Of a DNA stretch of 64,000 nucleotides, positions 1 to 64,000 are shown piece by piece. The stretch spans positions 22,475 through 86,474 of the forward strand of contig JAFMLE010000001.1 of NCBI GenBank assembly GCA_017852395.1. Direction: 5' to 3'. This DNA comes from Flavobacteriaceae bacterium. GTDB lineage: Bacteria > Bacteroidota > Bacteroidia > Flavobacteriales > Flavobacteriaceae. Made by a program: the position numbers and the translations under genes. Under the pieces are notes generated by a model. The model saw only the letters and a program-made list of their open reading frames with translations. It did not search any database and had not been told where the DNA came from. Position 1 is the first letter of the stretch. Every line of letters begins with the position of its first letter.

Positions 1-2
1 CA

Positions 3-479
3 CAACGCGTAAATGACAAAATCGATGCTGTAAAAGCTAAAGAGATGGCAGGAATGGCACTCACCGAAAATGAGAAAGCAAATTATAAAAATCTCAAGAA
101 TACTGCTCCCACGCGTATCGATGCGTTAAAAAGACTGCCAAAAGACTTGGTCCAAAAATTTGCTAACCAATGGAATAGCTATCTAGACTATTACGAAGAA
201 AACATTGGATATATCAAACCTGCAAAAAGTGCTTATCATTTTGAGTTTGATCGAGATGTGCAAGAATTGGGCATCGCAAACAACGATCCAAAACTACTGG
301 ACGTTTGTGTAGAAAAACTTCTGAAAAAGCAAGATGTTACACGAGCACAACGAATTTTAGAACGTTATACCACCCAAAAATTTGAGCACCCCAAAGACTG
401 GAAAAAATGGCTAGACAAAAACCGAGATCGATTGTTTTTTTCAGATACAGGCGGCTATAAATTTCGCATCAAACAATAA
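3..479 (+). CDS. C-terminal part of an unknown protein (5' end outside window)
   Basis: The reading frame is open to the left edge, so this is the 3' part of a longer gene; the ATG at 45 is probably internal. About 158 residues are visible, rich in Lys, Asp and Glu and apparently helical. They end in an aromatic-rich stretch (W-x-x-W, then LFFSDTGGYKF). I see no membrane segment or cofactor motif, and I do not recognise the family. The gene converges on polA with a 13-bp gap and no obvious terminator between them. Confidence 0.7.
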   Translation, partial: QRVNDKIDAVKAKEMAGMALTENEKANYKNLKNTAPTRIDALKRLPKDLVQKFANQWNSYLDYYEENIGYIKPAKSAYHFEFDRDVQELGIANNDPKLLDVCVEKLLKKQDVTRAQRILERYTTQKFEHPKDWKKWLDKNRDRLFFSDTGGYKFRIKQ

Positions 480-492
480 GAAAGTCGATGGA

Positions 493-3306
493 CTAATGGG
501 CTTCGAGCCAGTTTTGCCCCACACCAAGATCGACCACCAAAGGTACTGCCAAGGAAAAGGCGGTCTCCATCTCTTTTTTTACCATTGCTTGAAAGCCTTC
601 CAGTTCGGATTTGGGCACTTCAAAAACCAATTCATCATGAACTTGAAGTAGCATTTTGGCCTTCCACGATTCAGATTTTATTCGTGTATGAATCTTGATC
701 ATTGCCAACTTGATGATGTCAGCAGCACTACCTTGTATGGGTGCGTTTACCGCATTACGTTCTGCAGCACCTCGAACAACGGCATTTTGCGAAAGGATGT
801 CTTTAAGGTAGCGTCGTCGTCCCAAAACAGTCTCAACATAGCCCAATTCGCGCGCCAGATCAACTTGCTCATTGATGTATGCGCGCAGACGCGGGTAGCT
901 TGCATAATAGGTTTCTATGAGGTCTTTGGCTTCGCTTCGATTGAGATCGGTTTGTTGGCTTAGCCCAAAAGCGGAAACACCATAGATAATACCAAAATTG
1001 ACCGTCTTGGCGTTGCTTCGCTGTGCTCGACTTACGTCCTGTGGAGCGACCCCAAAAACCCGAGCTGCAGTTGCGGTATGGATGTCCTCTCCCTTTTGAA
1101 ATGCTTCTATTAAAGCCGGATCTTGACTCAAGGCAGCGATGATACGGAGTTCGATTTGCGAATAATCGGCAGCCAGCAATACATGGTCTTGATCTTTGGC
1201 AATAAACGCTTTACGCACTTCTTGTCCCCTTAGCGTACGTATGGGAATATTTTGCAAGTTGGGGTTGTTACTACTCAATCGACCTGTCGCAGCAACTGCC
1301 TGATTATAAACTGTGTGTACACGACCGGTTTGAGGGTTTATTTCTTGAGGCAGTGCAGTTACGTAGGTACTTTGAAGCTTTTGTAACGAACGCCATTCTA
1401 AAATATCGGCCACAATGGGATGGCCTTTTGCCAGATAAGACAATACATCTTCGGCAGTAGAGTATTGGCCTGTTTTTGTCTTTTTGGGTTTGTCAACCAG
1501 TTTGAGCTTTTCAAAGAGAATGGGTCCCAATTGTTTTGGTGAAGCCAGATTAAAAGTTTCTCCTGCTTGTTCATAAATCGATTTTTCTAAGCTATCAATA
1601 TCAGACTGCAATTGAATCGAAAGGGTATTTAGAAAAGGCGTATCTAGGCAAATCCCGGTAGCTTCCATGTCCGTAAGAACGGGCACCAACGGAAGTTCTA
1701 CTTTTTCAAAGAGTTCTTGGGTGCCGCCCGCAGCCAGTTCGTTTTCAAAATGCTGTTTGAGCTGCCAGGTAATGTCTGCGTCTTCAACGGCATATTCGGT
1801 TTGTTTGGCAACGGATACCTCGCGCATGGACCGTTGATTTTTTCCTTTTTTACCAATCAATTCGGTGATGGATTGCGGGCTATAATTCAAATAGGTTTCG
1901 GCCAAAATATCCATATTATGACGCATGTCCGGGTTGATCAAATAGTGCGCAATCATGGTATCATAGATGGGTGCTTTGACCTCGATACCATATTTGAGAA
2001 GCACTTTGATGTCGTATTTGAGGTTGTGTCCGATTTTTTCGATTTGATCACTTTCAAAAAAAGGTTTAAATCGGTTTGCCAAGGTACGTGCCGCTTCAAA
2101 GTCTTCCGGGAAAACGACATAGTATCCTTTGCCTTTTTCCCAAGAAAAGGCAATTCCAACCAAATGGGCTTCTAATGCATCCAGCCCGGTGGTTTCGGTG
2201 TCAAAACAGACACTTTTTTGAAGCAAAAGTTTTGCGATAAGCAGCTCTTGCGCTATTGGGGTGTCTACGCATTGATACCAATGTTTTTGCGTTGGGAGCG
2301 CTTTTTTATCCCCTTCTTGTTGGGTGCCTGCTCCCGGCTGATTGAAGAGGTCAAAGCCACCGGTTGGGAGTTCTTTTTTTATGGGGGCTTCTGAAGGGGT
2401 TGTTGAAGTTTCGGCAGCTTCGTCAGAGAAAATTTTATCAAAATTTTCTTTCATGCGTCTAAATTCGAGTTCTTCAAACAATTGACTTACTGCTTCGTTG
2501 TCTGGTTTGGACAGTTCGTAGGCAGATGCATCAAATGCAACGGGAACGTCTGTTATAATTCGGGCTAATTTTTTTGATAAAATACCGAGTGCTTTATGCG
2601 CTTCTATTTTTTCTTTTAGTTTTCCTTTGATTTGATCGGTATTTTCAAGCAGGGCCTCCATGCTGCCAAACTCTTTGATAAATTTTTTGGCAGTCTTGTC
2701 GCCTACTCCTGGTAGCCCAGGGATATTGTCAATGGCATCGCCCATCATCCCAAGATAATCGATGACTTGTTCGGGGCGTTCCACTTCAAATTTTTCTTGT
2801 ACTTCGGGGATGCCCCAGATTTCTATCCCATTACCCATTCGGGCAGGACGGTACATAAAAATATTTTCCGAAACCAGTTGAGCAAAGTCTTTATCGGGCG
2901 TAACCATAAAGGTCTTATAACCTTGTTTTTCGGCTTGTTTGGCAAGTGTTCCAATGATGTCGTCGGCTTCAAAACCCTCTTTGACCACCACAGGTATGTG
3001 CATGGCTTCGAGTAGTTTTTGAATATAAGGGACCGCAAGTGTTATGGCTTCTGGGGTTTCATCTCGATTGGCTTTGTAGTCCTCAAACATTTCTGTGCGT
3101 GTCGCCGAGCCTCCTTTGTCAAAGCATACAGCAAGATGATCGGGTCGCTCTCGCTTGATGACGTCCAAAAGTGAGTTCATAAAACCCATGATGGCCGAAG
3201 TATCCATGCCTTTCGAATTGATTCTTGGGTTTTTTATAAAAGCATAATAGCCTCTAAAAATCAACGCGTAGGCATCAAGTAGAAAAAGTCGTTTTTGGTC
3301 GGCCAT
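493..3306 (-). CDS. polA: DNA polymerase I
   Basis: This enzyme fills gaps and removes RNA primers during replication and repair. At 937 residues it is full length. The N-terminal 5'-nuclease domain covers roughly residues 1-290. The proofreading 3'-5' exonuclease domain follows, with an intact FDTETTG motif near residue 369, so proofreading is probably active. The polymerase domain fills the C-terminal part, with motif A (DYSQIELR) near 714 and motif C (VHDELVFE) near 888. The start ATG at 3306 gives a normal N-terminus (MADQKRLFLLDAYALIFRGYY). It lies 27 bp downstream of the dxs stop on the same strand, so the two may be co-transcribed. Confidence 0.97.
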   Translation of the reverse strand: MADQKRLFLLDAYALIFRGYYAFIKNPRINSKGMDTSAIMGFMNSLLDVIKRERPDHLAVCFDKGGSATRTEMFEDYKANRDETPEAITLAVPYIQKLLEAMHIPVVVKEGFEADDIIGTLAKQAEKQGYKTFMVTPDKDFAQLVSENIFMYRPARMGNGIEIWGIPEVQEKFEVERPEQVIDYLGMMGDAIDNIPGLPGVGDKTAKKFIKEFGSMEALLENTDQIKGKLKEKIEAHKALGILSKKLARIITDVPVAFDASAYELSKPDNEAVSQLFEELEFRRMKENFDKIFSDEAAETSTTPSEAPIKKELPTGGFDLFNQPGAGTQQEGDKKALPTQKHWYQCVDTPIAQELLIAKLLLQKSVCFDTETTGLDALEAHLVGIAFSWEKGKGYYVVFPEDFEAARTLANRFKPFFESDQIEKIGHNLKYDIKVLLKYGIEVKAPIYDTMIAHYLINPDMRHNMDILAETYLNYSPQSITELIGKKGKNQRSMREVSVAKQTEYAVEDADITWQLKQHFENELAAGGTQELFEKVELPLVPVLTDMEATGICLDTPFLNTLSIQLQSDIDSLEKSIYEQAGETFNLASPKQLGPILFEKLKLVDKPKKTKTGQYSTAEDVLSYLAKGHPIVADILEWRSLQKLQSTYVTALPQEINPQTGRVHTVYNQAVAATGRLSSNNPNLQNIPIRTLRGQEVRKAFIAKDQDHVLLAADYSQIELRIIAALSQDPALIEAFQKGEDIHTATAARVFGVAPQDVSRAQRSNAKTVNFGIIYGVSAFGLSQQTDLNRSEAKDLIETYYASYPRLRAYINEQVDLARELGYVETVLGRRRYLKDILSQNAVVRGAAERNAVNAPIQGSAADIIKLAMIKIHTRIKSESWKAKMLLQVHDELVFEVPKSELEGFQAMVKKEMETAFSLAVPLVVDLGVGQNWLEAH

Positions 3307-3332
3307 AAAAGTAGTATTTCGAGGTTTTATGA

Positions 3333-5090
3333 TTATGCAAGTAGTTCGTGTATTTTGGAAACGATTCGCTCGGGACTTACTCCTGCAATTTCGTGAATTT
3401 TTTCAAGTCTACCATGTGGTACAAAAGCATCTTCGATGCCCATAGTGTGAAGGGTACCCGTGTAGCCAGATTGGTGTGCAAACGCCAAAACACTTTCGCC
3501 AGCTCCTCCTGATATGGCGCCATCTTCGACCGTTATAATGATTTTAAACTGCTTAAAAAGCGTTTCTAAAAACAGGGTGTCTAAGGGTTTTATGAAACCC
3601 AAATCGGCATGTGCAACATCCAAATGATCAATCTGATCGAGGGCAGTTTCTACTGCTTGAGCGGTGCTGCCCACACTGATTATTAGCACATCCCTTCCTT
3701 TTTTGAGGAGTGTTCCTTTTCCGAATGCTACTTTTTCAAAAGGACGTTCCCAATCGCTTTGTTTCCCATAGCCGCGTGGATATCGAATCGCTAAGGGTTT
3801 GGAAATACCCAGTTGTGCCGTGTACAAAAGGTTGCGAAGTGCCACTTCATCCTTGGGAGCAGCAAAGATTAGATTTGGGATGGTTTTTAGAAACGGTATA
3901 TCAAAAACACCATGGTGTGTTGGGCCATCATGACCCACCAACCCTGCGCGGTCAATGCAAAGCACCACAGGCAATTGTTGAAGTGCAATGTCATGTATGA
4001 GCTGGTCGTAGGCCCGTTGTAAAAAAGTTGAGTAGAGGACACAAAAGGGGATGATTCCCTGGGTGGCCATACCAGCAGCAAGGGTTAGCGCGTGTTGTTC
4101 TGCAATGCCTACGTCAAAACTTCGCTGAGGAAATTTTTCAAAAAAAGGTGTTAGCCCGCTACCGGAAACCATGGCTGGTGTGATGGCGACAATTTTTTGA
4201 TTTTGTACGGCCAATTGGGTTAGCGTTTTTCCAAAAACGTCTTGATATTTGGTCAAATTTACGTCTGGAGTTTTATTGATTTTTCCGGTAGTTGGGTCAA
4301 ATTTGCCCGGTGCATGAAAACGAACTTGATCGTTTTCTGCCGATGGAAACCCTTTACCTTTAGTAGTCTTGATATGGAGGAGTTGGGGGCCATTTTTTTG
4401 AGCTAAATCCGTCAAGGTTGTTCTCAAAAGTTTTAAGTCATGGCCATCTATGGGACCCGAATAAGGGATATTAAGCGTCTGAAAAAGGTTGGTGTTGGGC
4501 TGTGTCTCGGTTTTAATTTTTTCAAAATAATTTTTCAAGGCGCCCACACTGGGATCTATGCCTATGGCGTTGTCATTGAGCACTACCAAAACATTGGCTT
4601 GGGTGGTTCCGAGGTGATTGAGTGCCTCAAAGGCCATGCCGCTGGCAATAGAGGCATCTCCGATGATCGCAATGTATTTGGTTTGTTGATCTCCTTGCAA
4701 TTGAGCAGCCAATGCCATACCCAAAGCTGCACCAATTGAGGTGCCTGCATGGCCCGTGCCAAAACGGTCATGCGGGCTTTCTGAGCGTGCCGGAAAACCA
4801 CTGATGCCCCCCCATTGTCGGTTGGATTCAAATTGAACGTTTCTGCCTGTGAGTATTTTATGGCCATAGGCTTGATGCCCAACATCCCATATCATTTGAT
4901 CGTTTGGACTGTCAAAGATGGCGTGTAGCATTACGGTGAGTTCTATGGTGCCTAAGCTAGCACCCAAGTGCCCTTCGTTTTTGGCGACCACATTGATGAT
5001 TCTTTGGCGTAATTCTGCACAAAGTTGCTCCAATGCGTCATCAGATAGTGCCTTTAAGTCTTTGGGCGATAAAATGGTATCGAGCAACAT
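3333..5090 (-). CDS. dxs: 1-deoxy-D-xylulose-5-phosphate synthase
   Basis: First step of the MEP isoprenoid pathway: thiamine-diphosphate-dependent condensation of pyruvate and glyceraldehyde 3-phosphate. The protein has about 585 residues with the transketolase-like three-domain order. Visible motifs are HQAYGHKILTGR in the N-terminal domain, the ThDP-binding region GDASIASGMAFEALNHLG, and FDVGIAEQHA plus DRAGLVGHDGPTHHG in the pyrimidine-binding domain. The frame is open further upstream, but the promoter at 5095-5123 places transcription just before the ATG at 5090, which gives the usual N-terminus (MLLDTILSPKDL). Its product feeds the prenyl and carotenoid genes at 14.6-16.8 kb. Confidence 0.96.
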   Translation of the reverse strand: MLLDTILSPKDLKALSDDALEQLCAELRQRIINVVAKNEGHLGASLGTIELTVMLHAIFDSPNDQMIWDVGHQAYGHKILTGRNVQFESNRQWGGISGFPARSESPHDRFGTGHAGTSIGAALGMALAAQLQGDQQTKYIAIIGDASIASGMAFEALNHLGTTQANVLVVLNDNAIGIDPSVGALKNYFEKIKTETQPNTNLFQTLNIPYSGPIDGHDLKLLRTTLTDLAQKNGPQLLHIKTTKGKGFPSAENDQVRFHAPGKFDPTTGKINKTPDVNLTKYQDVFGKTLTQLAVQNQKIVAITPAMVSGSGLTPFFEKFPQRSFDVGIAEQHALTLAAGMATQGIIPFCVLYSTFLQRAYDQLIHDIALQQLPVVLCIDRAGLVGHDGPTHHGVFDIPFLKTIPNLIFAAPKDEVALRNLLYTAQLGISKPLAIRYPRGYGKQSDWERPFEKVAFGKGTLLKKGRDVLIISVGSTAQAVETALDQIDHLDVAHADLGFIKPLDTLFLETLFKQFKIIITVEDGAISGGAGESVLAFAHQSGYTGTLHTMGIEDAFVPHGRLEKIHEIAGVSPERIVSKIHELLA

Positions 5091-5094
5091 GACA

Positions 5095-5123
5095 CAAAGA
5101 TAGGATTCTGTTATTTCTATCAA
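5095..5123 (-). promoter_or_regulatory. dxs promoter (-33 TTG, -7 TATCTTTG)
   Basis: On the minus strand there is TTG (5123-5121), an 18-nt spacer and TATCTTTG (5102-5095). This is an exact fit to the Bacteroidota pattern TTG-N17-23-TAnnTTTG. The -7 box ends only 4 nt before the dxs ATG at 5090, so the mRNA should be almost leaderless. This excludes the longer in-frame start further upstream. Confidence 0.75.
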
Positions 5124-5144
5124 CGAGTTTTGTATTTTCATTGC

Positions 5145-5588
5145 ATGGAAGATTTGTTAGATGATCGATTTTTTATGAAACAAGCCCTTTTGGAAGCTCA
5201 AAAAGCTTTTGAAAAGGATGAGGTGCCGGTAGGCGCTGTTATAGTGACCCATCAAAAGATCATTGCACGTGCTCATAACCTAACCGAGCAACTCCATGAT
5301 GTTACCGCACATGCAGAAATGCAAGCCATAACGTCTGCTGCAAACTTTATAAATGGAAAATATCTAAAGGGGTGCACCCTTTATGTGACTTTAGAACCAT
5401 GTGTTATGTGTATGGGGGCGCTTTATTGGAGTCAATTGGAGCGGGTCGTCTATGGGGCAGCAGATCCAAAACGGGGTTTTGTGCAGGCAGGGGTGACTGC
5501 CCACCCCAAAACACAGATTTTGGGAGGGATACTCGAAGACGAAGCCCAACAGCTTTTATGGGATTTTTTTTCTAAAAAGCGGTCATAA
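5145..5588 (+). CDS. tadA: tRNA-specific adenosine deaminase
   Basis: Converts adenosine 34 to inosine in the anticodon wobble position of tRNA-Arg. The 147-residue protein carries the cytidine/deoxycytidylate deaminase zinc site: H56-A-E58 (zinc ligand and catalytic glutamate) and P85-C86-V-M-C89 (two zinc ligands). The start is the ATG at 5145; an in-frame TTG at 5130 would add only five residues with no family support. The gene is divergent from dxs with a short shared upstream region. Its stop lies just beside the hairpin at 5592-5614, which can also end this transcript. Confidence 0.92.
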   Translation: MEDLLDDRFFMKQALLEAQKAFEKDEVPVGAVIVTHQKIIARAHNLTEQLHDVTAHAEMQAITSAANFINGKYLKGCTLYVTLEPCVMCMGALYWSQLERVVYGAADPKRGFVQAGVTAHPKTQILGGILEDEAQQLLWDFFSKKRS

Positions 5589-5591
5589 AAA

Positions 5592-5614
5592 AAAGCACTC
5601 ACAAGGAGTGCTTT
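5592..5614. terminator. bidirectional rho-independent terminator between tadA and the cold-shock gene
   Basis: A perfect 9-bp stem (5592-5600 with 5606-5614) encloses a 5-nt loop. On the minus strand the stem runs into eight T residues, a strong terminator for the cold-shock gene. On the plus strand it is followed by a weaker T-rich run (ttaattta), usable by tadA. It is the only convincing intrinsic terminator I see in the window. Confidence 0.85.
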
Positions 5615-5638
5615 AATTTAGTCGTAGTCGTAATGTAT

Positions 5639-5830
5639 TTACAATAGGCTGATATTGGAAGCTTGCTTCCCTTTTTTACCTTCTTCTTCAACATACTCAA
5701 CTTTGTCACCCTCTTGGAGTGTCAACCCGTTAAGGGCAGTAACATGAACAAATACATCTTCTCCAGATGCATCGTCGGTAATGAAACCAAATCCTTTGGC
5801 AACATTAAAAAATTTAACTGTTCCAGTCAT
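5639..5830 (-). CDS. cold-shock domain protein (CspA family)
   Basis: A 63-residue single cold-shock domain that binds single-stranded RNA or DNA and melts RNA structure. Both RNA-binding motifs are present: RNP1-like KGFGFI near residue 12 and RNP2-like VFVH near residue 27. Length and layout are normal for the family. It is monocistronic, with a strong hairpin terminator directly downstream. The sequence does not show whether it is cold-induced or constitutive. Confidence 0.93.
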   Translation of the reverse strand: MTGTVKFFNVAKGFGFITDDASGEDVFVHVTALNGLTLQEGDKVEYVEEEGKKGKQASNISLL

Positions 5831-5880
5831 AAATAATAATTATGGCCGCAAGTTACGCTTAATAATGTCTTTTAAGCGAA

Positions 5881-6156
5881 TTATGAAGATTTATTTTCCC
5901 TTTTGGTGTTTTTGATTGGGATTTTACTACGGTCTTTTATTCTTTTAAGGTTTTCGGGGGTGAGGGTATAATCCTTTAAGGATTTGCCATTCCAGCGGTG
6001 AAATAAAAACAAGGGTAGGTATAGGATCGCGCCACCCAGCACATGAAAACCAATTATTTTTTGCCCGAGGTCAAAATCGATGTTGTTCCGATAGTAATAA
6101 CCGAAAAATATCCCCGATAGGATTGTTACGAAAAGGATGCGCAACACCCACTTCAT
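5881..6156 (-). CDS. small two-helix membrane protein, unknown function
   Basis: The 91-residue protein starts with a hydrophobic helix (about residues 4-21). A short polar loop containing D-x-D-L-G-Q-K follows, then a second helix (about 35-53). The C-terminal tail of about 35 residues is strongly basic, with many Lys and Arg, and is probably cytoplasmic. It begins 3 nt after the aspS stop on the same strand and is almost certainly in the aspS operon. I do not recognise a family. Confidence 0.75.
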   Translation of the reverse strand: MKWVLRILFVTILSGIFFGYYYRNNIDFDLGQKIIGFHVLGGAILYLPLFLFHRWNGKSLKDYTLTPENLKRIKDRSKIPIKNTKRENKSS

Positions 6157-6159
6157 GTT

Positions 6160-7917
6160 TTATTGATTTGGTGCTTTAGTCACAAGTCCAAGCTCATCAA
6201 GTTGCTCTTTTGCCAATGGTGCGGGTGCATCAATCATCACATCACGGCCGCTATTGTTTTTGGGGAAAGCGATAAAATCACGTATGGTTTCCTTACCTCC
6301 TAGAATGGCAACCAATCGGTCTAAACCAAAAGCGATTCCACCATGGGGAGGAGCCCCATATTTAAAAGCCTGCATCAAAAATCCAAATTGCGCCTCAGCT
6401 TCTTGTTTGGTGAACCCAAGCAAATCAAACATTTTTCTTTGGGTATGTTCATCATGGATACGTATCGAACCACCGCCAATTTCATTTCCGTTGAGTACCA
6501 AGTCGTAGGCGTTTGCATGAACTTGCCCTGGAGCGGTCTCTAAGCGTTTAAGTTCTTCGGGTTTAGGCGCAGTAAAGGGGTGGTGCATGGCATGATAACG
6601 TTGGGTTTCCTCGTCCCATTCGAGTAAGGGAAAATCGGTTACCCAAAGCGGTGCAAAGGTATTGGGGTCGCGCAGTTCGAGGCGTTCGGCCAATTCCATT
6701 CTTAGAGCACTAAGTTGATTTCTAGTCTTGTTTGTAGGTCCTGACATAATCAACATCAAGTCACCCGGTTTGGCGTCGAGTTTTTTGGCCCAGGCGGCTT
6801 GTTGTTTTTCGTTATAAAATTTGTCTACTGAAGATTTGAAACTTCCATCTTCGTTGTATTTTGACCAAACAAGTCCTTGTGCACCAATTTGCGGTCTTTT
6901 GACCCAGTCAATCAATTGGTCGAGTTGTTTTCTTGTGTAATGGGCCAGTCCGGGAGCGGCGATACCTACTACGAGCTCTTGTTGGTCAAAAACCTGAAAG
7001 CCCATACCTTGAGTTAGTGTATTGAGTTCGCCAAACTCCATTCCAAAACGGATGTCGGGTTTATCATTACCAAAACGACGAAGGGCCTCCTCGTAGGGCA
7101 TTCGTGGGAAGGTGTCTATTTCTACCCCTTTAATTGTTTTTAATAGATGTTTGATTAGCCCTTCAAATTGATTGAGAATATCTTCTTGGGTGACAAAAGC
7201 CATTTCACAATCGATCTGTGTAAACTCCGGCTGTCTGTCTGCGCGTAAATCTTCATCTCTAAAGCATTTTACGATTTGAAAATACCGGTCCATGCCGCCT
7301 ACCATGAGCAATTGTTTGAAGGTTTGAGGCGATTGTGGCAAGGCATAAAATTGCCCAGCATTCATTCTTGAGGGCACGACAAAATCACGTGCACCTTCGG
7401 GGGTAGATTTGATGAGATAAGGGGTTTCGACATCTACAAAACCGGCATCGGAAAGGTAATTTCTTACCGCCATGGTAACTTGGTGTCTAAAGATAAGATT
7501 ATTACGAACGGGCGTGCGTCTTATGTCGAGGTATCGGTATTGCATTCGCAGTTCGTCCCCACCATCGGATTCATTTTCTATGGTAAATGGGGGAGTGATC
7601 GCTGCATTGAGCACTTGAAGTTCTTGAACAAGGATTTCAATACCACCGGTTGGTAGGGCTTTGTTTTTGGATTCGCGTTCAATAACGGTTCCTTTTACCT
7701 GTATTACAAATTCACGACCCAAGCCCTGTGCTTTTTCAAATACAGCTTTTGGAGATCGCGCTTCATCAAAAACCAACTGCGTGACTCCGTAGCGGTCTCT
7801 GAGATCGACCCAGACAATAAATCCTTTGTCACGTAATTTGTGTACCCAACCACTAAGGATTACTTCGGTACCGTTATGGGTTTCGTTTAGAGCACCACAA
7901 GTATGGGTTCGTAGCAT
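6160..7917 (-). CDS. aspS: aspartate-tRNA ligase
   Basis: Charges tRNA-Asp. The 585-residue protein has the bacterial AspRS layout: an N-terminal OB-fold anticodon-binding domain ([23 protein letters not shown]), the class II catalytic core (motif 2 around [18 protein letters not shown]), the bacterial GAD insertion, and motif 3 near the C-terminus ([10 protein letters not shown]). The chosen start is the ATG at 7917 ([11 protein letters not shown]), because a -7 promoter box at 7933-7940 overlaps the upstream in-frame alternative at 7935. Confidence 0.96.
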
Positions 7918-7932
7918 AATCAATTGTTTGCG

Positions 7933-7940
7933 CAAAGGTA
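7933..7940 (-). promoter_or_regulatory. aspS -7 promoter box (TACCTTTG)
   Basis: TACCTTTG on the minus strand matches TAnnTTTG and lies 15 nt before the aspS ATG at 7917. I see no good TTG at the expected -33 distance, so support is partial. It decides the aspS start. Confidence 0.5.
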
Positions 7941-7967
7941 ATAAAACGCTGTTTTTATTGGTTTTTT

Positions 7968-10900
7968 TTAAGTGTTATTCCATTTTTTGAAGGTCCTTTT
8001 CAAGCGGTAAACGATCATAAAGGTAACCGGCACTATGACCAATGTTAGAAATGTGGCAAAGCTTAATCCAAAAATAACAGTCCATGCCAGTGGTCCCCAA
8101 AAAATCACATTGTCCCCTCCGATGTAGATGTTAGGATCCCATGCACTAAAGAGTGTGAAAAAGTCAATATTGAGACCAATAGCAAGGGGGATCAATCCCA
8201 AAATTGTGGTTATTGCAGTCAATATAACAGGACGTAAACGGGCCGTACCCCCATTGACAATGGCTGTGGTGACATCGCTCAATTCTAAAAGCTCGGATTT
8301 TGAGAGCTCAAGAACATCTTTTTTACGATCAATCAATAACTGGGTATAATCTAAGAGTACCACACCATTGTTGACTACAATACCAGCCAAAGAGATGATG
8401 CCCATCATGGTCATCAATATGACAAAAGGCATTTGAAATAGAATCAAGCCAAGAAAAACTCCAGTAAAACTCAAAAAGATGGAGAGTAATATGATAATGG
8501 GCTTTGAAATCGAATTGAATTGAAACACAAGGAGCAATAAGATTAATCCCAATGCAGCCAATAGAGCATTGGACAAAAAGGCCATGTTTTTGTCTTGTTC
8601 TTCAATTTCACCCGTAAATTTAAAATCTATTCCATCTGGGACAGTATAGTTGGTCAATGCAGCTTTGGCGTTATTTACCACTTCATTTGCATTGTAGCCT
8701 GCCAATACTGGAGAGTAAACCGTGACCACACGATTGAGTGTTCGGTGTTTGATGGCATTAAATGATTTGCTGTTTGCTGGAGTGGCTAAAGCACTTACGG
8801 GAATTTCTTTTAACCGGCCAGATGCCTGATCTCTAAAAGTTACTTTTTGGTTGAGCAGCGCATTTTTATCGTATCGGTTTTCTTCATTAAAACGGATGTT
8901 AATGTCATAGTCGTCTCCTTGGGATTTGTATATCCCGGCTTTTGTGCCAAAAAGTGCATTACGCAATTGCTGGCCTACTAGTGATGCAGAAACACCTAGA
9001 CTTCCTGCTTTTTTGCGATCAATTTCGAGTTCGATGCCCGGTTTGTTTTTGTTGACATCAATTTTAAGTTCTTCGATACCTGCGATATTTTCGATATCCA
9101 AAAATTCTTTTAACTCCAGCGCTGTGTTAATTAATTGATCATAGTCTTGTCCAGTGATTTCAATATTGATCGGATAACCAACTGGAGGGCCATTGGCGTC
9201 TTTTTCAACCGAAATGGCAATACCGGGAAATTTGCCCGCCAATGCCTTTTGCATTTCTTGACGCAACATTTCGCTAGACAATCCATTGCGGTATTTGTAT
9301 TCGCGCATGGTCAAGGTAATTTTGGATTTGTGCGGCATTTCGTTGGTTACTCCACTGTCTTTTTCGGGGTTTCCGGCACCTTCTCCAACCTGAGCAACAC
9401 CAGACTCTAGCATATAATTGTAGTTGCCTTGATTGTATTGGGGCTGATCGAGTACTTCAAAAATCACTTTTTCGATTTCTTTAGTAATCGCGTTTGTTTT
9501 TGCAATAGCGGTTCCTTCGGGGTATTCGATGTAGGTAATGATTTGGTTAGGTTGATTTTCTGGGAAAAATTCTACCTGAGGAGGAAAAATCCCCATCAAT
9601 ACAAAAGAAGAAAACAACAAGCCAAAGGTTCCCAAAAGAAAGGCATAGGGGCGCCATCCCTTAAGTGCTTTGTTTAAAAAGTTGCGGTATTTGGCTTCTA
9701 ACCAGGTCAAAAACACTTGCTGAAAGCGGATGGCCCACTTTTTTATGGCGTATTTGTACGCCCAAAACAACATAGGCGTCAATAACATTAGGGTTCCCAA
9801 TCCGCGTAGCGTACCCTCGTTGAAAACCAGTATTAGCCCCAATCCACCCAAAATGAGGGTGAGCCGGATTAGGCTTTTTTTGCTGATTTCGCGATCGCTG
9901 ATTTCCATAAATTGTGAGACCAACATGGAGTTAAAAAACAGGGCGACAACCAAAGATGATCCCAATACTACAGACAAGGTGATGGGAAAATAGATCATAA
10001 ATTCACCCATCAAGCCCGGCCATGCCCCTAGGGGCACAAAAGCGGCAATGGTTGTGGCGGTTGAGATGATGATTGGAAACGCAATTTCTCCAATTCCTGC
10101 CTTTGCGGCTTCGTAGCGGCTCATGCCTTCTTTTTCCATAAGACGGTAAACATTTTCGACCACAACAATACCATTGTCAACGAGCATTCCAAGTCCCATT
10201 ACCAATCCAAAAAGTACCATGGTGTTGAGCGTATAGCCCAAAATTGACATGATCATAAAGGACATAAACATGGACATCGGTATTGCAAATCCGACAAACA
10301 AGGCATTGCGAAACCCGAGGAAAAACATCAATACGGTAACGACCAATAGAACACCAAAGATGATGTTGTTGACCAAATCACTTACTTGATTGAGTGTCAT
10401 GTTGGACTGGTCATTGGATATCGTAACCGAGAGGTCATGTGGAAAATATTTTTCTTGGGTCTCTGCTACAATTCGTTTGATTTCTTGTGAGGCTTTGATC
10501 AAATTTTTACCCCCTCGTTTGCTTACATCTAACAAAACGGCCGGGGTTTGAATGGAGCGGGCAAAAGAGGTTTTTTCTTTTTCTTTAAACGTAACGGTGG
10601 CCAGGTCTCCCAAAAAAACGGCGCCATTTTCGGCTTTGACCACAAAATTTTCGAGGTCGCTGGGATTTTCTATTTCACCAATAATCCGAATATTACGACG
10701 CTGACCATCGGCAATAATGTTGCCTGCCGAAAGGGTGTTGTTTTCTCCTCGGATACTGTTAAGAATATCATTAAAACTGACTTTTGACGCTGTCATTTTG
10801 TAGATGTCCACTGCGACTTCTACTTCAAAATCTTGAATTCCACGTATGTCAACGGCTTTGATTTGTGGAAGTTTTTCAATTTCTTTTTGCAACAATTCGG

Positions 10901-11411
10901 CATATTCTTTCATCTGCAAAACCGGAAATTCTCCCGTCAATGCAATGTTGAGAATGGGCATCAACTCTGAAAAGTCCATCTCAAAAACATTGGGTTCAAC
11001 CTTGGCGTTGTTAAAGGTTGGCCAATCCGCTCCAGAGGTAACGCCATCGACCAAATCTTTGGTTTTTTGCTTGGCCATATCAATGCCGATAGATTCGTCA
11101 AATTCAACAGTGATGACCGAAAAATCTTCTGAGGAAGTGGAGGTAATATCAACCAAGTTGGGCACCCCTTTGACCGCTTCTTCTAAAGGGTCAGTAATCA
11201 GACGTTCGATGTCTTCTGCAGTATTGCCCGGATAGACGGTGCTAATAAATACTTTGGTATCGTTGATCTCCGGAAAACTCTCTCGAGGCATGTTAAAATA
11301 GGAGCTGATGCCCATCAGCAAGAACAAAAACATGATGACATAGACCACCGTTTTGTGGTCTATGGCCCAGCTAGACAGTCCAAATTCTTTATGCATAGAT
11401 TTTCTTTTCAT
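7968..11411 (-). CDS. RND-family efflux permease (AcrB/MexB-like inner-membrane pump)
   Basis: Proton-driven inner-membrane pump of a tripartite efflux system. At 1147 residues it is slightly longer than AcrB, with the RND plan of TM1, a large periplasmic loop, TM2-6, TM7, a second loop, and TM8-12. The proton-relay region of TM4 is visible ([16 protein letters not shown]), and so is its partner repeat in the second half ([17 protein letters not shown]). A hydrophilic insert and extra helices follow TM6. It lies 12 bp after the membrane-fusion gene in the same operon. The sequence does not show the substrate; a drug or detergent-like compound is likely, and the metal-pump signature of CusA is not obvious. 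Confidence 0.93.
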
Positions 11412-11423
11412 GGGTTTGTAGAT

Positions 11424-12590
11424 TTAGAGATTGAGGTTTCGTACTTTCTGACCGTCTTCGAGGGTGCTTACTCCTTCAATAACAATACGGTCACCGGCAT
11501 TAAGCCCATCAAGCACTTCGGTCTTGTCGTTTGAAGACTTGCCCATGGTGATAAATTGTTTTTTTACGGTAAAAACCTGCTCATCTTCTGTGTTTTGAAG
11601 GGTAAAGACAAATGCTTCTCCAGAGATACTTTCACGAATCACACGAATTGGCACCATGAGGGCTTCGGGGTTAGAATAATCATTGATATTCATTTTACCC
11701 ATTAGGTTGGGCTTGATGAATCCATCTGGATTTTTTAGGGGAGCTTCAACTCGAAAAGTGCGGTTGCTGGGGTTGATAAAATTGCCAATGGATTGAATTT
11801 TAGTTTCAACAGTTTGATCAATCATCGGAAGCTCAATTGAGGTAGGGGTTCCGATACGGATATTTTTGATGTAGATTTCGGGCAATTGTGCTTCGGCATA
11901 CATTTCATTGAGGTTAACCAAGCGCAATATTGGTGTGGCGCCGGGGGCAAGATTGGCACCTTCGTTTGCAAGGAGTTCATCTACCGTTCCGTCAAAAGGG
12001 GCATATATTTTGGATTTGGCGACTTGTTCTTGCATCTGTTCAACCATTTTTTGCTGACTTTGGTATCGGGTTTGAGTTTCTAAAAACTGCATCTCGGTAC
12101 CGATTTTTTGCTCCCACAATCTTTTGGAACGTTCGTACGTGGTCTTGGCTAGATCTAACTGAAGCTGGAGTTGTGCGAGCTGTTCTTGTAATCCTCCGTC
12201 GTTTATTGTTGCCAGCAAAGTTCCTTTTTTTACTGTTTGCCCTTCTTGTACATAAAATTTTAAAAGACTGCCGGGAAGTTCAGGGAATAAAACCACGTTT
12301 TTCCGGGTTTTCATATCGGCCTGAATTTTAACATAATGGTTAAAAACTTCTTTTTCGATTACTGTTGAGGTAATCAGTGGAAGTTTTTTGTTGGTATCCT
12401 GCTCTTCGATTCGGGCTTCGATTCGATTGAGGACCGCCTTGGTGTCGGTCAGCGCTTGGGCATAATTTTTTTTGAGCGCCTGTAGTTCTTCCAAACTGCC
12501 GTTTGCAAGAATTTCATCAATGTTTTTAGCATTATTAGATTCGCAGGCAAGACCTGAAAATAATAGGAGTAAGTAAAGTGCTTTTTTCAT
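11424..12590 (-). CDS. RND efflux periplasmic adaptor (HlyD/AcrA family) lipoprotein
   Basis: Membrane-fusion protein that links the RND pump to the outer-membrane channel. The 388-residue product starts with a lipoprotein signal (lipobox LACES, Cys near residue 16). A coiled-coil hairpin follows (LAQLQLQLDLAKTTYERSKRLWEQKI and the return helix), with a lipoyl/barrel-sandwich half motif at VQEGQTVKKGTLLATI and beta-barrel and membrane-proximal domains after it. A first coiled coil near residues 25-65 precedes the adaptor core. It starts 1 nt after the tolC-like stop, so translation is probably coupled. Confidence 0.92.
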   Translation of the reverse strand: MKKALYLLLLFSGLACESNNAKNIDEILANGSLEELQALKKNYAQALTDTKAVLNRIEARIEEQDTNKKLPLITSTVIEKEVFNHYVKIQADMKTRKNVVLFPELPGSLLKFYVQEGQTVKKGTLLATINDGGLQEQLAQLQLQLDLAKTTYERSKRLWEQKIGTEMQFLETQTRYQSQQKMVEQMQEQVAKSKIYAPFDGTVDELLANEGANLAPGATPILRLVNLNEMYAEAQLPEIYIKNIRIGTPTSIELPMIDQTVETKIQSIGNFINPSNRTFRVEAPLKNPDGFIKPNLMGKMNINDYSNPEALMVPIRVIRESISGEAFVFTLQNTEDEQVFTVKKQFITMGKSSNDKTEVLDGLNAGDRIVIEGVSTLEDGQKVRNLNL

Positions 12591-12591
12591 T

Positions 12592-13929
12592 TTAATTAGG
12601 GGTGTTTACTAAGGTTTGTAAATGTGTTTTTTTGACGACCACCTCTTTCATGGCATTGAGGTATTCGCTTTGGGCAGCATAGAGCTGTGTTTGGGCTTGG
12701 CGCAGTTCAAAACTTGAGGCCATGCCTTCCGTGTATTTGATTTGATTTTTTTGTTCTATACGTTCAGCAAGTGCGAGGTTGTTTTTGCTTGAGGCATAAT
12801 TTTTTACGGCAAGTTCAAAGTCATTACGCGCTTGTAAATATTGAAGTTGAATTTGTTCTTGCGTCAGGGCGAGGTTGTTTTCGGCCTGTTCGAGCGCGAT
12901 TTTCGCTTTTTGGGAAGCCGCAGTACGACCTAAAGAGCTAAAAATCGGAATATTTAAATTGACGCCAAGCAAAGAAGAGCCAAACCACTTTTGATCGCTA
13001 TCCAAAAAAGTAAAGCCATCACTGTTGCCGGTATAATTGCCGTTGACAAATGCCCGGAGTGTGGGTAGTGCTTTGGAGCGTTCGAGGCGGAGCAACAACT
13101 TTTCGGAATCCCGATTGTTTTGGGCGATTTTAAGGTCAATATTGTTGGACAAGTCTGGGGTGTTGTTTTGAATGGGGTTCATTTGGGTGACCGCCAGGGC
13201 CTCTAATTGATCGGAGAGGATGAGCGCTTGATCGTCTGGATATCCTAGGGTTAGCTTGAGCAATGAGCGGGTTAGCTTTTGCAGGTTTTGTGCATAATCG
13301 AGTTGCGAATTGACTTTAGATAAGGTGAGTTTGAGTTGTTCTACATCTTCTTCTTCTGCAAAACCATTTTCAAAAAGTTTGGTTGTTTCTCTGAGGTTGT
13401 CACCCAGGTTGGCGCTGTTTTTTTCCAATAGGCGCACATTTTCATCGGCCAGTAAAACGGTACAATAGCTGTCTGTGATGGCTTTTGTGATTTCGAGTTG
13501 GGTTTTTTCTAAAATATTTTCGGAGATGTTCAGATATACCTTAGAAGCTTGTAATCCAACAATGTAACTGCCGTCAAAAATCAGTTGTTCTACACGAGCA
13601 CCGGCCACAAAGTTTTGTGGTGTACCAAATTGTATTTCGGCAAACTCACCAGGTTGTCCTCCAAAAAATTCGGCCGGGATCAGCGATACCGGTTGCTCAA
13701 TAAAGTTTTGATAACTGGCACTGGCCGACAGTTGTGGCAAGCCTCTTGCGATTACCTCCCAGCGATCTTTATAGGCTTTTTGGAGGTCTAAACTGGCATT
13801 TTGCAGGTTGGTATTATGGATCAGTCCATAACCAATGGCTTCTTGTAAGGTCAGGCTTTCTGGGCTTTTTTGCCCATAAATAAAGAGGCTACAAAGTAGC
13901 GTAAAAAAGGTAAGATTTAATTTTCTCAT
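12592..13929 (-). CDS. TolC-family outer-membrane efflux protein
   Basis: Outer-membrane channel of the efflux system. The 445-residue protein has a cleavable signal (MRKLNLTFFTLLCSLFIYGQ) and two related halves of long coiled-coil helices separated by beta strands, as in outer-membrane efflux proteins. Examples of the helical repeats are LTLQEAIGYGLIHNTNLQNA near the start and LALTQEQIQLQYLQARNDFELAVKNY near the end. Its ATG overlaps the TetR stop by four bases (ATGA), so regulator and channel are translationally coupled. Confidence 0.92.
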   Translation of the reverse strand: MRKLNLTFFTLLCSLFIYGQKSPESLTLQEAIGYGLIHNTNLQNASLDLQKAYKDRWEVIARGLPQLSASASYQNFIEQPVSLIPAEFFGGQPGEFAEIQFGTPQNFVAGARVEQLIFDGSYIVGLQASKVYLNISENILEKTQLEITKAITDSYCTVLLADENVRLLEKNSANLGDNLRETTKLFENGFAEEEDVEQLKLTLSKVNSQLDYAQNLQKLTRSLLKLTLGYPDDQALILSDQLEALAVTQMNPIQNNTPDLSNNIDLKIAQNNRDSEKLLLRLERSKALPTLRAFVNGNYTGNSDGFTFLDSDQKWFGSSLLGVNLNIPIFSSLGRTAASQKAKIALEQAENNLALTQEQIQLQYLQARNDFELAVKNYASSKNNLALAERIEQKNQIKYTEGMASSFELRQAQTQLYAAQSEYLNAMKEVVVKKTHLQTLVNTPN

Positions 13930-14531
13930 ACGGTTTCTTTTGCATTGTAAGATTGGAACAATTCGAGTCCTTTAGGGGTGGCAATCGCCCTAAAGTGATA
14001 TTCAAAATATTGGATAAGTAATTTTTCGATTTTATATTTTTTGACCGGAAACAGACTGATGTCTCGAATGCCACGGATGCCATTAAAATACAAACGGGTG
14101 ACAAAGTCTGTGTCGATTTCGGATCTAAAAAGTCCCGTTTTTATGCCTTTTTCTAGACTTTTCTTAAACTGGGATCCTAAGACGGTCAGCTCTTTTTCTT
14201 TGAGTTCACTATAAATTTTGGGGTAGTACTTTTGCAATTGATATTGGGGTGATTGTTGATCGTCAATTAGAAATTTGAGGGCTATTTTTTTTATTTCAAA
14301 CAACCCTTGGATGGGATTGGCTTCTTGTTTATAAATGTTGGTAATGTCCGCCATAACCGTATCAAAAATGGCATGCGAGGCTTCAAAAACCAATTGGTTT
14401 TTATTGTCAAAGTACTCATAAATGGTTTTTTTTGAAATCCCGAGTTTTTGCGCGAGATCATCCATGGTTACATTTTTAAAACCATAGCTCAAAAAATCCT
14501 GTACGGCACGTTCAAGAATTTTCTCTTTCAT
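13926..14531 (-). CDS. TetR/AcrR-family transcriptional regulator
   Basis: The 201-residue protein has an N-terminal TetR helix-turn-helix (residues about 8-50: DFLSYGFKNVTMDDLAQKLG then ISKKTIYEYFDNKNQL) and a helical ligand-binding C-terminal domain without clear family motifs. The start is set at the ATG at 14531 because the promoter box at 14544-14551 overlaps the longer alternative. It is the first gene of the efflux operon, so it probably represses its own transcript and thereby the pump. The inducer is unknown. Confidence 0.9.
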   Translation of the reverse strand: MKEKILERAVQDFLSYGFKNVTMDDLAQKLGISKKTIYEYFDNKNQLVFEASHAIFDTVMADITNIYKQEANPIQGLFEIKKIALKFLIDDQQSPQYQLQKYYPKIYSELKEKELTVLGSQFKKSLEKGIKTGLFRSEIDTDFVTRLYFNGIRGIRDISLFPVKKYKIEKLLIQYFEYHFRAIATPKGLELFQSYNAKETV

Positions 14532-14543
14532 AGCAATTGGGCG

Positions 14544-14574
14544 CAAATATACGTATAGAAACTTTTAAAACAAA
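14544..14574 (-). promoter_or_regulatory. efflux operon promoter (-33 TTTG, -7 TATATTTG)
   Basis: On the minus strand there is TTTG (14574-14571), a 19-nt spacer and TATATTTG (14551-14544), followed 12 nt later by the tetR ATG. This exact match to the flavobacterial consensus drives tetR-tolC-hlyD-RND. The segment also contains short A/T inverted stretches where the regulator could bind, but I cannot define an operator. Confidence 0.75.
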
Positions 14575-14598
14575 AAAAGTTTCCAAAGTTTTTAGGGG

Positions 14599-14628
14599 TT
14601 GCTTTTCTCTTGAAATCCGTTACTTTTG
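14599..14628 (+). promoter_or_regulatory. polyprenyl synthase promoter (-33 TTG, -7 TACTTTTG)
   Basis: TTG (14599-14601), a 19-nt spacer and TACTTTTG (14621-14628) match the flavobacterial promoter consensus. Transcription should begin near 14635. This is downstream of the in-frame TTG at 14626, so the protein must start later, at the GTG at 14644. Confidence 0.75.
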
Positions 14629-14643
14629 AAAAAATGTTATTCT

Positions 14644-15612
14644 GTGGTCGAACCCTATTATACAGCCTTTTTAGAATATCTAGAAGCCGAACAACCCAAA
14701 GGACAACCCGAAAGCCTTTATGCGCCTTCCAACTACATTTTGGGACTTGGAGGGAAACGTATCCGGCCCCTACTTACCTTGTTGGCTGCAGACGTTTGTA
14801 ACGGAGATTTTCGTGCGGCACTTCCTGCGGCTATGGCAGTAGAGGTGTTTCATAACTTTAGTTTGGTGCACGATGACATAATGGATGCCGCGCCTCTTCG
14901 CCGAGGCCAGCAAACGGTTCATAACAAATGGGACATCAATGCGGGGATTTTGTCTGGCGATGTGATGTTGGTTGCTGCCTACCAATATTTTGAATCCTAT
15001 CCACCGAAGCTGTTTAAGGAGTTGGTTACAACCTTTAGTTTGACCGCCCAACAGGTTTGCGAGGGCCAGCAGATGGATGTTGATTTTCCCCAACAAAACG
15101 AAGTTACCAATGCGCAATACCTCCAAATGATCACTTATAAAACAGCTGTGCTTTTGGGTTGCGCTCTCAAAATGGGGGCCCTCATAGGCGGTGCATCTAC
15201 TGATCTTGCCGAACAATGGTATGCTTTTGGCAAAAACATCGGAATTGCTTTTCAACTTCAAGATGACTATCTCGATGCGTTTGGCGACCCCAAAACATTT
15301 GGAAAACAAGTAGGCGGCGATATCATTGAAAACAAAAAAACGTTTTTATACCTCTGTGCGCTTAAAAACGGAAATTCGCTCCAAACTGCGGCGCTGATCG
15401 ATTGGTTTTCTAAAAACCTGGATGATAACACAGAAAAAATCCAACAGGTCAAAGAAATTTTTAAATCCACTGGAGCCGAAGCTGCTACCCGCGCCGAAAT
15501 CCAACGGTATACCCACAAGGCATTTGATCTACTAACCGCACTTCCTTATCCTAAAGACCGTTTGCAACCACTAAAAAATTTGGCGGAAGCATTGATTCAA
15601 AGAACGACCTAA
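14644..15612 (+). CDS. polyprenyl diphosphate synthase (geranylgeranyl/farnesyl type)
   Basis: Chain-elongating trans-prenyltransferase that condenses isopentenyl and allylic diphosphates. About 322 residues. The first aspartate-rich motif is in SLVHDDIMDAAPLRRG and the second in FQLQDDYLDAFGD. The substrate-binding GGKRIRP lies near residue 37. The D-D-I-M-D spacing is the type with two residues between the Asp pairs. No in-frame ATG exists at the 5' end; GTG at 14644 is preferred because the promoter covers the TTG at 14626. The adjacent lycopene cyclase suggests a role in carotenoid supply, but chain length cannot be read from sequence. Confidence 0.9.
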   Translation: MVEPYYTAFLEYLEAEQPKGQPESLYAPSNYILGLGGKRIRPLLTLLAADVCNGDFRAALPAAMAVEVFHNFSLVHDDIMDAAPLRRGQQTVHNKWDINAGILSGDVMLVAAYQYFESYPPKLFKELVTTFSLTAQQVCEGQQMDVDFPQQNEVTNAQYLQMITYKTAVLLGCALKMGALIGGASTDLAEQWYAFGKNIGIAFQLQDDYLDAFGDPKTFGKQVGGDIIENKKTFLYLCALKNGNSLQTAALIDWFSKNLDDNTEKIQQVKEIFKSTGAEAATRAEIQRYTHKAFDLLTALPYPKDRLQPLKNLAEALIQRTT

Positions 15613-16760
15613 AAAAGCCTTTTGAGGAGTGCTTTCAAAAAAACCAAAAGCGGAAACGATCGCATGATTTTTAGATCATCCCACAATGAAGCATCTTCGT
15701 CCAAAAACCTAAAAATGGTCTGGTGATGATTTTTTTGAAATAGATTTTTGAACAAATCACTTCCCTGATCATTATACCGTGCCAAAACATCGATAAATAA
15801 CGTATCGTAAAAATGATAACGACCCCTGATTTTAAATTGATCTAAAGGTTTATCTTTTTTCAGAAAAAGGAGGAGTTCTTGGGTTTTTTTGATGGTGTTT
15901 TGAAAAGTATAACCCGTAGATGCCTTGGTCCAACCACCGGCAGTTCCGATATGTAGAAGGCTTTTGGTGTTGTGTGGGTCAAAATTATAGGCGGTCATAG
16001 GGATGCAGCCGGTTTCTTTTTCGACGATGGTATACGTATCAATCCCTATTTTTTCTAAATAATCAGTAATCCCTTTTTCATAGGCCTGCGGGGTTAACAA
16101 ATCTTTAGAAAAAAGGGTAAATTCTAACAAGGCTTGATCTTTGGAAAAAGGCAGTACATACATGAACTGCGTCCTGTCATTTTGAGGCAGATCAAAATCC
16201 ATAAAAACCAGTTCTTTTGGATCAAAATCTTCTTGTGGTGTTTGGACAATCCATCCCAAAAAATGCTGTTGCAGCACCGGATATTTTTTTTGGTTTGTGT
16301 AGCGTTGAGGCTGATTGATACTCGAAAAGACTTTGGGGCTTTCATAGTGGCCTTTGTCAGTAACAACTTGGGTCAAATGATCGACATCTTTGACCTGACT
16401 AACCGTTTCGTATACTACATCAACATTAGGATGTTTTTGTAAGATGTTGTGTACATAATTATAAAAATCAATCCCTCGAATCATTTTATATTGATAGGGA
16501 TCCAACAACAGTTTTTTATGCCATTGCTGATGTTTAAATAGCGCTGTATCCCATCGATAAGATACGATCTCTTCTAAAGGTCCAGGATTGGTTTCCCAAA
16601 AACACCAAGTTCTATCGTTGGATTTTTGTGACTGCTTTTCGATGAGAAGGATTTTCGAATTTTGAAAAAATGAATCTTCAGACATACCAAGCAAAAGCAA
16701 CAATCCAGAGGCACCCCCTCCACAGACGATATAGTCGTACGATTTCTTTTTCAATGGCAT
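15609..16760 (-). CDS. crtY: lycopene beta-cyclase (CrtY type)
   Basis: Cyclises both ends of lycopene to beta-carotene, a precursor of flavobacterial zeaxanthin-type pigments. The 383-residue protein begins with a Rossmann dinucleotide motif (YIVCGGGASGLLLL) and contains the family block NDRTWCFWE. A second conserved block is GTAGGWTKASTGYTF near residue 285. The gene converges on the polyprenyl synthase gene: TAA ends at 15612, while the TAG of crtY occupies 15611-15609, so the stops overlap. The other usual crt genes (crtB, crtI, crtZ) are not in this window. Confidence 0.92.
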   Translation of the reverse strand: MPLKKKSYDYIVCGGGASGLLLLLGMSEDSFFQNSKILLIEKQSQKSNDRTWCFWETNPGPLEEIVSYRWDTALFKHQQWHKKLLLDPYQYKMIRGIDFYNYVHNILQKHPNVDVVYETVSQVKDVDHLTQVVTDKGHYESPKVFSSINQPQRYTNQKKYPVLQQHFLGWIVQTPQEDFDPKELVFMDFDLPQNDRTQFMYVLPFSKDQALLEFTLFSKDLLTPQAYEKGITDYLEKIGIDTYTIVEKETGCIPMTAYNFDPHNTKSLLHIGTAGGWTKASTGYTFQNTIKKTQELLLFLKKDKPLDQFKIRGRYHFYDTLFIDVLARYNDQGSDLFKNLFQKNHHQTIFRFLDEDASLWDDLKIMRSFPLLVFLKALLKRLF

Positions 16761-16764
16761 GTTT

Positions 16765-16772
16765 CAAAAGTA
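16765..16772 (-). promoter_or_regulatory. crtY -7 promoter box (TACTTTTG)
   Basis: TACTTTTG on the minus strand ends only 4 nt before the crtY ATG at 16760, which predicts a leaderless mRNA. No TTG sits at the consensus distance upstream, so confidence is moderate. Confidence 0.5.
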
Positions 16773-16838
16773 ACTAAATAGAAATAAAGTTCAGTGCCCC
16801 AAAAGTTTATTATAATTTTACATATAAATTAAAACCTC

Positions 16839-17654
16839 ATGGAATCGATTATTACCTACTTTGAAAATTTGGACCCTATCTTGGGAGCGTTACTTGCCAC
16901 AACATTTACCTGGTTATTAACCGCACTGGGTGCTTCTTTTGTTTTTTTGTTTAAAGAAATGCGCCGTGCAGTACTGGATGGCATGTTGGGTTTTACCGGC
17001 GGTGTGATGGTTGCTGCAAGTTTTTGGAGCTTACTGGCCCCGGGTATAGAAATGAGCAAGGGCGAGGGCTTTATAAAAGTCATACCCGCTGCGGTAGGAT
17101 TTGCATTGGGCGCATTGTTTATTTTTGGCTTGGATAAAATTTTACCCCATATCCATATCAATTCTAAAGTCTCGGAGGGGATAAAAACACCTTGGCACAG
17201 AAGTACCCTTCTGGTCCTTGCGATTACACTGCATAACATCCCCGAAGGATTGGCAGTAGGGGTGCTTTTTGGAGGCGTTGCTGCGGGAATTCCAGAAGCA
17301 TCGATCACGGGCGCAGTTGTTTTGGCAATGGGTATTGGGATTCAAAATTTTCCTGAGGGGATTGCTGTCGCGATGCCCATGCGACGCCAAGGCGTAAGCC
17401 GGTTTAAGAGTTTTTGGTACGGTCAATTATCGGCCATTGTTGAGCCAATAGCAGGGGTGCTGGGTGCGGTTGCAGTTACTTTTTTTACGCCTCTTTTGCC
17501 ATACGCGCTTGCCTTTGCTGCTGGGGCAATGATTTTTGTGGTGGTAGAAGAAGTGATCCCCGAAACCCAACAAGACCGATATACCGATATTGCTACCTTG
17601 GGCTTTATTGGCGGTTTTATAGTGATGATGGTTTTGGACGTGGCCCTGGGCTAA
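16839..17654 (+). CDS. ZIP-family divalent metal transporter
   Basis: A 271-residue inner-membrane protein with about eight hydrophobic segments. The metal-binding signatures of ZIP transporters are clear: HNIPEGLAVGVLFGG in TM4 and NFPEGIAVAMPMRRQG in TM5, followed by SAIVEPIAGVLGA. The layout resembles ZupT/GufA-type transporters that import zinc, and often iron or manganese. The usual His-rich loop between TM3 and TM4 is short (HIHINSK). The gene is alone on its strand, divergent from crtY, and ends 2 bp from the thiL stop. Confidence 0.9.
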   Translation: MESIITYFENLDPILGALLATTFTWLLTALGASFVFLFKEMRRAVLDGMLGFTGGVMVAASFWSLLAPGIEMSKGEGFIKVIPAAVGFALGALFIFGLDKILPHIHINSKVSEGIKTPWHRSTLLVLAITLHNIPEGLAVGVLFGGVAAGIPEASITGAVVLAMGIGIQNFPEGIAVAMPMRRQGVSRFKSFWYGQLSAIVEPIAGVLGAVAVTFFTPLLPYALAFAAGAMIFVVVEEVIPETQQDRYTDIATLGFIGGFIVMMVLDVALG

Positions 17655-17656
17655 AC

Positions 17657-18703
17657 TTATTCTGCAAAACTGTTCCAACCCTGAGCTTCAAGAGCAATTT
17701 GCTGACCCAAACCTGTTATCAGCTGGTTACCCCTTTTCAGGTCGGCGCAATGCCCGATTACGGTCAATAAAGGGTGGTTTTTGATCTTTTCGTAGTCTTT
17801 TTGATCGATTGTAAAGAGCAGTTCATAATCTTCACCCCCATTGAGAGCGGCTGTGGTGCTATTGAATTTAAATTCTTCACAAATTGAGAGTACCTCAGGG
17901 TCGATCGGCAATTTTTCTTCGTAGATATGGCAACCTACCTGAGATGCTTTGCTGATATGTAAAAGCTCGGAGGATAAGCCGTCGCTGATATCAATCATGG
18001 CTGTTGGAACAATTTCTAAACTGTTCAAGAGATCGATGACATCGCCTCTTGCCTCTGGTTTTAGCTGCCTTCCGATGCTGTATGTATAAGAGCTTAAGTC
18101 GGGCTGGCTGTTGGGATTGACTTTAAAAACGGCCTTTTCACGCTCCAAGATTTGAAGACCTGCATAGGCCCCTCCAAGGTCCCCACTTACGACAATTAGA
18201 TCATTTTCTTTGGCTCCCTTACGACGGACAATCTTTTCTTTGGATGCACTTCCAAGGGCAGTTATTGATATGATTAATCCTTGAGTACTGCTGGTTGTAT
18301 CCCCGCCAACCAGGTCTATATTGTAGTTTTTGCATGCCAGCCCAATGCCCTGATACAATTCTTCTAAAGCCTCTAAAGGAAAACGATTGGATACGGCGAT
18401 AGAAACGGTAATTTGACTGGGGGTTGCATGCATTGCAAATAGGTCTGATAGGTTGACCACTACGGCTTTGTACCCCAGATGTTTTAAAGGAACATAGCTC
18501 AGATCAAAATGGACTCCTTCGATCAATAGATCTGTACTGACCAAGGTTTGGGTGTTTTTGAATTCTAAAACAGCGGCATCATCTCCAACACCAAGCAGGC
18601 TACTTTTGTTGTTGAGTTTAAAGGAGTGCGTCAAGTGTTCGATCAAACCAAATTCGCCAAGCGAACTTATAGGGGTTTTTGAAGGGTGCTTATCTTCTAA
18701 CAT
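17657..18703 (-). CDS. thiL: thiamine-monophosphate kinase
   Basis: ATP-dependent last step of thiamine diphosphate synthesis. The 348-residue protein shows the PurM/ThiL fold signatures: GEFGLIEHL at the N-terminus, the metal/ATP site GVGDDAAVL near residue 38, STDLLIEGVHFD, NLSDLFAM and DLVGGDTTSS. A later DISDGLSSELLHI and GGEDYELLF complete the family pattern. The start ATG at 18703 follows a perfect promoter by 4 nt, so the transcript should be leaderless. The cofactor product is used by Dxs in the same window. Confidence 0.95.
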   Translation of the reverse strand: MLEDKHPSKTPISSLGEFGLIEHLTHSFKLNNKSSLLGVGDDAAVLEFKNTQTLVSTDLLIEGVHFDLSYVPLKHLGYKAVVVNLSDLFAMHATPSQITVSIAVSNRFPLEALEELYQGIGLACKNYNIDLVGGDTTSSTQGLIISITALGSASKEKIVRRKGAKENDLIVVSGDLGGAYAGLQILEREKAVFKVNPNSQPDLSSYTYSIGRQLKPEARGDVIDLLNSLEIVPTAMIDISDGLSSELLHISKASQVGCHIYEEKLPIDPEVLSICEEFKFNSTTAALNGGEDYELLFTIDQKDYEKIKNHPLLTVIGHCADLKRGNQLITGLGQQIALEAQGWNSFAE

Positions 18704-18707
18704 GCTG

Positions 18708-18739
18708 CAAAAATAAAGTTTCTAATTTTAAAATTTCAA
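18708..18739 (-). promoter_or_regulatory. thiL promoter (-33 TTG, -7 TATTTTTG)
   Basis: On the minus strand there is TTG (18739-18737), a 21-nt spacer and TATTTTTG (18715-18708), with the thiL ATG 4 nt downstream. This is an exact consensus match in a 93-bp divergent region shared with the 18797 lipoprotein operon. Confidence 0.75.
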
Positions 18740-18782
18740 CTTAGGGTTTCTTGTTTGATGATCGTATATCTAACAAGTTGGC

Positions 18783-18790
18783 TAAATTTG
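18783..18790 (+). promoter_or_regulatory. -7 promoter box (TAAATTTG) of the MbnP/MbnH-like operon
   Basis: TAAATTTG matches TAnnTTTG and ends 6 nt before the ATG at 18797. A TTTG at 18754-18757 lies 25 nt upstream, slightly beyond the usual 17-23. This sets the start of the first gene at 18797 rather than at the in-frame ATG at 18755. Confidence 0.6.
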
Positions 18791-18796
18791 TATTCT

Positions 18797-20086
18797 ATGA
18801 GCAAATACTTTTCGATAGTTTTTGGAATACTTCTATTCATTTCGTGTTCAAAAAACAACCAAGATGAAATAGAAGACACAGATATCGATACCACATCAGG
18901 AACTGGAGGTACGGGTGGTGATACCACTTCTACCCCAAGCTTTTCGGTGGTAAATTGCACCGATGGTCAGGCCGATGGATATGCCTGCTTAGGCTATGAT
19001 TTGTTCGCCTACCTCCCCCTTTCTAATTTTGAAAGTTCATTTGGAAATGATATTTGGGGTTGGACCGATCCCGATACGAAAAAAGAATATGTGATTTTGG
19101 GCCTGGGAGATGGTACTGCCTTTATAGAGATTACCGACCCACTAAAACCGCTGTACCTCGGAAAATTGCCAACCGCTACTGTTGAAAGTGTTTGGAGGGA
19201 TGTCAAGGTGTATCAAAACCATGCTTTTATAGTCAGCGAAGCAAGCGGGCATGGTGTTCAAGTGTTTGATTTAACCCGCTTGCGGGGTGTGACCACCAAG
19301 CAAGCATTTCAAGCAGATACACGACTCACCGGACTTGGGAGTGCCCACAACATTGTAATTAACGAAGACACGGGGTTTGCTTATGTGGTAGGTGCAAAAA
19401 ACAACAATGGCAGTCCACTTGCCAATGGAGGTGCCATAATCATTGACATTAACACTCCAAAACAACCCCAAATAGTAGGCAATTATGCCGCATCACAATA
19501 CATACATGACGCTCAAGTGGTACGCTATCAAGGACCAGATACAGACTATAACGGAAGGGAAATTTTGTTTGCGTCGAGTAGCGACGGCAATTCGTATTCC
19601 AATCTTGTTATTGCAGATGTTACAGACAAACAAAACCCCATCCGAATTTTTCAAGGCTCCTATCCCTTTCCGGTTTATGCTCATCAAAATTGGCTAACTG
19701 AAGATCATCGGTATGTTTTATTAGGCGATGAAATTGACGAACAAACTCACGGCTATCCCACCCGAACAATGATCTTTGACATTCAAGATCTAGATGCCCC
19801 CGAACTCCACTTTGAATTTTTGGGAGAGACTTCTGCTATCGATCACAACGGCTACGTAAAAGGCAATCGTTTTTATTTGGCCAGCTATGCTGCTGGCATG
19901 CGTGTTTACGACCTGTCAGATATTGACAATAAGGTGATTACAGAAATCGGTTTTTTTGATACGTACAAAAATCACAACAATGCTTCTTTTGTAGGAGTGT
20001 GGAGTGTTTATCCTTATTTTGAAAGTGGTATTTTGGCAATTAGTGATTCTGACAATGGTCTTTTTCTTGTAAAAGAGTCCGAATAG
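18797..20086 (+). CDS. LVIVD-repeat / choice-of-anchor B family lipoprotein
   Basis: A 429-residue surface or periplasmic lipoprotein: signal MSKYFSIVFGILLFISCSK (lipobox ISC), then an acidic and Gly/Thr-rich linker (about residues 22-50). The rest is a series of beta repeats carrying the LVIVD-type pattern, for example GTAFIEITDPLKPLYLG, HGVQVFDLTRLRG, GGAIIIDINTPKQPQIVG, NLVIADVTDKQNPIRI and GMRVYDLSDIDNK. This predicts a beta-propeller. Family members are extracytoplasmic and mostly uncharacterised. It is the first of four genes that all encode lipoproteins; the next starts 7 bp downstream. A binding or scaffold role is inference. Confidence 0.85.
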   Translation: MSKYFSIVFGILLFISCSKNNQDEIEDTDIDTTSGTGGTGGDTTSTPSFSVVNCTDGQADGYACLGYDLFAYLPLSNFESSFGNDIWGWTDPDTKKEYVILGLGDGTAFIEITDPLKPLYLGKLPTATVESVWRDVKVYQNHAFIVSEASGHGVQVFDLTRLRGVTTKQAFQADTRLTGLGSAHNIVINEDTGFAYVVGAKNNNGSPLANGGAIIIDINTPKQPQIVGNYAASQYIHDAQVVRYQGPDTDYNGREILFASSSDGNSYSNLVIADVTDKQNPIRIFQGSYPFPVYAHQNWLTEDHRYVLLGDEIDEQTHGYPTRTMIFDIQDLDAPELHFEFLGETSAIDHNGYVKGNRFYLASYAAGMRVYDLSDIDNKVITEIGFFDTYKNHNNASFVGVWSVYPYFESGILAISDSDNGLFLVKESE

Positions 20087-20093
20087 ATTGGTT

Positions 20094-21413
20094 ATGAGAA
20101 GGGCAGTTTGGTTATCAATTGGATTGCTGGCTTTACAAACGCTAACGTTCTGTACCAAAAAAGAATGGAGCCTCCAAACCAAGAAAACACCTGCCCACAT
20201 CTTTAGTTTAGGAGGCACTCAAAATGAAGAAGCCAAAGCAGTAATTGCCACTGCCGATGGCGGATATCTTGTATTGGCCAACACCCAAAGTACGGATGGA
20301 GCTATTGAAGGAAAAAGCACCTCGGACTACGATCTTTGGCTACTAAAATTTGATCAAACCCATACACTGCTATGGCAAAAGACTATTGGGCATGCAGGCA
20401 ATGACAAAGGCAATAAAATAGTACCTGCCTCTGACGGAGGATTTCTTATTGCAGGCTCTACACAAGACCTCAGCCAAGGACAAAATAATACAACGCAAAT
20501 TTGGCTAATAAAAATTGATGCTCAAGCCAATCTTCTTTGGGAAAAAACGTATGGTTATCAAGGTATCGATACGGCCTATGACATAATCAAGACCAGCGAT
20601 GGAGGGTTTTTGATTAGCGGCATAATAGATGTAACTGCATCAAATGGTGCTGGCAATGTACAGGCAAAAACCCAAAAGCATGCGGGAGGCGACTTTTGGG
20701 TGCTGAAAGTAGACCCCATAGGAGACCTGCAATGGAGCCAATATTATGGCGGGACCTATACCGATACGGCTTACAGTGCAGTTCAAACACCTGATGGGGG
20801 ATATTTTATTTTGGGAACATCAGACAGTGAGGATGTTGATGTTTCAAAAAACAGAGGCACTTATGACCTTTGGTTGGTTCGTATAGACCGCCGCGGAACC
20901 TTACTTTGGGAGAAAAATTTTGGTGGCTCACAAATCGATGAAGGCGTAAAAATTTTGGCATTAGAAAATACAAACGTCCTCATCGCAGGAACAACAAGAA
21001 GTACCGATCAACTAATTGGTCAAAACAAAGGTGGAGCCGATGTTTGGATCGTGCAGATCGATTCTCAAGGCGATATAATTTGGGAAAAAACCTATGGAGG
21101 AAGCAGTTTTGACCTTACAACCAATTTACTTAAAACCCCCAACAACAATTTTATCATTACTGGGAACTCCAGAAGTGCCGATCAGGATCTCACCCAAAAT
21201 AACGGTTATAACGATGCTTGGGTTTTTCAAATCGATCCAAACGGAAAAATAGCTTGGCAATCAACTTTGGGAGGCTCCCAAATTGACACTGCAGTAGATG
21301 CCACCACCCTTAACAATGGCACTATAATTGTTGTTGGTAATAGCAATAGTGATCTTGACCCAGATCGTCCCAACCAAGGATTTACAGATGTTCTAATTTT
21401 TTCAATTCAATAA
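20094..21413 (+). CDS. repeat lipoprotein, probable seven-bladed beta-propeller
   Basis: A 439-residue lipoprotein (lipobox near LTFC, residue about 20) built from about seven copies of a repeat near 55 residues. Each copy reads roughly W-x-K-x-(Y/I)-G-G-x-x-x-D-x-A, then S-D-G-G-(F/Y)-x-I-x-G-x-T, then D-x-W-(L/V)-x-K-I-D. Examples are LLWEKTYGYQGIDTAYDI, LQWSQYYGGTYTDTAYSA and IIWEKTYGGSSFDLTTNL. The closing copy is shorter. Such repeats form propellers in exported Bacteroidota proteins; the function is unknown. The start is the ATG at 20094, 7 bp after the upstream stop, and the next gene follows after 3 bp. Confidence 0.8.
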   Translation: MRRAVWLSIGLLALQTLTFCTKKEWSLQTKKTPAHIFSLGGTQNEEAKAVIATADGGYLVLANTQSTDGAIEGKSTSDYDLWLLKFDQTHTLLWQKTIGHAGNDKGNKIVPASDGGFLIAGSTQDLSQGQNNTTQIWLIKIDAQANLLWEKTYGYQGIDTAYDIIKTSDGGFLISGIIDVTASNGAGNVQAKTQKHAGGDFWVLKVDPIGDLQWSQYYGGTYTDTAYSAVQTPDGGYFILGTSDSEDVDVSKNRGTYDLWLVRIDRRGTLLWEKNFGGSQIDEGVKILALENTNVLIAGTTRSTDQLIGQNKGGADVWIVQIDSQGDIIWEKTYGGSSFDLTTNLLKTPNNNFIITGNSRSADQDLTQNNGYNDAWVFQIDPNGKIAWQSTLGGSQIDTAVDATTLNNGTIIVVGNSNSDLDPDRPNQGFTDVLIFSIQ

Positions 21414-21416
21414 CCC

Positions 21417-22187
21417 ATGAAACTACTTATCTACCCACTAATTGTACTGCTGATTTTTGCTTCTTGTACCAAGGAGCAACCAAAAAAAGAAATTGTGCTC
21501 AAAGTAAAATTTGGCCATTTTTGGAATGACTTCGCGGTACACGAACAAGATTTAGAAAATACCACTTACGCTATAGATGAAAAATTTTACCTCAATTTTT
21601 CGCGTTTACGCTATCTAATTTCGGACCTTCAGTTGGAGTCAGAAGATGGTAGATTGCTCAATATAAACCACTATCATCTGGTCGATTTGTCTGACCTATC
21701 AACACTAACGATAACCATACCTCAATCTGTAGAAACCGGCAAATACAAGCACCTTCGTTTTCGATTGGGATTTGAGGACAGTGACAACACAGATGGCGAA
21801 TACAACGATCTCAATGCTACCTCGTGGAATGTGCCAGAACAGCTTGGAGGGGGCTATCATTTTATGCAATTGGACGGAAAATATGGCACCGATCCCGATG
21901 TGATTACCGATCCATTCAATTATCATTTCATAAGAGCGGTAGATGCAACAGATCCCGATAAATTGATATTAGAAGACACTTCTATTCCAATAGATTTGGG
22001 TGCTGTAGACCTTCAAAAAGATGTAACAATTCATATAGATATGAAGTTGGAACAATGGTTCAAAAATCCTGTAGACTGGGATTTGAATACATGGAACACG
22101 ACTTTAATGCCTAACTTTAATGCACAAAAAGCGATGCATCAAAACGGACAAAATGTTTTTGAGTTTTCACAAAACCTTCCCGACTAA
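21417..22187 (+). CDS. MbnP-like lipoprotein
   Basis: A 256-residue exported protein with lipobox FASC (Cys17). It matches the MbnP family (methanobactin-associated copper-binding protein and relatives) in order: early FGHFWN (33-37), RYLISDLQL (65-73), YHLVDLSD (86-93), RFRLGFEDSDNTDG, then a SWNVPEQLGGGYHFMQLDG block (136-154), FNYHF (167-171) and the closing MPNFNAQKAMHQNG. In characterised MbnP, the partner MbnH oxidises a tryptophan to kynurenine and this residue helps bind copper. Trp137 is the candidate here by position, which is inference. The gene overlaps the MbnH-like gene by 35 bp, so the two are very probably co-translated. Confidence 0.85.
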   Translation: MKLLIYPLIVLLIFASCTKEQPKKEIVLKVKFGHFWNDFAVHEQDLENTTYAIDEKFYLNFSRLRYLISDLQLESEDGRLLNINHYHLVDLSDLSTLTITIPQSVETGKYKHLRFRLGFEDSDNTDGEYNDLNATSWNVPEQLGGGYHFMQLDGKYGTDPDVITDPFNYHFIRAVDATDPDKLILEDTSIPIDLGAVDLQKDVTIHIDMKLEQWFKNPVDWDLNTWNTTLMPNFNAQKAMHQNGQNVFEFSQNLPD

Positions 22188-23247
22188 CCAATTTTACGGG
22201 CTATTGGTACTTTTTTTAGGGCTGTCTTGCAAAAAAGCACCTGATTTAGAGGCCTATACGCCTACACCCTACACCCTTGAAATTCCCAAGCTGTTTAAGG
22301 AAAAACTCATCGACCCCGTAATTCCCTTTGACAATCCGATGACCCAAGAAGCCATAGCCCTCGGAGAACAACTTTTTTTCGAAAAATTGCTCTCCGGAGA
22401 CCGAACCCAATCCTGTGCAAGCTGTCATCAGCCCCGCCGCGCTTTTGTCGATGAAACCCGTTTTAGTGATGGCATAGCTGGCACATTTGGAACACGCAAC
22501 GCCATGCCTTTATTCAATTTGGCATGGAACTATGACGAGCGGTTTGCTTGGGACGGTAAAGAACTTGGGCTTGAGCAACAAGCCTTTGAGCCCATCACCA
22601 ATCCAGATGAAATGCACGGCAGTTGGGAAGCAATCATCCGACGTCTAGAAGCGCATCCAGACTATCCGTCGCGCTTTGAAGCTGCTTTTGGAGACGACAA
22701 AATTGATTCGATTCGAATTGTAAAGGCCCTGGCTCAGTTTGAACGTACCTTGATTTCGGCAAACGCCAAATTTGATCAATTTTTAAACCAACAAGTGCAA
22801 TTGACTCCAGCAGAGCAAAATGGATTGGCCGTTTTTATGGATGAGGCCCGTGGCGATTGTTTTCATTGCCATGGTAGTCCCAATAACCCCCTTTGGACCG
22901 ACAATCAATTTCATAACAACGGGCTGGACACTTCTTTTTCTGATTTGGGGCTTGGAGGGGTTACCGGTCAGGCGAGTGATAATGGCAAATTTAGGACACC
23001 TTCACTGCGCAATTTGTCCTATACTGCACCCTATATGCATGATGGGCGCTTTGCAACACTAGAAGAAGTCATCGCACATTATAGCAATGGACTGCAACCG
23101 TCCTCTACTATCGATCCGTTAATGAAAAAGGTACAACAAGGAGGTGTTCAACTTTCTGAAGAAGACCAGGCCGATTTGATTGCTTTTCTAAAGACCCTTG
23201 ACGACCCCCAATTCATTAATAATTCCCGTTTTAACATCAATAATTAA
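22153..23247 (+). CDS. MbnH/MauG-like dihaem cytochrome c peroxidase-family lipoprotein
   Basis: A 364-residue exported dihaem protein. The lipobox is near LSCKK (Cys about 25). Two haem attachment sites are intact: C88-A-S-C91-H92 and C236-F-H-C239-H240. Other family features are FAWDGKELGLEQQAFEPI near residue 135, KFRTPSLRNLSYTAPYMHDGRF near 280, and LIAFLKTL near the end. The family covers peroxide-reducing CcpA and tryptophan-oxidising MauG/MbnH. Partnership with an MbnP-like gene favours the MbnH role. The start ATG at 22153 is chosen because it begins the hydrophobic signal; an earlier ATG at 22120 would add 11 polar residues. Confidence 0.85.
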   Translation: MFLSFHKTFPTNQFYGLLVLFLGLSCKKAPDLEAYTPTPYTLEIPKLFKEKLIDPVIPFDNPMTQEAIALGEQLFFEKLLSGDRTQSCASCHQPRRAFVDETRFSDGIAGTFGTRNAMPLFNLAWNYDERFAWDGKELGLEQQAFEPITNPDEMHGSWEAIIRRLEAHPDYPSRFEAAFGDDKIDSIRIVKALAQFERTLISANAKFDQFLNQQVQLTPAEQNGLAVFMDEARGDCFHCHGSPNNPLWTDNQFHNNGLDTSFSDLGLGGVTGQASDNGKFRTPSLRNLSYTAPYMHDGRFATLEEVIAHYSNGLQPSSTIDPLMKKVQQGGVQLSEEDQADLIAFLKTLDDPQFINNSRFNINN

Positions 23248-23306
23248 ACCTTATAGAGGCATAAGGATTTAATGCCTAGGGGCTCGTGTTAAGCCAATAG
23301 AAATCG

Positions 23307-23314
23307 TATATTTG
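23307..23314 (+). promoter_or_regulatory. suf operon -7 promoter box (TATATTTG)
   Basis: TATATTTG is an exact TAnnTTTG match 29 nt before the sufA ATG at 23344. I do not find a TTG at the usual -33 distance. The leader is longer than for most genes here, which leaves space for regulation. I do not recognise an IscR-type site. Confidence 0.55.
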
Positions 23315-23343
23315 TACCTTATTTAGAATCAAACTATTCTAAA

Positions 23344-23673
23344 ATGATAAAAGTTGCTCCTACTGCTAAAGAAAAAGTTAGTGCCTTGATGCGTGAAGAA
23401 GGCTTTGACCCTGCGACAGCCCATGTACGTGTGGGTGTCAAAAGCGGGGGCTGTTCGGGACTTTCTTACGAGCTCAAATTTGATCAAGAAAGCAAACCCG
23501 ATGACCACCTTTATGAAGACAATGGTGTTCGGATTGTAGTTGACAAAAAGAGTCTGCTCTATTTGATCGGAACTACCTTAGAATATTCAGGAGGACTCAA
23601 CGGGAAAGGTTTTGTGTTCAACAACCCCAATGCCCAAAGAACTTGCGGCTGTGGAGAAAGTTTTTCACTCTAA
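23344..23673 (+). CDS. sufA: Fe-S cluster carrier/scaffold SufA (IscA/HesB family)
   Basis: A 109-residue A-type carrier that receives Fe-S clusters from SufBCD and passes them to target enzymes. The three conserved cysteines are present: Cys38 in SGGCSGLSY and the two of TCGCGESF near the C-terminus. Length is normal. It is the first gene of an eight-gene suf operon and is followed after 11 bp by sufB. Assignment to SufA rather than IscA rests on this context. Confidence 0.93.
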
Positions 23674-23684
23674 AAAATGGACCG

Positions 23685-25130
23685 ATGGCGTATACAGAAG
23701 AAGAATTAAAAAAAGAACTCGAAACTAAAGAATACGAATACGGATTTTATACCGATATCGATTCGGAAACGTTTGCCAAAGGGCTTAATGAAGATGTGAT
23801 CAAGCAGATTTCTGCGAAAAAAAAGGAACCCCAATGGATGACAGATTGGCGTCTAGAAGCCTATCGCGCATGGAAAGATATGATCGAACCCGAATGGGCC
23901 AATGTGCAATACGAAAAGCCCGATTTTCAGGACATCTCCTACTACTCTGCCCCAAAAAAGAAGGACAAATATGAAAGTCTCGACGAGGTAGATCCCGAAT
24001 TGATCGCTACATTCAACAAATTGGGGATATCCGTTGACGAGCAAAAGAAATTGACCGGCGTGGCCGTGGACATCGTTATGGATTCTGTTTCGGTGGCAAC
24101 AACTTTTAAAGAAACGCTTGCCGAAAAGGGCATCATCTTTTGCCCCATTTCTGAAGCGATACAAGAACACCCCGAATTGGTTAGAAAATACCTCGGAACG
24201 GTCGTGCCGCCCAAAGATAACTTTTATGCAGCCCTAAACTCGGCGGTATTTTCAGACGGTTCATTTTGCTACATCCCCAAAGGCGTTAAGTGCCCGATGG
24301 AATTGTCAACCTACTTTAGGATCAATCAGGCCGGGACAGGACAATTTGAGCGTACCTTAGTCATTGCCGACGAAAGCAGCTATGTCAGCTATCTTGAAGG
24401 ATGCACAGCACCCTCACGCGATGAAAACCAATTGCACGCAGCGGTGGTAGAGCTTATTGCTTTGGACCATGCAGAGATCAAATATTCGACCGTTCAAAAT
24501 TGGTTTCCTGGAAACAAAGAGGGTAAGGGAGGCGTATATAATTTTGTAACCAAAAGAGGAATTTGCCACAAGCGCTCCAAAATCTCATGGACACAAGTAG
24601 AAACAGGTTCTGCCGTCACTTGGAAATACCCCTCATGTATTTTAAAAGGCGATCATTCTATCGGAGAATTTTATTCCATTGCAGTAACCAATAATTTTCA
24701 ACAAGCGGACACAGGAACAAAAATGGTTCACTTGGGCAAAAACACCCGAAGTACAATCATCTCCAAAGGTATATCAGCAGGAAAATCACAAAACAGCTAT
24801 CGGGGACTGGTTCAAATCAATGCACGTGCCAAAAATGCACGAAATTTTTCGCAATGCGACTCGCTGTTGATGGGCAATGAATGCGGGGCACACACCTTTC
24901 CGTATATAGAGGCCAAAAACAATACAGCACAAATCGAACACGAAGCAACGACCAGCAAAATCGGTGAAGATCAAATATTTTATTGCAATCAACGAGGTAT
25001 TGACACCGAAAAGGCGATCGCGTTGATTGTCAATGGATTTAGTAAAGAAGTATTGAATAAGCTCCCAATGGAATTTGCCATAGAAGCTCAAAAATTATTA
25101 GAAATTTCCCTCGAAGGATCTGTAGGGTAA
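23685..25130 (+). CDS. sufB: Fe-S cluster assembly scaffold SufB
   Basis: A 481-residue scaffold component that assembles Fe-S clusters with SufC and SufD in the cytoplasm. The family blocks [65 protein letters not shown] and [23 protein letters not shown] are present. The conserved late Cys in [23 protein letters not shown] is visible. The true start is the ATG at 23685 ([12 protein letters not shown]); an upstream in-frame start lies inside sufA. Confidence 0.96.
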
Positions 25131-25141
25131 ATCATAAAGCT

Positions 25142-25894
25142 ATGTTGACGATTGAAAATTTACACGCTCAAGTAGAGGGCAAAAAAATATTAAAAGGGAT
25201 TGATCTAGACATCAAACCAGGCGAGGTTCATGCTATAATGGGACCCAACGGTTCCGGCAAGAGCACCTTATCATCGGTGATCGCCGGCAATGAAGATTTT
25301 GAGACCACAGCAGGGACCATCTTACTCAGGGGAGAAGACCTTACTGAACTTAGCCCCGAAGAACGCGCCCATAAAGGCATTTTCCTTTCGTTTCAATATC
25401 CTGTAGAAATCCCTGGAGTATCCGTAACCAATTTTATCAAAACAGCCATCAATGCAAATCGAAAAGCAAAAGGGCAAGAAGATATGCCAAGTAACGAGAT
25501 GCTCAAAAAAATTCGGGAGAAAGCAAAACTACTCGAAATAGATTCTAAATTTTTATCGCGTTCGCTCAACGAAGGATTTTCTGGTGGAGAAAAAAAGCGA
25601 AACGAAATTTTCCAAATGGCCATGCTCGAACCCCAATTGGCCATACTTGATGAAACCGACTCAGGACTCGATATCGATGCACTCAAAATTGTGGCCAATG
25701 GCGTCAACAAACTTCGTAGCAAAGACAATGCGATTGTCGTAATTACCCATTATCAAAGGCTATTGGACTACATCGTGCCCGATTTTGTTCACGTCCTTTA
25801 TGATGGCAAAATTGTTAAATCCGGAACCAAAGAATTGGCCCAAGAACTGGAAGCCAAAGGATACGATTGGATCAAACAAGAAATGGTAGAATAG
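25142..25894 (+). CDS. sufC: Fe-S assembly ATPase SufC
   Basis: A 250-residue ABC-type ATPase that drives conformational change in the SufBCD scaffold. Walker A is GPNGSGKST (about residues 34-42), the signature is [16 protein letters not shown] near 143-158, and Walker B is [14 protein letters not shown]. SufC is a soluble ABC protein rather than a transporter. The [11 protein letters not shown] signature is typical of SufC and separates it from transport ATPases. It is followed directly by sufD with no gap. Confidence 0.97.
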
Positions 25895-27211
25895 ATGGAA
25901 CTCAAAGACAAACTTTTAGATTCGTTCATTGCATTTGAAGAAGACTTTGTCTTAGACGAAGAATTGCATCAAAAAAGAATCGATGCCCTAAAAATATTTG
26001 AATCAAAAGGGTTTCCTACCAAAAAATTAGAGGGTTGGAAATACACCTCACTTGAGCGCCTTTTGAAAAAAGATTACATCTTGTTTTCTAAAAGCGATAA
26101 TTATATCGACCTCAAAGACGTAAAAAAATATTTTTTATACGATGTAGACACCTACAAAATTGTGTTTATTGATGGGGTCTATAGTCCCTTTTTATCCGAT
26201 ACCACACATGATGGAATCGATGCCTGTTTGATGTCTGCCGCGCTCACCAAGCCCAAGTACCGCAAATTGGTTGATACCTATTTTAACAAAATTGCCGATG
26301 GTCAAGACAGTATGACCGCTCTCAATACATCGTTTACCAAAGAGGGGGCATATATCTATATCCCCAAAAATACCGTAGCCCAAAAACCCATAGAAATCGT
26401 ACATTTTGCAACGGGCAACGAACACGCCCTTTGGCTACAACCCAGAAATCTGATAGTTGTAGACCAAAACGCCCAAGTACAGATCATAGAGCGTCATCAA
26501 AGTCTCAAACCCCATGAGTTGGTCACCAACAGTGTTACTGAAATTTATGCGCATAAGGAAGCCTATGTGGATTATTACAAACTGCAAAATGACCTCGACA
26601 CTGCATCGCTGATTGACAACACCTACATCGCTCAAGAAAAACAAAGCAATGTCAGTGTTCATACGTTTTCTTTTGGAGGTAAATTAATCCGTAACAACCT
26701 CAATTTTTACCATCGTGGCGAGCACCTCAATTCGACCCTCAAAGGGATTACCATACTTCAGGCGCAGCAACATGTCGATCACTATACCTTAGTCCACCAT
26801 GCCCATCCCAATTGTGAAAGTCATCAAGACTACAAAGGGGTTTTTAGCGATCGTTCTACAGGGGTTTTTAACGGAAAAATTTTGGTGGATAAAATTGCGC
26901 AAAAAACAAACGCTTTTCAACAAAACAACAACATATTGCTGGACGACAAAACAACCGTAAACACCAAGCCACAGCTAGAAATCTTTGCCGATGATGTCAA
27001 ATGTTCTCACGGTTGTACCATTGGTCAGCTTGACGAAGAAGCACTTTTTTATTTAAAGACACGAGGCATTCCTCATAAAGAAGCCAAGGCCCTTTTGACC
27101 TACGCTTTTGCTAACAATGTACTAGAAAGCGTGCAGCTACCTGCACTTAAAAAACGCATCAACCATCTGATTGCTTCAAAACTTGGTGTTAATTTAGGTT
27201 TTGACTTATAA
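25895..27211 (+). CDS. sufD: Fe-S assembly scaffold SufD
   Basis: A 438-residue SufD, the paralogue of SufB in the SufBCD complex. Family blocks are KTKKLEGWKYTS-like text near residue 40 (KKLEGWKYTSLERLL), NFYHRGEHLNSTLKGIT near 270, GVFSDRSTGVFNGKILV, the conserved KTNAFQQNNNILLDDKT, and DDVKCSHGCTIGQLDEEALFYLKTRGI near the C-terminus. The start codon follows the sufC stop directly, suggesting matched translation of the two. Confidence 0.96.
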   Translation: MELKDKLLDSFIAFEEDFVLDEELHQKRIDALKIFESKGFPTKKLEGWKYTSLERLLKKDYILFSKSDNYIDLKDVKKYFLYDVDTYKIVFIDGVYSPFLSDTTHDGIDACLMSAALTKPKYRKLVDTYFNKIADGQDSMTALNTSFTKEGAYIYIPKNTVAQKPIEIVHFATGNEHALWLQPRNLIVVDQNAQVQIIERHQSLKPHELVTNSVTEIYAHKEAYVDYYKLQNDLDTASLIDNTYIAQEKQSNVSVHTFSFGGKLIRNNLNFYHRGEHLNSTLKGITILQAQQHVDHYTLVHHAHPNCESHQDYKGVFSDRSTGVFNGKILVDKIAQKTNAFQQNNNILLDDKTTVNTKPQLEIFADDVKCSHGCTIGQLDEEALFYLKTRGIPHKEAKALLTYAFANNVLESVQLPALKKRINHLIASKLGVNLGFDL

Positions 27212-27215
27212 ACCC

Positions 27216-28430
27216 ATGATAGACGTAGCCCGAATTCGAGAAGATTTTCCGATTCTAAATAGAAAAGTCCATGGACAACCCTTGGTCTATTTTGACAATG
27301 CTGCGACTTCACAAACTCCAAAGCAGGTCATCAACTCGATTGTTGATTATTATGAAAACTACAATGCCAACATCCACAGAGGTGTTCACGCATTGAGTCA
27401 GGAGGCGACCGACGCATATGAACAAGCCCGAATCAAAATCCAGAAACATTTTAACGCGGCACATTCCCATGAAATTATTTTTACTTCAGGGACCACACAT
27501 GCAATAAATATTATTGCTTCGGGATATCAAACCTTACTAGGTCCCGGTGACGAGTTGTTGGTTTCGGCCATGGAGCATCATTCCAATATAGTGCCTTGGC
27601 AAATGTTGTGTGAAAAAACAGGTGCGCAGCTCAAAGTCATCCCGATGCTTCCTAATGGCACCTTGGATTTGGAGGCGTATCAAAAACTTTTGAGCCCTCG
27701 CACTCAGTTGGTATTTGTCAACCATGTTTCCAATGCCCTAGGGACCATTAACCCCATAGAAAAACTAATCGCTGCCGCTCATGCTGTTGATGCCAAAATT
27801 GTGATTGATGGTGCTCAAGCAGCACCTCATATTGCCACCGACCTCCAACAATTGGACTTGGACTATTATGTAACATCGGCACATAAAATTTGTGGCCCCA
27901 CAGGCGTTGGAATCTTGTATGGCAAATCAGCGCTACTTAACCTCTTGCCACCTTATCAAGGAGGCGGTGAGATGATCGCTACCGTAACTTTTGAAAAGAC
28001 TACCTATGCAGGGCTACCCCATAAGTTTGAGGCAGGAACACCCAATATCGCTGGAGGGATAGCCTTTGGTGCTGCTATAGATTATATACAGTCCATTGGC
28101 ATCGACGCCATCGCCGCATACGAAGAAGAATTATTGCGCTATGCAACTGCACAGCTTTCCAAAATTGAGGGCCTAAAAATTTATGGCCAAGCACCACACA
28201 AAACTGCCGTAATTTCCTTTAATGTAGGAGCGATCCATCCTTATGATATCGGCACAATATTAGATAAAATGGGTATCGCTGTTCGTACGGGGCACCACTG
28301 TGCGCAACCCATTATGGACTATTATCAGATACCAGGTACGGTCCGAGCTTCTTTTAGTTTTTATAACACCAAAGAAGAAATTGATCGTTTGGTTGTGGCG
28401 GTCAATAAAGCCAAAATGATGTTAGAATAA
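27216..28430 (+). CDS. sufS: cysteine desulfurase SufS
   Basis: A PLP-dependent enzyme that removes sulfur from cysteine as a persulfide for Fe-S assembly. The 404-residue class V aminotransferase carries the PLP lysine at K224 (TSAHKICGPTG) and the persulfide cysteine at C362 (RTGHHCAQP), as in group II desulfurases. The start is ATG 27216 (MIDVARIREDFPIL), 4 nt after the sufD stop. A TTG in the overlap with sufD would add only five residues. Confidence 0.96.
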   Translation: MIDVARIREDFPILNRKVHGQPLVYFDNAATSQTPKQVINSIVDYYENYNANIHRGVHALSQEATDAYEQARIKIQKHFNAAHSHEIIFTSGTTHAINIIASGYQTLLGPGDELLVSAMEHHSNIVPWQMLCEKTGAQLKVIPMLPNGTLDLEAYQKLLSPRTQLVFVNHVSNALGTINPIEKLIAAAHAVDAKIVIDGAQAAPHIATDLQQLDLDYYVTSAHKICGPTGVGILYGKSALLNLLPPYQGGGEMIATVTFEKTTYAGLPHKFEAGTPNIAGGIAFGAAIDYIQSIGIDAIAAYEEELLRYATAQLSKIEGLKIYGQAPHKTAVISFNVGAIHPYDIGTILDKMGIAVRTGHHCAQPIMDYYQIPGTVRASFSFYNTKEEIDRLVVAVNKAKMMLE

Positions 28431-28446
28431 ATCAGTAAATTGCCTT

Positions 28447-28869
28447 ATGAGCATCGCTGCGATACAAGAAGAAATTATAGAAGAATTTTCCTTTTTTGAA
28501 GATTGGATGCAGCGTTATGAGCATATGATTGAGCTCGGAAAATCACTACCACTAATTGATCCCCAGCACAAAACAGAAGACAATATTATTAAAGGCTGCC
28601 AAAGCAAAGTTTGGCTGCATGCTGGTTTGCAAGAAGATAAAGTGGTTTTTACTGCTGACAGTGATGCCATTATTACTAAAGGAATTATTGCACTGCTAAT
28701 TCGTGTTTTTTCACATCAAAAACCAGCAGATATTTTAGCAGCCAATACCCAATTTATAGACCAGATTGGGCTCAAAGAGCACCTTTCGCCCACACGTGCC
28801 AATGGTTTGGTTTCGATGATCAAGCAGATCAAGCTCTACGCCATTGCTTTTCAAACCCAACTTAACTAA
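28447..28869 (+). CDS. sufE: sulfur acceptor SufE
   Basis: A 140-residue SufE that takes the persulfide from SufS and delivers it to SufB. The accepting cysteine is C51 in IIKGCQSKVWL, the same number as in E. coli SufE. The N-terminal helical segment and the later DSDAIITKGIIALL are conserved. It starts 16 bp after sufS, in operon order. Confidence 0.94.
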   Translation: MSIAAIQEEIIEEFSFFEDWMQRYEHMIELGKSLPLIDPQHKTEDNIIKGCQSKVWLHAGLQEDKVVFTADSDAIITKGIIALLIRVFSHQKPADILAANTQFIDQIGLKEHLSPTRANGLVSMIKQIKLYAIAFQTQLN

Positions 28870-28874
28870 ACACT

Positions 28875-29198
28875 ATGTCAACAATCATCGACCCACAAGA
28901 ATTAGGAGACAAAATAGTAGGCGTTCTAAAAACCATTTATGACCCAGAAATTCCTGTTGATATTTATGAACTTGGGCTTATCTATGATGTTTTTGTCAAC
29001 GAAAAAAGTGACGTCAAAATTCTCATGACACTGACCACCCCCAATTGCCCCGTAGCCGAAACCCTTCCAGCAGAGGTAGAAGAAAAAGTAAAATCCCTAC
29101 CCAGCGTCCAAAGTGCTGAAGTCGAAATAACCTTTGACCCGCCATGGACACAGGATTTGATGAGCGAGGAAGCAAAATTAGAACTCGGACTTTTATAA
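28875..29198 (+). CDS. SufT-like MIP18/DUF59 family protein
   Basis: A 107-residue single-domain DUF59 (MIP18-like) protein. Family features are KTIYDPEIPVDIYELGLIYDV, LMTLTTPNCPVAETLP with the conserved Cys, and ITFDPPWTQDLMSEEAKLELG. In other bacteria SufT-like proteins help load or mature Fe-S proteins under high Fe-S demand. Its place in the suf operon 5 bp after sufE supports that role. Confidence 0.92.
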   Translation: MSTIIDPQELGDKIVGVLKTIYDPEIPVDIYELGLIYDVFVNEKSDVKILMTLTTPNCPVAETLPAEVEEKVKSLPSVQSAEVEITFDPPWTQDLMSEEAKLELGLL

Positions 29199-29199
29199 A

Positions 29200-29709
29200 A
29201 TGAGTCAGCCAATTGTTAACCGAGTCGCACAAAGCCCCCTTAAAGTCATCGACTTGATGGAGTATCATTCAAAGGGACCCCGAAGCGTTGTCGATGTAGC
29301 GCAGTGGCTAGAACAGGGTTTTATACTTCGCGAAAAATCATACAGAGTCCAACTCGATGCTTTTGATTGGTCGGTTTATCAAAATCATTTTGTAGCGATC
29401 CAATGCACTACGGACGCCATTTTGCCTTCTTGGGCATTGCTTTTGGTTCAATCCAAACTAATCGGTGTTGCGCAGCAGGCAATAATTGGTACGTTAGATG
29501 ATTTGGAAAAAATTCTGTTTACACAACAATTACTGCGATTAGACCTTTCTCCATACCAAGATGCCCCTGTGATTGTCAAAGGGTGTTCCGAAAAAGAAAT
29601 TCCACAAAGTGCCTACGCTTTGTTGTTGGATCGCTTGCAATCGGTTGCGAAAAAAATATCCTTTGGCGAAGCCTGTTCGGCTGTTCCTATTTGGATGCGT
29701 AACAAATAA
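29200..29709 (+). CDS. DUF2480 family protein, suf-operon-linked
   Basis: A 169-residue soluble protein of the Bacteroidota family DUF2480, of unknown biochemical role. Cys residues are in IQCTTD, VKGCSEKE and GEACSAVPIWM; the second and third sit in likely conserved patches. A central acidic-aromatic block (QLDAFDWSVYQNHFVAIQCTTDAILPSWALLL) is characteristic. It begins 1 bp after the SufT-like stop and closes the Fe-S assembly operon, so it may help Fe-S delivery or protect the pathway. That is inference from context. Confidence 0.85.
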   Translation: MSQPIVNRVAQSPLKVIDLMEYHSKGPRSVVDVAQWLEQGFILREKSYRVQLDAFDWSVYQNHFVAIQCTTDAILPSWALLLVQSKLIGVAQQAIIGTLDDLEKILFTQQLLRLDLSPYQDAPVIVKGCSEKEIPQSAYALLLDRLQSVAKKISFGEACSAVPIWMRNK

Positions 29710-29740
29710 GTTTTTTTCTGCTTTTTTTGTATTTTTAAAG

Positions 29741-30274
29741 ATGACTATAGCCAAAAAATACATCCACCATACCCTCTTATTGGTTTTTGCAATAGGCCTT
29801 TTTGCTGCAAGTGCACAAACGAATGAAATGCTGTTTGAGCCATTTTATTTTGGCATGCCCAAAAAAGAAGCCAAATTGGCATTGAAAAACTTTCAAGAAT
29901 CCAATGAAACTTTAGAAATCGGACAGGGTACCTTCTATGTTCTAAAAAGCGGCTCATTGATTATGGAAAAGGACCGGCTGGTAGAGCTAAAACTTTGGAC
30001 TAAAAACAACATCAGTAGTACAAAAATCACAGAACAACTTCAAAAAACCAAATCACATCTGGAGTCCATAGGTTTTGAGGTGGTTTACAAACAAAAAAAT
30101 TGGGACAAACCTTTGTTGCTCGACCCCAATAAACCGGGTGTTCGTTTTTTGAACAAACAACAAACGGTTTTGTTAGAAATGGAGCCGCGAGGGCAAGGCA
30201 ACAAATTCAACATTTATCTAAACTACTACAATATGGAATGGGTCAAAAAGCACCTAACGCCGGCAGCCAACTAG
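29741..30274 (+). CDS. exported protein of unknown function
   Basis: A 177-residue protein with a cleavable N-terminal signal (KKYIHHTLLLVFAIGLFAASAQ). The mature part is a small alpha/beta protein: FGMPKKEAKLALKNF near residue 38, then GTFYVLKSGSLIMEKDRLVELKLW, and a C-terminal FNIYLNYYNMEWVKKH. I do not recognise a family. The start is the ATG at 29741; an open frame further upstream lies inside the DUF2480 gene. Its stop shares bases with the stop of the convergent DUF3078 gene (CTAG at 30271-30274). Confidence 0.75.
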   Translation: MTIAKKYIHHTLLLVFAIGLFAASAQTNEMLFEPFYFGMPKKEAKLALKNFQESNETLEIGQGTFYVLKSGSLIMEKDRLVELKLWTKNNISSTKITEQLQKTKSHLESIGFEVVYKQKNWDKPLLLDPNKPGVRFLNKQQTVLLEMEPRGQGNKFNIYLNYYNMEWVKKHLTPAAN

Positions 30275-31221
30275 ATTTCAATCAAAATTCCCATTCCAAA
30301 GAGCTCTTTGAACTGTAATTTTTTGAGGACATCATCGTCATAAATTGCATGAAGATCAATGGTCCCAGATATGATCTCATTGACTTTTAAGCGTATGGTG
30401 GTATTGATTTCAAAATCGATATTCTTGAAATTTTTGAGGTAGTTGCTATAAAAATTAAATCGGTTTTCGACAGTTACATTCTCTAGGGGTCTGGTTTTAT
30501 AATAGCCATTGATCGAAAAACCTAAAAAGAACTTGTTGTTTTCGCCCTTATCTACCCCCAAGTAGCTTGTTCCATCGGGGATGTTTGTGGTAAATTTTTT
30601 GGCGACATAAATTACTCTGGCCGTCACAGGAGCGAGGTTGATCCAAAAATCCTCGATTTTTTTATAATAAAATCCAATACCCGATTGCAATTGGGCAGGC
30701 GCAAAAAACTGCGTTGTAAGTGTTCGCTTTTCTTCGCCATCTTGCGTATAAAATCGATAGCCATGAAAAAGTTGTGTCTTAAATCTAAAATCGCCCGAAA
30801 ATTTCCAAAAAGGATTGATTTGCTTACCTACCAGAGATTCGATTTGTAAGCGGTCGTCGGCTTTTCGATTATATTTTGAACCTGATATAGAAGCGGTACC
30901 GACCGATAAAATAAAGTTTGAGTTCCAGACCAACCCATTACGATCCGAATAATCCGCATGATAGTCAACCCCAAAAAGCCCCGAAAGGGAGCTGGCACCT
31001 CCTGAGATCCAGTTAGAAAATGCTATTTGGTTAAAATTTAGACGGGTTTCACCATAAAACTTTGTTCGTTTTCCTTTCAGTGTTGATTCGATAACAGCAT
31101 CAAATGGTATTTCGACTTCTGTTGCGTCTTCTTCGGCAACGACTTCCTCTTCTTCTTGCGCATAAGCCAAGGTGCTGCAAAGTGAGGAAATAAACAGGGA
31201 TAATAAAATTATATTTTTCAA
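30271..31221 (-). CDS. DUF3078 family outer-membrane-type protein
   Basis: About 316 residues with a signal peptide (KNIILLSLFISSLCSTLAYAQ) followed by an acidic Glu-rich stretch and repeated amphipathic beta strands typical of a beta-barrel (NFNQIAFSNWISGGASSLSGLFG, then alternating aromatic segments to the end). DUF3078 proteins of Bacteroidota are uncharacterised. No ATG lies in frame near the start. The TTG at 31221 directly begins a normal signal peptide and is preferred; the TTG at 31239 would add six residues. Confidence 0.85.
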   Translation of the reverse strand: MKNIILLSLFISSLCSTLAYAQEEEEVVAEEDATEVEIPFDAVIESTLKGKRTKFYGETRLNFNQIAFSNWISGGASSLSGLFGVDYHADYSDRNGLVWNSNFILSVGTASISGSKYNRKADDRLQIESLVGKQINPFWKFSGDFRFKTQLFHGYRFYTQDGEEKRTLTTQFFAPAQLQSGIGFYYKKIEDFWINLAPVTARVIYVAKKFTTNIPDGTSYLGVDKGENNKFFLGFSINGYYKTRPLENVTVENRFNFYSNYLKNFKNIDFEINTTIRLKVNEIISGTIDLHAIYDDDVLKKLQFKELFGMGILIEI

Positions 31222-31310
31222 TGTAATCGATTGGGTCAATTCAAGTAACTTTATGTTTTTGGTCGTAGGTGGCCTAAAAATACAAATTCTAATGTTTTAG
31301 TCTCTATAGT

Positions 31311-32609
31311 TTGTATCCAAAAGCAAAAAAAATACTCATCATTACCTATTATTGGCCGCCATCTGGAGGGTCGGGGGTACAGCGGTGGATGTATTTTTCC
31401 ATGCATTTAAAAAAAATGGGCTATGCCCCTGTAGTACTTACCGTTAGTACCCGATCTGCAGCATACGCAAAATTGGATCCGACGCTTAACAGTTTGGTTG
31501 CAAATATCGAAACCCATCGTGTCAGATTTAGAAATCCCCTTGGTTGGTATTCGTTCTTCACAAAAGGAGATTTTCGTACCGGTGTGCCACAAGGACAGGT
31601 GGAGCAAAAAAGTCTTTTCCAAAAAATTGCAGGTTGGGTACGCGCCAATTTGTTTGTGCCCGATGCCCGCAAAGGCTGGGTCATGCCGGCCTATCGCAAA
31701 GCCATATCGATCATTGAACAATACGACCCAGGAGTGATTATCACCACGGGGCCACCACATTCTACACATCTAATTGGCAGCAAGCTCAAAGACCGTTTTG
31801 CTATACCATGGTTGGCTGATTTTAGAGACCCATGGACCGATCTTTTTTATTTAAAATCGCTTCCCAGAAGGGCCTTTGCAATCCAAAAGGATCAAAAATT
31901 AGAACGTCAAGTGCTACAGGCTGCAGACGCAGTTATTACCACAACGGCAAAAAATTTTCATCAGCAATTGCAAAAAAAGGCTGCTAAAACCCAAAAATTC
32001 TACACGCTCTATAACGGTTTTGATGCTTCACTGTTTGCCCAAAATGACACAAAACCAAAAAATGAAAAGTTTACCATTGTCTTTTCGGGCTTGCTGACCG
32101 AACATCAAGCGTATCCAGATTTTTTACAATCACTTTCGGGTTTTTTATTACAAAATCCCAACTCAAATAGCTGCTGTGTGTTGGTAGGCTCCATAGCACC
32201 AAAAATGGTAGCTGCCTTTGCGCGTGTGATCCCAACAACAAACTTGGGCTATGTATCGCATCAACAGGCAATTGTACAAATACAACAGGCCGATTTGTTG
32301 GTCAATTTTTCTTTTGAACAAGCGGGCCAATCCAGTATGGTATCGGGTAAATTATTTGAATATATGGCCACCAGAAAGCCCATCCTCAACTTGGGTGACC
32401 CCCAGAGCGAAGCAGCAGAACTTTTGGCTCATGGGGCATATAATCGTTGTATTGCACCTACAGATCACATTTCGCAAATGCAATTTTTGACTACAGTCTA
32501 TGAGGCTTGGCACAAGGACAAGCCGCTGTTGAATGACACCCAAAAAATCAGTGCTTTTTCCCGAGCATCCACTACCAAAGGATTGATCCAGATCTTGGAT
32601 GGACTATGA
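31311..32609 (+). CDS. GT4-type glycosyltransferase
   Basis: A 432-residue cytoplasmic glycosyltransferase with two Rossmann-like domains (GT-B fold). The N-terminal ILIITYYWPPSGGSGVQRW is typical of flavobacterial GT4 members. Later features are ADFRDPWTDLFY, a hinge near LYNGFD, and the nucleotide-sugar site GKLFEYMATRKPILNLG near residue 345. The start is a TTG at 31311, because the first in-frame ATG would remove the conserved N-terminus. It may build cell-surface polysaccharide, but donor and acceptor are unknown. It converges on nadD with a 6-bp overlap. Confidence 0.85.
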   Translation: MYPKAKKILIITYYWPPSGGSGVQRWMYFSMHLKKMGYAPVVLTVSTRSAAYAKLDPTLNSLVANIETHRVRFRNPLGWYSFFTKGDFRTGVPQGQVEQKSLFQKIAGWVRANLFVPDARKGWVMPAYRKAISIIEQYDPGVIITTGPPHSTHLIGSKLKDRFAIPWLADFRDPWTDLFYLKSLPRRAFAIQKDQKLERQVLQAADAVITTTAKNFHQQLQKKAAKTQKFYTLYNGFDASLFAQNDTKPKNEKFTIVFSGLLTEHQAYPDFLQSLSGFLLQNPNSNSCCVLVGSIAPKMVAAFARVIPTTNLGYVSHQQAIVQIQQADLLVNFSFEQAGQSSMVSGKLFEYMATRKPILNLGDPQSEAAELLAHGAYNRCIAPTDHISQMQFLTTVYEAWHKDKPLLNDTQKISAFSRASTTKGLIQILDGL

Positions 32610-33182
32610 TCGATACCAATTATTTTTTCTGATCAATGCGATTACACAAGAGGGCAGCCATTGACTCAAAAACTTTTGATCGCCCAAATTATTTTTCAAT
32701 GTAGTACTTGAAATCCCCACCATTGGGGCATCTACATAATGAATTTTTGAATGGGTCACATTACTTTTAGCTGTACTCCAGGCACGTGGATAGACGTAGA
32801 TGTGGTGATTTTGGAGTATTTCTTGATGGTTTTTCCATTCAGAAAAACGGGCCATGTTGTCTGCACCCATCAACAGGATAAACTCCAGGTCGGGGTGGCA
32901 TTCTCTCAAATGTGCAAGGGTATCTGAGGTATAATTGGGTTGTGCTCGATTGAATTCGACGGTCGAAATTTTAACATTTTTCAATCCCTCAAGTGCACAT
33001 TGCACCATTTCGAGCCGCGATTGGTTGTCCAACAGTGTTTCTTTGGTTTTAAAAGGACTTTGGGGACTGATGACAAACCAAACTTCTTCAATTTCTGGAC
33101 GTTGAACAAAATAATTTGCCAATTGAAGGTGGCCCTTATGTATGGGGTTAAATGTGCCGAAGAGCAAACCTATTTTCTTCAT
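32604..33182 (-). CDS. nadD: nicotinate-nucleotide adenylyltransferase
   Basis: Makes nicotinate adenine dinucleotide in NAD biosynthesis. The 192-residue protein shows the nucleotidyltransferase GTFNPIHKGHL (H-x-G-H motif) near residue 9 and the C-terminal GISSTTLKNNL-type ISST motif. The start is ATG 33182 (MKKIGLLFGTFNP), 1 nt after the gmk stop, so the two are coupled. It is the last gene of a yicC-gmk-nadD operon. Confidence 0.94.
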   Translation of the reverse strand: MKKIGLLFGTFNPIHKGHLQLANYFVQRPEIEEVWFVISPQSPFKTKETLLDNQSRLEMVQCALEGLKNVKISTVEFNRAQPNYTSDTLAHLRECHPDLEFILLMGADNMARFSEWKNHQEILQNHHIYVYPRAWSTAKSNVTHSKIHYVDAPMVGISSTTLKNNLGDQKFLSQWLPSCVIALIRKNNWYRS

Positions 33183-33183
33183 C

Positions 33184-33750
33184 TTAAGCAATAAAATCTT
33201 TGACTAGCTCCAATACCTCTTGTTTGGCAAGATCTAAATCATTGTTGACCAAAACATAATCAAACTCTGGTGCAAAGCTCAGCTCATAGGCTGCTTTTTC
33301 GATACGTTGTTTGAGGGCAGACTCGGATTCTGTTTGGCGTTGACGCAGTCGAGATTCAAGAATTTCTAAGCTCGGAGGTTGGACAAATATGGCGAGTGTC
33401 TGATCTGGAAATTGCTTTTTGATCGCCAATCCTCCTTTGACATCAATATCAAAAACAACATGAAATCCTGCAGCCCAGATGCGTTCTAACTCACTTTTTA
33501 GAGTTCCATAAAAGGTGTTTTTGTATACTTCTTCAAACTCGATAAAGGCCCCTTCTTTGATTTTCGAATTGAACGAATCGAGATCGATAAAATAATAGTC
33601 CTTACCATCTGCCTCGTGCACACGAGGGGCGCGTGAAGTGGCTGAGATCGAAAATCGCAAGGGTAGTTGTTGTAGTAGTAGGTGCTGCACCAAAGTCGTT
33701 TTGCCGCTGCCCGAAGGGGCTGAAAATACGATGAGTTTGCCCGACTTCAA
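33184..33750 (-). CDS. gmk: guanylate kinase
   Basis: Phosphorylates GMP to GDP. The 188-residue protein starts with the P-loop APSGSGKTTL and contains SRAPRVHEADGKDYYFID and FEEVYKNTFYGT, both GMP-binding blocks. It has no in-frame ATG; TTG at 33750 follows the upstream stop without a gap and gives the conserved N-terminus (KSGKLIVFSAPSGSGKTT). It lies between a YicC gene and nadD in an operon order common in Bacteroidota. Confidence 0.94.
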   Translation of the reverse strand: MKSGKLIVFSAPSGSGKTTLVQHLLLQQLPLRFSISATSRAPRVHEADGKDYYFIDLDSFNSKIKEGAFIEFEEVYKNTFYGTLKSELERIWAAGFHVVFDIDVKGGLAIKKQFPDQTLAIFVQPPSLEILESRLRQRQTESESALKQRIEKAAYELSFAPEFDYVLVNNDLDLAKQEVLELVKDFIA

Positions 33751-34608
33751 TTATAAAACGTTTAGGAGTTGTTCTTTTATTTTTTCTAACTCGTCCTTCA
33801 TTTGGACAACCACCTTTTGCAGTTCGGCATCATTGGCTTTTGAGCCGATGGTGTTGATTTCTCGTCCGATTTCTTGCGCGATAAATCCTAACTTTTTGCC
33901 CTGTGATTGCTTGCTTGCTAAGGTTTGTTTGAAATAATTCAAGTGATTTTCAAGCCGCACTTTTTCTTCGGTGATATCCATCTTTTCGATGTAATAAATC
34001 AGTTCTTGTTCAAAACGATTTTCATCCACTTTTTGCTGTAATTCTGCAACAGCAGTTCGCAATTTTTCTTGGATTTTGTTTTTGCGTCGTTGATCGAGTG
34101 ATTCTACTTCTTGCAGCTGTTGGTTGAGGAGTGACAATCGGGCTATAAAATCGGATTTAAGGGCGTTGCCTTCATCGATTCGATACTGATTGAGTTTTGT
34201 AAGCACGTCTGTAATCAGTGCCATAATTTGATTTTTTTCATCTTCCTCGAGGGCTTCTCGATCAATTTTGAGTGTGTCAGGAAGCTGAATGGCAATTTTG
34301 AGTTTTTCGGTTTCGTCAAGTGTGGCCAGCGGCTCGAGTTGCTGCATATAGCTTTTAACAACCGGTGCGTTAATGGACGAGGCGTTTTCTCCGTTGGTGC
34401 TTTCGTAGTATAGCGATAAGTCAATTTTGCCCCGCTCTAAGTAGGTTGCAATTTGCTTTCGAATACCTGCCTCCATTTCACGATATCGGCTGGGAAGCCG
34501 TGTATTGATGTCCAGCGTTTTGCTGTTTAGCGATCGGATTTCGATCGCAATTTTTTTGTCTTCCAAATGGGCCTCTGATTTGCCAAAACCGGTCATTGAT
34601 TGTATCAT
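33751..34608 (-). CDS. YicC family protein (putative endoribonuclease)
   Basis: A 285-residue YicC/YloC protein. The family start MIQSMTGFGKSE and the block EIRSLNSKTLDINTRLPSRY are present, plus the C-terminal DUF1732-type segment (LNYFKQTLASKQSQGKKLGFIAQEIGREINTIGSKAND). E. coli YicC is reported to be an RNase that acts on small RNAs. The gene is first in an operon with gmk and nadD. Confidence 0.9.
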   Translation of the reverse strand: MIQSMTGFGKSEAHLEDKKIAIEIRSLNSKTLDINTRLPSRYREMEAGIRKQIATYLERGKIDLSLYYESTNGENASSINAPVVKSYMQQLEPLATLDETEKLKIAIQLPDTLKIDREALEEDEKNQIMALITDVLTKLNQYRIDEGNALKSDFIARLSLLNQQLQEVESLDQRRKNKIQEKLRTAVAELQQKVDENRFEQELIYYIEKMDITEEKVRLENHLNYFKQTLASKQSQGKKLGFIAQEIGREINTIGSKANDAELQKVVVQMKDELEKIKEQLLNVL

Positions 34609-34684
34609 TTTTTACGAGGCTTATAATTCAAAAAACAGCGTATAATGGCTGATACTGAACGAATCGTTGATTGTCACAATCATG

Positions 34685-35743
34685 CTATTCTAAATTTAAA
34701 ATTCTTTTTAGGTGGGCTTTGTCCACGGCAGTTCCTGCAAAATCGTCAAACGCTTTTTGAGTGGCTTCTATGATATGTTTTTGAATAAAAGGAGCCCCCT
34801 CGCGCGCACCTTGCTCCGGGCTCTTGATGCAGCATTCCCACTCTAAAACGGCCCAAACATCACAACCATATTCTGTAAGTTTGGTAAAAATGCGTTTAAA
34901 ATCAATTTGTCCATCTCCTGGAGATCGGTATCGACCTGCACGATCGATCCAGTCGCCGTATCCGCCAAATGCACCTTTTTTGCCATTGGGACGAAACTCC
35001 GAATCCTTGACATGAAACGCTTTTATAAAACTATGATAATGATCAATGTAGGTGATGTAATCGAGTTGTTGTAATACAAAATGACTAGGGTCATAGAGAA
35101 TATTGACCCTTTTGTGATTGCCAGTTGCCTCTAAAAAACGTTCGAAAGTCACGCCATCGTGTAAGTCTTCACCGGGGTGTATTTCATAACACACATCGAC
35201 CCCATTTTCGTCAAAATGATTGAGTATGGGTAGCCAGCGGTTGGCCAGTTCTTCAAACCCAAGTTCGACAAGCCCTTTAGGACGTTGTGGCCAGGGATGC
35301 CAGGTGTGCCAAAGTAAGGCTCCCGAAAAAGTGGCGTGGGCGTTGAGGCCCAAACGTCGGCTGGCAGTTGCTGCTTTTTTGACCGTTTCTATGGCCCATG
35401 CTGTTCGGGCTTTGGGATTGTTTTTTACCTTATCGGGGGCAAAATTGTCAAACATTACGTCATAGGCCGGATGCACAGCAACCAGCTGTCCTTGCAGGTG
35501 GGTTGACAATTCGGTGATCTCGAGTCCGTAGCTGTTGATTTTTCCTTTGAGTTCGTCGCAGTAGGTTTGACTTTCTGCGGCCTTGTCCAGGTCGATTAAA
35601 AAATCGACCCAAGTGGGAATTTGAATTCCTTTATACCCCAAATCTGCTGCCCATTGGCAGAGTCCATCTAGGGAGTTGAAGGGTGCTTTTTCGTCTACAA
35701 ATTGAGCGAGAAAAAGCGCGGGTCCTTTGACTGTTTTTAGCAT
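34685..35743 (-). CDS. sugar phosphate isomerase/epimerase (xylose-isomerase-like TIM barrel)
   Basis: A 352-residue AP-endonuclease-2-like TIM barrel. Conserved metal-site text includes CYEIHPGEDLHDG near residue 190, ILYDPSHFV near 220, KAFHVKDSEF near 245, a GDGQIDFKRIF block near 282 and VLEWECCIKSPEQG. There is no signal, so it is cytoplasmic. It is the last gene of a minus-strand operon with a Gfo/Idh oxidoreductase, a NupG-like transporter and an exported TIM-barrel protein. A role in an oxidised-sugar catabolic route is inferred from the neighbours. Confidence 0.88.
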   Translation of the reverse strand: MLKTVKGPALFLAQFVDEKAPFNSLDGLCQWAADLGYKGIQIPTWVDFLIDLDKAAESQTYCDELKGKINSYGLEITELSTHLQGQLVAVHPAYDVMFDNFAPDKVKNNPKARTAWAIETVKKAATASRRLGLNAHATFSGALLWHTWHPWPQRPKGLVELGFEELANRWLPILNHFDENGVDVCYEIHPGEDLHDGVTFERFLEATGNHKRVNILYDPSHFVLQQLDYITYIDHYHSFIKAFHVKDSEFRPNGKKGAFGGYGDWIDRAGRYRSPGDGQIDFKRIFTKLTEYGCDVWAVLEWECCIKSPEQGAREGAPFIQKHIIEATQKAFDDFAGTAVDKAHLKRILNLE

Positions 35744-35755
35744 TTTATTATTTAT

Positions 35756-36892
35756 TTATTCCATGGCAATCCATTGATTCCCTTGTTTGTGCGAAGCAAC
35801 TACCTTTTCGATAAACTGCATACCCCGAACGCCATCATGCAACGAAGGATACTCGCCCTCAAAAGCCTTTTCGCCCAAAATGGCCTTAGCGACTCCTTTA
35901 TAGATGTTGCCCATGGCATCAAAAATACCTTCGGGGTGGCCCGATGGGATTTTTACGCCATCTTGTGCTATAGGGCTATTGTATGCGTTTGCACGTTTAT
36001 AGGTCTGAAAGGGTTGGTCAGGATTGAGATGGTGTAGGTAGTTAGGGTTTTCTTGCTCCCATTTGAGTCCTCCTTTATCTCCATAGATGGCTACGGTAAA
36101 GTTGTTTTCTTCACCGGTGGCGATTTGACTGGTTCGGATGACTCCTTTGGCTTTGTTTTGCATACGGACCAAAATGGTAGCGTCAATATCCATTTGGTTG
36201 TCTTCATAGAGGTAGTTGAGGTCGGCCAAAATTTGATCTACCTGTTGACCGGTGACATATTCGAGCATGTCAAAAGCGTGGGTGCCGATATCACCGACAC
36301 AACAACTGATCCCCGATTTTTCGGGTTGCAAGCGCCAGGTGGTTTTGCGTTGTTCTTTGTTGTGAATGATCGGATTGATCCAACCCTGGTAGTACTGTAG
36401 GTCTACGCGTTGTATGGTACCGATGGCCCCCTCGGCAATCATTTGCTTCATCTGACGGATCATTGGGTAACCGGTGTAGGTGTAGGTAACCGCAAAAATT
36501 ACTTTTTTTTCTTGCTGAAGTGTGGCCAGTTCCAGTGCTTCAGCATAGGTGGTTGTTAGGGGTTTTTCGCAAATAACGTTGAAGTTGTTTTCGAGTAATT
36601 GTTTGGCCATGGGGTAGTGCAAGAAGTTGGGTGTGAGTACCGACACGACCTGCATGCGTTCTTCTTTGGGGAGTTTATTTTCTCCAGCTATTAGAGCATC
36701 GATGGTGTCGTAAACGCGCGCGGGATTGAGCCCGAGTTTTTCGGCGAAGCTTATATTTTGCTCAGGATCAGGATTAAAACATCCTCCGATCAACTCATAA
36801 CGATCATACATATTGGCGGCAATTCTATGGACTATACCAATTAGAGAATCGCCACCTCCACCAAGAATACCTAGTCGGATTTTATTGCTCAT
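35756..36892 (-). CDS. Gfo/Idh/MocA family oxidoreductase
   Basis: A 378-residue NAD(P)-dependent sugar or inositol dehydrogenase-type enzyme. The Rossmann motif is GILGGGGDSLIG near residue 8, the catalytic-region ICEKPLTTTYAEALEL near residue 97, and the C-terminal substrate domain contains GDIGTHAFDMLEYVTG (with the family His). Such enzymes commonly oxidise or reduce C3 of sugars. The ATG overlaps the stop of the NupG-like gene by four bases. There is no signal peptide. Confidence 0.9.
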   Translation of the reverse strand: MSNKIRLGILGGGGDSLIGIVHRIAANMYDRYELIGGCFNPDPEQNISFAEKLGLNPARVYDTIDALIAGENKLPKEERMQVVSVLTPNFLHYPMAKQLLENNFNVICEKPLTTTYAEALELATLQQEKKVIFAVTYTYTGYPMIRQMKQMIAEGAIGTIQRVDLQYYQGWINPIIHNKEQRKTTWRLQPEKSGISCCVGDIGTHAFDMLEYVTGQQVDQILADLNYLYEDNQMDIDATILVRMQNKAKGVIRTSQIATGEENNFTVAIYGDKGGLKWEQENPNYLHHLNPDQPFQTYKRANAYNSPIAQDGVKIPSGHPEGIFDAMGNIYKGVAKAILGEKAFEGEYPSLHDGVRGMQFIEKVVASHKQGNQWIAME

Positions 36893-38091
36893 GCTTCAAT
36901 TTCAATTTTTTCGTTTTTAAAAGAAAGAAACAAAAATAAGAATACTGCAACGGAGAACCCAGCAGGAAGGATCCAAATTTGTGTCCAGTCGTGGGTTTCG
37001 CCCATAACATATTGGTCGGTGATGTAACCAGCGCTTCTAAAGCCAATGAGCATCCCCAGCCCATAGGTTGCAAGTGTGATGAGCCCCTGCGCTGCGCTTT
37101 TGAATTTGGTACCTGCTTTGTAGTCGGTATAAATCTGACCCGATACAAAGAAGAAATCATAACAGATGCCGTGGAGCAATATTCCAAAAATGAGCATCCA
37201 GCTCTGCGCACCCACATCGCCATAAGCAAAGAGGACATAGCGTAATGCCCAAGCGATCATTCCGAAGAGTAGGGTTGTTTTGATGCCATAGCGTTTAAGG
37301 AACAAAGGCAATAGGAGCATAAAACCGACTTCGGACATTTGACCAAGGGTCATTTTACCAGCCGCAGCTTCCATCCCGATTTCATTTAGAAACTGATTGG
37401 CATGTTGGTAATAAAATGCCAAAGGAATACAAATGAGTATCGAAGCTATAAAAAACACTAAGAAACGGGCATCATTGAGCATCGAAAGGGCATCCAGTCC
37501 TAAAATATCACGAATACTGGCGCTTTCTGTTGAGGTTGGTGGTGTTTTTGGAAGTGTAAAACTAAACAGGCCTAAGAGCACTGAAGCACCGGCCGTAAAA
37601 TAAAAAGTGTTCTGGAGTAAATTTTTGGATTCCCAACCAAGGTATCCAATAAGCACCCCAGCCACAATCCATCCGATGGTACCGAGTACACGAATGTTTG
37701 CGAATTCTTTTGAGGGGTCTTTCATTTGTCTGAACGCCACAGAATTTACCAATGCCAATGTAGGCATATAGAGAATCATGTAGATCAGGATGTAGGGATA
37801 GAAGGCATTAAAATCGGGAGAAACAGCCGCTTGATACAGCAAAAAAGCTCCTGCTAAATGCAGTATACCCAAAATCTTTTGAGCCGAAAAGTAGCGGTCA
37901 GCAATGAGACCGATTATAAAGGGTGCAACAATGGCACCAATAGATTGGGTTTCGTAGGCCATGGCCAGTTGTCCGCCTGTTGCACTAAAGGCTTGAGACA
38001 AATACGTACCCATGGTAACAAACCAGCCTCCCCAAATAAAGAATTCGAGGAACATCATGGTCGATAGCTGTAGTTTAGTTTTAGTATTCAT
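36889..38091 (-). CDS. NupG-family MFS transporter (nucleoside or sugar permease)
   Basis: A 400-residue inner-membrane protein with about twelve hydrophobic segments. The N-terminal block MMFLEFFIWGGWFVTMGTYL is typical of the nucleoside:H+ symporter family, with GLIADRYFSAQKILG in the loop 2-3 region and GICYDFFFVSGQIYTD later. In the Bacteroidota this family sits in many sugar operons. The surrounding genes suggest it imports a sugar or oxidised sugar rather than a nucleoside, which is inference. Confidence 0.88.
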   Translation of the reverse strand: MNTKTKLQLSTMMFLEFFIWGGWFVTMGTYLSQAFSATGGQLAMAYETQSIGAIVAPFIIGLIADRYFSAQKILGILHLAGAFLLYQAAVSPDFNAFYPYILIYMILYMPTLALVNSVAFRQMKDPSKEFANIRVLGTIGWIVAGVLIGYLGWESKNLLQNTFYFTAGASVLLGLFSFTLPKTPPTSTESASIRDILGLDALSMLNDARFLVFFIASILICIPLAFYYQHANQFLNEIGMEAAAGKMTLGQMSEVGFMLLLPLFLKRYGIKTTLLFGMIAWALRYVLFAYGDVGAQSWMLIFGILLHGICYDFFFVSGQIYTDYKAGTKFKSAAQGLITLATYGLGMLIGFRSAGYITDQYVMGETHDWTQIWILPAGFSVAVFLFLFLSFKNEKIEIEA

Positions 38092-38109
38092 TTTGGTTTC
38101 AATTAAGTT

Positions 38110-39081
38110 TTAAATTCCTTTTGCTGCTTCAATCAACAGTGCTTTAGTTGCTAGGATTCCTTCCTCTTCAGAAAGTTCGTCACCTTCAAATTCGACCCCT
38201 ATAAATCCAGAATAGTTATTGTTTTTGACAATTTGAAGCATTTTTTTATAGTCGATATTTCTTTCGTTACCTTCGGCATCAAAGACGTAAGATTTGGCAC
38301 TGACACCAAATGCAGCTTTCAACATTTCATCTACTCCTTTATAGATGTCATAGACTTCATCGCAACTTCCGTCAAAAATAGAACCATAACCTTCGTCGCT
38401 GATGCAAAAATTTCCAAAATCTGGAAGGGTGCCACAATTGTCCATGGCCACACCATTGATCACCTCCATCAACAAAGGGACTCGCGATGATATTCTACCG
38501 TGATTTTCTACAATAACATTGATCCCCAAAGGTTTGGCAAAGGTGCAAAGTTCGGTCATGCTGGCGATGGAGTTGCCCACCCATTTTTGAGGGTCTTTTT
38601 CGCCAAAGAGGTTGAGTCTCACCGACGAACAGCCCATTTTTGATGCAGCTTCAATCCACATTTTGTGGTTGGCAATTGCCTGAGCTCGTACCTCAGCATC
38701 AGAAGCGGCAAGATCACCTTCACTATCAATCATGATGAGGACATTTTGAACCCCATGTTCTGCAGCAAGCGCATTGTTTTGATTGACAAAATTTTCTAAA
38801 GCAGCAGCTTTATCCTCACTATTCATCACATCAGGATACAGTTGATTTACATATTCGAGCCCCTCAAAACCCCACTTTTTTGCCAATGCAGCAAATTCGT
38901 AAGGTGAAACGGCTTCTGACCGGATCATCTTATGTATGGACCATTGCGCCAAAGATATTTTGAAAAACGGGGGCGCGTCTTCCGTTTTATTTTTTGAAGC
39001 TGCATTGTTGCAACCCTGAAACAGCAATAAACCGATAACCATAGAAAGGCTTATTGTAACAGCATAAATTCTTGATTTCAT
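38110..39081 (-). CDS. exported TIM-barrel protein (hydroxypyruvate isomerase-like) lipoprotein
   Basis: A 323-residue lipoprotein (signal to LLLFQGCNNA, Cys near 24) with an AP-endonuclease-2/xylose-isomerase fold. Visible family blocks are ISLAQWSIHKM, EGLEYVNQLYP, IVENHGRISS, DFGNFCIS and GVEFEGDELSEEEG. Related cytoplasmic enzymes isomerise sugars; an exported version implies action on a periplasmic intermediate. It is first in its operon, 18 bp before the NupG-like gene, and divergent from the GMC oxidase genes. Confidence 0.85.
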   Translation of the reverse strand: MKSRIYAVTISLSMVIGLLLFQGCNNAASKNKTEDAPPFFKISLAQWSIHKMIRSEAVSPYEFAALAKKWGFEGLEYVNQLYPDVMNSEDKAAALENFVNQNNALAAEHGVQNVLIMIDSEGDLAASDAEVRAQAIANHKMWIEAASKMGCSSVRLNLFGEKDPQKWVGNSIASMTELCTFAKPLGINVIVENHGRISSRVPLLMEVINGVAMDNCGTLPDFGNFCISDEGYGSIFDGSCDEVYDIYKGVDEMLKAAFGVSAKSYVFDAEGNERNIDYKKMLQIVKNNNYSGFIGVEFEGDELSEEEGILATKALLIEAAKGI

Positions 39082-39178
39082 TGACTAAAATTTTCCGTGT
39101 TTGGATTTCTAAAATACAATTAAAATTGAAATTTTATCAAATTCCATTTTTTATCTAAGGATTATGAATTAATAAATT

Positions 39179-39207
39179 TTGAAGGGCCTCAAAAATTTTT
39201 ATATTTG
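39179..39207 (+). promoter_or_regulatory. GMC oxidoreductase promoter (-33 TTG, -7 TATATTTG)
   Basis: TTG (39179-39181), an 18-nt spacer and TATATTTG (39200-39207) match the flavobacterial consensus exactly. The coding start at 39239 then has a leader of about 25 nt. The TTG at 39179 is in frame with the gene but is the -33 element rather than a start codon. Confidence 0.8.
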
Positions 39208-39238
39208 GTTAGAACTACTAAAAATCAAACACTTTCAT

Positions 39239-40930
39239 ATGAACACTCAATACGATGCCATAGTCGTTGGCACAGGAGTTAGTGGTGGATGGGCTGCAAA
39301 AGAACTCTGCGAAAAAGGACTCAAAACACTCGTGCTCGAACGCGGGAGAATGATCAAACATATCGAAGATTATCCTACAATGCACAATGATCCTTGGGAT
39401 TACCCTGCTGGAGATTTGATTACCAAAGCAACGCGGGAGCGTCAAGGAAAGCAGTCTAGAACGGGCTACACGACTACAGAGTCAAACAAACATTTTTTTG
39501 TAGATGATATCGACCACCCCTACAACGAAGACCAGCGTTTTGATTGGATGCGAGGATATCATGTTGGTGGACGCTCATTAATGTGGGGTCGCCAGAGTTA
39601 CCGTTTGAGTGATTTTGATTTTGAAGCCAATCTCAAAGATGGCATTGCAGTCGATTGGCCCATTCGATATAGAGATATTGCGCCCTGGTACGACTATGTA
39701 GAAGACTATATTGGTGTGAGTGGTGAAAATTTGGGACTACCTCAATTGCCCGACGGCAAGTTCTTGAAGCCCATGGAAATGAATTGCGTTGAAGAACATA
39801 TGAAAGGTGAATTGAGCAAAAAATACACCGACCGTGTGATGACCATCGGACGAACTGCACACATAACCGAGGGCACCAAGCCAGGAATCGGTAGAAGCAG
39901 CTGTCAGTATCGCAACCGTTGTATGCGTGGATGCCCTTTTGGGGCCTACTTTAGTAGTGTCACATCAACACTACCCGCAGCCGAAGCTACAGGCAATATG
40001 ACCTTGAGACCCAACTCCATAGTACACGAGGTCATGTATGACGAAGGAACCCAACGTGCAACAGGCGTTCGAATTATTGATGCCGAAACAAAAGAAACGA
40101 TAGAGTTTACTGCAAAAGTAATTTTCTTATGTGCATCAGCCATAGCCTCGACATCTATTTTGATGCAATCTAAATCGGATCGTTTTCCAAACGGTATGGG
40201 TAACGACTCTGGTGAACTCGGTCATAATGTGATGGACCACCACTTGGGTGTTGGCGCATACGGAACCTTTGAAGGAATGGAAGACAAATACTACACAGGT
40301 CGTCGTCCCAACGGAATATACATTCCAAGGTTTAGAAACCTTGGAGGTAACACCAACCACAAAGATTTTATTAGAGGCTATGGATACCAAGGCGGAGCAT
40401 CGAGAAGCAGCACCGGAGTCTTAGCCGCAGAAATGGCTTTCGGCGCCGATTTTAAACAAGAAATCTTAAAACCCGGTCAATGGAGTATGGGATTAGGTGG
40501 ATTTGGAGAAACCCTGCCTTATCACGAAAACAAAATGTATTTGGATTATGATAAAAAAGACCAATGGGGACTACCAACCGTAACTTTTGATGCGACCATC
40601 AAAGAAAACGAAATAAAGATGCGCAAGGACATGAAAGAACAAGCTGCCGAAATGCTTGAAGCTGCAGGATTCAAAAATGTAGGTTCTTATGACGGTGAAT
40701 ATGCACTTGGTCTTGGAATTCACGAAATGGGAACCGCTCGAATGGGTCGTGACCCCAAAACCTCAGTATTGGGAGCCTATAACCAAATTCATTCCGTACC
40801 CAATGTTTACGTTACCGATGGCGCAGCAATGACTTCTGCGGGCAATCAAAATCCATCGCTTACCTATATGGCATTGACGGCTCGAGCCGCCAGCCACGCT
40901 GTAGAACAACTTAAAAAAAATAATATCTGA
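39239..40930 (+). CDS. GMC-family FAD oxidoreductase (LacA-like glucoside 3-dehydrogenase subunit)
   Basis: A 563-residue flavoenzyme: FAD-binding VVGTGVSGGWAAKELC near residue 9, RGYHVGGRSLMWGRQSYR near 100, and the C-terminal GMC block LGIHEMGTARMGRDPKTSVLG followed by VYVTDGAAMTSAGNQNPSLT. A Cys-rich segment (CQYRNRCMRGCPFGAYF) lies near residue 222. No signal is present; partners of this type carry it out of the cytoplasm as a complex. In Caulobacter LacA works with a subunit-3-like LacC and a cytochrome c LacB to oxidise glucosides at C3. All three types are adjacent here. Confidence 0.88.
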   Translation: MNTQYDAIVVGTGVSGGWAAKELCEKGLKTLVLERGRMIKHIEDYPTMHNDPWDYPAGDLITKATRERQGKQSRTGYTTTESNKHFFVDDIDHPYNEDQRFDWMRGYHVGGRSLMWGRQSYRLSDFDFEANLKDGIAVDWPIRYRDIAPWYDYVEDYIGVSGENLGLPQLPDGKFLKPMEMNCVEEHMKGELSKKYTDRVMTIGRTAHITEGTKPGIGRSSCQYRNRCMRGCPFGAYFSSVTSTLPAAEATGNMTLRPNSIVHEVMYDEGTQRATGVRIIDAETKETIEFTAKVIFLCASAIASTSILMQSKSDRFPNGMGNDSGELGHNVMDHHLGVGAYGTFEGMEDKYYTGRRPNGIYIPRFRNLGGNTNHKDFIRGYGYQGGASRSSTGVLAAEMAFGADFKQEILKPGQWSMGLGGFGETLPYHENKMYLDYDKKDQWGLPTVTFDATIKENEIKMRKDMKEQAAEMLEAAGFKNVGSYDGEYALGLGIHEMGTARMGRDPKTSVLGAYNQIHSVPNVYVTDGAAMTSAGNQNPSLTYMALTARAASHAVEQLKKNNI

Positions 40931-40940
40931 AACATACACC

Positions 40941-41567
40941 ATGAATAGAAGACAAGTATTAAAAAATCTCGGATATACCTTTGGCGCCACCGCCATGACT
41001 CCTTCTGTTTTAAGCATTCTACAAAGTTGTAGTAGTTCAGAGGGATGGGCTCCAAAAATTTTGCCTTCCAACCAAGTTGCTACTCTAGAAGCTTTGATGG
41101 ATGTTATTTTACCAAAAACAGACACGCCTTCTGCATCGGAACTAAATTTAATTCGATTTGTCGATGCCTATATGGATGTGGTTATCAGCGAAAAAGATCA
41201 AAAGCTTTTCTTGCAAGGTTTTGAGGCTTTTACCGAAATCACTACAACCGAAAGTGGTAACACCAACGCCAAAGCCTTAGAAGCTCAATTGTTTAAATTC
41301 CTTCGCGCAGAAGCACCCAAAAAAGGAAAATGGATGCAAGATCTATATGGTTATTTGGAGGCTGTAGAAAAAGGAGAAGGCCCAGCAGCACCCAAAGAAT
41401 CGTTGGCTTATAACGCTGTTTCTAGTCTCCGTGATCTTTGCATCACGGGCTTTCGAGGCTCAGAATATATTGGTGAACAAGTGTTGGCTTATGCTCCAAT
41501 ACCCGGACAACAACAAGGATGTGTTGACTTGATGGAAACTACGGGCGGAAAATCTTGGTCGCTCTAG
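40941..41567 (+). CDS. gluconate 2-dehydrogenase subunit 3 family protein (LacC-like)
   Basis: A 208-residue small subunit. The N-terminus MNRRQVLKNLG is Tat-like (twin Arg), followed by a hydrophobic stretch and a possible lipobox at ILQSC (Cys near 30). The conserved block VATLEALMDVILPKTDTPSASE matches gluconate 2-dehydrogenase subunit 3, with DLCITGFRGSEYIGEQVL-type text later. Subunits of this type can carry the flavoprotein partner across the membrane. It lies 10 bp after the GMC gene and ends 1 bp from the cytochrome gene stop. Confidence 0.87.
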   Translation: MNRRQVLKNLGYTFGATAMTPSVLSILQSCSSSEGWAPKILPSNQVATLEALMDVILPKTDTPSASELNLIRFVDAYMDVVISEKDQKLFLQGFEAFTEITTTESGNTNAKALEAQLFKFLRAEAPKKGKWMQDLYGYLEAVEKGEGPAAPKESLAYNAVSSLRDLCITGFRGSEYIGEQVLAYAPIPGQQQGCVDLMETTGGKSWSL

Positions 41568-41568
41568 T

Positions 41569-42042
41569 TTAGAGTGTACGCAGATATTCTGCAATAGCAC
41601 GGGCTTCTTCTTGGCTCAAGTTTTGATTGAGCATTTGGATGTTGTTATACTCTTTCAATAAGGCAATAGCGATAGGATCTTCTTTTAACATCTGTGTAGG
41701 ATTAAGAAGCATATTCATCACCCATTCTGGACTTCTACGTTCATAGATTCCCGACATTGCAGGACCAATGAGTTTGCGGTTGGGGTAGTGGCAGGCCGTA
41801 CATTTTTGTTTAAATGCTTCTGCACCTGTAGCAACTAAGGCATCGTCAAGGGCTCCAAAATCAACACTATCGATGGGACCAATCCCTTTATTTGAAAGAT
41901 CGATTGGGGCTTTATCAGTTTCTACAGCGGTCTTTTTTTCTTCCTGTTGGGTCCGCTTGTATTCAAAATCTTTTTTCTTGTTTTCGGTTTCACCACAACT
42001 ACTGATTAGCAGCGCTAAAAGGGCAACGGCAATTCGGTTCAT
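41569..42042 (-). CDS. monohaem cytochrome c lipoprotein (LacB-like candidate)
   Basis: A 157-residue exported cytochrome: lipobox ISSC (Cys16), an acidic and Lys-rich linker (about 20-65), then a class I haem site C81-T-A-C84-H85 and GPAMSGIYERRSPEWVMNMLLNP. A Met in MLKEDPIAIALLKEYNNIQMLNQNL could be the sixth ligand. It is on the opposite strand to the GMC pair with its stop 1 bp away. An electron-acceptor role for the GMC dehydrogenase is inferred from this position and the LacABC model. Confidence 0.85.
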   Translation of the reverse strand: MNRIAVALLALLISSCGETENKKKDFEYKRTQQEEKKTAVETDKAPIDLSNKGIGPIDSVDFGALDDALVATGAEAFKQKCTACHYPNRKLIGPAMSGIYERRSPEWVMNMLLNPTQMLKEDPIAIALLKEYNNIQMLNQNLSQEEARAIAEYLRTL

Positions 42043-42148
42043 TTTAAATTTTTTCTAAAGGTAAAAAAAATGCCCTCTTAAAAAAATGATTAAAATTAAA
42101 TTTCAATACCAAAAAACCCCTAATTTAAAGCCTCAAAACCATAAAAAC

Positions 42149-43450
42149 ATGCAAAAATTGCACTCCTATAAACAGGTCATTCTGATTCTAGTGATGCTCC
42201 TCGGCAATCTCTATATCGTGGCGCAAGAAACGCCAAATCCGGTAGATAAAAAATATGTACGGCAAATCAACAAACTCACTAAAAATAAGCACATCCAAAA
42301 ATCTTTTGAAACGATCAAGGCCCTAGAGCCTGAAACACACAACGATCTTATCGAGTTGACCGAAATCCCTGCGCCTCCTTTTATGGAAGCTGTTAGGGCC
42401 CAGGCATTTGCTCAAAAATTGCGAAATGCTCAAATTGACTCACTATGGATAGATACGGAAGGAAATGTTATTGGACTGCTAAAAGGCACCGAAAGAAAAA
42501 ATGTAGTTGCGCTCAATGCCCATCTAGACACGGTTTTTCCAGAAGGCACCGATGTTCGTGTACGCGTGAGCAATGACACCCTATATGCTCCTGGTATTGG
42601 GGATGATACTCGAGGATTGGCCATGCTAATCACGGTTTTAAAAACCCTAAAAAAACAACAAATACAACCCAAAGATGACATCCTCTTTATTGCCACTGTT
42701 GGCGAAGAAGGCTTGGGAGACCTCAGAGGGGTCAAAGCCCTTTTTAGTCCTTCTGGGCCAAAAATTGATTCGTGGATCTCAATAGATGGAGGTGCATTGG
42801 GACGTGTCAATAACAAAGGGTTGGGCTCTTACCGTTATCGTGTTACCTATGCGGGTCCGGGAGGACACTCTTGGGGCGCCTTTGGTTTGGTTAACCCCCA
42901 TCACGCATTAGGAACCGCCATAGACCGTTTTGTAACGGCTGCCGACAAATACACTTCTGAAGGCCCAAAAACCAGTTACAATGTTGGTGTAATCAACGGA
43001 GGAACTTCCATAAACTCCGTTCCCTTTAGTTCGTCTATGTTGATTGACATCCGCTCCGTAGAACCAAAACGTTTGGATGCCATGGAAGCACTTCTCAAAA
43101 CAGCAACACAAGAAGCCTTAGACCTTCAAAATGCTCGAAAAAGGCGCGGTGCTGATTTGGAGCTAATTTTTGAAAAAATTGGCAACCGCCCTTCTGGAGA
43201 ATTATCATCGGAGCTGCCTCTAATTCAAAAAGCCATGGCAGCAACCCAATATTTTGGTAAAACTCCCGAACTGACCCGGGGATCAACAGATGCCAATATT
43301 CCGATTTCACTCGGAATACCTGCCGTTACTGTTGGACGTGGAGGTACCGGAGGGAAAGCACATTCGTTAGACGAGTGGTGGTACAACGACAACGGACACG
43401 AGGCGATTCAATTTGTCCTATTGTTATTGTTGGCGCAGGCCGGAATTTAA
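42149..43450 (+). CDS. exported M20-family metallopeptidase
   Basis: A 433-residue zinc peptidase with signal peptide (KQVILILVMLLGNLYIVAQ). Active-site blocks are NAHLDTVFPEGTD near residue 125, GIGDDTRGLAML near 149, GEEGLGDLRG near 190, and GSTDANIPISLGIPAVTVGRG near the C-terminus. The dimerisation domain block YAGPGGHSWGAFG lies between. It resembles PepT-type tripeptidases or carboxypeptidases. The start is ATG 42149; an earlier in-frame ATG at 42086 would place the signal internally. Its last 27 bp overlap the convergent EamA gene. Confidence 0.87.
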   Translation: MQKLHSYKQVILILVMLLGNLYIVAQETPNPVDKKYVRQINKLTKNKHIQKSFETIKALEPETHNDLIELTEIPAPPFMEAVRAQAFAQKLRNAQIDSLWIDTEGNVIGLLKGTERKNVVALNAHLDTVFPEGTDVRVRVSNDTLYAPGIGDDTRGLAMLITVLKTLKKQQIQPKDDILFIATVGEEGLGDLRGVKALFSPSGPKIDSWISIDGGALGRVNNKGLGSYRYRVTYAGPGGHSWGAFGLVNPHHALGTAIDRFVTAADKYTSEGPKTSYNVGVINGGTSINSVPFSSSMLIDIRSVEPKRLDAMEALLKTATQEALDLQNARKRRGADLELIFEKIGNRPSGELSSELPLIQKAMAATQYFGKTPELTRGSTDANIPISLGIPAVTVGRGGTGGKAHSLDEWWYNDNGHEAIQFVLLLLLAQAGI

Positions 43451-44341
43451 AGGTTTACTTTTTGGTTTTTTGGTTACCAGATATACACCAAAAAGGACCA
43501 AAAGACAAGCAACCGTTTTTGGAATATCCAACCGATCGTTTTCTGTTACAACAGCATATACAATTGTAATCAACGGTTGTAAATAGATAAAAGCCCCGAT
43601 AACAGAAGCGGGTAAGGTCTTGAGGGCATAGACATTGAGCAAGTAGGTCAAAAAAGTTGTACCAACCACAACAAAAACCATACGCCAGATAATATCTATA
43701 GGCAGTTGTCCCCACTCAACATTAGAAAAATCGCTAATCGTAACTGGAAAAGTCAGGAAAACACCTAACAAAAACATCCATTTCATCAGTGTTATGGTAT
43801 GGTATTTTTGAGTCAGTGGTTTAACCAAAATCAGATAGGCGCCATAACTCGTTGCATTAATCAACAAAAGCACATTTCCTAAAGTCACATTGGGGGCATT
43901 AGCCACCGTAGTGGCACTGTAAAAGATCAATAGCAATGCCCCAGAAAAACCAATTACGATACCTATAAACTTGCGAATCCCGAGTTGTTCTCGTAGGAAT
44001 ATTACGGATAAAATCAAAACAATGATTGGGGTCAAGGTTACGATAACACCACTATTGATGGGGGTGGACAGTTCGAGTCCTTTAAAAAACATCAACATAT
44101 TGATGCACATTCCCAAGAGTGCTGCAAAAAAAACACGAACATAATCCTTCCGCTCAATAGTCTCTTTGGGGGCCCACAAACTAAAAAACCAAAACAACAA
44201 AGAAGCACCAACCACACGCAACATAATAAATCCAAAAGCACCGATATAGTCGGGCATTACAACTTTGGCAATCGTATGATTGAGACCATAAATGGTTGTG
44301 GCTCCAAGAGCAGCAAGCAAAGCAAAAATTCTATTGTTCAC
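43424..44341 (-). CDS. EamA/DMT-family transporter
   Basis: A 305-residue inner-membrane protein with ten hydrophobic segments in two EamA repeats. N-terminal text is LLAALGATTIYGLNHTIAKV; a mid-protein EQLGIRKFIGIVIGFSGALLLIF block and later ENDRLDIPKTVACLLVLFGVYLV mark the end of each repeat. The start is a GTG at 44341 inside the 3' end of the ArsC-like gene, so the two are co-transcribed. Substrate unknown; an amino acid or metabolite exporter is possible. Confidence 0.85.
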   Translation of the reverse strand: MNNRIFALLAALGATTIYGLNHTIAKVVMPDYIGAFGFIMLRVVGASLLFWFFSLWAPKETIERKDYVRVFFAALLGMCINMLMFFKGLELSTPINSGVIVTLTPIIVLILSVIFLREQLGIRKFIGIVIGFSGALLLIFYSATTVANAPNVTLGNVLLLINATSYGAYLILVKPLTQKYHTITLMKWMFLLGVFLTFPVTISDFSNVEWGQLPIDIIWRMVFVVVGTTFLTYLLNVYALKTLPASVIGAFIYLQPLITIVYAVVTENDRLDIPKTVACLLVLFGVYLVTKKPKSKPLNSGLRQQ

Positions 44342-44687
44342 TCAAAAAAGTATTGGCTGCCGCAATTGTTTTGGCACTATTACCGACAAACAGGTGATTG
44401 TCATAAATCAAAACGGGACGCTTAAGAAACGTATAGTGTTCTAAAAGCAACGCTTTGTATTGTGCTTCATCAAGATTTTGTACTTTAAGATTGCGTTGTT
44501 GGTACAATTGCGCCCGTTTATTGATCAATGCCTCATAACTCCCGCTCAATGTATAAAGGGTGTGAAGATGATCGGGAGTAAGGGGGTCTTTCTTAAGATC
44601 CACTTTTGTTACTGTTGCGGGAAGACGCAATGTGCTCATGATTCGTTTGCAGGTATCGCAACTGCTCAGATAAAAAAACGCATTCAT
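44331..44687 (-). CDS. ArsC/Spx-family thioredoxin-fold protein
   Basis: A 118-residue ArsC-like protein with a CxxC pair (C10 and C13 in SSCDTCKRIM). The typical cis-Pro-containing RPVLIYDNHLFVG lies near the C-terminus. Family members include arsenate reductase and Spx-type regulators; the sequence does not separate these. The ATG at 44687 is chosen for the family N-terminus. It is coupled to the EamA gene downstream and divergent from cystathionine gamma-synthase; the region between has a palindrome pair. Confidence 0.75.
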   Translation of the reverse strand: MNAFFYLSSCDTCKRIMSTLRLPATVTKVDLKKDPLTPDHLHTLYTLSGSYEALINKRAQLYQQRNLKVQNLDEAQYKALLLEHYTFLKRPVLIYDNHLFVGNSAKTIAAANTFLSEQ

Positions 44688-44707
44688 AGACTGATTTTTT
44701 AACAAAT

Positions 44708-44733
44708 AAAATGCATTTTGACGAAATGCATTT
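44708..44733. promoter_or_regulatory. pair of ATGCAT palindromes between divergent genes (operator candidate)
   Basis: Two palindromes lie between the ArsC-like gene and cystathionine gamma-synthase: a 12-bp AAAATGCATTTT (44708-44719) and a 10-bp AAATGCATTT (44724-44733). Their centres are 15 bp apart, and together they can also fold as one hairpin with a 4-5 nt loop. A twin palindrome in a divergent control region fits binding by a dimeric regulator. This is inference; no known site is recognised. Confidence 0.4.
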
Positions 44734-44780
44734 CAAATACGGCAAAATCAATACCTTTAATCCTTATTTATCAAATTGTT

Positions 44781-45932
44781 TTGGAAAAAAAATTACGCTT
44801 TAACAGTCTAACCATACACGGCGGCCAAGCTCCCGATCCAGCCTATGGGGCTGTAATGCCCCCGATCTATCAGACATCGACCTATGCACAGACCACCCCG
44901 GGAGGACATAAAGGATTTGAGTACAGTCGTACGCACAACCCCACAAGGCAAGCGCTCGAAAAAAGTTTTGCCCATATAGAAAACGGAGCCTATGGACTTG
45001 CATTTGCCTCCGGTCTGGCAGCCATGGACGCTATAATCAAACTTTTGAAGCCTGGAGACGAAGTCATCGCTACCCATGATCTATATGGGGGTTCTTACCG
45101 GCTATTCACCAAAATTTTTGAAACCTATGGCATTCAATTCCAATTTGTACCCATGGATGAAGTCAAAGCCGTAGCGACATACATCACCTCAAAAACCAGA
45201 TTGATTTGGGTAGAAACCCCTACAAATCCCATGATGAATGTCATTGACATTGCAGCCATGGCAGCACTAGCAAAAGCACACAAACTCTTATTGGCAGTGG
45301 ACAACACCTTTGCCTCCCCCTATTTGCAACAACCTTTGGATATGGGCGCAGACATTGTCATGCATTCGGCAACAAAATATTTGGCGGGTCATTCGGATGT
45401 GGTTCTGGGAGCCTTGATAACCAACAATGAAGAACTGGCCGATCGTTTGGCCTTTATTCAGAATGCGAGTGGTGCAGTACCGGGACCATTTGATTGTTTT
45501 TTGACATTAAGAGGAATCAAAACCCTGCATGTACGTATGGAACGTCACTGTCAAAATGCAGCCCTAATTGCCCACTATCTAGCACAGCACCCTAAAGTCG
45601 AAAAAGTTTATTGGCCGGGTTTTGAAAATCACCCCAACCACAACGTAGCAAAATCCCAAATGAATGATTTTGGCGCCATGTTATCCTTTGTCCCCGTGGG
45701 TGCGGATTATCAAGCAGCGATCAAAATTGTAGAACAATTGCAACTATTTACACTTGCAGAATCTTTGGGAGGTGTCGAAAGCCTTGCTGGACACCCTGCC
45801 AGTATGACACATGCCTCGATACCTAAAGAAATTCGAGAAAAAAGCGGTGTGGTTGATGCCCTAATTCGTTTGAGCGTGGGCATCGAAGATGTAAAAGATT
45901 TAATAGATGATCTAGAACACGCTATTGGCTAA
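44781..45932 (+). CDS. cystathionine gamma-synthase/gamma-lyase family PLP enzyme
   Basis: A 383-residue Cys/Met-metabolism PLP enzyme. PLP site HSATKYLAGHSDVVLGA gives the Schiff-base lysine. Other blocks are MPPIYQTSTYAQTTPGGHKGFEYSRTHNPTR, FASGLAAMDAI and AESLGGVESLAGHPASMTHASIP. It is more likely to make cystathionine for methionine synthesis or cleave it to cysteine; the two cannot be separated here. The start is TTG 44781 (EKKLRFNSLTIHGGQ); no in-frame ATG exists before the conserved core. A TACCTTTA box at 44752-44759 could be the -7 element. Confidence 0.9.
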   Translation: MEKKLRFNSLTIHGGQAPDPAYGAVMPPIYQTSTYAQTTPGGHKGFEYSRTHNPTRQALEKSFAHIENGAYGLAFASGLAAMDAIIKLLKPGDEVIATHDLYGGSYRLFTKIFETYGIQFQFVPMDEVKAVATYITSKTRLIWVETPTNPMMNVIDIAAMAALAKAHKLLLAVDNTFASPYLQQPLDMGADIVMHSATKYLAGHSDVVLGALITNNEELADRLAFIQNASGAVPGPFDCFLTLRGIKTLHVRMERHCQNAALIAHYLAQHPKVEKVYWPGFENHPNHNVAKSQMNDFGAMLSFVPVGADYQAAIKIVEQLQLFTLAESLGGVESLAGHPASMTHASIPKEIREKSGVVDALIRLSVGIEDVKDLIDDLEHAIG

Positions 45933-45951
45933 AGGCGATTTACTACCTTTG
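45925..45951 (+). promoter_or_regulatory. promoter of the LpxH-like and hflX genes (-33 TTG, -7 TACCTTTG)
   Basis: TTG (45925-45927), a 16-nt spacer and TACCTTTG (45944-45951) lie over the end of the PLP gene. The spacer is one base shorter than the usual range. It sets the start at ATG 45969 rather than at the in-frame codon at 45951. Confidence 0.6.
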
Positions 45952-45968
45952 TGATATTAACTCATCTT

Positions 45969-46724
45969 ATGGAGCTCCAGACGGACAAACCCATTTTTTT
46001 TGCCTCGGATCAGCACTTTGGTGCACCTACACGCAAGGAAAGTAAGTTGCGTGAAGCAGTCTTTATGGACTGGTTGGTGCATGTTGAACAACAAGCAGGA
46101 GCTCTCTTTTTGTTAGGTGATCTTTTTGATTTTTGGTTTGAATATAAAAAGGTAGTTCCCAAAGGTTTTGTTCGCCCCTTGGGCAAACTAGCGACTATGG
46201 CAGACCAAGGACTCCCCATTTTTTATTTTGTAGGAAATCATGACCTTTGGATGACCGATTATTTTGAAAAAGAATTGGGAATCCCTGTTTTTCACAAACC
46301 ACAAGATTTTGAACTCAATGGAAAAAAATTTCTAATTGGGCATGGAGACGGACTAGGACCCAATGATTTGGGATACAAACGCATGAAAAAAGTGTTTACC
46401 AATCCATTTCTAAAAATGCTTTTCCGATGGTTGCATCCTGACATTGGTGTTGCTTTAGCTCAGTATCTGTCTACCAAGAACAAATTGATTTCTGGAGCTG
46501 AGGACATCCAATTTTTGGGAGAAGATCAAGAATGGCTGGCACAGTATTGTCGTCGAAAATTAACGCAGCAACACCGCGATTATTTTTTGTTTGGCCACCG
46601 GCATTTGCCCATGCAAATCGATTTAGGTCAAAATGCAACTTACATTAACACAGGAGATTGGATCACCCACTACACCTATGCAGAACTCAATGGAACAACA
46701 CTCTCTCTAAAAACATGGAAATAG
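45969..46724 (+). CDS. UDP-2,3-diacylglucosamine diphosphatase-like metallophosphatase (LpxH family)
   Basis: A 251-residue calcineurin-like phosphoesterase. The dimetal site is visible as FASDQHFG (D-x-H) near 14, LFLLGDLFDFWFE (G-D-x-x-D) near 48, YFVGNHDLWM (G-N-H-D) near 86, LIGHGDGLG near 119 and FGHRHLP near 210. LpxH removes UMP from UDP-diacylglucosamine in lipid A synthesis; the length and motif spacing fit. It is followed after 9 bp by hflX. Confidence 0.87.
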   Translation: MELQTDKPIFFASDQHFGAPTRKESKLREAVFMDWLVHVEQQAGALFLLGDLFDFWFEYKKVVPKGFVRPLGKLATMADQGLPIFYFVGNHDLWMTDYFEKELGIPVFHKPQDFELNGKKFLIGHGDGLGPNDLGYKRMKKVFTNPFLKMLFRWLHPDIGVALAQYLSTKNKLISGAEDIQFLGEDQEWLAQYCRRKLTQQHRDYFLFGHRHLPMQIDLGQNATYINTGDWITHYTYAELNGTTLSLKTWK

Positions 46725-46733
46725 ATTAGATCC

Positions 46734-47951
46734 ATGATCGAAAAGCAACAACTAGAATACGAAAATACTGTCTTGGTTGGGGTGATTACCGCAGCCCAAG
46801 ACGCCGCTAAGTCTAAAGAATATTTGGACGAGTTGGCTTTTTTGGCCTACACCGCAGGGGGTCATGTTTTGCATCGATTTACTCAAAACATGAGCTTGCC
46901 AAACCCCAAAACCTTTATCGGGACGGGCAAAATCGAAGAGGTAGCCGCCTATGTAGAGCAACATGAAGTAACCACCGTAATCTTTGATGACGAGCTGACC
47001 CCCGCACAACAAGGCAATATCGAAAAAGCACTGCGTTGCAAAATACTCGACCGTACCGGTCTGATCTTAGACATTTTTGCACAAAGAGCCCAGACCAGCT
47101 ACGCAAGAACCCAGGTAGAATTGGCCCAGTATGAGTACCTCTTGCCACGCCTCAAAGGACTTTGGACACATTTAGAACGCCAACGTGGGGGTATCGGGAT
47201 GCGCGGTCCCGGTGAAACCGAAATCGAAACCGACCGTCGAATCGTTCGGGATAAAATTGCACTATTAAAAAAGAAACTAAAGCTTATCGACAAGCAAATG
47301 AGTACTCAAAGAGGTAACCGCGGAGCATTGGTGCGTGTGGCTTTGGTAGGCTATACCAACGTGGGCAAATCTACCCTCATGAATGCGATTGCCAAAAGTG
47401 AAGTCTTTGCCGAGAACAAACTTTTTGCCACCTTAGACACCACAGTTCGTAAGGTAGTTATTGGCAACCTCCCTTTTTTATTGAGCGATACGGTTGGATT
47501 TATAAGAAAATTGCCAACACAACTGGTGGAGTCCTTTAAAAGTACGTTAGACGAAGTTCAAGAAGCCGACTTACTTTTGCATGTTGCCGATATTTCGCAT
47601 CCCAACTTTGAAGAACACATCGATTCTGTCAATCAGATTTTATCCGAAATCAACGCCAAAGAAAAACCAACCCTCATGGTTTTTAACAAAATTGACGCAT
47701 ATCAACCAGAACCTTGGGATGATGATGAGCTGGTTTTAGAGCGAAACAGCAGCCATTATACTTTGGCAGAATGGAAAGAAACATGGATGAGCAAAAGCAA
47801 CGGCAATGCACTTTTTATTTCTGCATTAAGCAAAAAAAACTTGAACGATTTTAGAGAAAAAGTCTATGAAGCCGTACGCGAAATACACATCACCCGCTTT
47901 CCGTACAACGATTTTCTTTACCCCGAAGGGTTGGATAAACAGACGTCTTAA
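46734..47951 (+). CDS. hflX: ribosome-associated GTPase HflX
   Basis: A 405-residue GTPase that splits or rescues stalled ribosomes under stress. The HflX N-terminal domain contains TGKIEEVAAYVEQ and DRTGLILDIFAQRAQTSYARTQVELAQYEYLLPRLKGLW, followed by RQRGGIGMRGPGETEIETDRR. The G domain has the P-loop GYTNVGKST, the LSDTVGFIRKLP switch, and MVFNKIDAY. The gene is full length. Its stop shares bases with the convergent serine hydrolase gene (TTAA at 47948-47951). Confidence 0.96.
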   Translation: MIEKQQLEYENTVLVGVITAAQDAAKSKEYLDELAFLAYTAGGHVLHRFTQNMSLPNPKTFIGTGKIEEVAAYVEQHEVTTVIFDDELTPAQQGNIEKALRCKILDRTGLILDIFAQRAQTSYARTQVELAQYEYLLPRLKGLWTHLERQRGGIGMRGPGETEIETDRRIVRDKIALLKKKLKLIDKQMSTQRGNRGALVRVALVGYTNVGKSTLMNAIAKSEVFAENKLFATLDTTVRKVVIGNLPFLLSDTVGFIRKLPTQLVESFKSTLDEVQEADLLLHVADISHPNFEEHIDSVNQILSEINAKEKPTLMVFNKIDAYQPEPWDDDELVLERNSSHYTLAEWKETWMSKSNGNALFISALSKKNLNDFREKVYEAVREIHITRFPYNDFLYPEGLDKQTS

Positions 47952-49102
47952 CGAAGGGCTTTTGCGACCAATTTCAAGAAATCTTCCCGTTTGTTGGGGG
48001 CCAGCCATCGGGTGACAATAACAAGATCTTCTTCTGGAAAAATCATGATAAAATTGCCACCAAAACCGGCGGCATAATACATCTTATCGGAGATTTCTGG
48101 GATGTAATTGCTGCCCGTTTTGTTGTTGAGCCACCATAACATTCCATAATTTGGATTTGCCGTTGCAGGAACCAGTGCCTGATCGATCCACGTAGAATCA
48201 ATCAAAGTTTTGCCGTTCCATTTTCCTTTAGAAAGATACAGCAATCCAAAACGGGCATGGTCTTCCGTATTGATAAAAAGACCTCCACCAGAGTGTCCTC
48301 CCCCTGAGACCGATTGTACTTTATAACCGTCCATGACGACCCAAGAGTTGTCATACCCAAACCACCTCCAGCTGTCGGAAGCACCAATGGGATCCATAAT
48401 TTTTTCTTTCAAAACAAGAGGCAGTGATTTTCTCCAAACCTGTAACAAAGCATAGGCCAATACATTGACGCGCACATCGTTGTATTTATAATGTGTTCCA
48501 GGCTCATGGAGGGTTCGGTATTTCCAATCATCGATACTGCCGGTTTGTGGCGGGCGGTCTGCCCAGTCATACCCACCCCACAGTTGTCCCGACCAGTCAG
48601 AGGTTTGATGCAATAAGTGTGTCCAGGTGATTTTCTCATTGTGTGCGCCATCAAAGGTATTGTCCCAGATGTAGGGATACACTTTGTCGTCCAAAGATTG
48701 GATATGCCCTTCTTGAAGTGCAAGTCCTGCTACGGTTGCCAAATAGCTTTTGGTAACACTAAAGGTCATATCTACCCTTTTGGTATCTCCCCATGAAGCG
48801 ATGAGATAACCGTTTTTGAGTATCATACCCGCTGGGCCACTCCTTTTTTTGGTAGGACCCAAAATTTCGTGGTAAGGTTCTTGACGAAAACCATTCAATA
48901 TAGCTATCCTTAAGTCTCTTGATTCACTGTATTCATTAGCTTGGGCAAAAGAAACTACGGCATTAATTTTTTCGCTAGACAAGCCAAAAGATTCTGGAGA
49001 TCGTTGCGCCCATTGGGCACCCGATTTGGGATAATAATAGTCCTGGGCCGTTAGCGAGAGGGATAAAAATAAAAGACTCAAAAAGAGAACAGATGGCTTC
49101 AT
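47948..49102 (-). CDS. exported serine hydrolase (beta-lactamase class C family)
   Basis: A 384-residue protein with signal peptide (VLFLSLLFLSLSLTAQ). The nucleophile motif is S115-V-T-K118; a Tyr-rich YKYND (205-209) is the probable second motif, and HSGGG (near 275) the third. The family includes penicillin-binding and esterase-like enzymes with many substrates; antibiotic resistance cannot be inferred. It is alone on its strand, between two plus-strand genes. Confidence 0.87.
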   Translation of the reverse strand: MKPSVLFLSLLFLSLSLTAQDYYYPKSGAQWAQRSPESFGLSSEKINAVVSFAQANEYSESRDLRIAILNGFRQEPYHEILGPTKKRSGPAGMILKNGYLIASWGDTKRVDMTFSVTKSYLATVAGLALQEGHIQSLDDKVYPYIWDNTFDGAHNEKITWTHLLHQTSDWSGQLWGGYDWADRPPQTGSIDDWKYRTLHEPGTHYKYNDVRVNVLAYALLQVWRKSLPLVLKEKIMDPIGASDSWRWFGYDNSWVVMDGYKVQSVSGGGHSGGGLFINTEDHARFGLLYLSKGKWNGKTLIDSTWIDQALVPATANPNYGMLWWLNNKTGSNYIPEISDKMYYAAGFGGNFIMIFPEEDLVIVTRWLAPNKREDFLKLVAKALR

Positions 49103-49143
49103 AGTGTTATTATTTAAAGGATAAATATCGTAGTTTCACGTGG

Positions 49144-49938
49144 ATGAATGTACAAAATAGAAAAACAAAAATCGATCTTTTGCTGCTTCAAGCAGATTTG
49201 GTATGGGAGTCTCCAGAAGCCAACCGGCGTCATTTCGAACAACGAATCAGCAGTGTTGAAGAACCTGTAGATTTGATTGTTTTGCCAGAAATGTTTACCA
49301 CAGGATTTACCATGCACCCAAAACCTATTGCCGAAGCGATGCAAGGGCCTACAATTCGATGGATGCAGCAAATGGCGCAACAAAAAGGGGCTGCTCTACT
49401 AGGGAGTTTGGTGATAGAAGAGGCTCAACAATACTACAACCGTTTTGTTTTTGCGACCCCCGAGGGCGTATTATTTACCTACGATAAACGCCATACATTT
49501 ACTTTGGCAGGAGAACACCTAGCGTATACTTCGGGTACGGATTTGGGAGTGGTCAACTATCTAGGTTGGCGGATTTGTTTACGAATTTGCTATGATTTGC
49601 GCTTTCCGGTCTGGTCTCGAAATCAAAACAACTATGACCTGTTGGTATATGTTGCCAATTGGCCAAAACCACGAATTAGCGCCTGGGATACCTTGCTTGA
49701 GGCTAGAGCAATTGAGAATATGTCTTATTGTGTAGGGGTCAATCGAATTGGAACTGATCCCAATGGACATAACTATCCAGGTCATTCTGCAGTCTATAAT
49801 GGTTTGGGAGCTTCTATTGCCGATCCATATTTAGGGGATCCCAACAGCTTGCGCGCTAGTTTGGATTGGGAGGCTCTTGAAGTGTTACGGAATCAGTTGC
49901 CGTTTCTGGAGGACCGCGACGAATTTCGGCTACATTAA
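49144..49938 (+). CDS. nitrilase-superfamily amidohydrolase (omega-amidase-like)
   Basis: A 264-residue carbon-nitrogen hydrolase. The catalytic triad is E49 (LPEMF), K115 (YDKRHTF) and C149 (ICYDLRFP). Its nearest known type is YafV/Nit2-like omega-amidase, which hydrolyses alpha-ketoglutaramate. The end QLPFLEDRDEFRLH is typical of the family, so the whole CDS looks genuine. It overlaps the convergent Ig-like gene by 83 bp at its 3' end. Confidence 0.88.
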   Translation: MNVQNRKTKIDLLLLQADLVWESPEANRRHFEQRISSVEEPVDLIVLPEMFTTGFTMHPKPIAEAMQGPTIRWMQQMAQQKGAALLGSLVIEEAQQYYNRFVFATPEGVLFTYDKRHTFTLAGEHLAYTSGTDLGVVNYLGWRICLRICYDLRFPVWSRNQNNYDLLVYVANWPKPRISAWDTLLEARAIENMSYCVGVNRIGTDPNGHNYPGHSAVYNGLGASIADPYLGDPNSLRASLDWEALEVLRNQLPFLEDRDEFRLH

Positions 49939-51526
49939 ATGTTTCGTTGAGGTCCCAGTTGGCACGTAAGTCTAACTCAGCAGGGAAATACAACACTTCT
50001 TCAGGTTGAATTTTGTCTAGATAATGTCCGGTATCCCATTTTTGATTGCCATTGCCATCAACTACAAAACGTATTTTATACTTACCAGCGGGCAACAACT
50101 CCCAGGCGATACGAGTGGTACCTTCCTGATCGGTAACGCGTCGTACAGTTTTACCCTTATTGTCCAACAGTTCTAAGATATAGGGTGTATTGTCATTGTA
50201 TTGTAAGTTGATAAAAATAGCACCATAGTTTTCGATTGACTGGGTGGTCGATACAAACTGAAGGGTGTCATTGACGCTTCCAAAAAAATCAGTTAACGCT
50301 TCAGGCAACAAATCGATCTGATACCTGTTGTTGGGCTCCAAGTCAAAGGCAATATAAACGCGGTCATAGTTTTGCTCAATTTTGGCCCGAAAAGGAATAG
50401 GCAATGAATCGATGTCTCTTACCGTTATTTTTTCTAAATCTAACTTTACAAGAGGCAGGTTGGAGGATATTCGAAAAGTGTCTTTGAGCATGATTTCATT
50501 ACCCGTAATCCGGCTGATGACCAAAGAGTCTGCTATTGGTTTATTGAATTTGACCGTGGTGGTTCGTAGCGAATCTTGCAGCAAGTATTGAAATTTTAGC
50601 GAATCGGTCTGAATTCCTTTAAACCAATAATTGAGGGTATCGGTTTCACGATTTTTGTTAATGAGATACTCAAAACTATCCGGGAGATCGCTAATCACTT
50701 CCATTTTTTGATTTTCATATCTGCCATAGTAGGGGATCCCAATATGATGTCTATTGATAAAAAAGGGCCTTGCCCAGCTGAAGTTGGTTATTTCTTTAAA
50801 GATTTTTAAATCCACAATACTGTCCTGTGGCAGGGTAATATATTCTTTTCTAAACCCAATCTTGTCCACATTTTGATCAAAAAAATAGTTGCTGGCTACG
50901 TCCTTAATGGCAATGATTTCATAGGTTCCTGCTTTTAGATTTTGAAACCTATATATTGTTGAGTCTAAGGTGCTAGCAACATAAAGTGGCTGCTGTTTGT
51001 ATATGGTCGAATCCTTGTAAACACTATCAACAGGATAAAGCTGTACCGATATATAAGAGGTAGTGACTTCGTCAAATGCATCCGTCACTCTTCCGCGGAC
51101 ATATAAAGAATCTATTGTGGCGCCCGTCGATAGGGTGTATGAAAAAAAGGGTAAGATATTTCCTTCGTTGTTGTCAGTGATGCTTTCGCCAAAATTGAAG
51201 GTGTAGGTTGTGTTTGGATTTAGAGAATCCAGCAATTCGATTTCTATTTTTTTGGCAATATTGGTTTGCGGATCCACCTTATAGGCTTTAGAAGGTAGCG
51301 GTGGAGAGATGATCAGCTGTTTGCTGATGTTGTTAAGTTTGATATACTCATCAAAGGTCAGTGTGATTTTTTCAGCATCAAAAAAAATGGTGTTTTGTTT
51401 GGGGCTGGCGTTGATCAATACGGGAGGTATACTGTCCTTGGCTCCTCCTGTTGGAGTACCTCTTTTGGCACATGCAGTTAAGAAAAGTGCGATTGCTAAA
51501 AAAAAGACACGCAATAATTGTTTCAT
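49856..51526 (-). CDS. Ig-like domain lipoprotein (Big_5 type)
   Basis: A 556-residue lipoprotein (lipobox LTAC, Cys near residue 19). An N-terminal Ig-like Big_5 domain carries PPVLINASPKQNTIFFDAEKITLTFDEYI. Then come beta-rich segments with regularly spaced LKAGTYEIIAIKD- and LLPAGKYKIRFVVDGNG-type strands, suggesting prealbumin-like or Ig-like folds. The family block ends near ANWDLNETF; about 25 further residues run antisense to the nitrilase gene. It is a common flavobacterial gene of unknown role. The ATG at 51526 follows a TATTTTTG promoter box (51543-51550). Confidence 0.82.
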   Translation of the reverse strand: MKQLLRVFFLAIALFLTACAKRGTPTGGAKDSIPPVLINASPKQNTIFFDAEKITLTFDEYIKLNNISKQLIISPPLPSKAYKVDPQTNIAKKIEIELLDSLNPNTTYTFNFGESITDNNEGNILPFFSYTLSTGATIDSLYVRGRVTDAFDEVTTSYISVQLYPVDSVYKDSTIYKQQPLYVASTLDSTIYRFQNLKAGTYEIIAIKDVASNYFFDQNVDKIGFRKEYITLPQDSIVDLKIFKEITNFSWARPFFINRHHIGIPYYGRYENQKMEVISDLPDSFEYLINKNRETDTLNYWFKGIQTDSLKFQYLLQDSLRTTTVKFNKPIADSLVISRITGNEIMLKDTFRISSNLPLVKLDLEKITVRDIDSLPIPFRAKIEQNYDRVYIAFDLEPNNRYQIDLLPEALTDFFGSVNDTLQFVSTTQSIENYGAIFINLQYNDNTPYILELLDNKGKTVRRVTDQEGTTRIAWELLPAGKYKIRFVVDGNGNQKWDTGHYLDKIQPEEVLYFPAELDLRANWDLNETFNVAEIRRGPPETATDSVTLQEPPNPN

Positions 51527-51542
51527 GGCATCAATGCTGGAA

Positions 51543-51550
51543 CAAAAATA
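51543..51550 (-). promoter_or_regulatory. -7 promoter box (TATTTTTG) of the Ig-like lipoprotein gene
   Basis: TATTTTTG on the minus strand ends 16 nt before the ATG at 51526. It supports that start over the in-frame one at 51556. No clear -33 TTG was seen. Confidence 0.5.
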
Positions 51551-51564
51551 ACACAATATTCTTC

Positions 51565-52263
51565 TTACACCCTATAGGCTATGGTGACAATACTAACTTT
51601 AGAACCACGAATTTCAAGTAGTGCCTTGGCACAAGCACACAAAGACGCCCCAGTAGTCATCACATCATCGACCAACAACCAGTGTTGATTTGTGAAGTTG
51701 TGGTTGGGGTTTAGTGCAAAAGCGTCGGCCAATTCTTCCCAGCGATTCTGAACTTTGCCTTGGGCCAATTGTCGGGTATTTTTCTTTCGCCAAACCACAT
51801 GATTGCAGACAGGGATTGCGAGCTTATCGGCAATCTGTTTGGCAAACCCTTCAACTTGGTTATACCCCCTTTTACGTTGCCGTTTTTGGTGTAAGGGCAT
51901 TGGGATAACGGCCGTGCATTTTTCAAAAAAAGAATCTGAAAGTTGATCGGCCATCCAATCACCAAATAAAACACCAATGGCCCTCTGTCCGTTATATTTG
52001 AGTTGATGGATCAACTGTTCGATGATCCCTTTGGGATAAAACAAAAAGAGGGCTGTAGTATATTCTACAGGGATATGTGCGGACAGCCGTTGATGCATGA
52101 TGTTGGTTTTGTGGGGCGTAAAATAGCAAAGGGGCAAACCCAGCTCGCACTTCAAACAAAGCGTCTTTTCATAAGGCTGCAAAACCCCACGACATCCAAC
52201 ACACAGCTTCGGAAAAAAAAGCTGGGCCATTGACCCAAATAAATTGATGATCGTTTTTTTCAT
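51565..52263 (-). CDS. ComF family phosphoribosyltransferase-like protein
   Basis: A 232-residue ComF/GntX protein. An N-terminal zinc-ribbon-like pattern (CVGCRGVL...LCLKC) precedes the phosphoribosyltransferase-type domain with PMPLHQKRQRKRGYNQVEGFA and the PRPP-loop-like LLVDDVMTTGASLCACA. ComF proteins link to DNA uptake or repair in other bacteria; nothing else points to competence here. The start ATG 52263 places the zinc pattern at the normal distance. Confidence 0.9.
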   Translation of the reverse strand: MKKTIINLFGSMAQLFFPKLCVGCRGVLQPYEKTLCLKCELGLPLCYFTPHKTNIMHQRLSAHIPVEYTTALFLFYPKGIIEQLIHQLKYNGQRAIGVLFGDWMADQLSDSFFEKCTAVIPMPLHQKRQRKRGYNQVEGFAKQIADKLAIPVCNHVVWRKKNTRQLAQGKVQNRWEELADAFALNPNHNFTNQHWLLVDDVMTTGASLCACAKALLEIRGSKVSIVTIAYRV

Positions 52264-52302
52264 GGATTTGATTTGGTGATTCCTAAAAATAATAAAAAGA
52301 AG

Positions 52303-52310
52303 TACTTTTG
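52303..52310 (+). promoter_or_regulatory. glyS -7 promoter box (TACTTTTG)
   Basis: TACTTTTG ends 4 nt before the ATG at 52315, so the transcript should be close to leaderless and the longer in-frame start at 52273 is unlikely. A TTG at 52273-52275 lies 27 nt upstream, rather far for -33. Confidence 0.55.
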
Positions 52311-52314
52311 CGGC

Positions 52315-53862
52315 ATGGCAAACGATAATGAAACTTTTAAAAAAATCATCTCCCACGCAAAGGAGTATGGTTTTGTTTTTCCTTCAAGTGAAATTTATGA
52401 TGGCCTAAGTGCCGTATATGATTATGGTCAAAATGGCGTCGCACTCAAAAATAATATTCGTGAATATTGGTGGAAATCCATGGTGCAACTTCACGAAAAT
52501 ATTGTAGGTATCGATGCCGCCATTTTTATGCACCCAACTACTTGGAAGGCTTCGGGGCATGTTGATGCGTTTAATGACCCCTTGATTGACAACAAAGATT
52601 CCAAAAAAAGATATCGTGCCGATGTCTTGGTCGAAGATTATGTCGCAAAGATTGAAGCCAAAATCGAAAAAGAAGTAGCCAAAGCAGCCAAGCGTTTTGG
52701 AGATCAATTTGATCAACAGCAATTTTTGCAAACCAATCCTCGAGTGTTGGACTATCAAGAAAAAGCAACCGCCATTCTCAAACGTTTGGGACAGTCTTTA
52801 GAAAAAGAAGATTTGGCAGATGTCAAAGCGCTGATAGAAGAATTAGAAATTGCCTGTCCAGAATCGGGATCTCGCAACTGGACCGACGTCAAACAATTCA
52901 ACCTCATGTTTGGCACCAAACTTGGGGCTTCCGCAGCCACTGCCATGGACCTCTACCTCCGACCCGAGACTGCACAAGGTATTTTTGTAAACTTTCTCAA
53001 CGTTCAAAAAACCGGACGCATGAAACTCCCTTTTGGAATTGCGCAAACCGGTAAGGCTTTCCGAAACGAAATTATCGCCCGTCAATTTATCTTCAGAATG
53101 CGCGAATTTGAGCAGATGGAAATGCAATTCTTTATCCCGCCAGGGACCCAAAAAGAGTGGTACGATCATTGGAAAAAAACCCGTTTAGATTGGCATTTGG
53201 CATTGGGTATTTCGGCAGAAAATTATCGCTTTCATGACCATGAAAAATTGGCCCATTATGCAGACGCAGCTTGCGATATAGAATTCAAATTTCCTTTTGG
53301 TTTCAAAGAACTTGAGGGCATCCATTCGCGCACCGATTTTGATCTATCCAGCCACGAAGAATATGCCGGTAAAAAACTAAAATATTTTGATCCAGAACGC
53401 AACGAAAGCTATACCCCTTATGTTCTTGAGACCTCCATTGGTTTGGATCGCATGTTTTTAGCCATTTTTTCTAATGCTTACACCGAAGAACCTCTCGAAG
53501 ATGGAAGCACAAGAATCGTATTAAAAATCCCCGCTGTACTCGCACCAACTAAAGTTGCGGTATTGCCTTTGGTAAAAAAGGACGGTTTGCCAGAACGGGC
53601 CCGTCAAATTGTCGATACACTAAAATGGGACATGACAGCCGTTTATGATGAAAAAGATGCCGTAGGACGACGCTATCGCAGACAAGATGCTTTGGGGACA
53701 CCCTATTGTGTCACGGTTGACCATCAGTCCCTCGAAGACGGAACCGTAACCCTCCGAGACCGCGATACCATGCAACAAGAACGCGTAAACATAGACACCT
53801 TGTCACAGACCCTTGCCAAGCAGGTAGATCTCCGCAGCTTGCTTGAGAAGCTTTCTAATTAG
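52315..53862 (+). CDS. glyS: glycine-tRNA ligase (dimeric, single-chain type)
   Basis: A 515-residue class II synthetase of the alpha2 type found in Bacteroidota. Catalytic blocks are LRPETAQGIFVNF and FGIAQTGKAFRNEIIARQFIFRMREFEQMEMQFF (motif 2 region), TPYVLETSIGLDRMF (motif 3), and a C-terminal anticodon-binding domain with APTKVAVLPLVKKDGL and DEKDAVGRRYRRQDALGTPYCVT. Most of the family's usual length is present. It stands alone, divergent from comF and followed after 42 bp by the xth-like gene. Confidence 0.95.
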   Translation: MANDNETFKKIISHAKEYGFVFPSSEIYDGLSAVYDYGQNGVALKNNIREYWWKSMVQLHENIVGIDAAIFMHPTTWKASGHVDAFNDPLIDNKDSKKRYRADVLVEDYVAKIEAKIEKEVAKAAKRFGDQFDQQQFLQTNPRVLDYQEKATAILKRLGQSLEKEDLADVKALIEELEIACPESGSRNWTDVKQFNLMFGTKLGASAATAMDLYLRPETAQGIFVNFLNVQKTGRMKLPFGIAQTGKAFRNEIIARQFIFRMREFEQMEMQFFIPPGTQKEWYDHWKKTRLDWHLALGISAENYRFHDHEKLAHYADAACDIEFKFPFGFKELEGIHSRTDFDLSSHEEYAGKKLKYFDPERNESYTPYVLETSIGLDRMFLAIFSNAYTEEPLEDGSTRIVLKIPAVLAPTKVAVLPLVKKDGLPERARQIVDTLKWDMTAVYDEKDAVGRRYRRQDALGTPYCVTVDHQSLEDGTVTLRDRDTMQQERVNIDTLSQTLAKQVDLRSLLEKLSN

Positions 53863-53904
53863 AAAGCCTTTAGATGTCGATTGTCTTTTTTATCTTCGTA
53901 ACTG

Positions 53905-54678
53905 ATGGGGATAAAAATTCTTTCTTATAATGTCAATGGGATTCGAGCCGCGCTAAACAAAGGTTTTGAAAGTTGGCTGCAAGCCGCCAATCCTGACGTT
54001 TTATGCCTTCAAGAAACCAAAGCGTTACAAGAGCAGGTAGACACTCAGGTTTTTGAAAAATTGGGTTATAACCACTTTTGGTTTTCGGCACAAAAAAAGG
54101 GGTACAGCGGCGTGGCAATTTTGACCAAAAAAGAACCCCAATCCATAGTATACGGAACCGGCATTGAACAGATGGATTTCGAAGGCCGGGTCCTTCGGGT
54201 AGACTACCCCGATGTTTCGATAATCAGTTTGTACCTGCCCTCAGGAACCAACACCGATCGCTTGGATTATAAATTTCAATTTATGGACGAATTTCAAGCG
54301 TATATCGACGAACTCAAAAAAGAAGTTCCACATTTAGTTATTTGTGGCGATTATAACATTTGTCATCAGGCAATAGATATTCATGATCCGGTTAGAAACA
54401 AAACCGTTTCTGGATTTTTACCCGAAGAACGCGCCTGGATTGATGGATTTATGCGTGCTGGTTTTATCGATTCTTTTCGACACCTCAATCCCAATCCGCA
54501 TCATTATAGCTGGTGGAGTTATCGTGCCAATGCACGCGCCAACAACAAAGGATGGCGTATAGATTATGCCTTGGTAGCTGAGCGGTTAGAAAACAAAATA
54601 TTAAAATCCTATATTCTCCCAGAAGCGAAGCATTCGGACCATTGTCCGGTGGGGGTAGAACTAAACCTCGAATTATAA
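53905..54678 (+). CDS. xth: exodeoxyribonuclease III
   Basis: A 257-residue AP endonuclease/3'-5' exonuclease for base excision repair. Typical blocks are YNVNGIRAALNKGF, LCLQETKA (metal-binding Glu), YSGVAILTKKEP, ICGDYNICH (active site Asn-Asp) and the terminal HSDHCPVG. The size is normal. Its TAA overlaps the ATG of the OmpA gene by one base (TAATG at 54676-54680). Confidence 0.95.
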   Translation: MGIKILSYNVNGIRAALNKGFESWLQAANPDVLCLQETKALQEQVDTQVFEKLGYNHFWFSAQKKGYSGVAILTKKEPQSIVYGTGIEQMDFEGRVLRVDYPDVSIISLYLPSGTNTDRLDYKFQFMDEFQAYIDELKKEVPHLVICGDYNICHQAIDIHDPVRNKTVSGFLPEERAWIDGFMRAGFIDSFRHLNPNPHHYSWWSYRANARANNKGWRIDYALVAERLENKILKSYILPEAKHSDHCPVGVELNLEL

Positions 54679-55574
54679 TGAAAAAAATTTCTGTTGCTTT
54701 TTTAGTCCTTTTTAGCTTAAATGCGTGTGTATCTTCATCGGTTTTTAACGAATTAGAAAATCGATATGCAACGACCAAAACCCAACGCAACGCCCTGCAG
54801 CAAGCCAACGACTCACTAATTCAATCCAATGATTTGTTAGCCAGTCAGCTCGATCAAATACGTGTGGTGTCCCAACAGCGTTTGGACAGTTTACACGAAC
54901 TAAAACAGATTTATGCAACCCTAAAAGCCAACTATCAGACGCTTGAAGAAAATAGCGATGCCGCCCTAAAGGAGCGCATTGCAGAAAATCTAGAACTTTT
55001 GGCACAGATTGCCGAAAAAGAAGGACAACTTACCCAAAGGGAGCAGCGTTTATCCGAGCTGGAAAATCTGATTGATAAGCAAGAAGAAAGCATGCGAAAC
55101 CTTAAAAAAACGCTGTCCGATGCCTTACTCAATTTTGAAGGAAAAGGATTGACCGTAGAGCAACGCAACGGCAAAGTCTATGTCTCTATGGAAAACAAAC
55201 TATTGTTCAAATCCGGCAGCTGGACCGTAGGTGCTTCCGGTAGGGAAGCCGTCCAACAACTGGGGCATGTTTTGGCAGACAATCCAGACATTACAATTTT
55301 AATCGAGGGGCACACCGATAATGTACCCTACAGTGGCAAAGGTGCACTCGAAGGCAATTGGGATTTATCGACCAAAAGAGCGACTTCTATTGTAAAATTG
55401 CTGTTAGAAAACCCCCAAATTTTACCTCAAAATCTTACTGCAGCCGGTCGTGGAGAATACATACCTGTAGGGCCAAATACAACCACCGAAGGTCGTGCTG
55501 CAAACCGCCGAATCGAAGTCGTACTTAGCCCTCAATTGGATCAGATTACACAACTTCTTCAGAATAACGACTAA
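54678..55574 (+). CDS. OmpA-family peptidoglycan-binding lipoprotein
   Basis: A 298-residue lipoprotein (lipobox LNAC, Cys near residue 17). A long coiled-coil or helical segment (about residues 30-160, with repeats such as LAQIAEKEGQLTQREQRLSELENLI) links to a C-terminal OmpA-like domain with LIEGHTDNVPYSGKGALEGNWDLSTKRA and AAGRGEYIPVG...RAANRRIEVV, which bind peptidoglycan. A probable Pal- or OmpA-type cell envelope anchor. It is translationally coupled to xth, an odd functional pair. Confidence 0.9.
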   Translation: MKKISVAFLVLFSLNACVSSSVFNELENRYATTKTQRNALQQANDSLIQSNDLLASQLDQIRVVSQQRLDSLHELKQIYATLKANYQTLEENSDAALKERIAENLELLAQIAEKEGQLTQREQRLSELENLIDKQEESMRNLKKTLSDALLNFEGKGLTVEQRNGKVYVSMENKLLFKSGSWTVGASGREAVQQLGHVLADNPDITILIEGHTDNVPYSGKGALEGNWDLSTKRATSIVKLLLENPQILPQNLTAAGRGEYIPVGPNTTTEGRAANRRIEVVLSPQLDQITQLLQNND

Positions 55575-55577
55575 TTT

Positions 55578-56618
55578 ATGGACTATAAAATTTTGCCCAA
55601 TACTGACATCAAGGTCAGTAAGATTTGCTTGGGGACCATGACCTTTGGCAACCAGAACACGCAAAACGAAGGATTTGAACAAATGGATTATGCCTTAGAT
55701 CAAGGGGTTAATTTTTTTGATACAGCAGAGCTTTATCCAGTTCCTGCAAATGCCGAAACCCAAGGAGAAACCGAACGAATTATCGGTAATTGGTTTCAAA
55801 AAACCGGCAAACGTGACCAAGTGATTTTGGCCTCCAAAATTGCAGGCCCTGGAGATTATACAAAACATATACGAGAAAACTTAAGTTTCTCAAAAGCCCA
55901 TATAGATCAAGCCATAGACCTTAGCTTACAACGCCTAAAAACCGACTACATCGACTTGTATCAGTTGCACTGGCCTGAGCGAAACTCAAACCGGTTTGGG
56001 CAACGTGGATTTGTATATGACCCAAACGATCCGTGGGAAGAAAATTTTGAAGAGGTGCTTGAAGCCCTGGCACAAAACATAAAAGCAGGCAAAATCAGAC
56101 ATGTTGGACTATCCAATGAAAATCCATGGGGATTGATGCGATTTTTAAATGCCTCAAAGGCATCCAACTTACCCCGAATGATTACCATACAAAACGCCTA
56201 TTCGATGCTATGTCGAGAATTTGAAACCGGAATTTCTGAAATCTGTCACCGCGAGTCGGTTGGTCTTTTGGCCTACTCTCCGCTGGGGTTTGGCGTCCTT
56301 ACCGGAAAATATCTTGGTGGCAAACTTCCAGAAAAAGCTCGGTTGACGCTTTTCCCAAGATTTAGCCGTTATAGTAGCGAAAATTCGAGTAAAGCCACCC
56401 AATTGTATAAAGAACTCGCACAAGATCATGGACTGAGTCTAACGACCATGGCACTTGCTTTTGTCAATAATCGTTCATTTGTTACCAGCAATATTATCGG
56501 TGCGACTACGATCGACCAACTCAAAGAAAATATCGATTCGTATCAATGTAGCTTGCCTGAGGAAGTGTTGCGTAAGATTGATGAAATCCACAATCAGATT
56601 CCAAGTCCCGCAGTATAG
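55578..56618 (+). CDS. aldo/keto reductase (Tas-like)
   Basis: A 346-residue NADPH-dependent oxidoreductase. Family blocks are LGTMTFGNQNTQ, the catalytic-site text GVNFFDTAELYPVP (D, Y), LASKIAGPGDYTKH (K) and DLYQLHWPER (H). The substrate-loop region and the length are like E. coli Tas. It starts 3 bp after the OmpA gene. The substrate is unknown. Confidence 0.9.
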   Translation: MDYKILPNTDIKVSKICLGTMTFGNQNTQNEGFEQMDYALDQGVNFFDTAELYPVPANAETQGETERIIGNWFQKTGKRDQVILASKIAGPGDYTKHIRENLSFSKAHIDQAIDLSLQRLKTDYIDLYQLHWPERNSNRFGQRGFVYDPNDPWEENFEEVLEALAQNIKAGKIRHVGLSNENPWGLMRFLNASKASNLPRMITIQNAYSMLCREFETGISEICHRESVGLLAYSPLGFGVLTGKYLGGKLPEKARLTLFPRFSRYSSENSSKATQLYKELAQDHGLSLTTMALAFVNNRSFVTSNIIGATTIDQLKENIDSYQCSLPEEVLRKIDEIHNQIPSPAV

Positions 56619-56619
56619 T

Positions 56620-58299
56620 TTACCACACCTTAGAAGGTAGTGCTGCAATCAGTTTTTTGGTGTAGTCTTTTTGGGGATTTTCATACAAAAGATCAGCTTC
56701 TTCGAGCTCTTCTATTTGACCTCTATTCATGACCAAAATACGATCTGATAGGTATTTGACAACCGCTAAATCATGGGATATAAAAAGGTAGGTAATCCCC
56801 AGTTGTTTTTGCAGTCGTCGTAACAAGTTGATCACCTGTGCCTGTACAGAAATATCCAGTGCAGCGACCGCTTCGTCACAAATAATAAGCAATGGCTCAG
56901 TAGCCAATGCACGAGCAATTACGGCGCGTTGGCGTTGCCCTCCAGACATTTCGTGGGGGTAGCGGTGGTAAAATTCTTGACTCAAACCGACTTGTTCCAA
57001 AAGTTCTAGGCTGCGTTCATGCACCTGTATTTTATTTTTTTGTGGAAAATGCAGCCTGATTACCTCCTCGATCGCTGGTCCGATTTTTTTTAAAGGATGC
57101 AATGCACTAAAGGGGTCTTGAAAGATGTATTGAATTTTTTTTCGGAGAGCGTGTAGGGTTTTTTTATCCATTTTGTTCAAGGCCTTTCCTTCAAAAAATA
57201 CCGAACCCGAAGTTGGGGGGTCCAAAAATAATAGTGCGCGTGCGAGCGTAGATTTTCCACAGCCCGACTCCCCTACAAGTCCCAAGGTTTCTCCTGGATA
57301 GAGGTCAAAACTCAATTTTTTGACCGCTTGAAATACCTTTTTTTTCTTCCAAAAGGGAGCTTCTAGAAGGTAGTGCTTTTCTAAATCAAATACTTCTAGA
57401 AGTGGTTTTTTTGCATAAAGCGTTAGATGTCTTTGGACCCGTTCGGCATTTGTAATATTTTTTATTGAGACCGTATGATTCAAAAAGTCTGCAATTGTGG
57501 GGAGTGTTTCGGGGCGTTTGTCCAAGGGAGGTCTGGAGTTAATCAATCCTTTGGTGTAGGGGTGCTGGGGGTTTTTAAAAAGGGCTTTGCACGGTCCCGA
57601 TTCGACGATTTTTCCGTTTTGCATCACGGACACGTGATCTGCAAATGCTTGAACCAACTCTAAATCGTGGGAGATGAACAGAACGCTCATGTTGTTTTGG
57701 AGTTGCAGCTTTTTGATCAAAGCGATGATTTCTTTTTGAACCGTGACATCTAATGCCGTAGTGGGTTCGTCTGCAATTAAGAGTTTGGGGTTATTGATCA
57801 GTGCCATGGCAATCATAACCCGTTGTTTTTGACCACCACTTATTTCGTGTGGATAGGCATTATAAATTCTGTTGGGATCCGGAAGTTGAACTTTTTCAAA
57901 GGCCAACAGTACTTCTTTTTTGGCTTGGCTTGTTGTTTTTTTTTGATGTTGTAATAGTGCTTCTAATACTTGTTGTCCACAGGGCATACTTGGGTTGAGA
58001 CTGGATTGCGGCTCTTGAAAAATCATTCCGATTTCGTTGCCACGGATCGCTTCCCATGCTTTTGAATTTTTGGTAAGCACATCTTTTTCGTCGAACAAAA
58101 ATTTTTGACACTGCCATTTTAAGGTGTTGGGCAGTATATTGAGTAGACTAAGTGCGGTGAGCGATTTGCCACTCCCTGAGGCACCGACTAGGGCTGTAAT
58201 TTGATTTTTGGGCAGTACTAGATCGATCTCCGAAACCAATTTTTTTTCTTCAACACAAACGGTTAGCCCTTTGATGTCAAGCAGTATCTTTTCTTTCAT
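56620..58299 (-). CDS. fused peptide-type ABC transporter ATPase (two nucleotide-binding domains)
   Basis: A 559-residue fusion of DppD- and DppF-like ATPases, as in YejF/GsiA. NBD1 has Walker A GASGSGKSLTALSLL, signature ISGGQKQRVMIAMAL and Walker B LLIADEPTTALDVTV; NBD2 has GESGCGKSTLARALL, MSGGQRQRAVIARAL and LIICDEAVAALDISV. It would power import of peptides or related solutes, but no permease or binding-protein gene is nearby. Its ATG overlaps the exonuclease stop by four bases. Confidence 0.92.
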   Translation of the reverse strand: MKEKILLDIKGLTVCVEEKKLVSEIDLVLPKNQITALVGASGSGKSLTALSLLNILPNTLKWQCQKFLFDEKDVLTKNSKAWEAIRGNEIGMIFQEPQSSLNPSMPCGQQVLEALLQHQKKTTSQAKKEVLLAFEKVQLPDPNRIYNAYPHEISGGQKQRVMIAMALINNPKLLIADEPTTALDVTVQKEIIALIKKLQLQNNMSVLFISHDLELVQAFADHVSVMQNGKIVESGPCKALFKNPQHPYTKGLINSRPPLDKRPETLPTIADFLNHTVSIKNITNAERVQRHLTLYAKKPLLEVFDLEKHYLLEAPFWKKKKVFQAVKKLSFDLYPGETLGLVGESGCGKSTLARALLFLDPPTSGSVFFEGKALNKMDKKTLHALRKKIQYIFQDPFSALHPLKKIGPAIEEVIRLHFPQKNKIQVHERSLELLEQVGLSQEFYHRYPHEMSGGQRQRAVIARALATEPLLIICDEAVAALDISVQAQVINLLRRLQKQLGITYLFISHDLAVVKYLSDRILVMNRGQIEELEEADLLYENPQKDYTKKLIAALPSKVW

Positions 58300-59009
58300 G
58301 TTAGAATATAAATTTGGTCGTCTTCAATCAAGGGTTCATTTCTCAATCTCAAAAATAGCTGCGCTACGGTAAGGGTGTCTTTTTCGCAATAACGGATAAT
58401 GCGTTCTAGATCATTTTCTTCGTAAAAAATTTTGGCCACTTGACTACCGTCTATATCGTCTTTTGGAGAAGGAATACCCAGAACATGTGCCATGAGTTTG
58501 AGGGAGGTGTAGTGCTTGTAGTCTCCAAAACGCCAAAGTTGCATGGTGTCTAGATGGGGTACTTGCCAGGGTTTTTTGTCGAAAAGATTGAGTTTTTCGG
58601 GAAGTGTTATCTGGTGTTTGAGCATACGACGTGCGATGTACGGAAAGTCAAATTCTTTGCCGTTATGGGCGCACAAAAGATTGTTTTTTTGGTTAAAATG
58701 GTTTTCTAAAAGTACTTTGAAATTGAGTAAAAGTGATTTTTCTTCACCAGAAAAACTTTTGATTCTAAATTGTGTTTGTTTTTGACCGGGGACAAAATAT
58801 CCAACAGAAATACAGATAATTTTACCGAACTCTGCCCAAATACCGGCTCGACTATAAAATTCTTCTGGGGATTCATCGTGTCTTTGGTATCGGGTTTTTT
58901 CTTCCCAAAGCGATTGGGAGGTTGTGCTGAGCTTCTGATGCTCATAGATTTCTGGGACCGTTTCGATATCTAAAAAAAGGACCTTTGCTCGATCAATTTT
59001 GCCTAACAT
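58296..59009 (-). CDS. DnaQ/PolB-type 3'-5' exonuclease
   Basis: A 237-residue DEDD exonuclease. Motifs are VLFLDIETVPE near residue 12 (D, E), CAHNGKEFDFPYIARRM near 110 (D) and IIRYCEKDTLTVAQLFL near 210 (D). The last motif, with YCEKD-type spacing, resembles PolB-like exonucleases. It likely trims DNA or RNA 3' ends. It overlaps the upstream serine hydrolase gene by 17 bp and the ABC ATPase gene by 4 bp, so three unrelated enzymes share one transcript. Confidence 0.88.
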   Translation of the reverse strand: MLGKIDRAKVLFLDIETVPEIYEHQKLSTTSQSLWEEKTRYQRHDESPEEFYSRAGIWAEFGKIICISVGYFVPGQKQTQFRIKSFSGEEKSLLLNFKVLLENHFNQKNNLLCAHNGKEFDFPYIARRMLKHQITLPEKLNLFDKKPWQVPHLDTMQLWRFGDYKHYTSLKLMAHVLGIPSPKDDIDGSQVAKIFYEENDLERIIRYCEKDTLTVAQLFLRLRNEPLIEDDQIYILT

Positions 59010-60150
59010 TTTCAACAAGTTCTAAAGCGGCATCTATATAGATATAGATGTCTTCGGTAAATGGATTTGCGGCAATGGCTTCACCTTTGAGGTGCCCCAA
59101 TCGAACGACGATGGTATTGGTTTCTGGTAGGACAATTACATATTGCCCCAGATGCCCGCGCATCATAAATGTAGATTGTCCTTTGTAGTTTTCGAGCCAC
59201 CACCCATAGCCGTATTCGGGATCTTCTGGATAAATAGGCTGTATGGATTTTGCCACAAAGGTAGAGTCTAAAATTTGTAAATCTCCCCAGCGGCCATAAT
59301 CTTTATAGAGTTTGCCAAATCGAGCAAAATCTAAGGCATTACTAGCAAAACAGCAATAGGCTTTTACGTTGCCATTTGCGCTACTGTCGACTTGCCAATA
59401 GGCACTGTGTTCTGCTCCCATGGGTTGCCAAAATTTTTCGGTCATGTAGTCGGCCAATTTTTGCCCAGTAGCTTTTTCAATCACCATTCCTAACAGTTGG
59501 GTTGTCCCACTTAGGTATTTAAACCCTTGATTGGGTTTTGAATCTATGGGTTGATCCATGATCAGTTTTGCGATGTCATCAACAAAATAAGCAGCTGCAG
59601 TAACAGAAAAAGGGGAGTAATAAGATTCTACCCATTTTTGTCCTGAGGCCATTGCAGAGAGGTTGCCTACGGTTACCGTTTTGGCATATTCGCCTTTGAG
59701 TTCGGGAAGAAAATCGATTGCTTTTTGGTCCAAACTTTCGATATGCCCCTCCATAATTGCTTTTCCTAAAGCTGCAGAGACCATACTTTTTACCATAGAA
59801 AACGAATTGCTTCGAGAATCGGATTGGTATTCTTTATAATATTTTTCGTAGAGCACGCTATCGTTTTGTATTACGACAAAGGCAACACTTTTGGTTTTTT
59901 GGTGGTATTGTTCTAATTGTTCAGAAACGGTGAGGGTGTTGTATTGCGAATGTTTGGGCCAGGGTTGGGGGTTGGGACTTTTATAGACCGTATCATTATC
60001 AAAATAAAGATAATCACTCAAAAAAGCCGTTTTGTGACCTCTAAGATAAATGTTGCTCATGCCTTTGAGTAGATAATCTGTATTGGTGGCATAGAGTACG
60101 CCAACCAAGATGAGCGTAGCGATAGCAATTATTTTGATGATTTTTTTCAT
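58993..60150 (-). CDS. membrane-anchored serine hydrolase (beta-lactamase class C family)
   Basis: A 385-residue protein with one N-terminal hydrophobic helix (IIKIIAIATLILVGVLY, about 4-20), probably an anchor. The nucleophile motif is S118-M-V-K121, the second is Y212-L-S, and the RGHLGQY block near 337 is the likely third. It is related to but distinct from the hydrolase at 47948-49102 (different signal and motif contexts). Substrate unknown. Confidence 0.86.
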   Translation of the reverse strand: MKKIIKIIAIATLILVGVLYATNTDYLLKGMSNIYLRGHKTAFLSDYLYFDNDTVYKSPNPQPWPKHSQYNTLTVSEQLEQYHQKTKSVAFVVIQNDSVLYEKYYKEYQSDSRSNSFSMVKSMVSAALGKAIMEGHIESLDQKAIDFLPELKGEYAKTVTVGNLSAMASGQKWVESYYSPFSVTAAAYFVDDIAKLIMDQPIDSKPNQGFKYLSGTTQLLGMVIEKATGQKLADYMTEKFWQPMGAEHSAYWQVDSSANGNVKAYCCFASNALDFARFGKLYKDYGRWGDLQILDSTFVAKSIQPIYPEDPEYGYGWWLENYKGQSTFMMRGHLGQYVIVLPETNTIVVRLGHLKGEAIAANPFTEDIYIYIDAALELVENVRQN

Positions 60151-60162
60151 GAGCTTTTTCTA

Positions 60163-60639
60163 CTAAAATAGTGAATTTTGAAATTGAAAGCCTTCTAATT
60201 TTAGCAGGGCCTTTTTTCTTTCAATTCCACCCGAGTAGCCAATCAATTTCCCATCGCTGCCAATAACCCGATGACAAGGGATGACGATCAAAATGGGGTT
60301 TTTTGCAATGGCACCTGCTACTGCGCGAACTTTTTTGGTATCCCCAATTTTTTGCGCAACCTTAAGATAAGAAAGGGTGGTGCCATACGGAATTTCGAGA
60401 AGGATTTTCCAGATTTTTTTCTGAAAAGCAGTGCCTTTAAGGTCCAGTTTGAGATCAAATTTTGTCAAGTTGTTGTCGAAAAACTGATCAAATTGTTTAA
60501 CAATTTCTAGAGGCGCTTCTGAAGAAATAGCGGCTTGATCGATGTCGCTTTCCAAAAATGAAATCTGCGCAATACCCTTATCGCTGCTTATAAAAAGTAG
60601 TTTTCCTATGGGGCTGTTGTAGATAAATTTAACGGCCAT
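60163..60639 (-). CDS. ogt: methylated-DNA-protein cysteine S-methyltransferase (Ogt type)
   Basis: A 158-residue repair protein that removes the methyl group from O6-methylguanine onto its own cysteine. The active site is IPCHRVIG near residue 124, followed by the DNA-binding-region LIGYSGGIERKKALL. The helix-turn-helix and KVAQKIGDTKKVRAVAGAIAKNP block is conserved. The start is ATG 60639 (MAVKFIYNSPIG); earlier in-frame starts have no support. Confidence 0.93.
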   Translation of the reverse strand: MAVKFIYNSPIGKLLFISSDKGIAQISFLESDIDQAAISSEAPLEIVKQFDQFFDNNLTKFDLKLDLKGTAFQKKIWKILLEIPYGTTLSYLKVAQKIGDTKKVRAVAGAIAKNPILIVIPCHRVIGSDGKLIGYSGGIERKKALLKLEGFQFQNSLF

Positions 60640-60696
60640 TTTTGTAATGTTTTCATCTCTAAAAGATTGAACAAAATACAAAAAAAGAATCGAAAT

Positions 60697-61674
60697 TTAT
60701 CCACCGATGAGTTGGGCTGCTTCTTTGGCGTGGTAGGTCGCAATGATTGCCGCGCCGGCCCGTTTAAAGGCTACCAGTTGTTCGAGCATTACGGGTTGAT
60801 GATCGAGCCAACCGTATTTGGCGGCGGCTTTAAGCATGGCGTATTCTCCACTAACCTGATATACCGCAATGGGCGCGGCTATGTTTTGAGCCAATTGGGA
60901 AACAATATCCAAGTAGGCCAATCCAGGTTTTACCATAATGATATCGGCTCCTTCATCGAGGTCTCGTTTTGCCTCAACCAAGGCTTCTTTTTGATTGGCA
61001 AAATCCATTTGATAGGTTTTTTTATCTCCAAAACCTGGGGCAGAGTCTAAGGCATCCCTAAAGGGGCCATAAAATGAAGAGGCATATTTGGCACTGTAGC
61101 TCATGATAAGGGCATTGTCCCAGCCGTTGGCTTCAAAACATTGTCTGATTTTAAGCACCCGCCCATCCATCATATCACTAGGTGCAACGCCATCTGCTCC
61201 AGCTTCTATATGTGTGGCTGCCATTTGCGCCAATAGTTCAACCGTCGGATCATTGACAATTTTGCCATCAACAACAATTCCATCATGCCCATAGGAGGAG
61301 TAAGGATCTAGGGCTACATCAGTAAGTACCAACATTTGGGGTTGCGTATTTTTGATGGTTTTGATGGCTCTTTGCATCAAACCATCGGGGGCGATTGCTG
61401 CAGCACCTGTGTTGTCTTTGAGGGCTTCTTTTTCTTTTACAAAAACCAATACTCCTTTGATGCCCAACTGCCACAATGCATTGATTTCTTGTGGCAAAAC
61501 ATCGAGACTATATCGATAATAACCGGGCATGGAAGGGATTTCAGTCTTTTTGCCTTTTCCGTTTTCTACAAAAACAGGCGCTAAAAAATCATCGGTAGAC
61601 AATTGATATTCCCGAACCAAAGCTCTGATAGATTCAGAACCCCTTAACCGTCTATTTCTTTGCAATGGGTACAT
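60697..61674 (-). CDS. hemB: delta-aminolevulinic acid dehydratase (porphobilinogen synthase)
   Basis: Condenses two 5-aminolevulinate molecules to porphobilinogen in haem synthesis. The 325-residue protein has VLTDVALDPYSSYGHDGI, GADGVAPSDMMDGRV, MSYSAKYASSFYGPFRDA (Schiff-base Lys) and MVKPGLAYLDIV (second active-site Lys). The metal-binding region carries DPYSSYGHDG where zinc enzymes have cysteines, so a magnesium-type enzyme is likely. Part of a haem gene group with hemF and hemE. Confidence 0.95.
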   Translation of the reverse strand: MYPLQRNRRLRGSESIRALVREYQLSTDDFLAPVFVENGKGKKTEIPSMPGYYRYSLDVLPQEINALWQLGIKGVLVFVKEKEALKDNTGAAAIAPDGLMQRAIKTIKNTQPQMLVLTDVALDPYSSYGHDGIVVDGKIVNDPTVELLAQMAATHIEAGADGVAPSDMMDGRVLKIRQCFEANGWDNALIMSYSAKYASSFYGPFRDALDSAPGFGDKKTYQMDFANQKEALVEAKRDLDEGADIIMVKPGLAYLDIVSQLAQNIAAPIAVYQVSGEYAMLKAAAKYGWLDHQPVMLEQLVAFKRAGAAIIATYHAKEAAQLIGG

Positions 61675-61676
61675 GA

Positions 61677-62987
61677 TTAGTCGTTTAATGTGTTAATATC
61701 CTCTTTTGAAGAATGCGTCTCATCAAAATTTGGAATGGTGATGTCCACTTCTGAAAGTTCTGTGTCACTTTTCTGAGCGGTACCGGTTTGGGGTGTTTTT
61801 TTCATGGTGCCAATCAACAGAATCGCGATGGATAAAATGATGACAATCAGCAGCAGATTTTGATCGATTTGATCGCTTTGAAATTGGGGATTATCCAGCT
61901 CTTTGATTTGGAAAAAAAGCAAGATGCTAATTAACCCTCTGGGCGCATGATAGGTTAGATTGCTTGGTTTTATTTTCAAGGTACTCACGGCCATATAAAT
62001 ATATCTTGCCAAAAGCATGGCGCCTACAATAAGCAATCCATACCAATAAGCACTTGGATCGCTAAGATTGCTTAAGCTGATCGAAAAACCAAAAAACAGA
62101 AAGAAAAATGTGCGAACCAAAAAGGTCGATTCTGCGGTGAGTAGATGAAACGATTTGAGCTGTTCTTCGAGTTTTTCGGGCTTGACTCCTCTTAAAAAAT
62201 AGGCAGGCAAAAAATAGGTGCTGTTACTCAAAATCAAACCAAAAATAAAAATGGTAACCAATGCGGGCAAATGGAGGTACTTGCCAATGGCATATACCAA
62301 AACCAATAAGGCCAAGAGTAAGAAAAATTTTACGGGATGCACAATGCTTTTCATCAATTGAAAAAGCAAAAAGGTAATGCAAACTGAAATGACGATAATG
62401 CCCAAAAGTTGTAAGCCCAAGTTGGTCAATGACGCAACGCCAATTAGGGGTGCTTGAGTTTCAAACTGTCGAATGGCATAACTGAATATTAGGATCCCAA
62501 TGATGTCTGAAAATGTCGACTCATAAACCACAAATTCTTTTGTGTGTTTATCGAAGCCCGAGGCTGAGGGTATGGCAACTGCACTACTGATAATCGAAAG
62601 TGGTATGGCGTGCAAGATTGCCGCTTCATAGGTGATTTCGAAAAACACATCCAGTAATTGTGAAATGATAACAATATTGGCCAATAGCAAAACAGCAGCT
62701 GCTAAAAACCCCCGGATCATGATTCCCATTTTTTCTTTCGAAATTTCAAGCTCTAAAGCCCCTTCCAAAACAATCAGAATCAGTCCAACAGTTCCTAAAA
62801 CTTTGATCAGGTCATCCAAAATCCCCCAAGGGGTAAAATTATAAAACTCCAAAACGGCACGAGTAATCATGCCGGTGAGCATCAAAAGTATCACAGAAGG
62901 GAATTTGGTTTTTCGTGCAAAGGAATCAAAGAGGTATGAAAACACGACCAAGAGCGAAAAAATGATCAAGATTAGGGTGGCGTCCAT
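61677..62987 (-). CDS. CPA-type cation/proton antiporter
   Basis: A 436-residue inner-membrane protein with about twelve hydrophobic segments and a hydrophilic acidic tail of about 50 residues (SDTELSEVDITIPNFDETHSSKEDINTLND region). The TM region shows LLMLTGMITRAVLEF, VLEGALELEISKEKMG, IISSAVAIPSASGFD and YESTFSDIIGILIFSYA, as in Na+(K+)/H+ exchangers. It sits between hemF and hemB, 2 bp before hemB. The exchanged ion is unknown. Confidence 0.88.
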   Translation of the reverse strand: MDATLILIIFSLLVVFSYLFDSFARKTKFPSVILLMLTGMITRAVLEFYNFTPWGILDDLIKVLGTVGLILIVLEGALELEISKEKMGIMIRGFLAAAVLLLANIVIISQLLDVFFEITYEAAILHAIPLSIISSAVAIPSASGFDKHTKEFVVYESTFSDIIGILIFSYAIRQFETQAPLIGVASLTNLGLQLLGIIVISVCITFLLFQLMKSIVHPVKFFLLLALLVLVYAIGKYLHLPALVTIFIFGLILSNSTYFLPAYFLRGVKPEKLEEQLKSFHLLTAESTFLVRTFFFLFFGFSISLSNLSDPSAYWYGLLIVGAMLLARYIYMAVSTLKIKPSNLTYHAPRGLISILLFFQIKELDNPQFQSDQIDQNLLLIVIILSIAILLIGTMKKTPQTGTAQKSDTELSEVDITIPNFDETHSSKEDINTLND

Positions 62988-63026
62988 CGGGTATTAATTT
63001 TAATGAAGGTACTTATTTATCTAGAA

Positions 63027-63929
63027 CTATATCCAGTTGCGGGGATTTTTTAATACGTCAATCAAGCGTGCTTCCTGGGAGTTCAAACGAGGTTGGTGAT
63101 CGTATGCCCATTGCACTTTTGGGGGCAGGCTCATCAAAATACTTTCGATACGACCATTGGTTTTAAGCCCAAAAAGGGTGCCTTTGTCATGGATGAGATT
63201 AAACTCTACATAGCGGCCTCTCCGAATTTCTTGCCAATCTCTATGCGACGCATTGTACTCCAAGTTTTTTCGTCGCTCTACGATCGGGAGATAGGCGTCC
63301 AAAAACACATCGCCAATACCTGTGGTAAAATCATACCATTGTTGGGCTGTTTTTTCTGTATTGGGGCGCAAATAGTCAAAGAACAACCCACCTATTCCTC
63401 GTGCTTCGCCTCGGTGGCTGTTCCAAAAATAGGTGTCACAACGTTCTTTGTAAGTTGTGTAAAACGAGGGGTCATGCTGGTCGCAAGCGGTTTTGCACAC
63501 CTGATGAAAGTGTTGCGCGTCTTCGTCAAAAAGATAATATGGGGTTAGGTCTAACCCTCCTCCGAACCATTGATCTTGTATGTTGCCTTGCGCATCATAA
63601 AGCTCAAAATACCTAAAATTGGCATGGGTTGTCGGGACCATAGGGTTTTTGGGGTGCAATACCAAACTGAGACCACAGGCATAAAATTGAGCTTCTCCCA
63701 CGCCAAAATAGTCTTGCATGCTTTTAGGTAGTGGTCCGTGAACCCCTGATATATTGACACCTCCTTTTTCAAACACGGTACCGTTTTGGATCACTCGTGT
63801 TTTTCCACCACCCCCTTCTGGTCGACTCCATTGATCTTCAATAAATTTTACTGACCCATCGAGGTTCTCCAGCGCAGTGGTGATTTGGTCTTGTAGGGTG
63901 TTGATGTATTTAAAAAAGGAAGCTTTCAA
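63027..63929 (-). CDS. hemF: oxygen-dependent coproporphyrinogen III oxidase
   Basis: Aerobic step of haem synthesis. The 300-residue protein has EDQWSRPEGGGGKTRVIQNGTVFEKGGVN near residue 32, HANFRYFE near 100, QWFGGGLDLTPYYLFDEDAQHFHQVCK near 118 and RGEARGIGGLFFDYL near 172, all family blocks. It has no in-frame ATG; the start is TTG 63929, which gives the conserved N-terminus (KASFFKYINTLQDQITTALE). Using HemF rather than HemN points to aerobic growth. Confidence 0.94.
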   Translation of the reverse strand: MKASFFKYINTLQDQITTALENLDGSVKFIEDQWSRPEGGGGKTRVIQNGTVFEKGGVNISGVHGPLPKSMQDYFGVGEAQFYACGLSLVLHPKNPMVPTTHANFRYFELYDAQGNIQDQWFGGGLDLTPYYLFDEDAQHFHQVCKTACDQHDPSFYTTYKERCDTYFWNSHRGEARGIGGLFFDYLRPNTEKTAQQWYDFTTGIGDVFLDAYLPIVERRKNLEYNASHRDWQEIRRGRYVEFNLIHDKGTLFGLKTNGRIESILMSLPPKVQWAYDHQPRLNSQEARLIDVLKNPRNWI

Positions 63930-63942
63930 TTGGGTTTGGGAT

Positions 63943-64000
63943 TTAATAATATTCTTTTACGGCATCGACAAAGGCTTGTGCATGGGCTACCGGTATATTA
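63943..64000 (-). CDS. hemE: C-terminal end of a CDS, probably uroporphyrinogen decarboxylase (HemE)
   Basis: Only the last 18 codons lie in the window: a residue run beginning NIPVAHAQAFVDAVKEYY, then TAA at 63945-63943. This lines up with the end of HemE, where E. coli ends [22 protein letters not shown] (P, H-A, F-V-x-A-V in register). Its position, 13 bp before hemF on the same strand, fits a hemE-hemF-hemB order. The assignment is inference from a very short sequence. Confidence 0.5.
   Translation of the reverse strand, partial: NIPVAHAQAFVDAVKEYY

Follow-up and report, generated by a model that had tools for sequence, protein, structure and literature searches.

In the closest described system, MbnP/MbnH, the diheme enzyme MbnH oxidizes one Trp of its partner MbnP, and it is the first Trp of the WxW motif of MbnP that is turned into kynurenine. 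Diheme enzymes of the MauG/MbnH type take oxidizing equivalents from peroxide and draw electrons from a partner, and the MauG-type Tyr belongs to those that store two such equivalents and act on a partner protein from afar. In copper proteins of the MopE/CorA type, the metal site comprises two His residues and an oxidized Trp (PMC3912023). CorA carries the motif W-x-H (Kyn62 and H64), and its two His residues are the first-sphere ligands of Cu, with the kynurenine nitrogen 2.9 Å away (PMC3912023).

The window analyzed here, a stretch of 64,000 nucleotides from a Flavobacteriaceae genome, holds an operon in which a gene pair of the MbnP/MbnH kind follows two propeller genes. The four genes, designated A to D, all lie on the + strand between positions 18797 and 23247, separated by 7 bp and 3 bp and then overlapping by 35 bp. 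Open reading frames found anew agree in coordinates and spacing with the preliminary description, and the promoter that it placed ahead of the operon has a candidate in a TAnnTTTG box at 18783, just 5' of A. A lipobox Cys follows the N-terminal signal of each product (C17 in A, C20 in B, C17 in C, and C26 in D). The source genome, which is 86% complete, encodes a single protein each of the MbnP, CCP_MauG, and A kinds; a search of it for MbnB, run without a positive control, returned no match. Our search of the literature, covering open-access papers, yielded no account of this four-gene operon, which therefore appears to be undescribed as far as that literature goes. The features discussed below are as follows.

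18783..18790, + strand: candidate -7 promoter box of gene A, TAAATTTG, a pattern-scan match to the Bacteroidota consensus TAnnTTTG
18797..20086, + strand: gene A, choice-of-anchor B lipoprotein, predicted seven-bladed propeller (TIGR04312 at 484 bits; model pLDDT 87; propeller fold matches)
19346..19846, + strand: region holding the codons for the four invariant His of A, about one per blade
19346-19348, 19505-19507, 19682-19684, and 19844-19846, + strand: H184, H237, H296, and H350 of A, respectively, identified by conservation
20094..21413, + strand: gene B, seven-repeat propeller lipoprotein of the SBBP/delta-60 type (weak NF047494 and TIGR02608 matches; CylK match)
21417..22187, + strand: gene C, MbnP-fold lipoprotein (PF20243 at 90 bits; 7L6G at Z 14.4)
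21825..21833, + strand: W137-N-V139 of C, the place of the missing WxW motif, from residue counts in 127 homologues
21858..21860, + strand: H148 of C, proposed metal ligand, kept in 126 of 127
21924..21926, + strand: H170 of C, proposed metal ligand, aligned with the HxGS His of MbnP, kept in 127 of 127
22077..22079, + strand: W221 of C, the sole Trp common to all homologues of this C type (127 of 127)
22153..23247, + strand: gene D, MbnH/MauG-type diheme lipoprotein (PF03150 at 192 bits; TIGR04039 at 267 bits; 6E1C at E 4e-53)
22414-22428 and 22858-22872, + strand: CxxCH heme motifs of D, invariant
23080-23082, + strand: Y310 of D, invariant, a Tyr as in MauG and MbnH
23307..23314, + strand: separate candidate TAnnTTTG box before sufA, from the pattern scan

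Relatives of C were detected in 109 of the 299 Flavobacteriaceae genomes searched, about 90 of these being close (E < 1e-36). Neighborhoods were compared for 60 loci from this same-family search and 80 named GTDB loci, out of 487 relatives found, with the GTDB loci spanning Polaribacter, Tenacibaculum, Winogradskyella, Formosa, Lacinutrix, Tamlana, and others; removal of duplicates left 127 distinct loci in Flavobacteriaceae that carry this type of C. Results revealed that A and B adjoin C in 126 of the 127 loci and D adjoins it in 122, in the same order A-B-C-D; across the family, A is single or forms tandem arrays of up to four copies per locus. Such an arrangement is far beyond chance, and the operon is real and strongly conserved; C and D form a conserved pair, and the linkage of both propeller genes to that pair recurs across genomes, as the preliminary description had anticipated. 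Among the exceptions, four loci (L175, L188, L190, and L196) have a break between C and D, with D kept elsewhere in the genome beside sufA. The sole real loss of A, B, and D among the 127 loci belongs to one genome that was entered twice (L050/L193), where C stands alone between thiL and sufA. In another genome (G174, locus L303), a lone A is retained beside thiL.

The module lies between the divergent thiL and sufA-sufB in nearly all loci, with the suf Fe-S operon directly downstream and a median gap of 107 bp from D to sufA. Since sufA is preceded by a TAnnTTTG box of its own, suf is suggested to form a transcription unit separate from the A-D operon. The place next to suf was read as an inherited position rather than a functional tie, given this box, the length of the gap, and the missing link in other families, although a connection through peroxide or Fe-S may exist. 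In those other families of the class, C-D pairs occur away from suf and without A and B alongside, and A homologues are mostly found apart from C and D. The link between propellers and MbnP nevertheless extends beyond this type of C: a WxW-type MbnP follows A and B at loci L090 and L091, and an MbnP-MbnH pair on a plasmid of Pseudoalteromonas xiamenensis has a divergent choice-of-anchor B gene next to it, this plasmid being the only one of 72,556 plasmid records with a match to A. Among the neighbors of the operon, which are thiL, suf, and, farther off, a ZIP transporter, we detected no copper genes.

The MbnP character of C is supported at the level of family and fold. C scores 90.4 bits against the Pfam model PF20243 (MbnP; gathering cutoff, 27 bits), and its AlphaFold model (pLDDT 85.5, with the loop 137-145, the would-be metal site, poorly predicted) matches the MbnP of Methylosinus trichosporium (7L6G) with a Z of 14.4 over 212 residues and an rmsd of 4.0, the next match in the PDB fold search standing at Z 4.9. 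Within the PDB, this likeness surfaced by fold comparison only: sequence searches with C, with a C profile, and with a WxW-type relative returned no match to MbnP, MopE, or CorA, and MopE and CorA were not among the matches listed in the fold search. The earlier assignment of C as MbnP-like was thus borne out, yet C is not a WxW MbnP. The NCBIfam model TIGR04052 (MbnP_like_WxW), which stands for the copper-binding family and gives 291 bits on a methanotroph MbnP, has no match to C at E ≤ 0.001, leaving C below its curated cutoff. In the MbnP of Methylocystis, Trichormus, and Pseudoalteromonas and in many Bacteroidota MbnP, WxW is followed by G, mostly as M-x-W-x-W, with a later H-x-G. The C of the window reads W137-N-V139-P, then LGGGYH148, with H170 further on. 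Across the 127 homologues, WxW occurs in only 7, residue 139 being V in 120 and W in the remaining 7, while H170 and W221 are retained in all and H148 in 126. The one replacement of H148, by Tyr, is confined to the orphan C of L050/L193, which lacks A, B, and D; this single case would fit with H148 having a part in the complex.

D carries the signature of the MbnH/MauG class, namely, two CxxCH motifs and a Tyr in place of the peroxidase Met. Its best NCBIfam match is TIGR04039 (MbnH), at 266.7 bits and below the equivalog cutoff of 362.85; it also matches PF03150 (192 bits) and the MbnH structure 6E1C (E 4e-53). Both CxxCH motifs, W133, M295, H296, and Y310 are invariant in all 122 D proteins, and Y310 falls on a Tyr in both MbnH and MauG but on a Met in a cytochrome c peroxidase. 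These features uphold the reading of D as a diheme MbnH/MauG-like protein, and by analogy with MauG we infer that D oxidizes a protein partner at a distance.

Trp137 of C had been proposed as the residue that D converts to kynurenine, on the expectation that it aligns with the oxidized Trp of MbnP. That expectation held in a direct profile alignment, which sets W137 on the first W of WxW, and failed in an alignment built through intermediates (the MxWP type from other Bacteroidia), in which V139 takes the place of the oxidized Trp and W137 that of the preceding Met. As a general target, Trp137 is not supported. Position 137 is W in 82 of the 127 loci, F in 44, and a gap in 1; the 44 F-type proteins have no Trp anywhere in residues 118-165; and D is retained with F-type C, either adjoining it or elsewhere in the genome. 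In a tree built from B plus D, W and F were exchanged at this position at least five times. Because Phe stands at 137 in 44 of 127 loci with no Trp nearby and with D kept, conversion of Trp137 to kynurenine, judged from these sequences, cannot be the general function. The thought that the change of W137 to F was coupled to loss of D was also rejected, since D is still encoded, beside suf, in the genomes of the four F-type loci that lack it next to C. No positions of D that separate F-type from W-type partners were clear-cut.

A is a choice-of-anchor B protein by TIGR04312 (484 bits; curated cutoff, 100) with a propeller model, and B, a seven-repeat protein resembling SBBP/delta-60 types, has weak matches to NF047494 and TIGR02608, none above cutoff, and a PDB match to the CylK propeller, in keeping with the two propeller genes of the preliminary description. 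Four His residues of A, spaced 51 to 59 residues apart or about one per blade, are invariant in 79 to 80 of the 80 operon A proteins and in 32 of 32 other A homologues. W87, W133, H184, H237, H296, H350, and W402 lie about one blade apart (spacings of 46 to 59 residues), and the invariant Trp residues beside the four His are W87, W89, W133, W299, and W402. Since one His comes from each of four neighboring blades, a metal site is suggested; since the four His are conserved outside the operon as well, they cannot be taken as proof that A is linked to C. Four-His sites are known from SBP56/methanethiol oxidase and carotenoid-oxygenase-like proteins, and these folds were not among the matches listed for A. 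The best Foldseek match of A is 5HRM, the metal-dependent phosphotriesterase of Sphingobium sp. TCM1, which is also its best, weak, profile sequence match (E 0.007), H184 falling on one of the His residues of that enzyme. The title of the 5HRM paper, as given in the reference list of PMC11656708, speaks of a binuclear metal center in a seven-bladed propeller. Ranked by Z, many WD40 propellers tie with 5HRM, so the fold of A alone says little, and the residue pattern is the stronger evidence.

The anchors of the products point to a probable surface location. A lipobox Cys is present in every aligned homologue of B (58), C, and D; among 80 A proteins, 44 have one, 35 bear a C-terminal extension, 1 has neither, and none has both. 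All five extended copies tested contain type A sorting domains of the type IX secretion system (T9SS), which exports proteins to the surface or the medium. The label "all-lipoprotein" operon is accordingly accurate for this genome and too narrow for the family, in which A is often of the T9SS type. Because homologues replace the lipid anchor by a T9SS tail, A most likely works outside the cell, at the surface. In homologues of all four proteins, the lipobox Cys is followed by acidic residues, which we take to resemble the surface-export signals of other Bacteroidota.

Taken together, we give roughly even weight, for and against, to the reading that A-D make up a conserved module with which Flavobacteriaceae handle metal at the cell surface; by analogy with MbnP and CorA, the metal is most likely copper, and our confidence in each chemical step is lower than in the module as a whole. 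In such a module, C would be an MbnP-fold protein with a metal site formed by H148 and H170, and D would take oxidizing equivalents from peroxide and withdraw electrons from its partner, as is usual for its class. A would be a propeller whose four-His site probably holds a second metal or exchanges metal with C, B would serve as a propeller scaffold, and the four products may form a complex. The canonical use of D, conversion of the first WxW Trp to kynurenine, would have been remodeled, its target moved or lost: as WxW is gone and Trp137 is optional, D would have to act on another residue of C or A, or directly on a metal site. A two-His site could do without kynurenine, because the first sphere of Cu in CorA consists of two His. 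The specific proposal that this MauG/MbnH-type enzyme has been retargeted, oxidizing W221 of C, which its conservation makes the best Trp candidate in that protein, or a residue near the four-His center of A, is somewhat unlikely in our estimate; if true, it would mean a new kind of surface metal center shared by an MbnP-fold protein and a propeller.

Several other accounts share part of this evidence. We consider it unlikely that D makes kynurenine of Trp137 of C to complete a copper site, with the propellers as scaffold, as first proposed. The MbnP fold of C, the MbnH-type D, the direct profile alignment, and the presence of W137 in the window and in 82 loci all speak for that proposal, and its parts concerning the fold, the D signature, and the linkage have stood; the part that made Trp137 the general target is contradicted by the F-type loci with their retained D, the repeated W/F changes, the loss of WxW, and the alignment through intermediates that puts V139 at the critical place. 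Oxidation of Trp137 could hold in W-type members only. Quite unlikely, in our view, is that D acts as a surface peroxidase clearing peroxide, perhaps guarding Fe-S assembly, with C as a donor or docking protein and no residue modified. Membership of D in PF03150, the fixed place of the module before sufA-sufB in nearly all loci, and the persistence of D with suf after rearrangement of C and D would suit such a role, but D has Tyr where a peroxidase-type Met would be, the C-D pairs of other families lie away from suf, the suf genes are preceded by a promoter box of their own, and D, a lipoprotein, resides outside the cytoplasm.

A further account directs D to a residue near the four-His center of A, with C delivering metal or acting as an adaptor. 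It would make use of the invariant Trp residues beside the four His, is consistent with the dispensability of the proposed target Trp of C, and gains from the occurrence of A with two MbnP types and beside the MbnP/MbnH pair of Pseudoalteromonas. However, most of these Trp residues and all four His are kept in A proteins without an adjacent D, and other Bacteroidia have C and D without an adjoining A; we regard this account, too, as quite unlikely. The surface metal-handling module remains our preferred reading. Its carriers include the common marine genera Polaribacter, Tenacibaculum, Winogradskyella, and Formosa, and to our knowledge little is known of surface metal handling in these bacteria. 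The widespread and uncharacterized choice-of-anchor B proteins would gain a candidate function, namely, a surface-exposed metal site built from four His. Moreover, with Phe replacing the site Trp in about one-third of homologues through several independent changes while the enzyme was kept, evolution has performed an experiment of its own, and because Trp137 is replaced and D retained, the target of D is directly testable with natural pairs.

Among known systems, MopE/SACCP and CorA/CorB of methanotrophs likewise combine a surface copper protein with a diheme partner, as is proposed here; unlike the W-x-H of CorA, C has W137-N-V139, its nearest downstream His being H148, 11 residues on, and neither that motif nor a sequence match places C with MopE or CorA. 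MauG is a diheme protein like D, with the same Tyr position and 35% identity, and its substrate is methylamine dehydrogenase, of which the A-D operon encodes none. The Sphingobium phosphotriesterase (5HRM) shares with A a weak LVIVD-like sequence similarity at about 13 to 16% identity. The MbnP/MbnH systems of methanotrophs and others (TIGR04052/TIGR04039; 7L6G and 6E1C) have the same gene pair in the same order as C-D, and C shares the MbnP fold (Z 14.4) and D the same Tyr and CxxCH motifs. Unlike MbnP, C has neither WxW nor HxGS and has GGGYH instead; unlike MbnH, D falls below the TIGR04039 cutoff; and unlike either, the pair shares its operon with two propeller genes and lies beside suf rather than beside a TonB receptor or methanobactin genes. 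The A-D operon thus differs from the MbnP/MbnH kind by its two propeller partners and its lost signature motif.

At nearly all Flavobacteriaceae loci compared, the four-gene lipoprotein operon is flanked directly on its 3' side by suf Fe-S assembly genes, downstream of the MbnH/MauG-type dihaem gene D, and on its 5' side by a divergent thiL. In the window, beyond thiL from the operon, a ZIP-family metal transporter gene was also observed, lying ∼1.1 kb off the start of the choice-of-anchor B propeller gene A.

16839-17654 (window), ZIP-family metal transporter gene (PF02535)
23344-27211 (window), suf Fe-S assembly genes, downstream of D
L034-L203 (homologous loci), suf Fe-S assembly genes, downstream of D

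Upstream of the SBBP-type propeller gene B, gene A occurs in tandem, with two to four copies per locus, at loci L053, L061, L068, L073, L077, L081, and L083-L091, and in these sets T9SS-type and lipid-anchored copies are often found together in one locus.

The 12 matches to D in one Bacteroidia genome (G557) represent an expansion of MauG-like dihaem proteins. Several plasmid records label MbnH-like dihaem genes "methanobactin export MATE transporter MbnM," which looks like a misannotation.

L269 2989-4149 (plasmid record), MbnH-like dihaem gene labelled MbnM
L272 2866-4017 (plasmid record), MbnH-like dihaem gene labelled MbnM

In a different phylum, a Pseudoalteromonas xiamenensis plasmid (L271 1-4580) carries an MbnP-MbnH pair with a divergent choice-of-anchor B gene.
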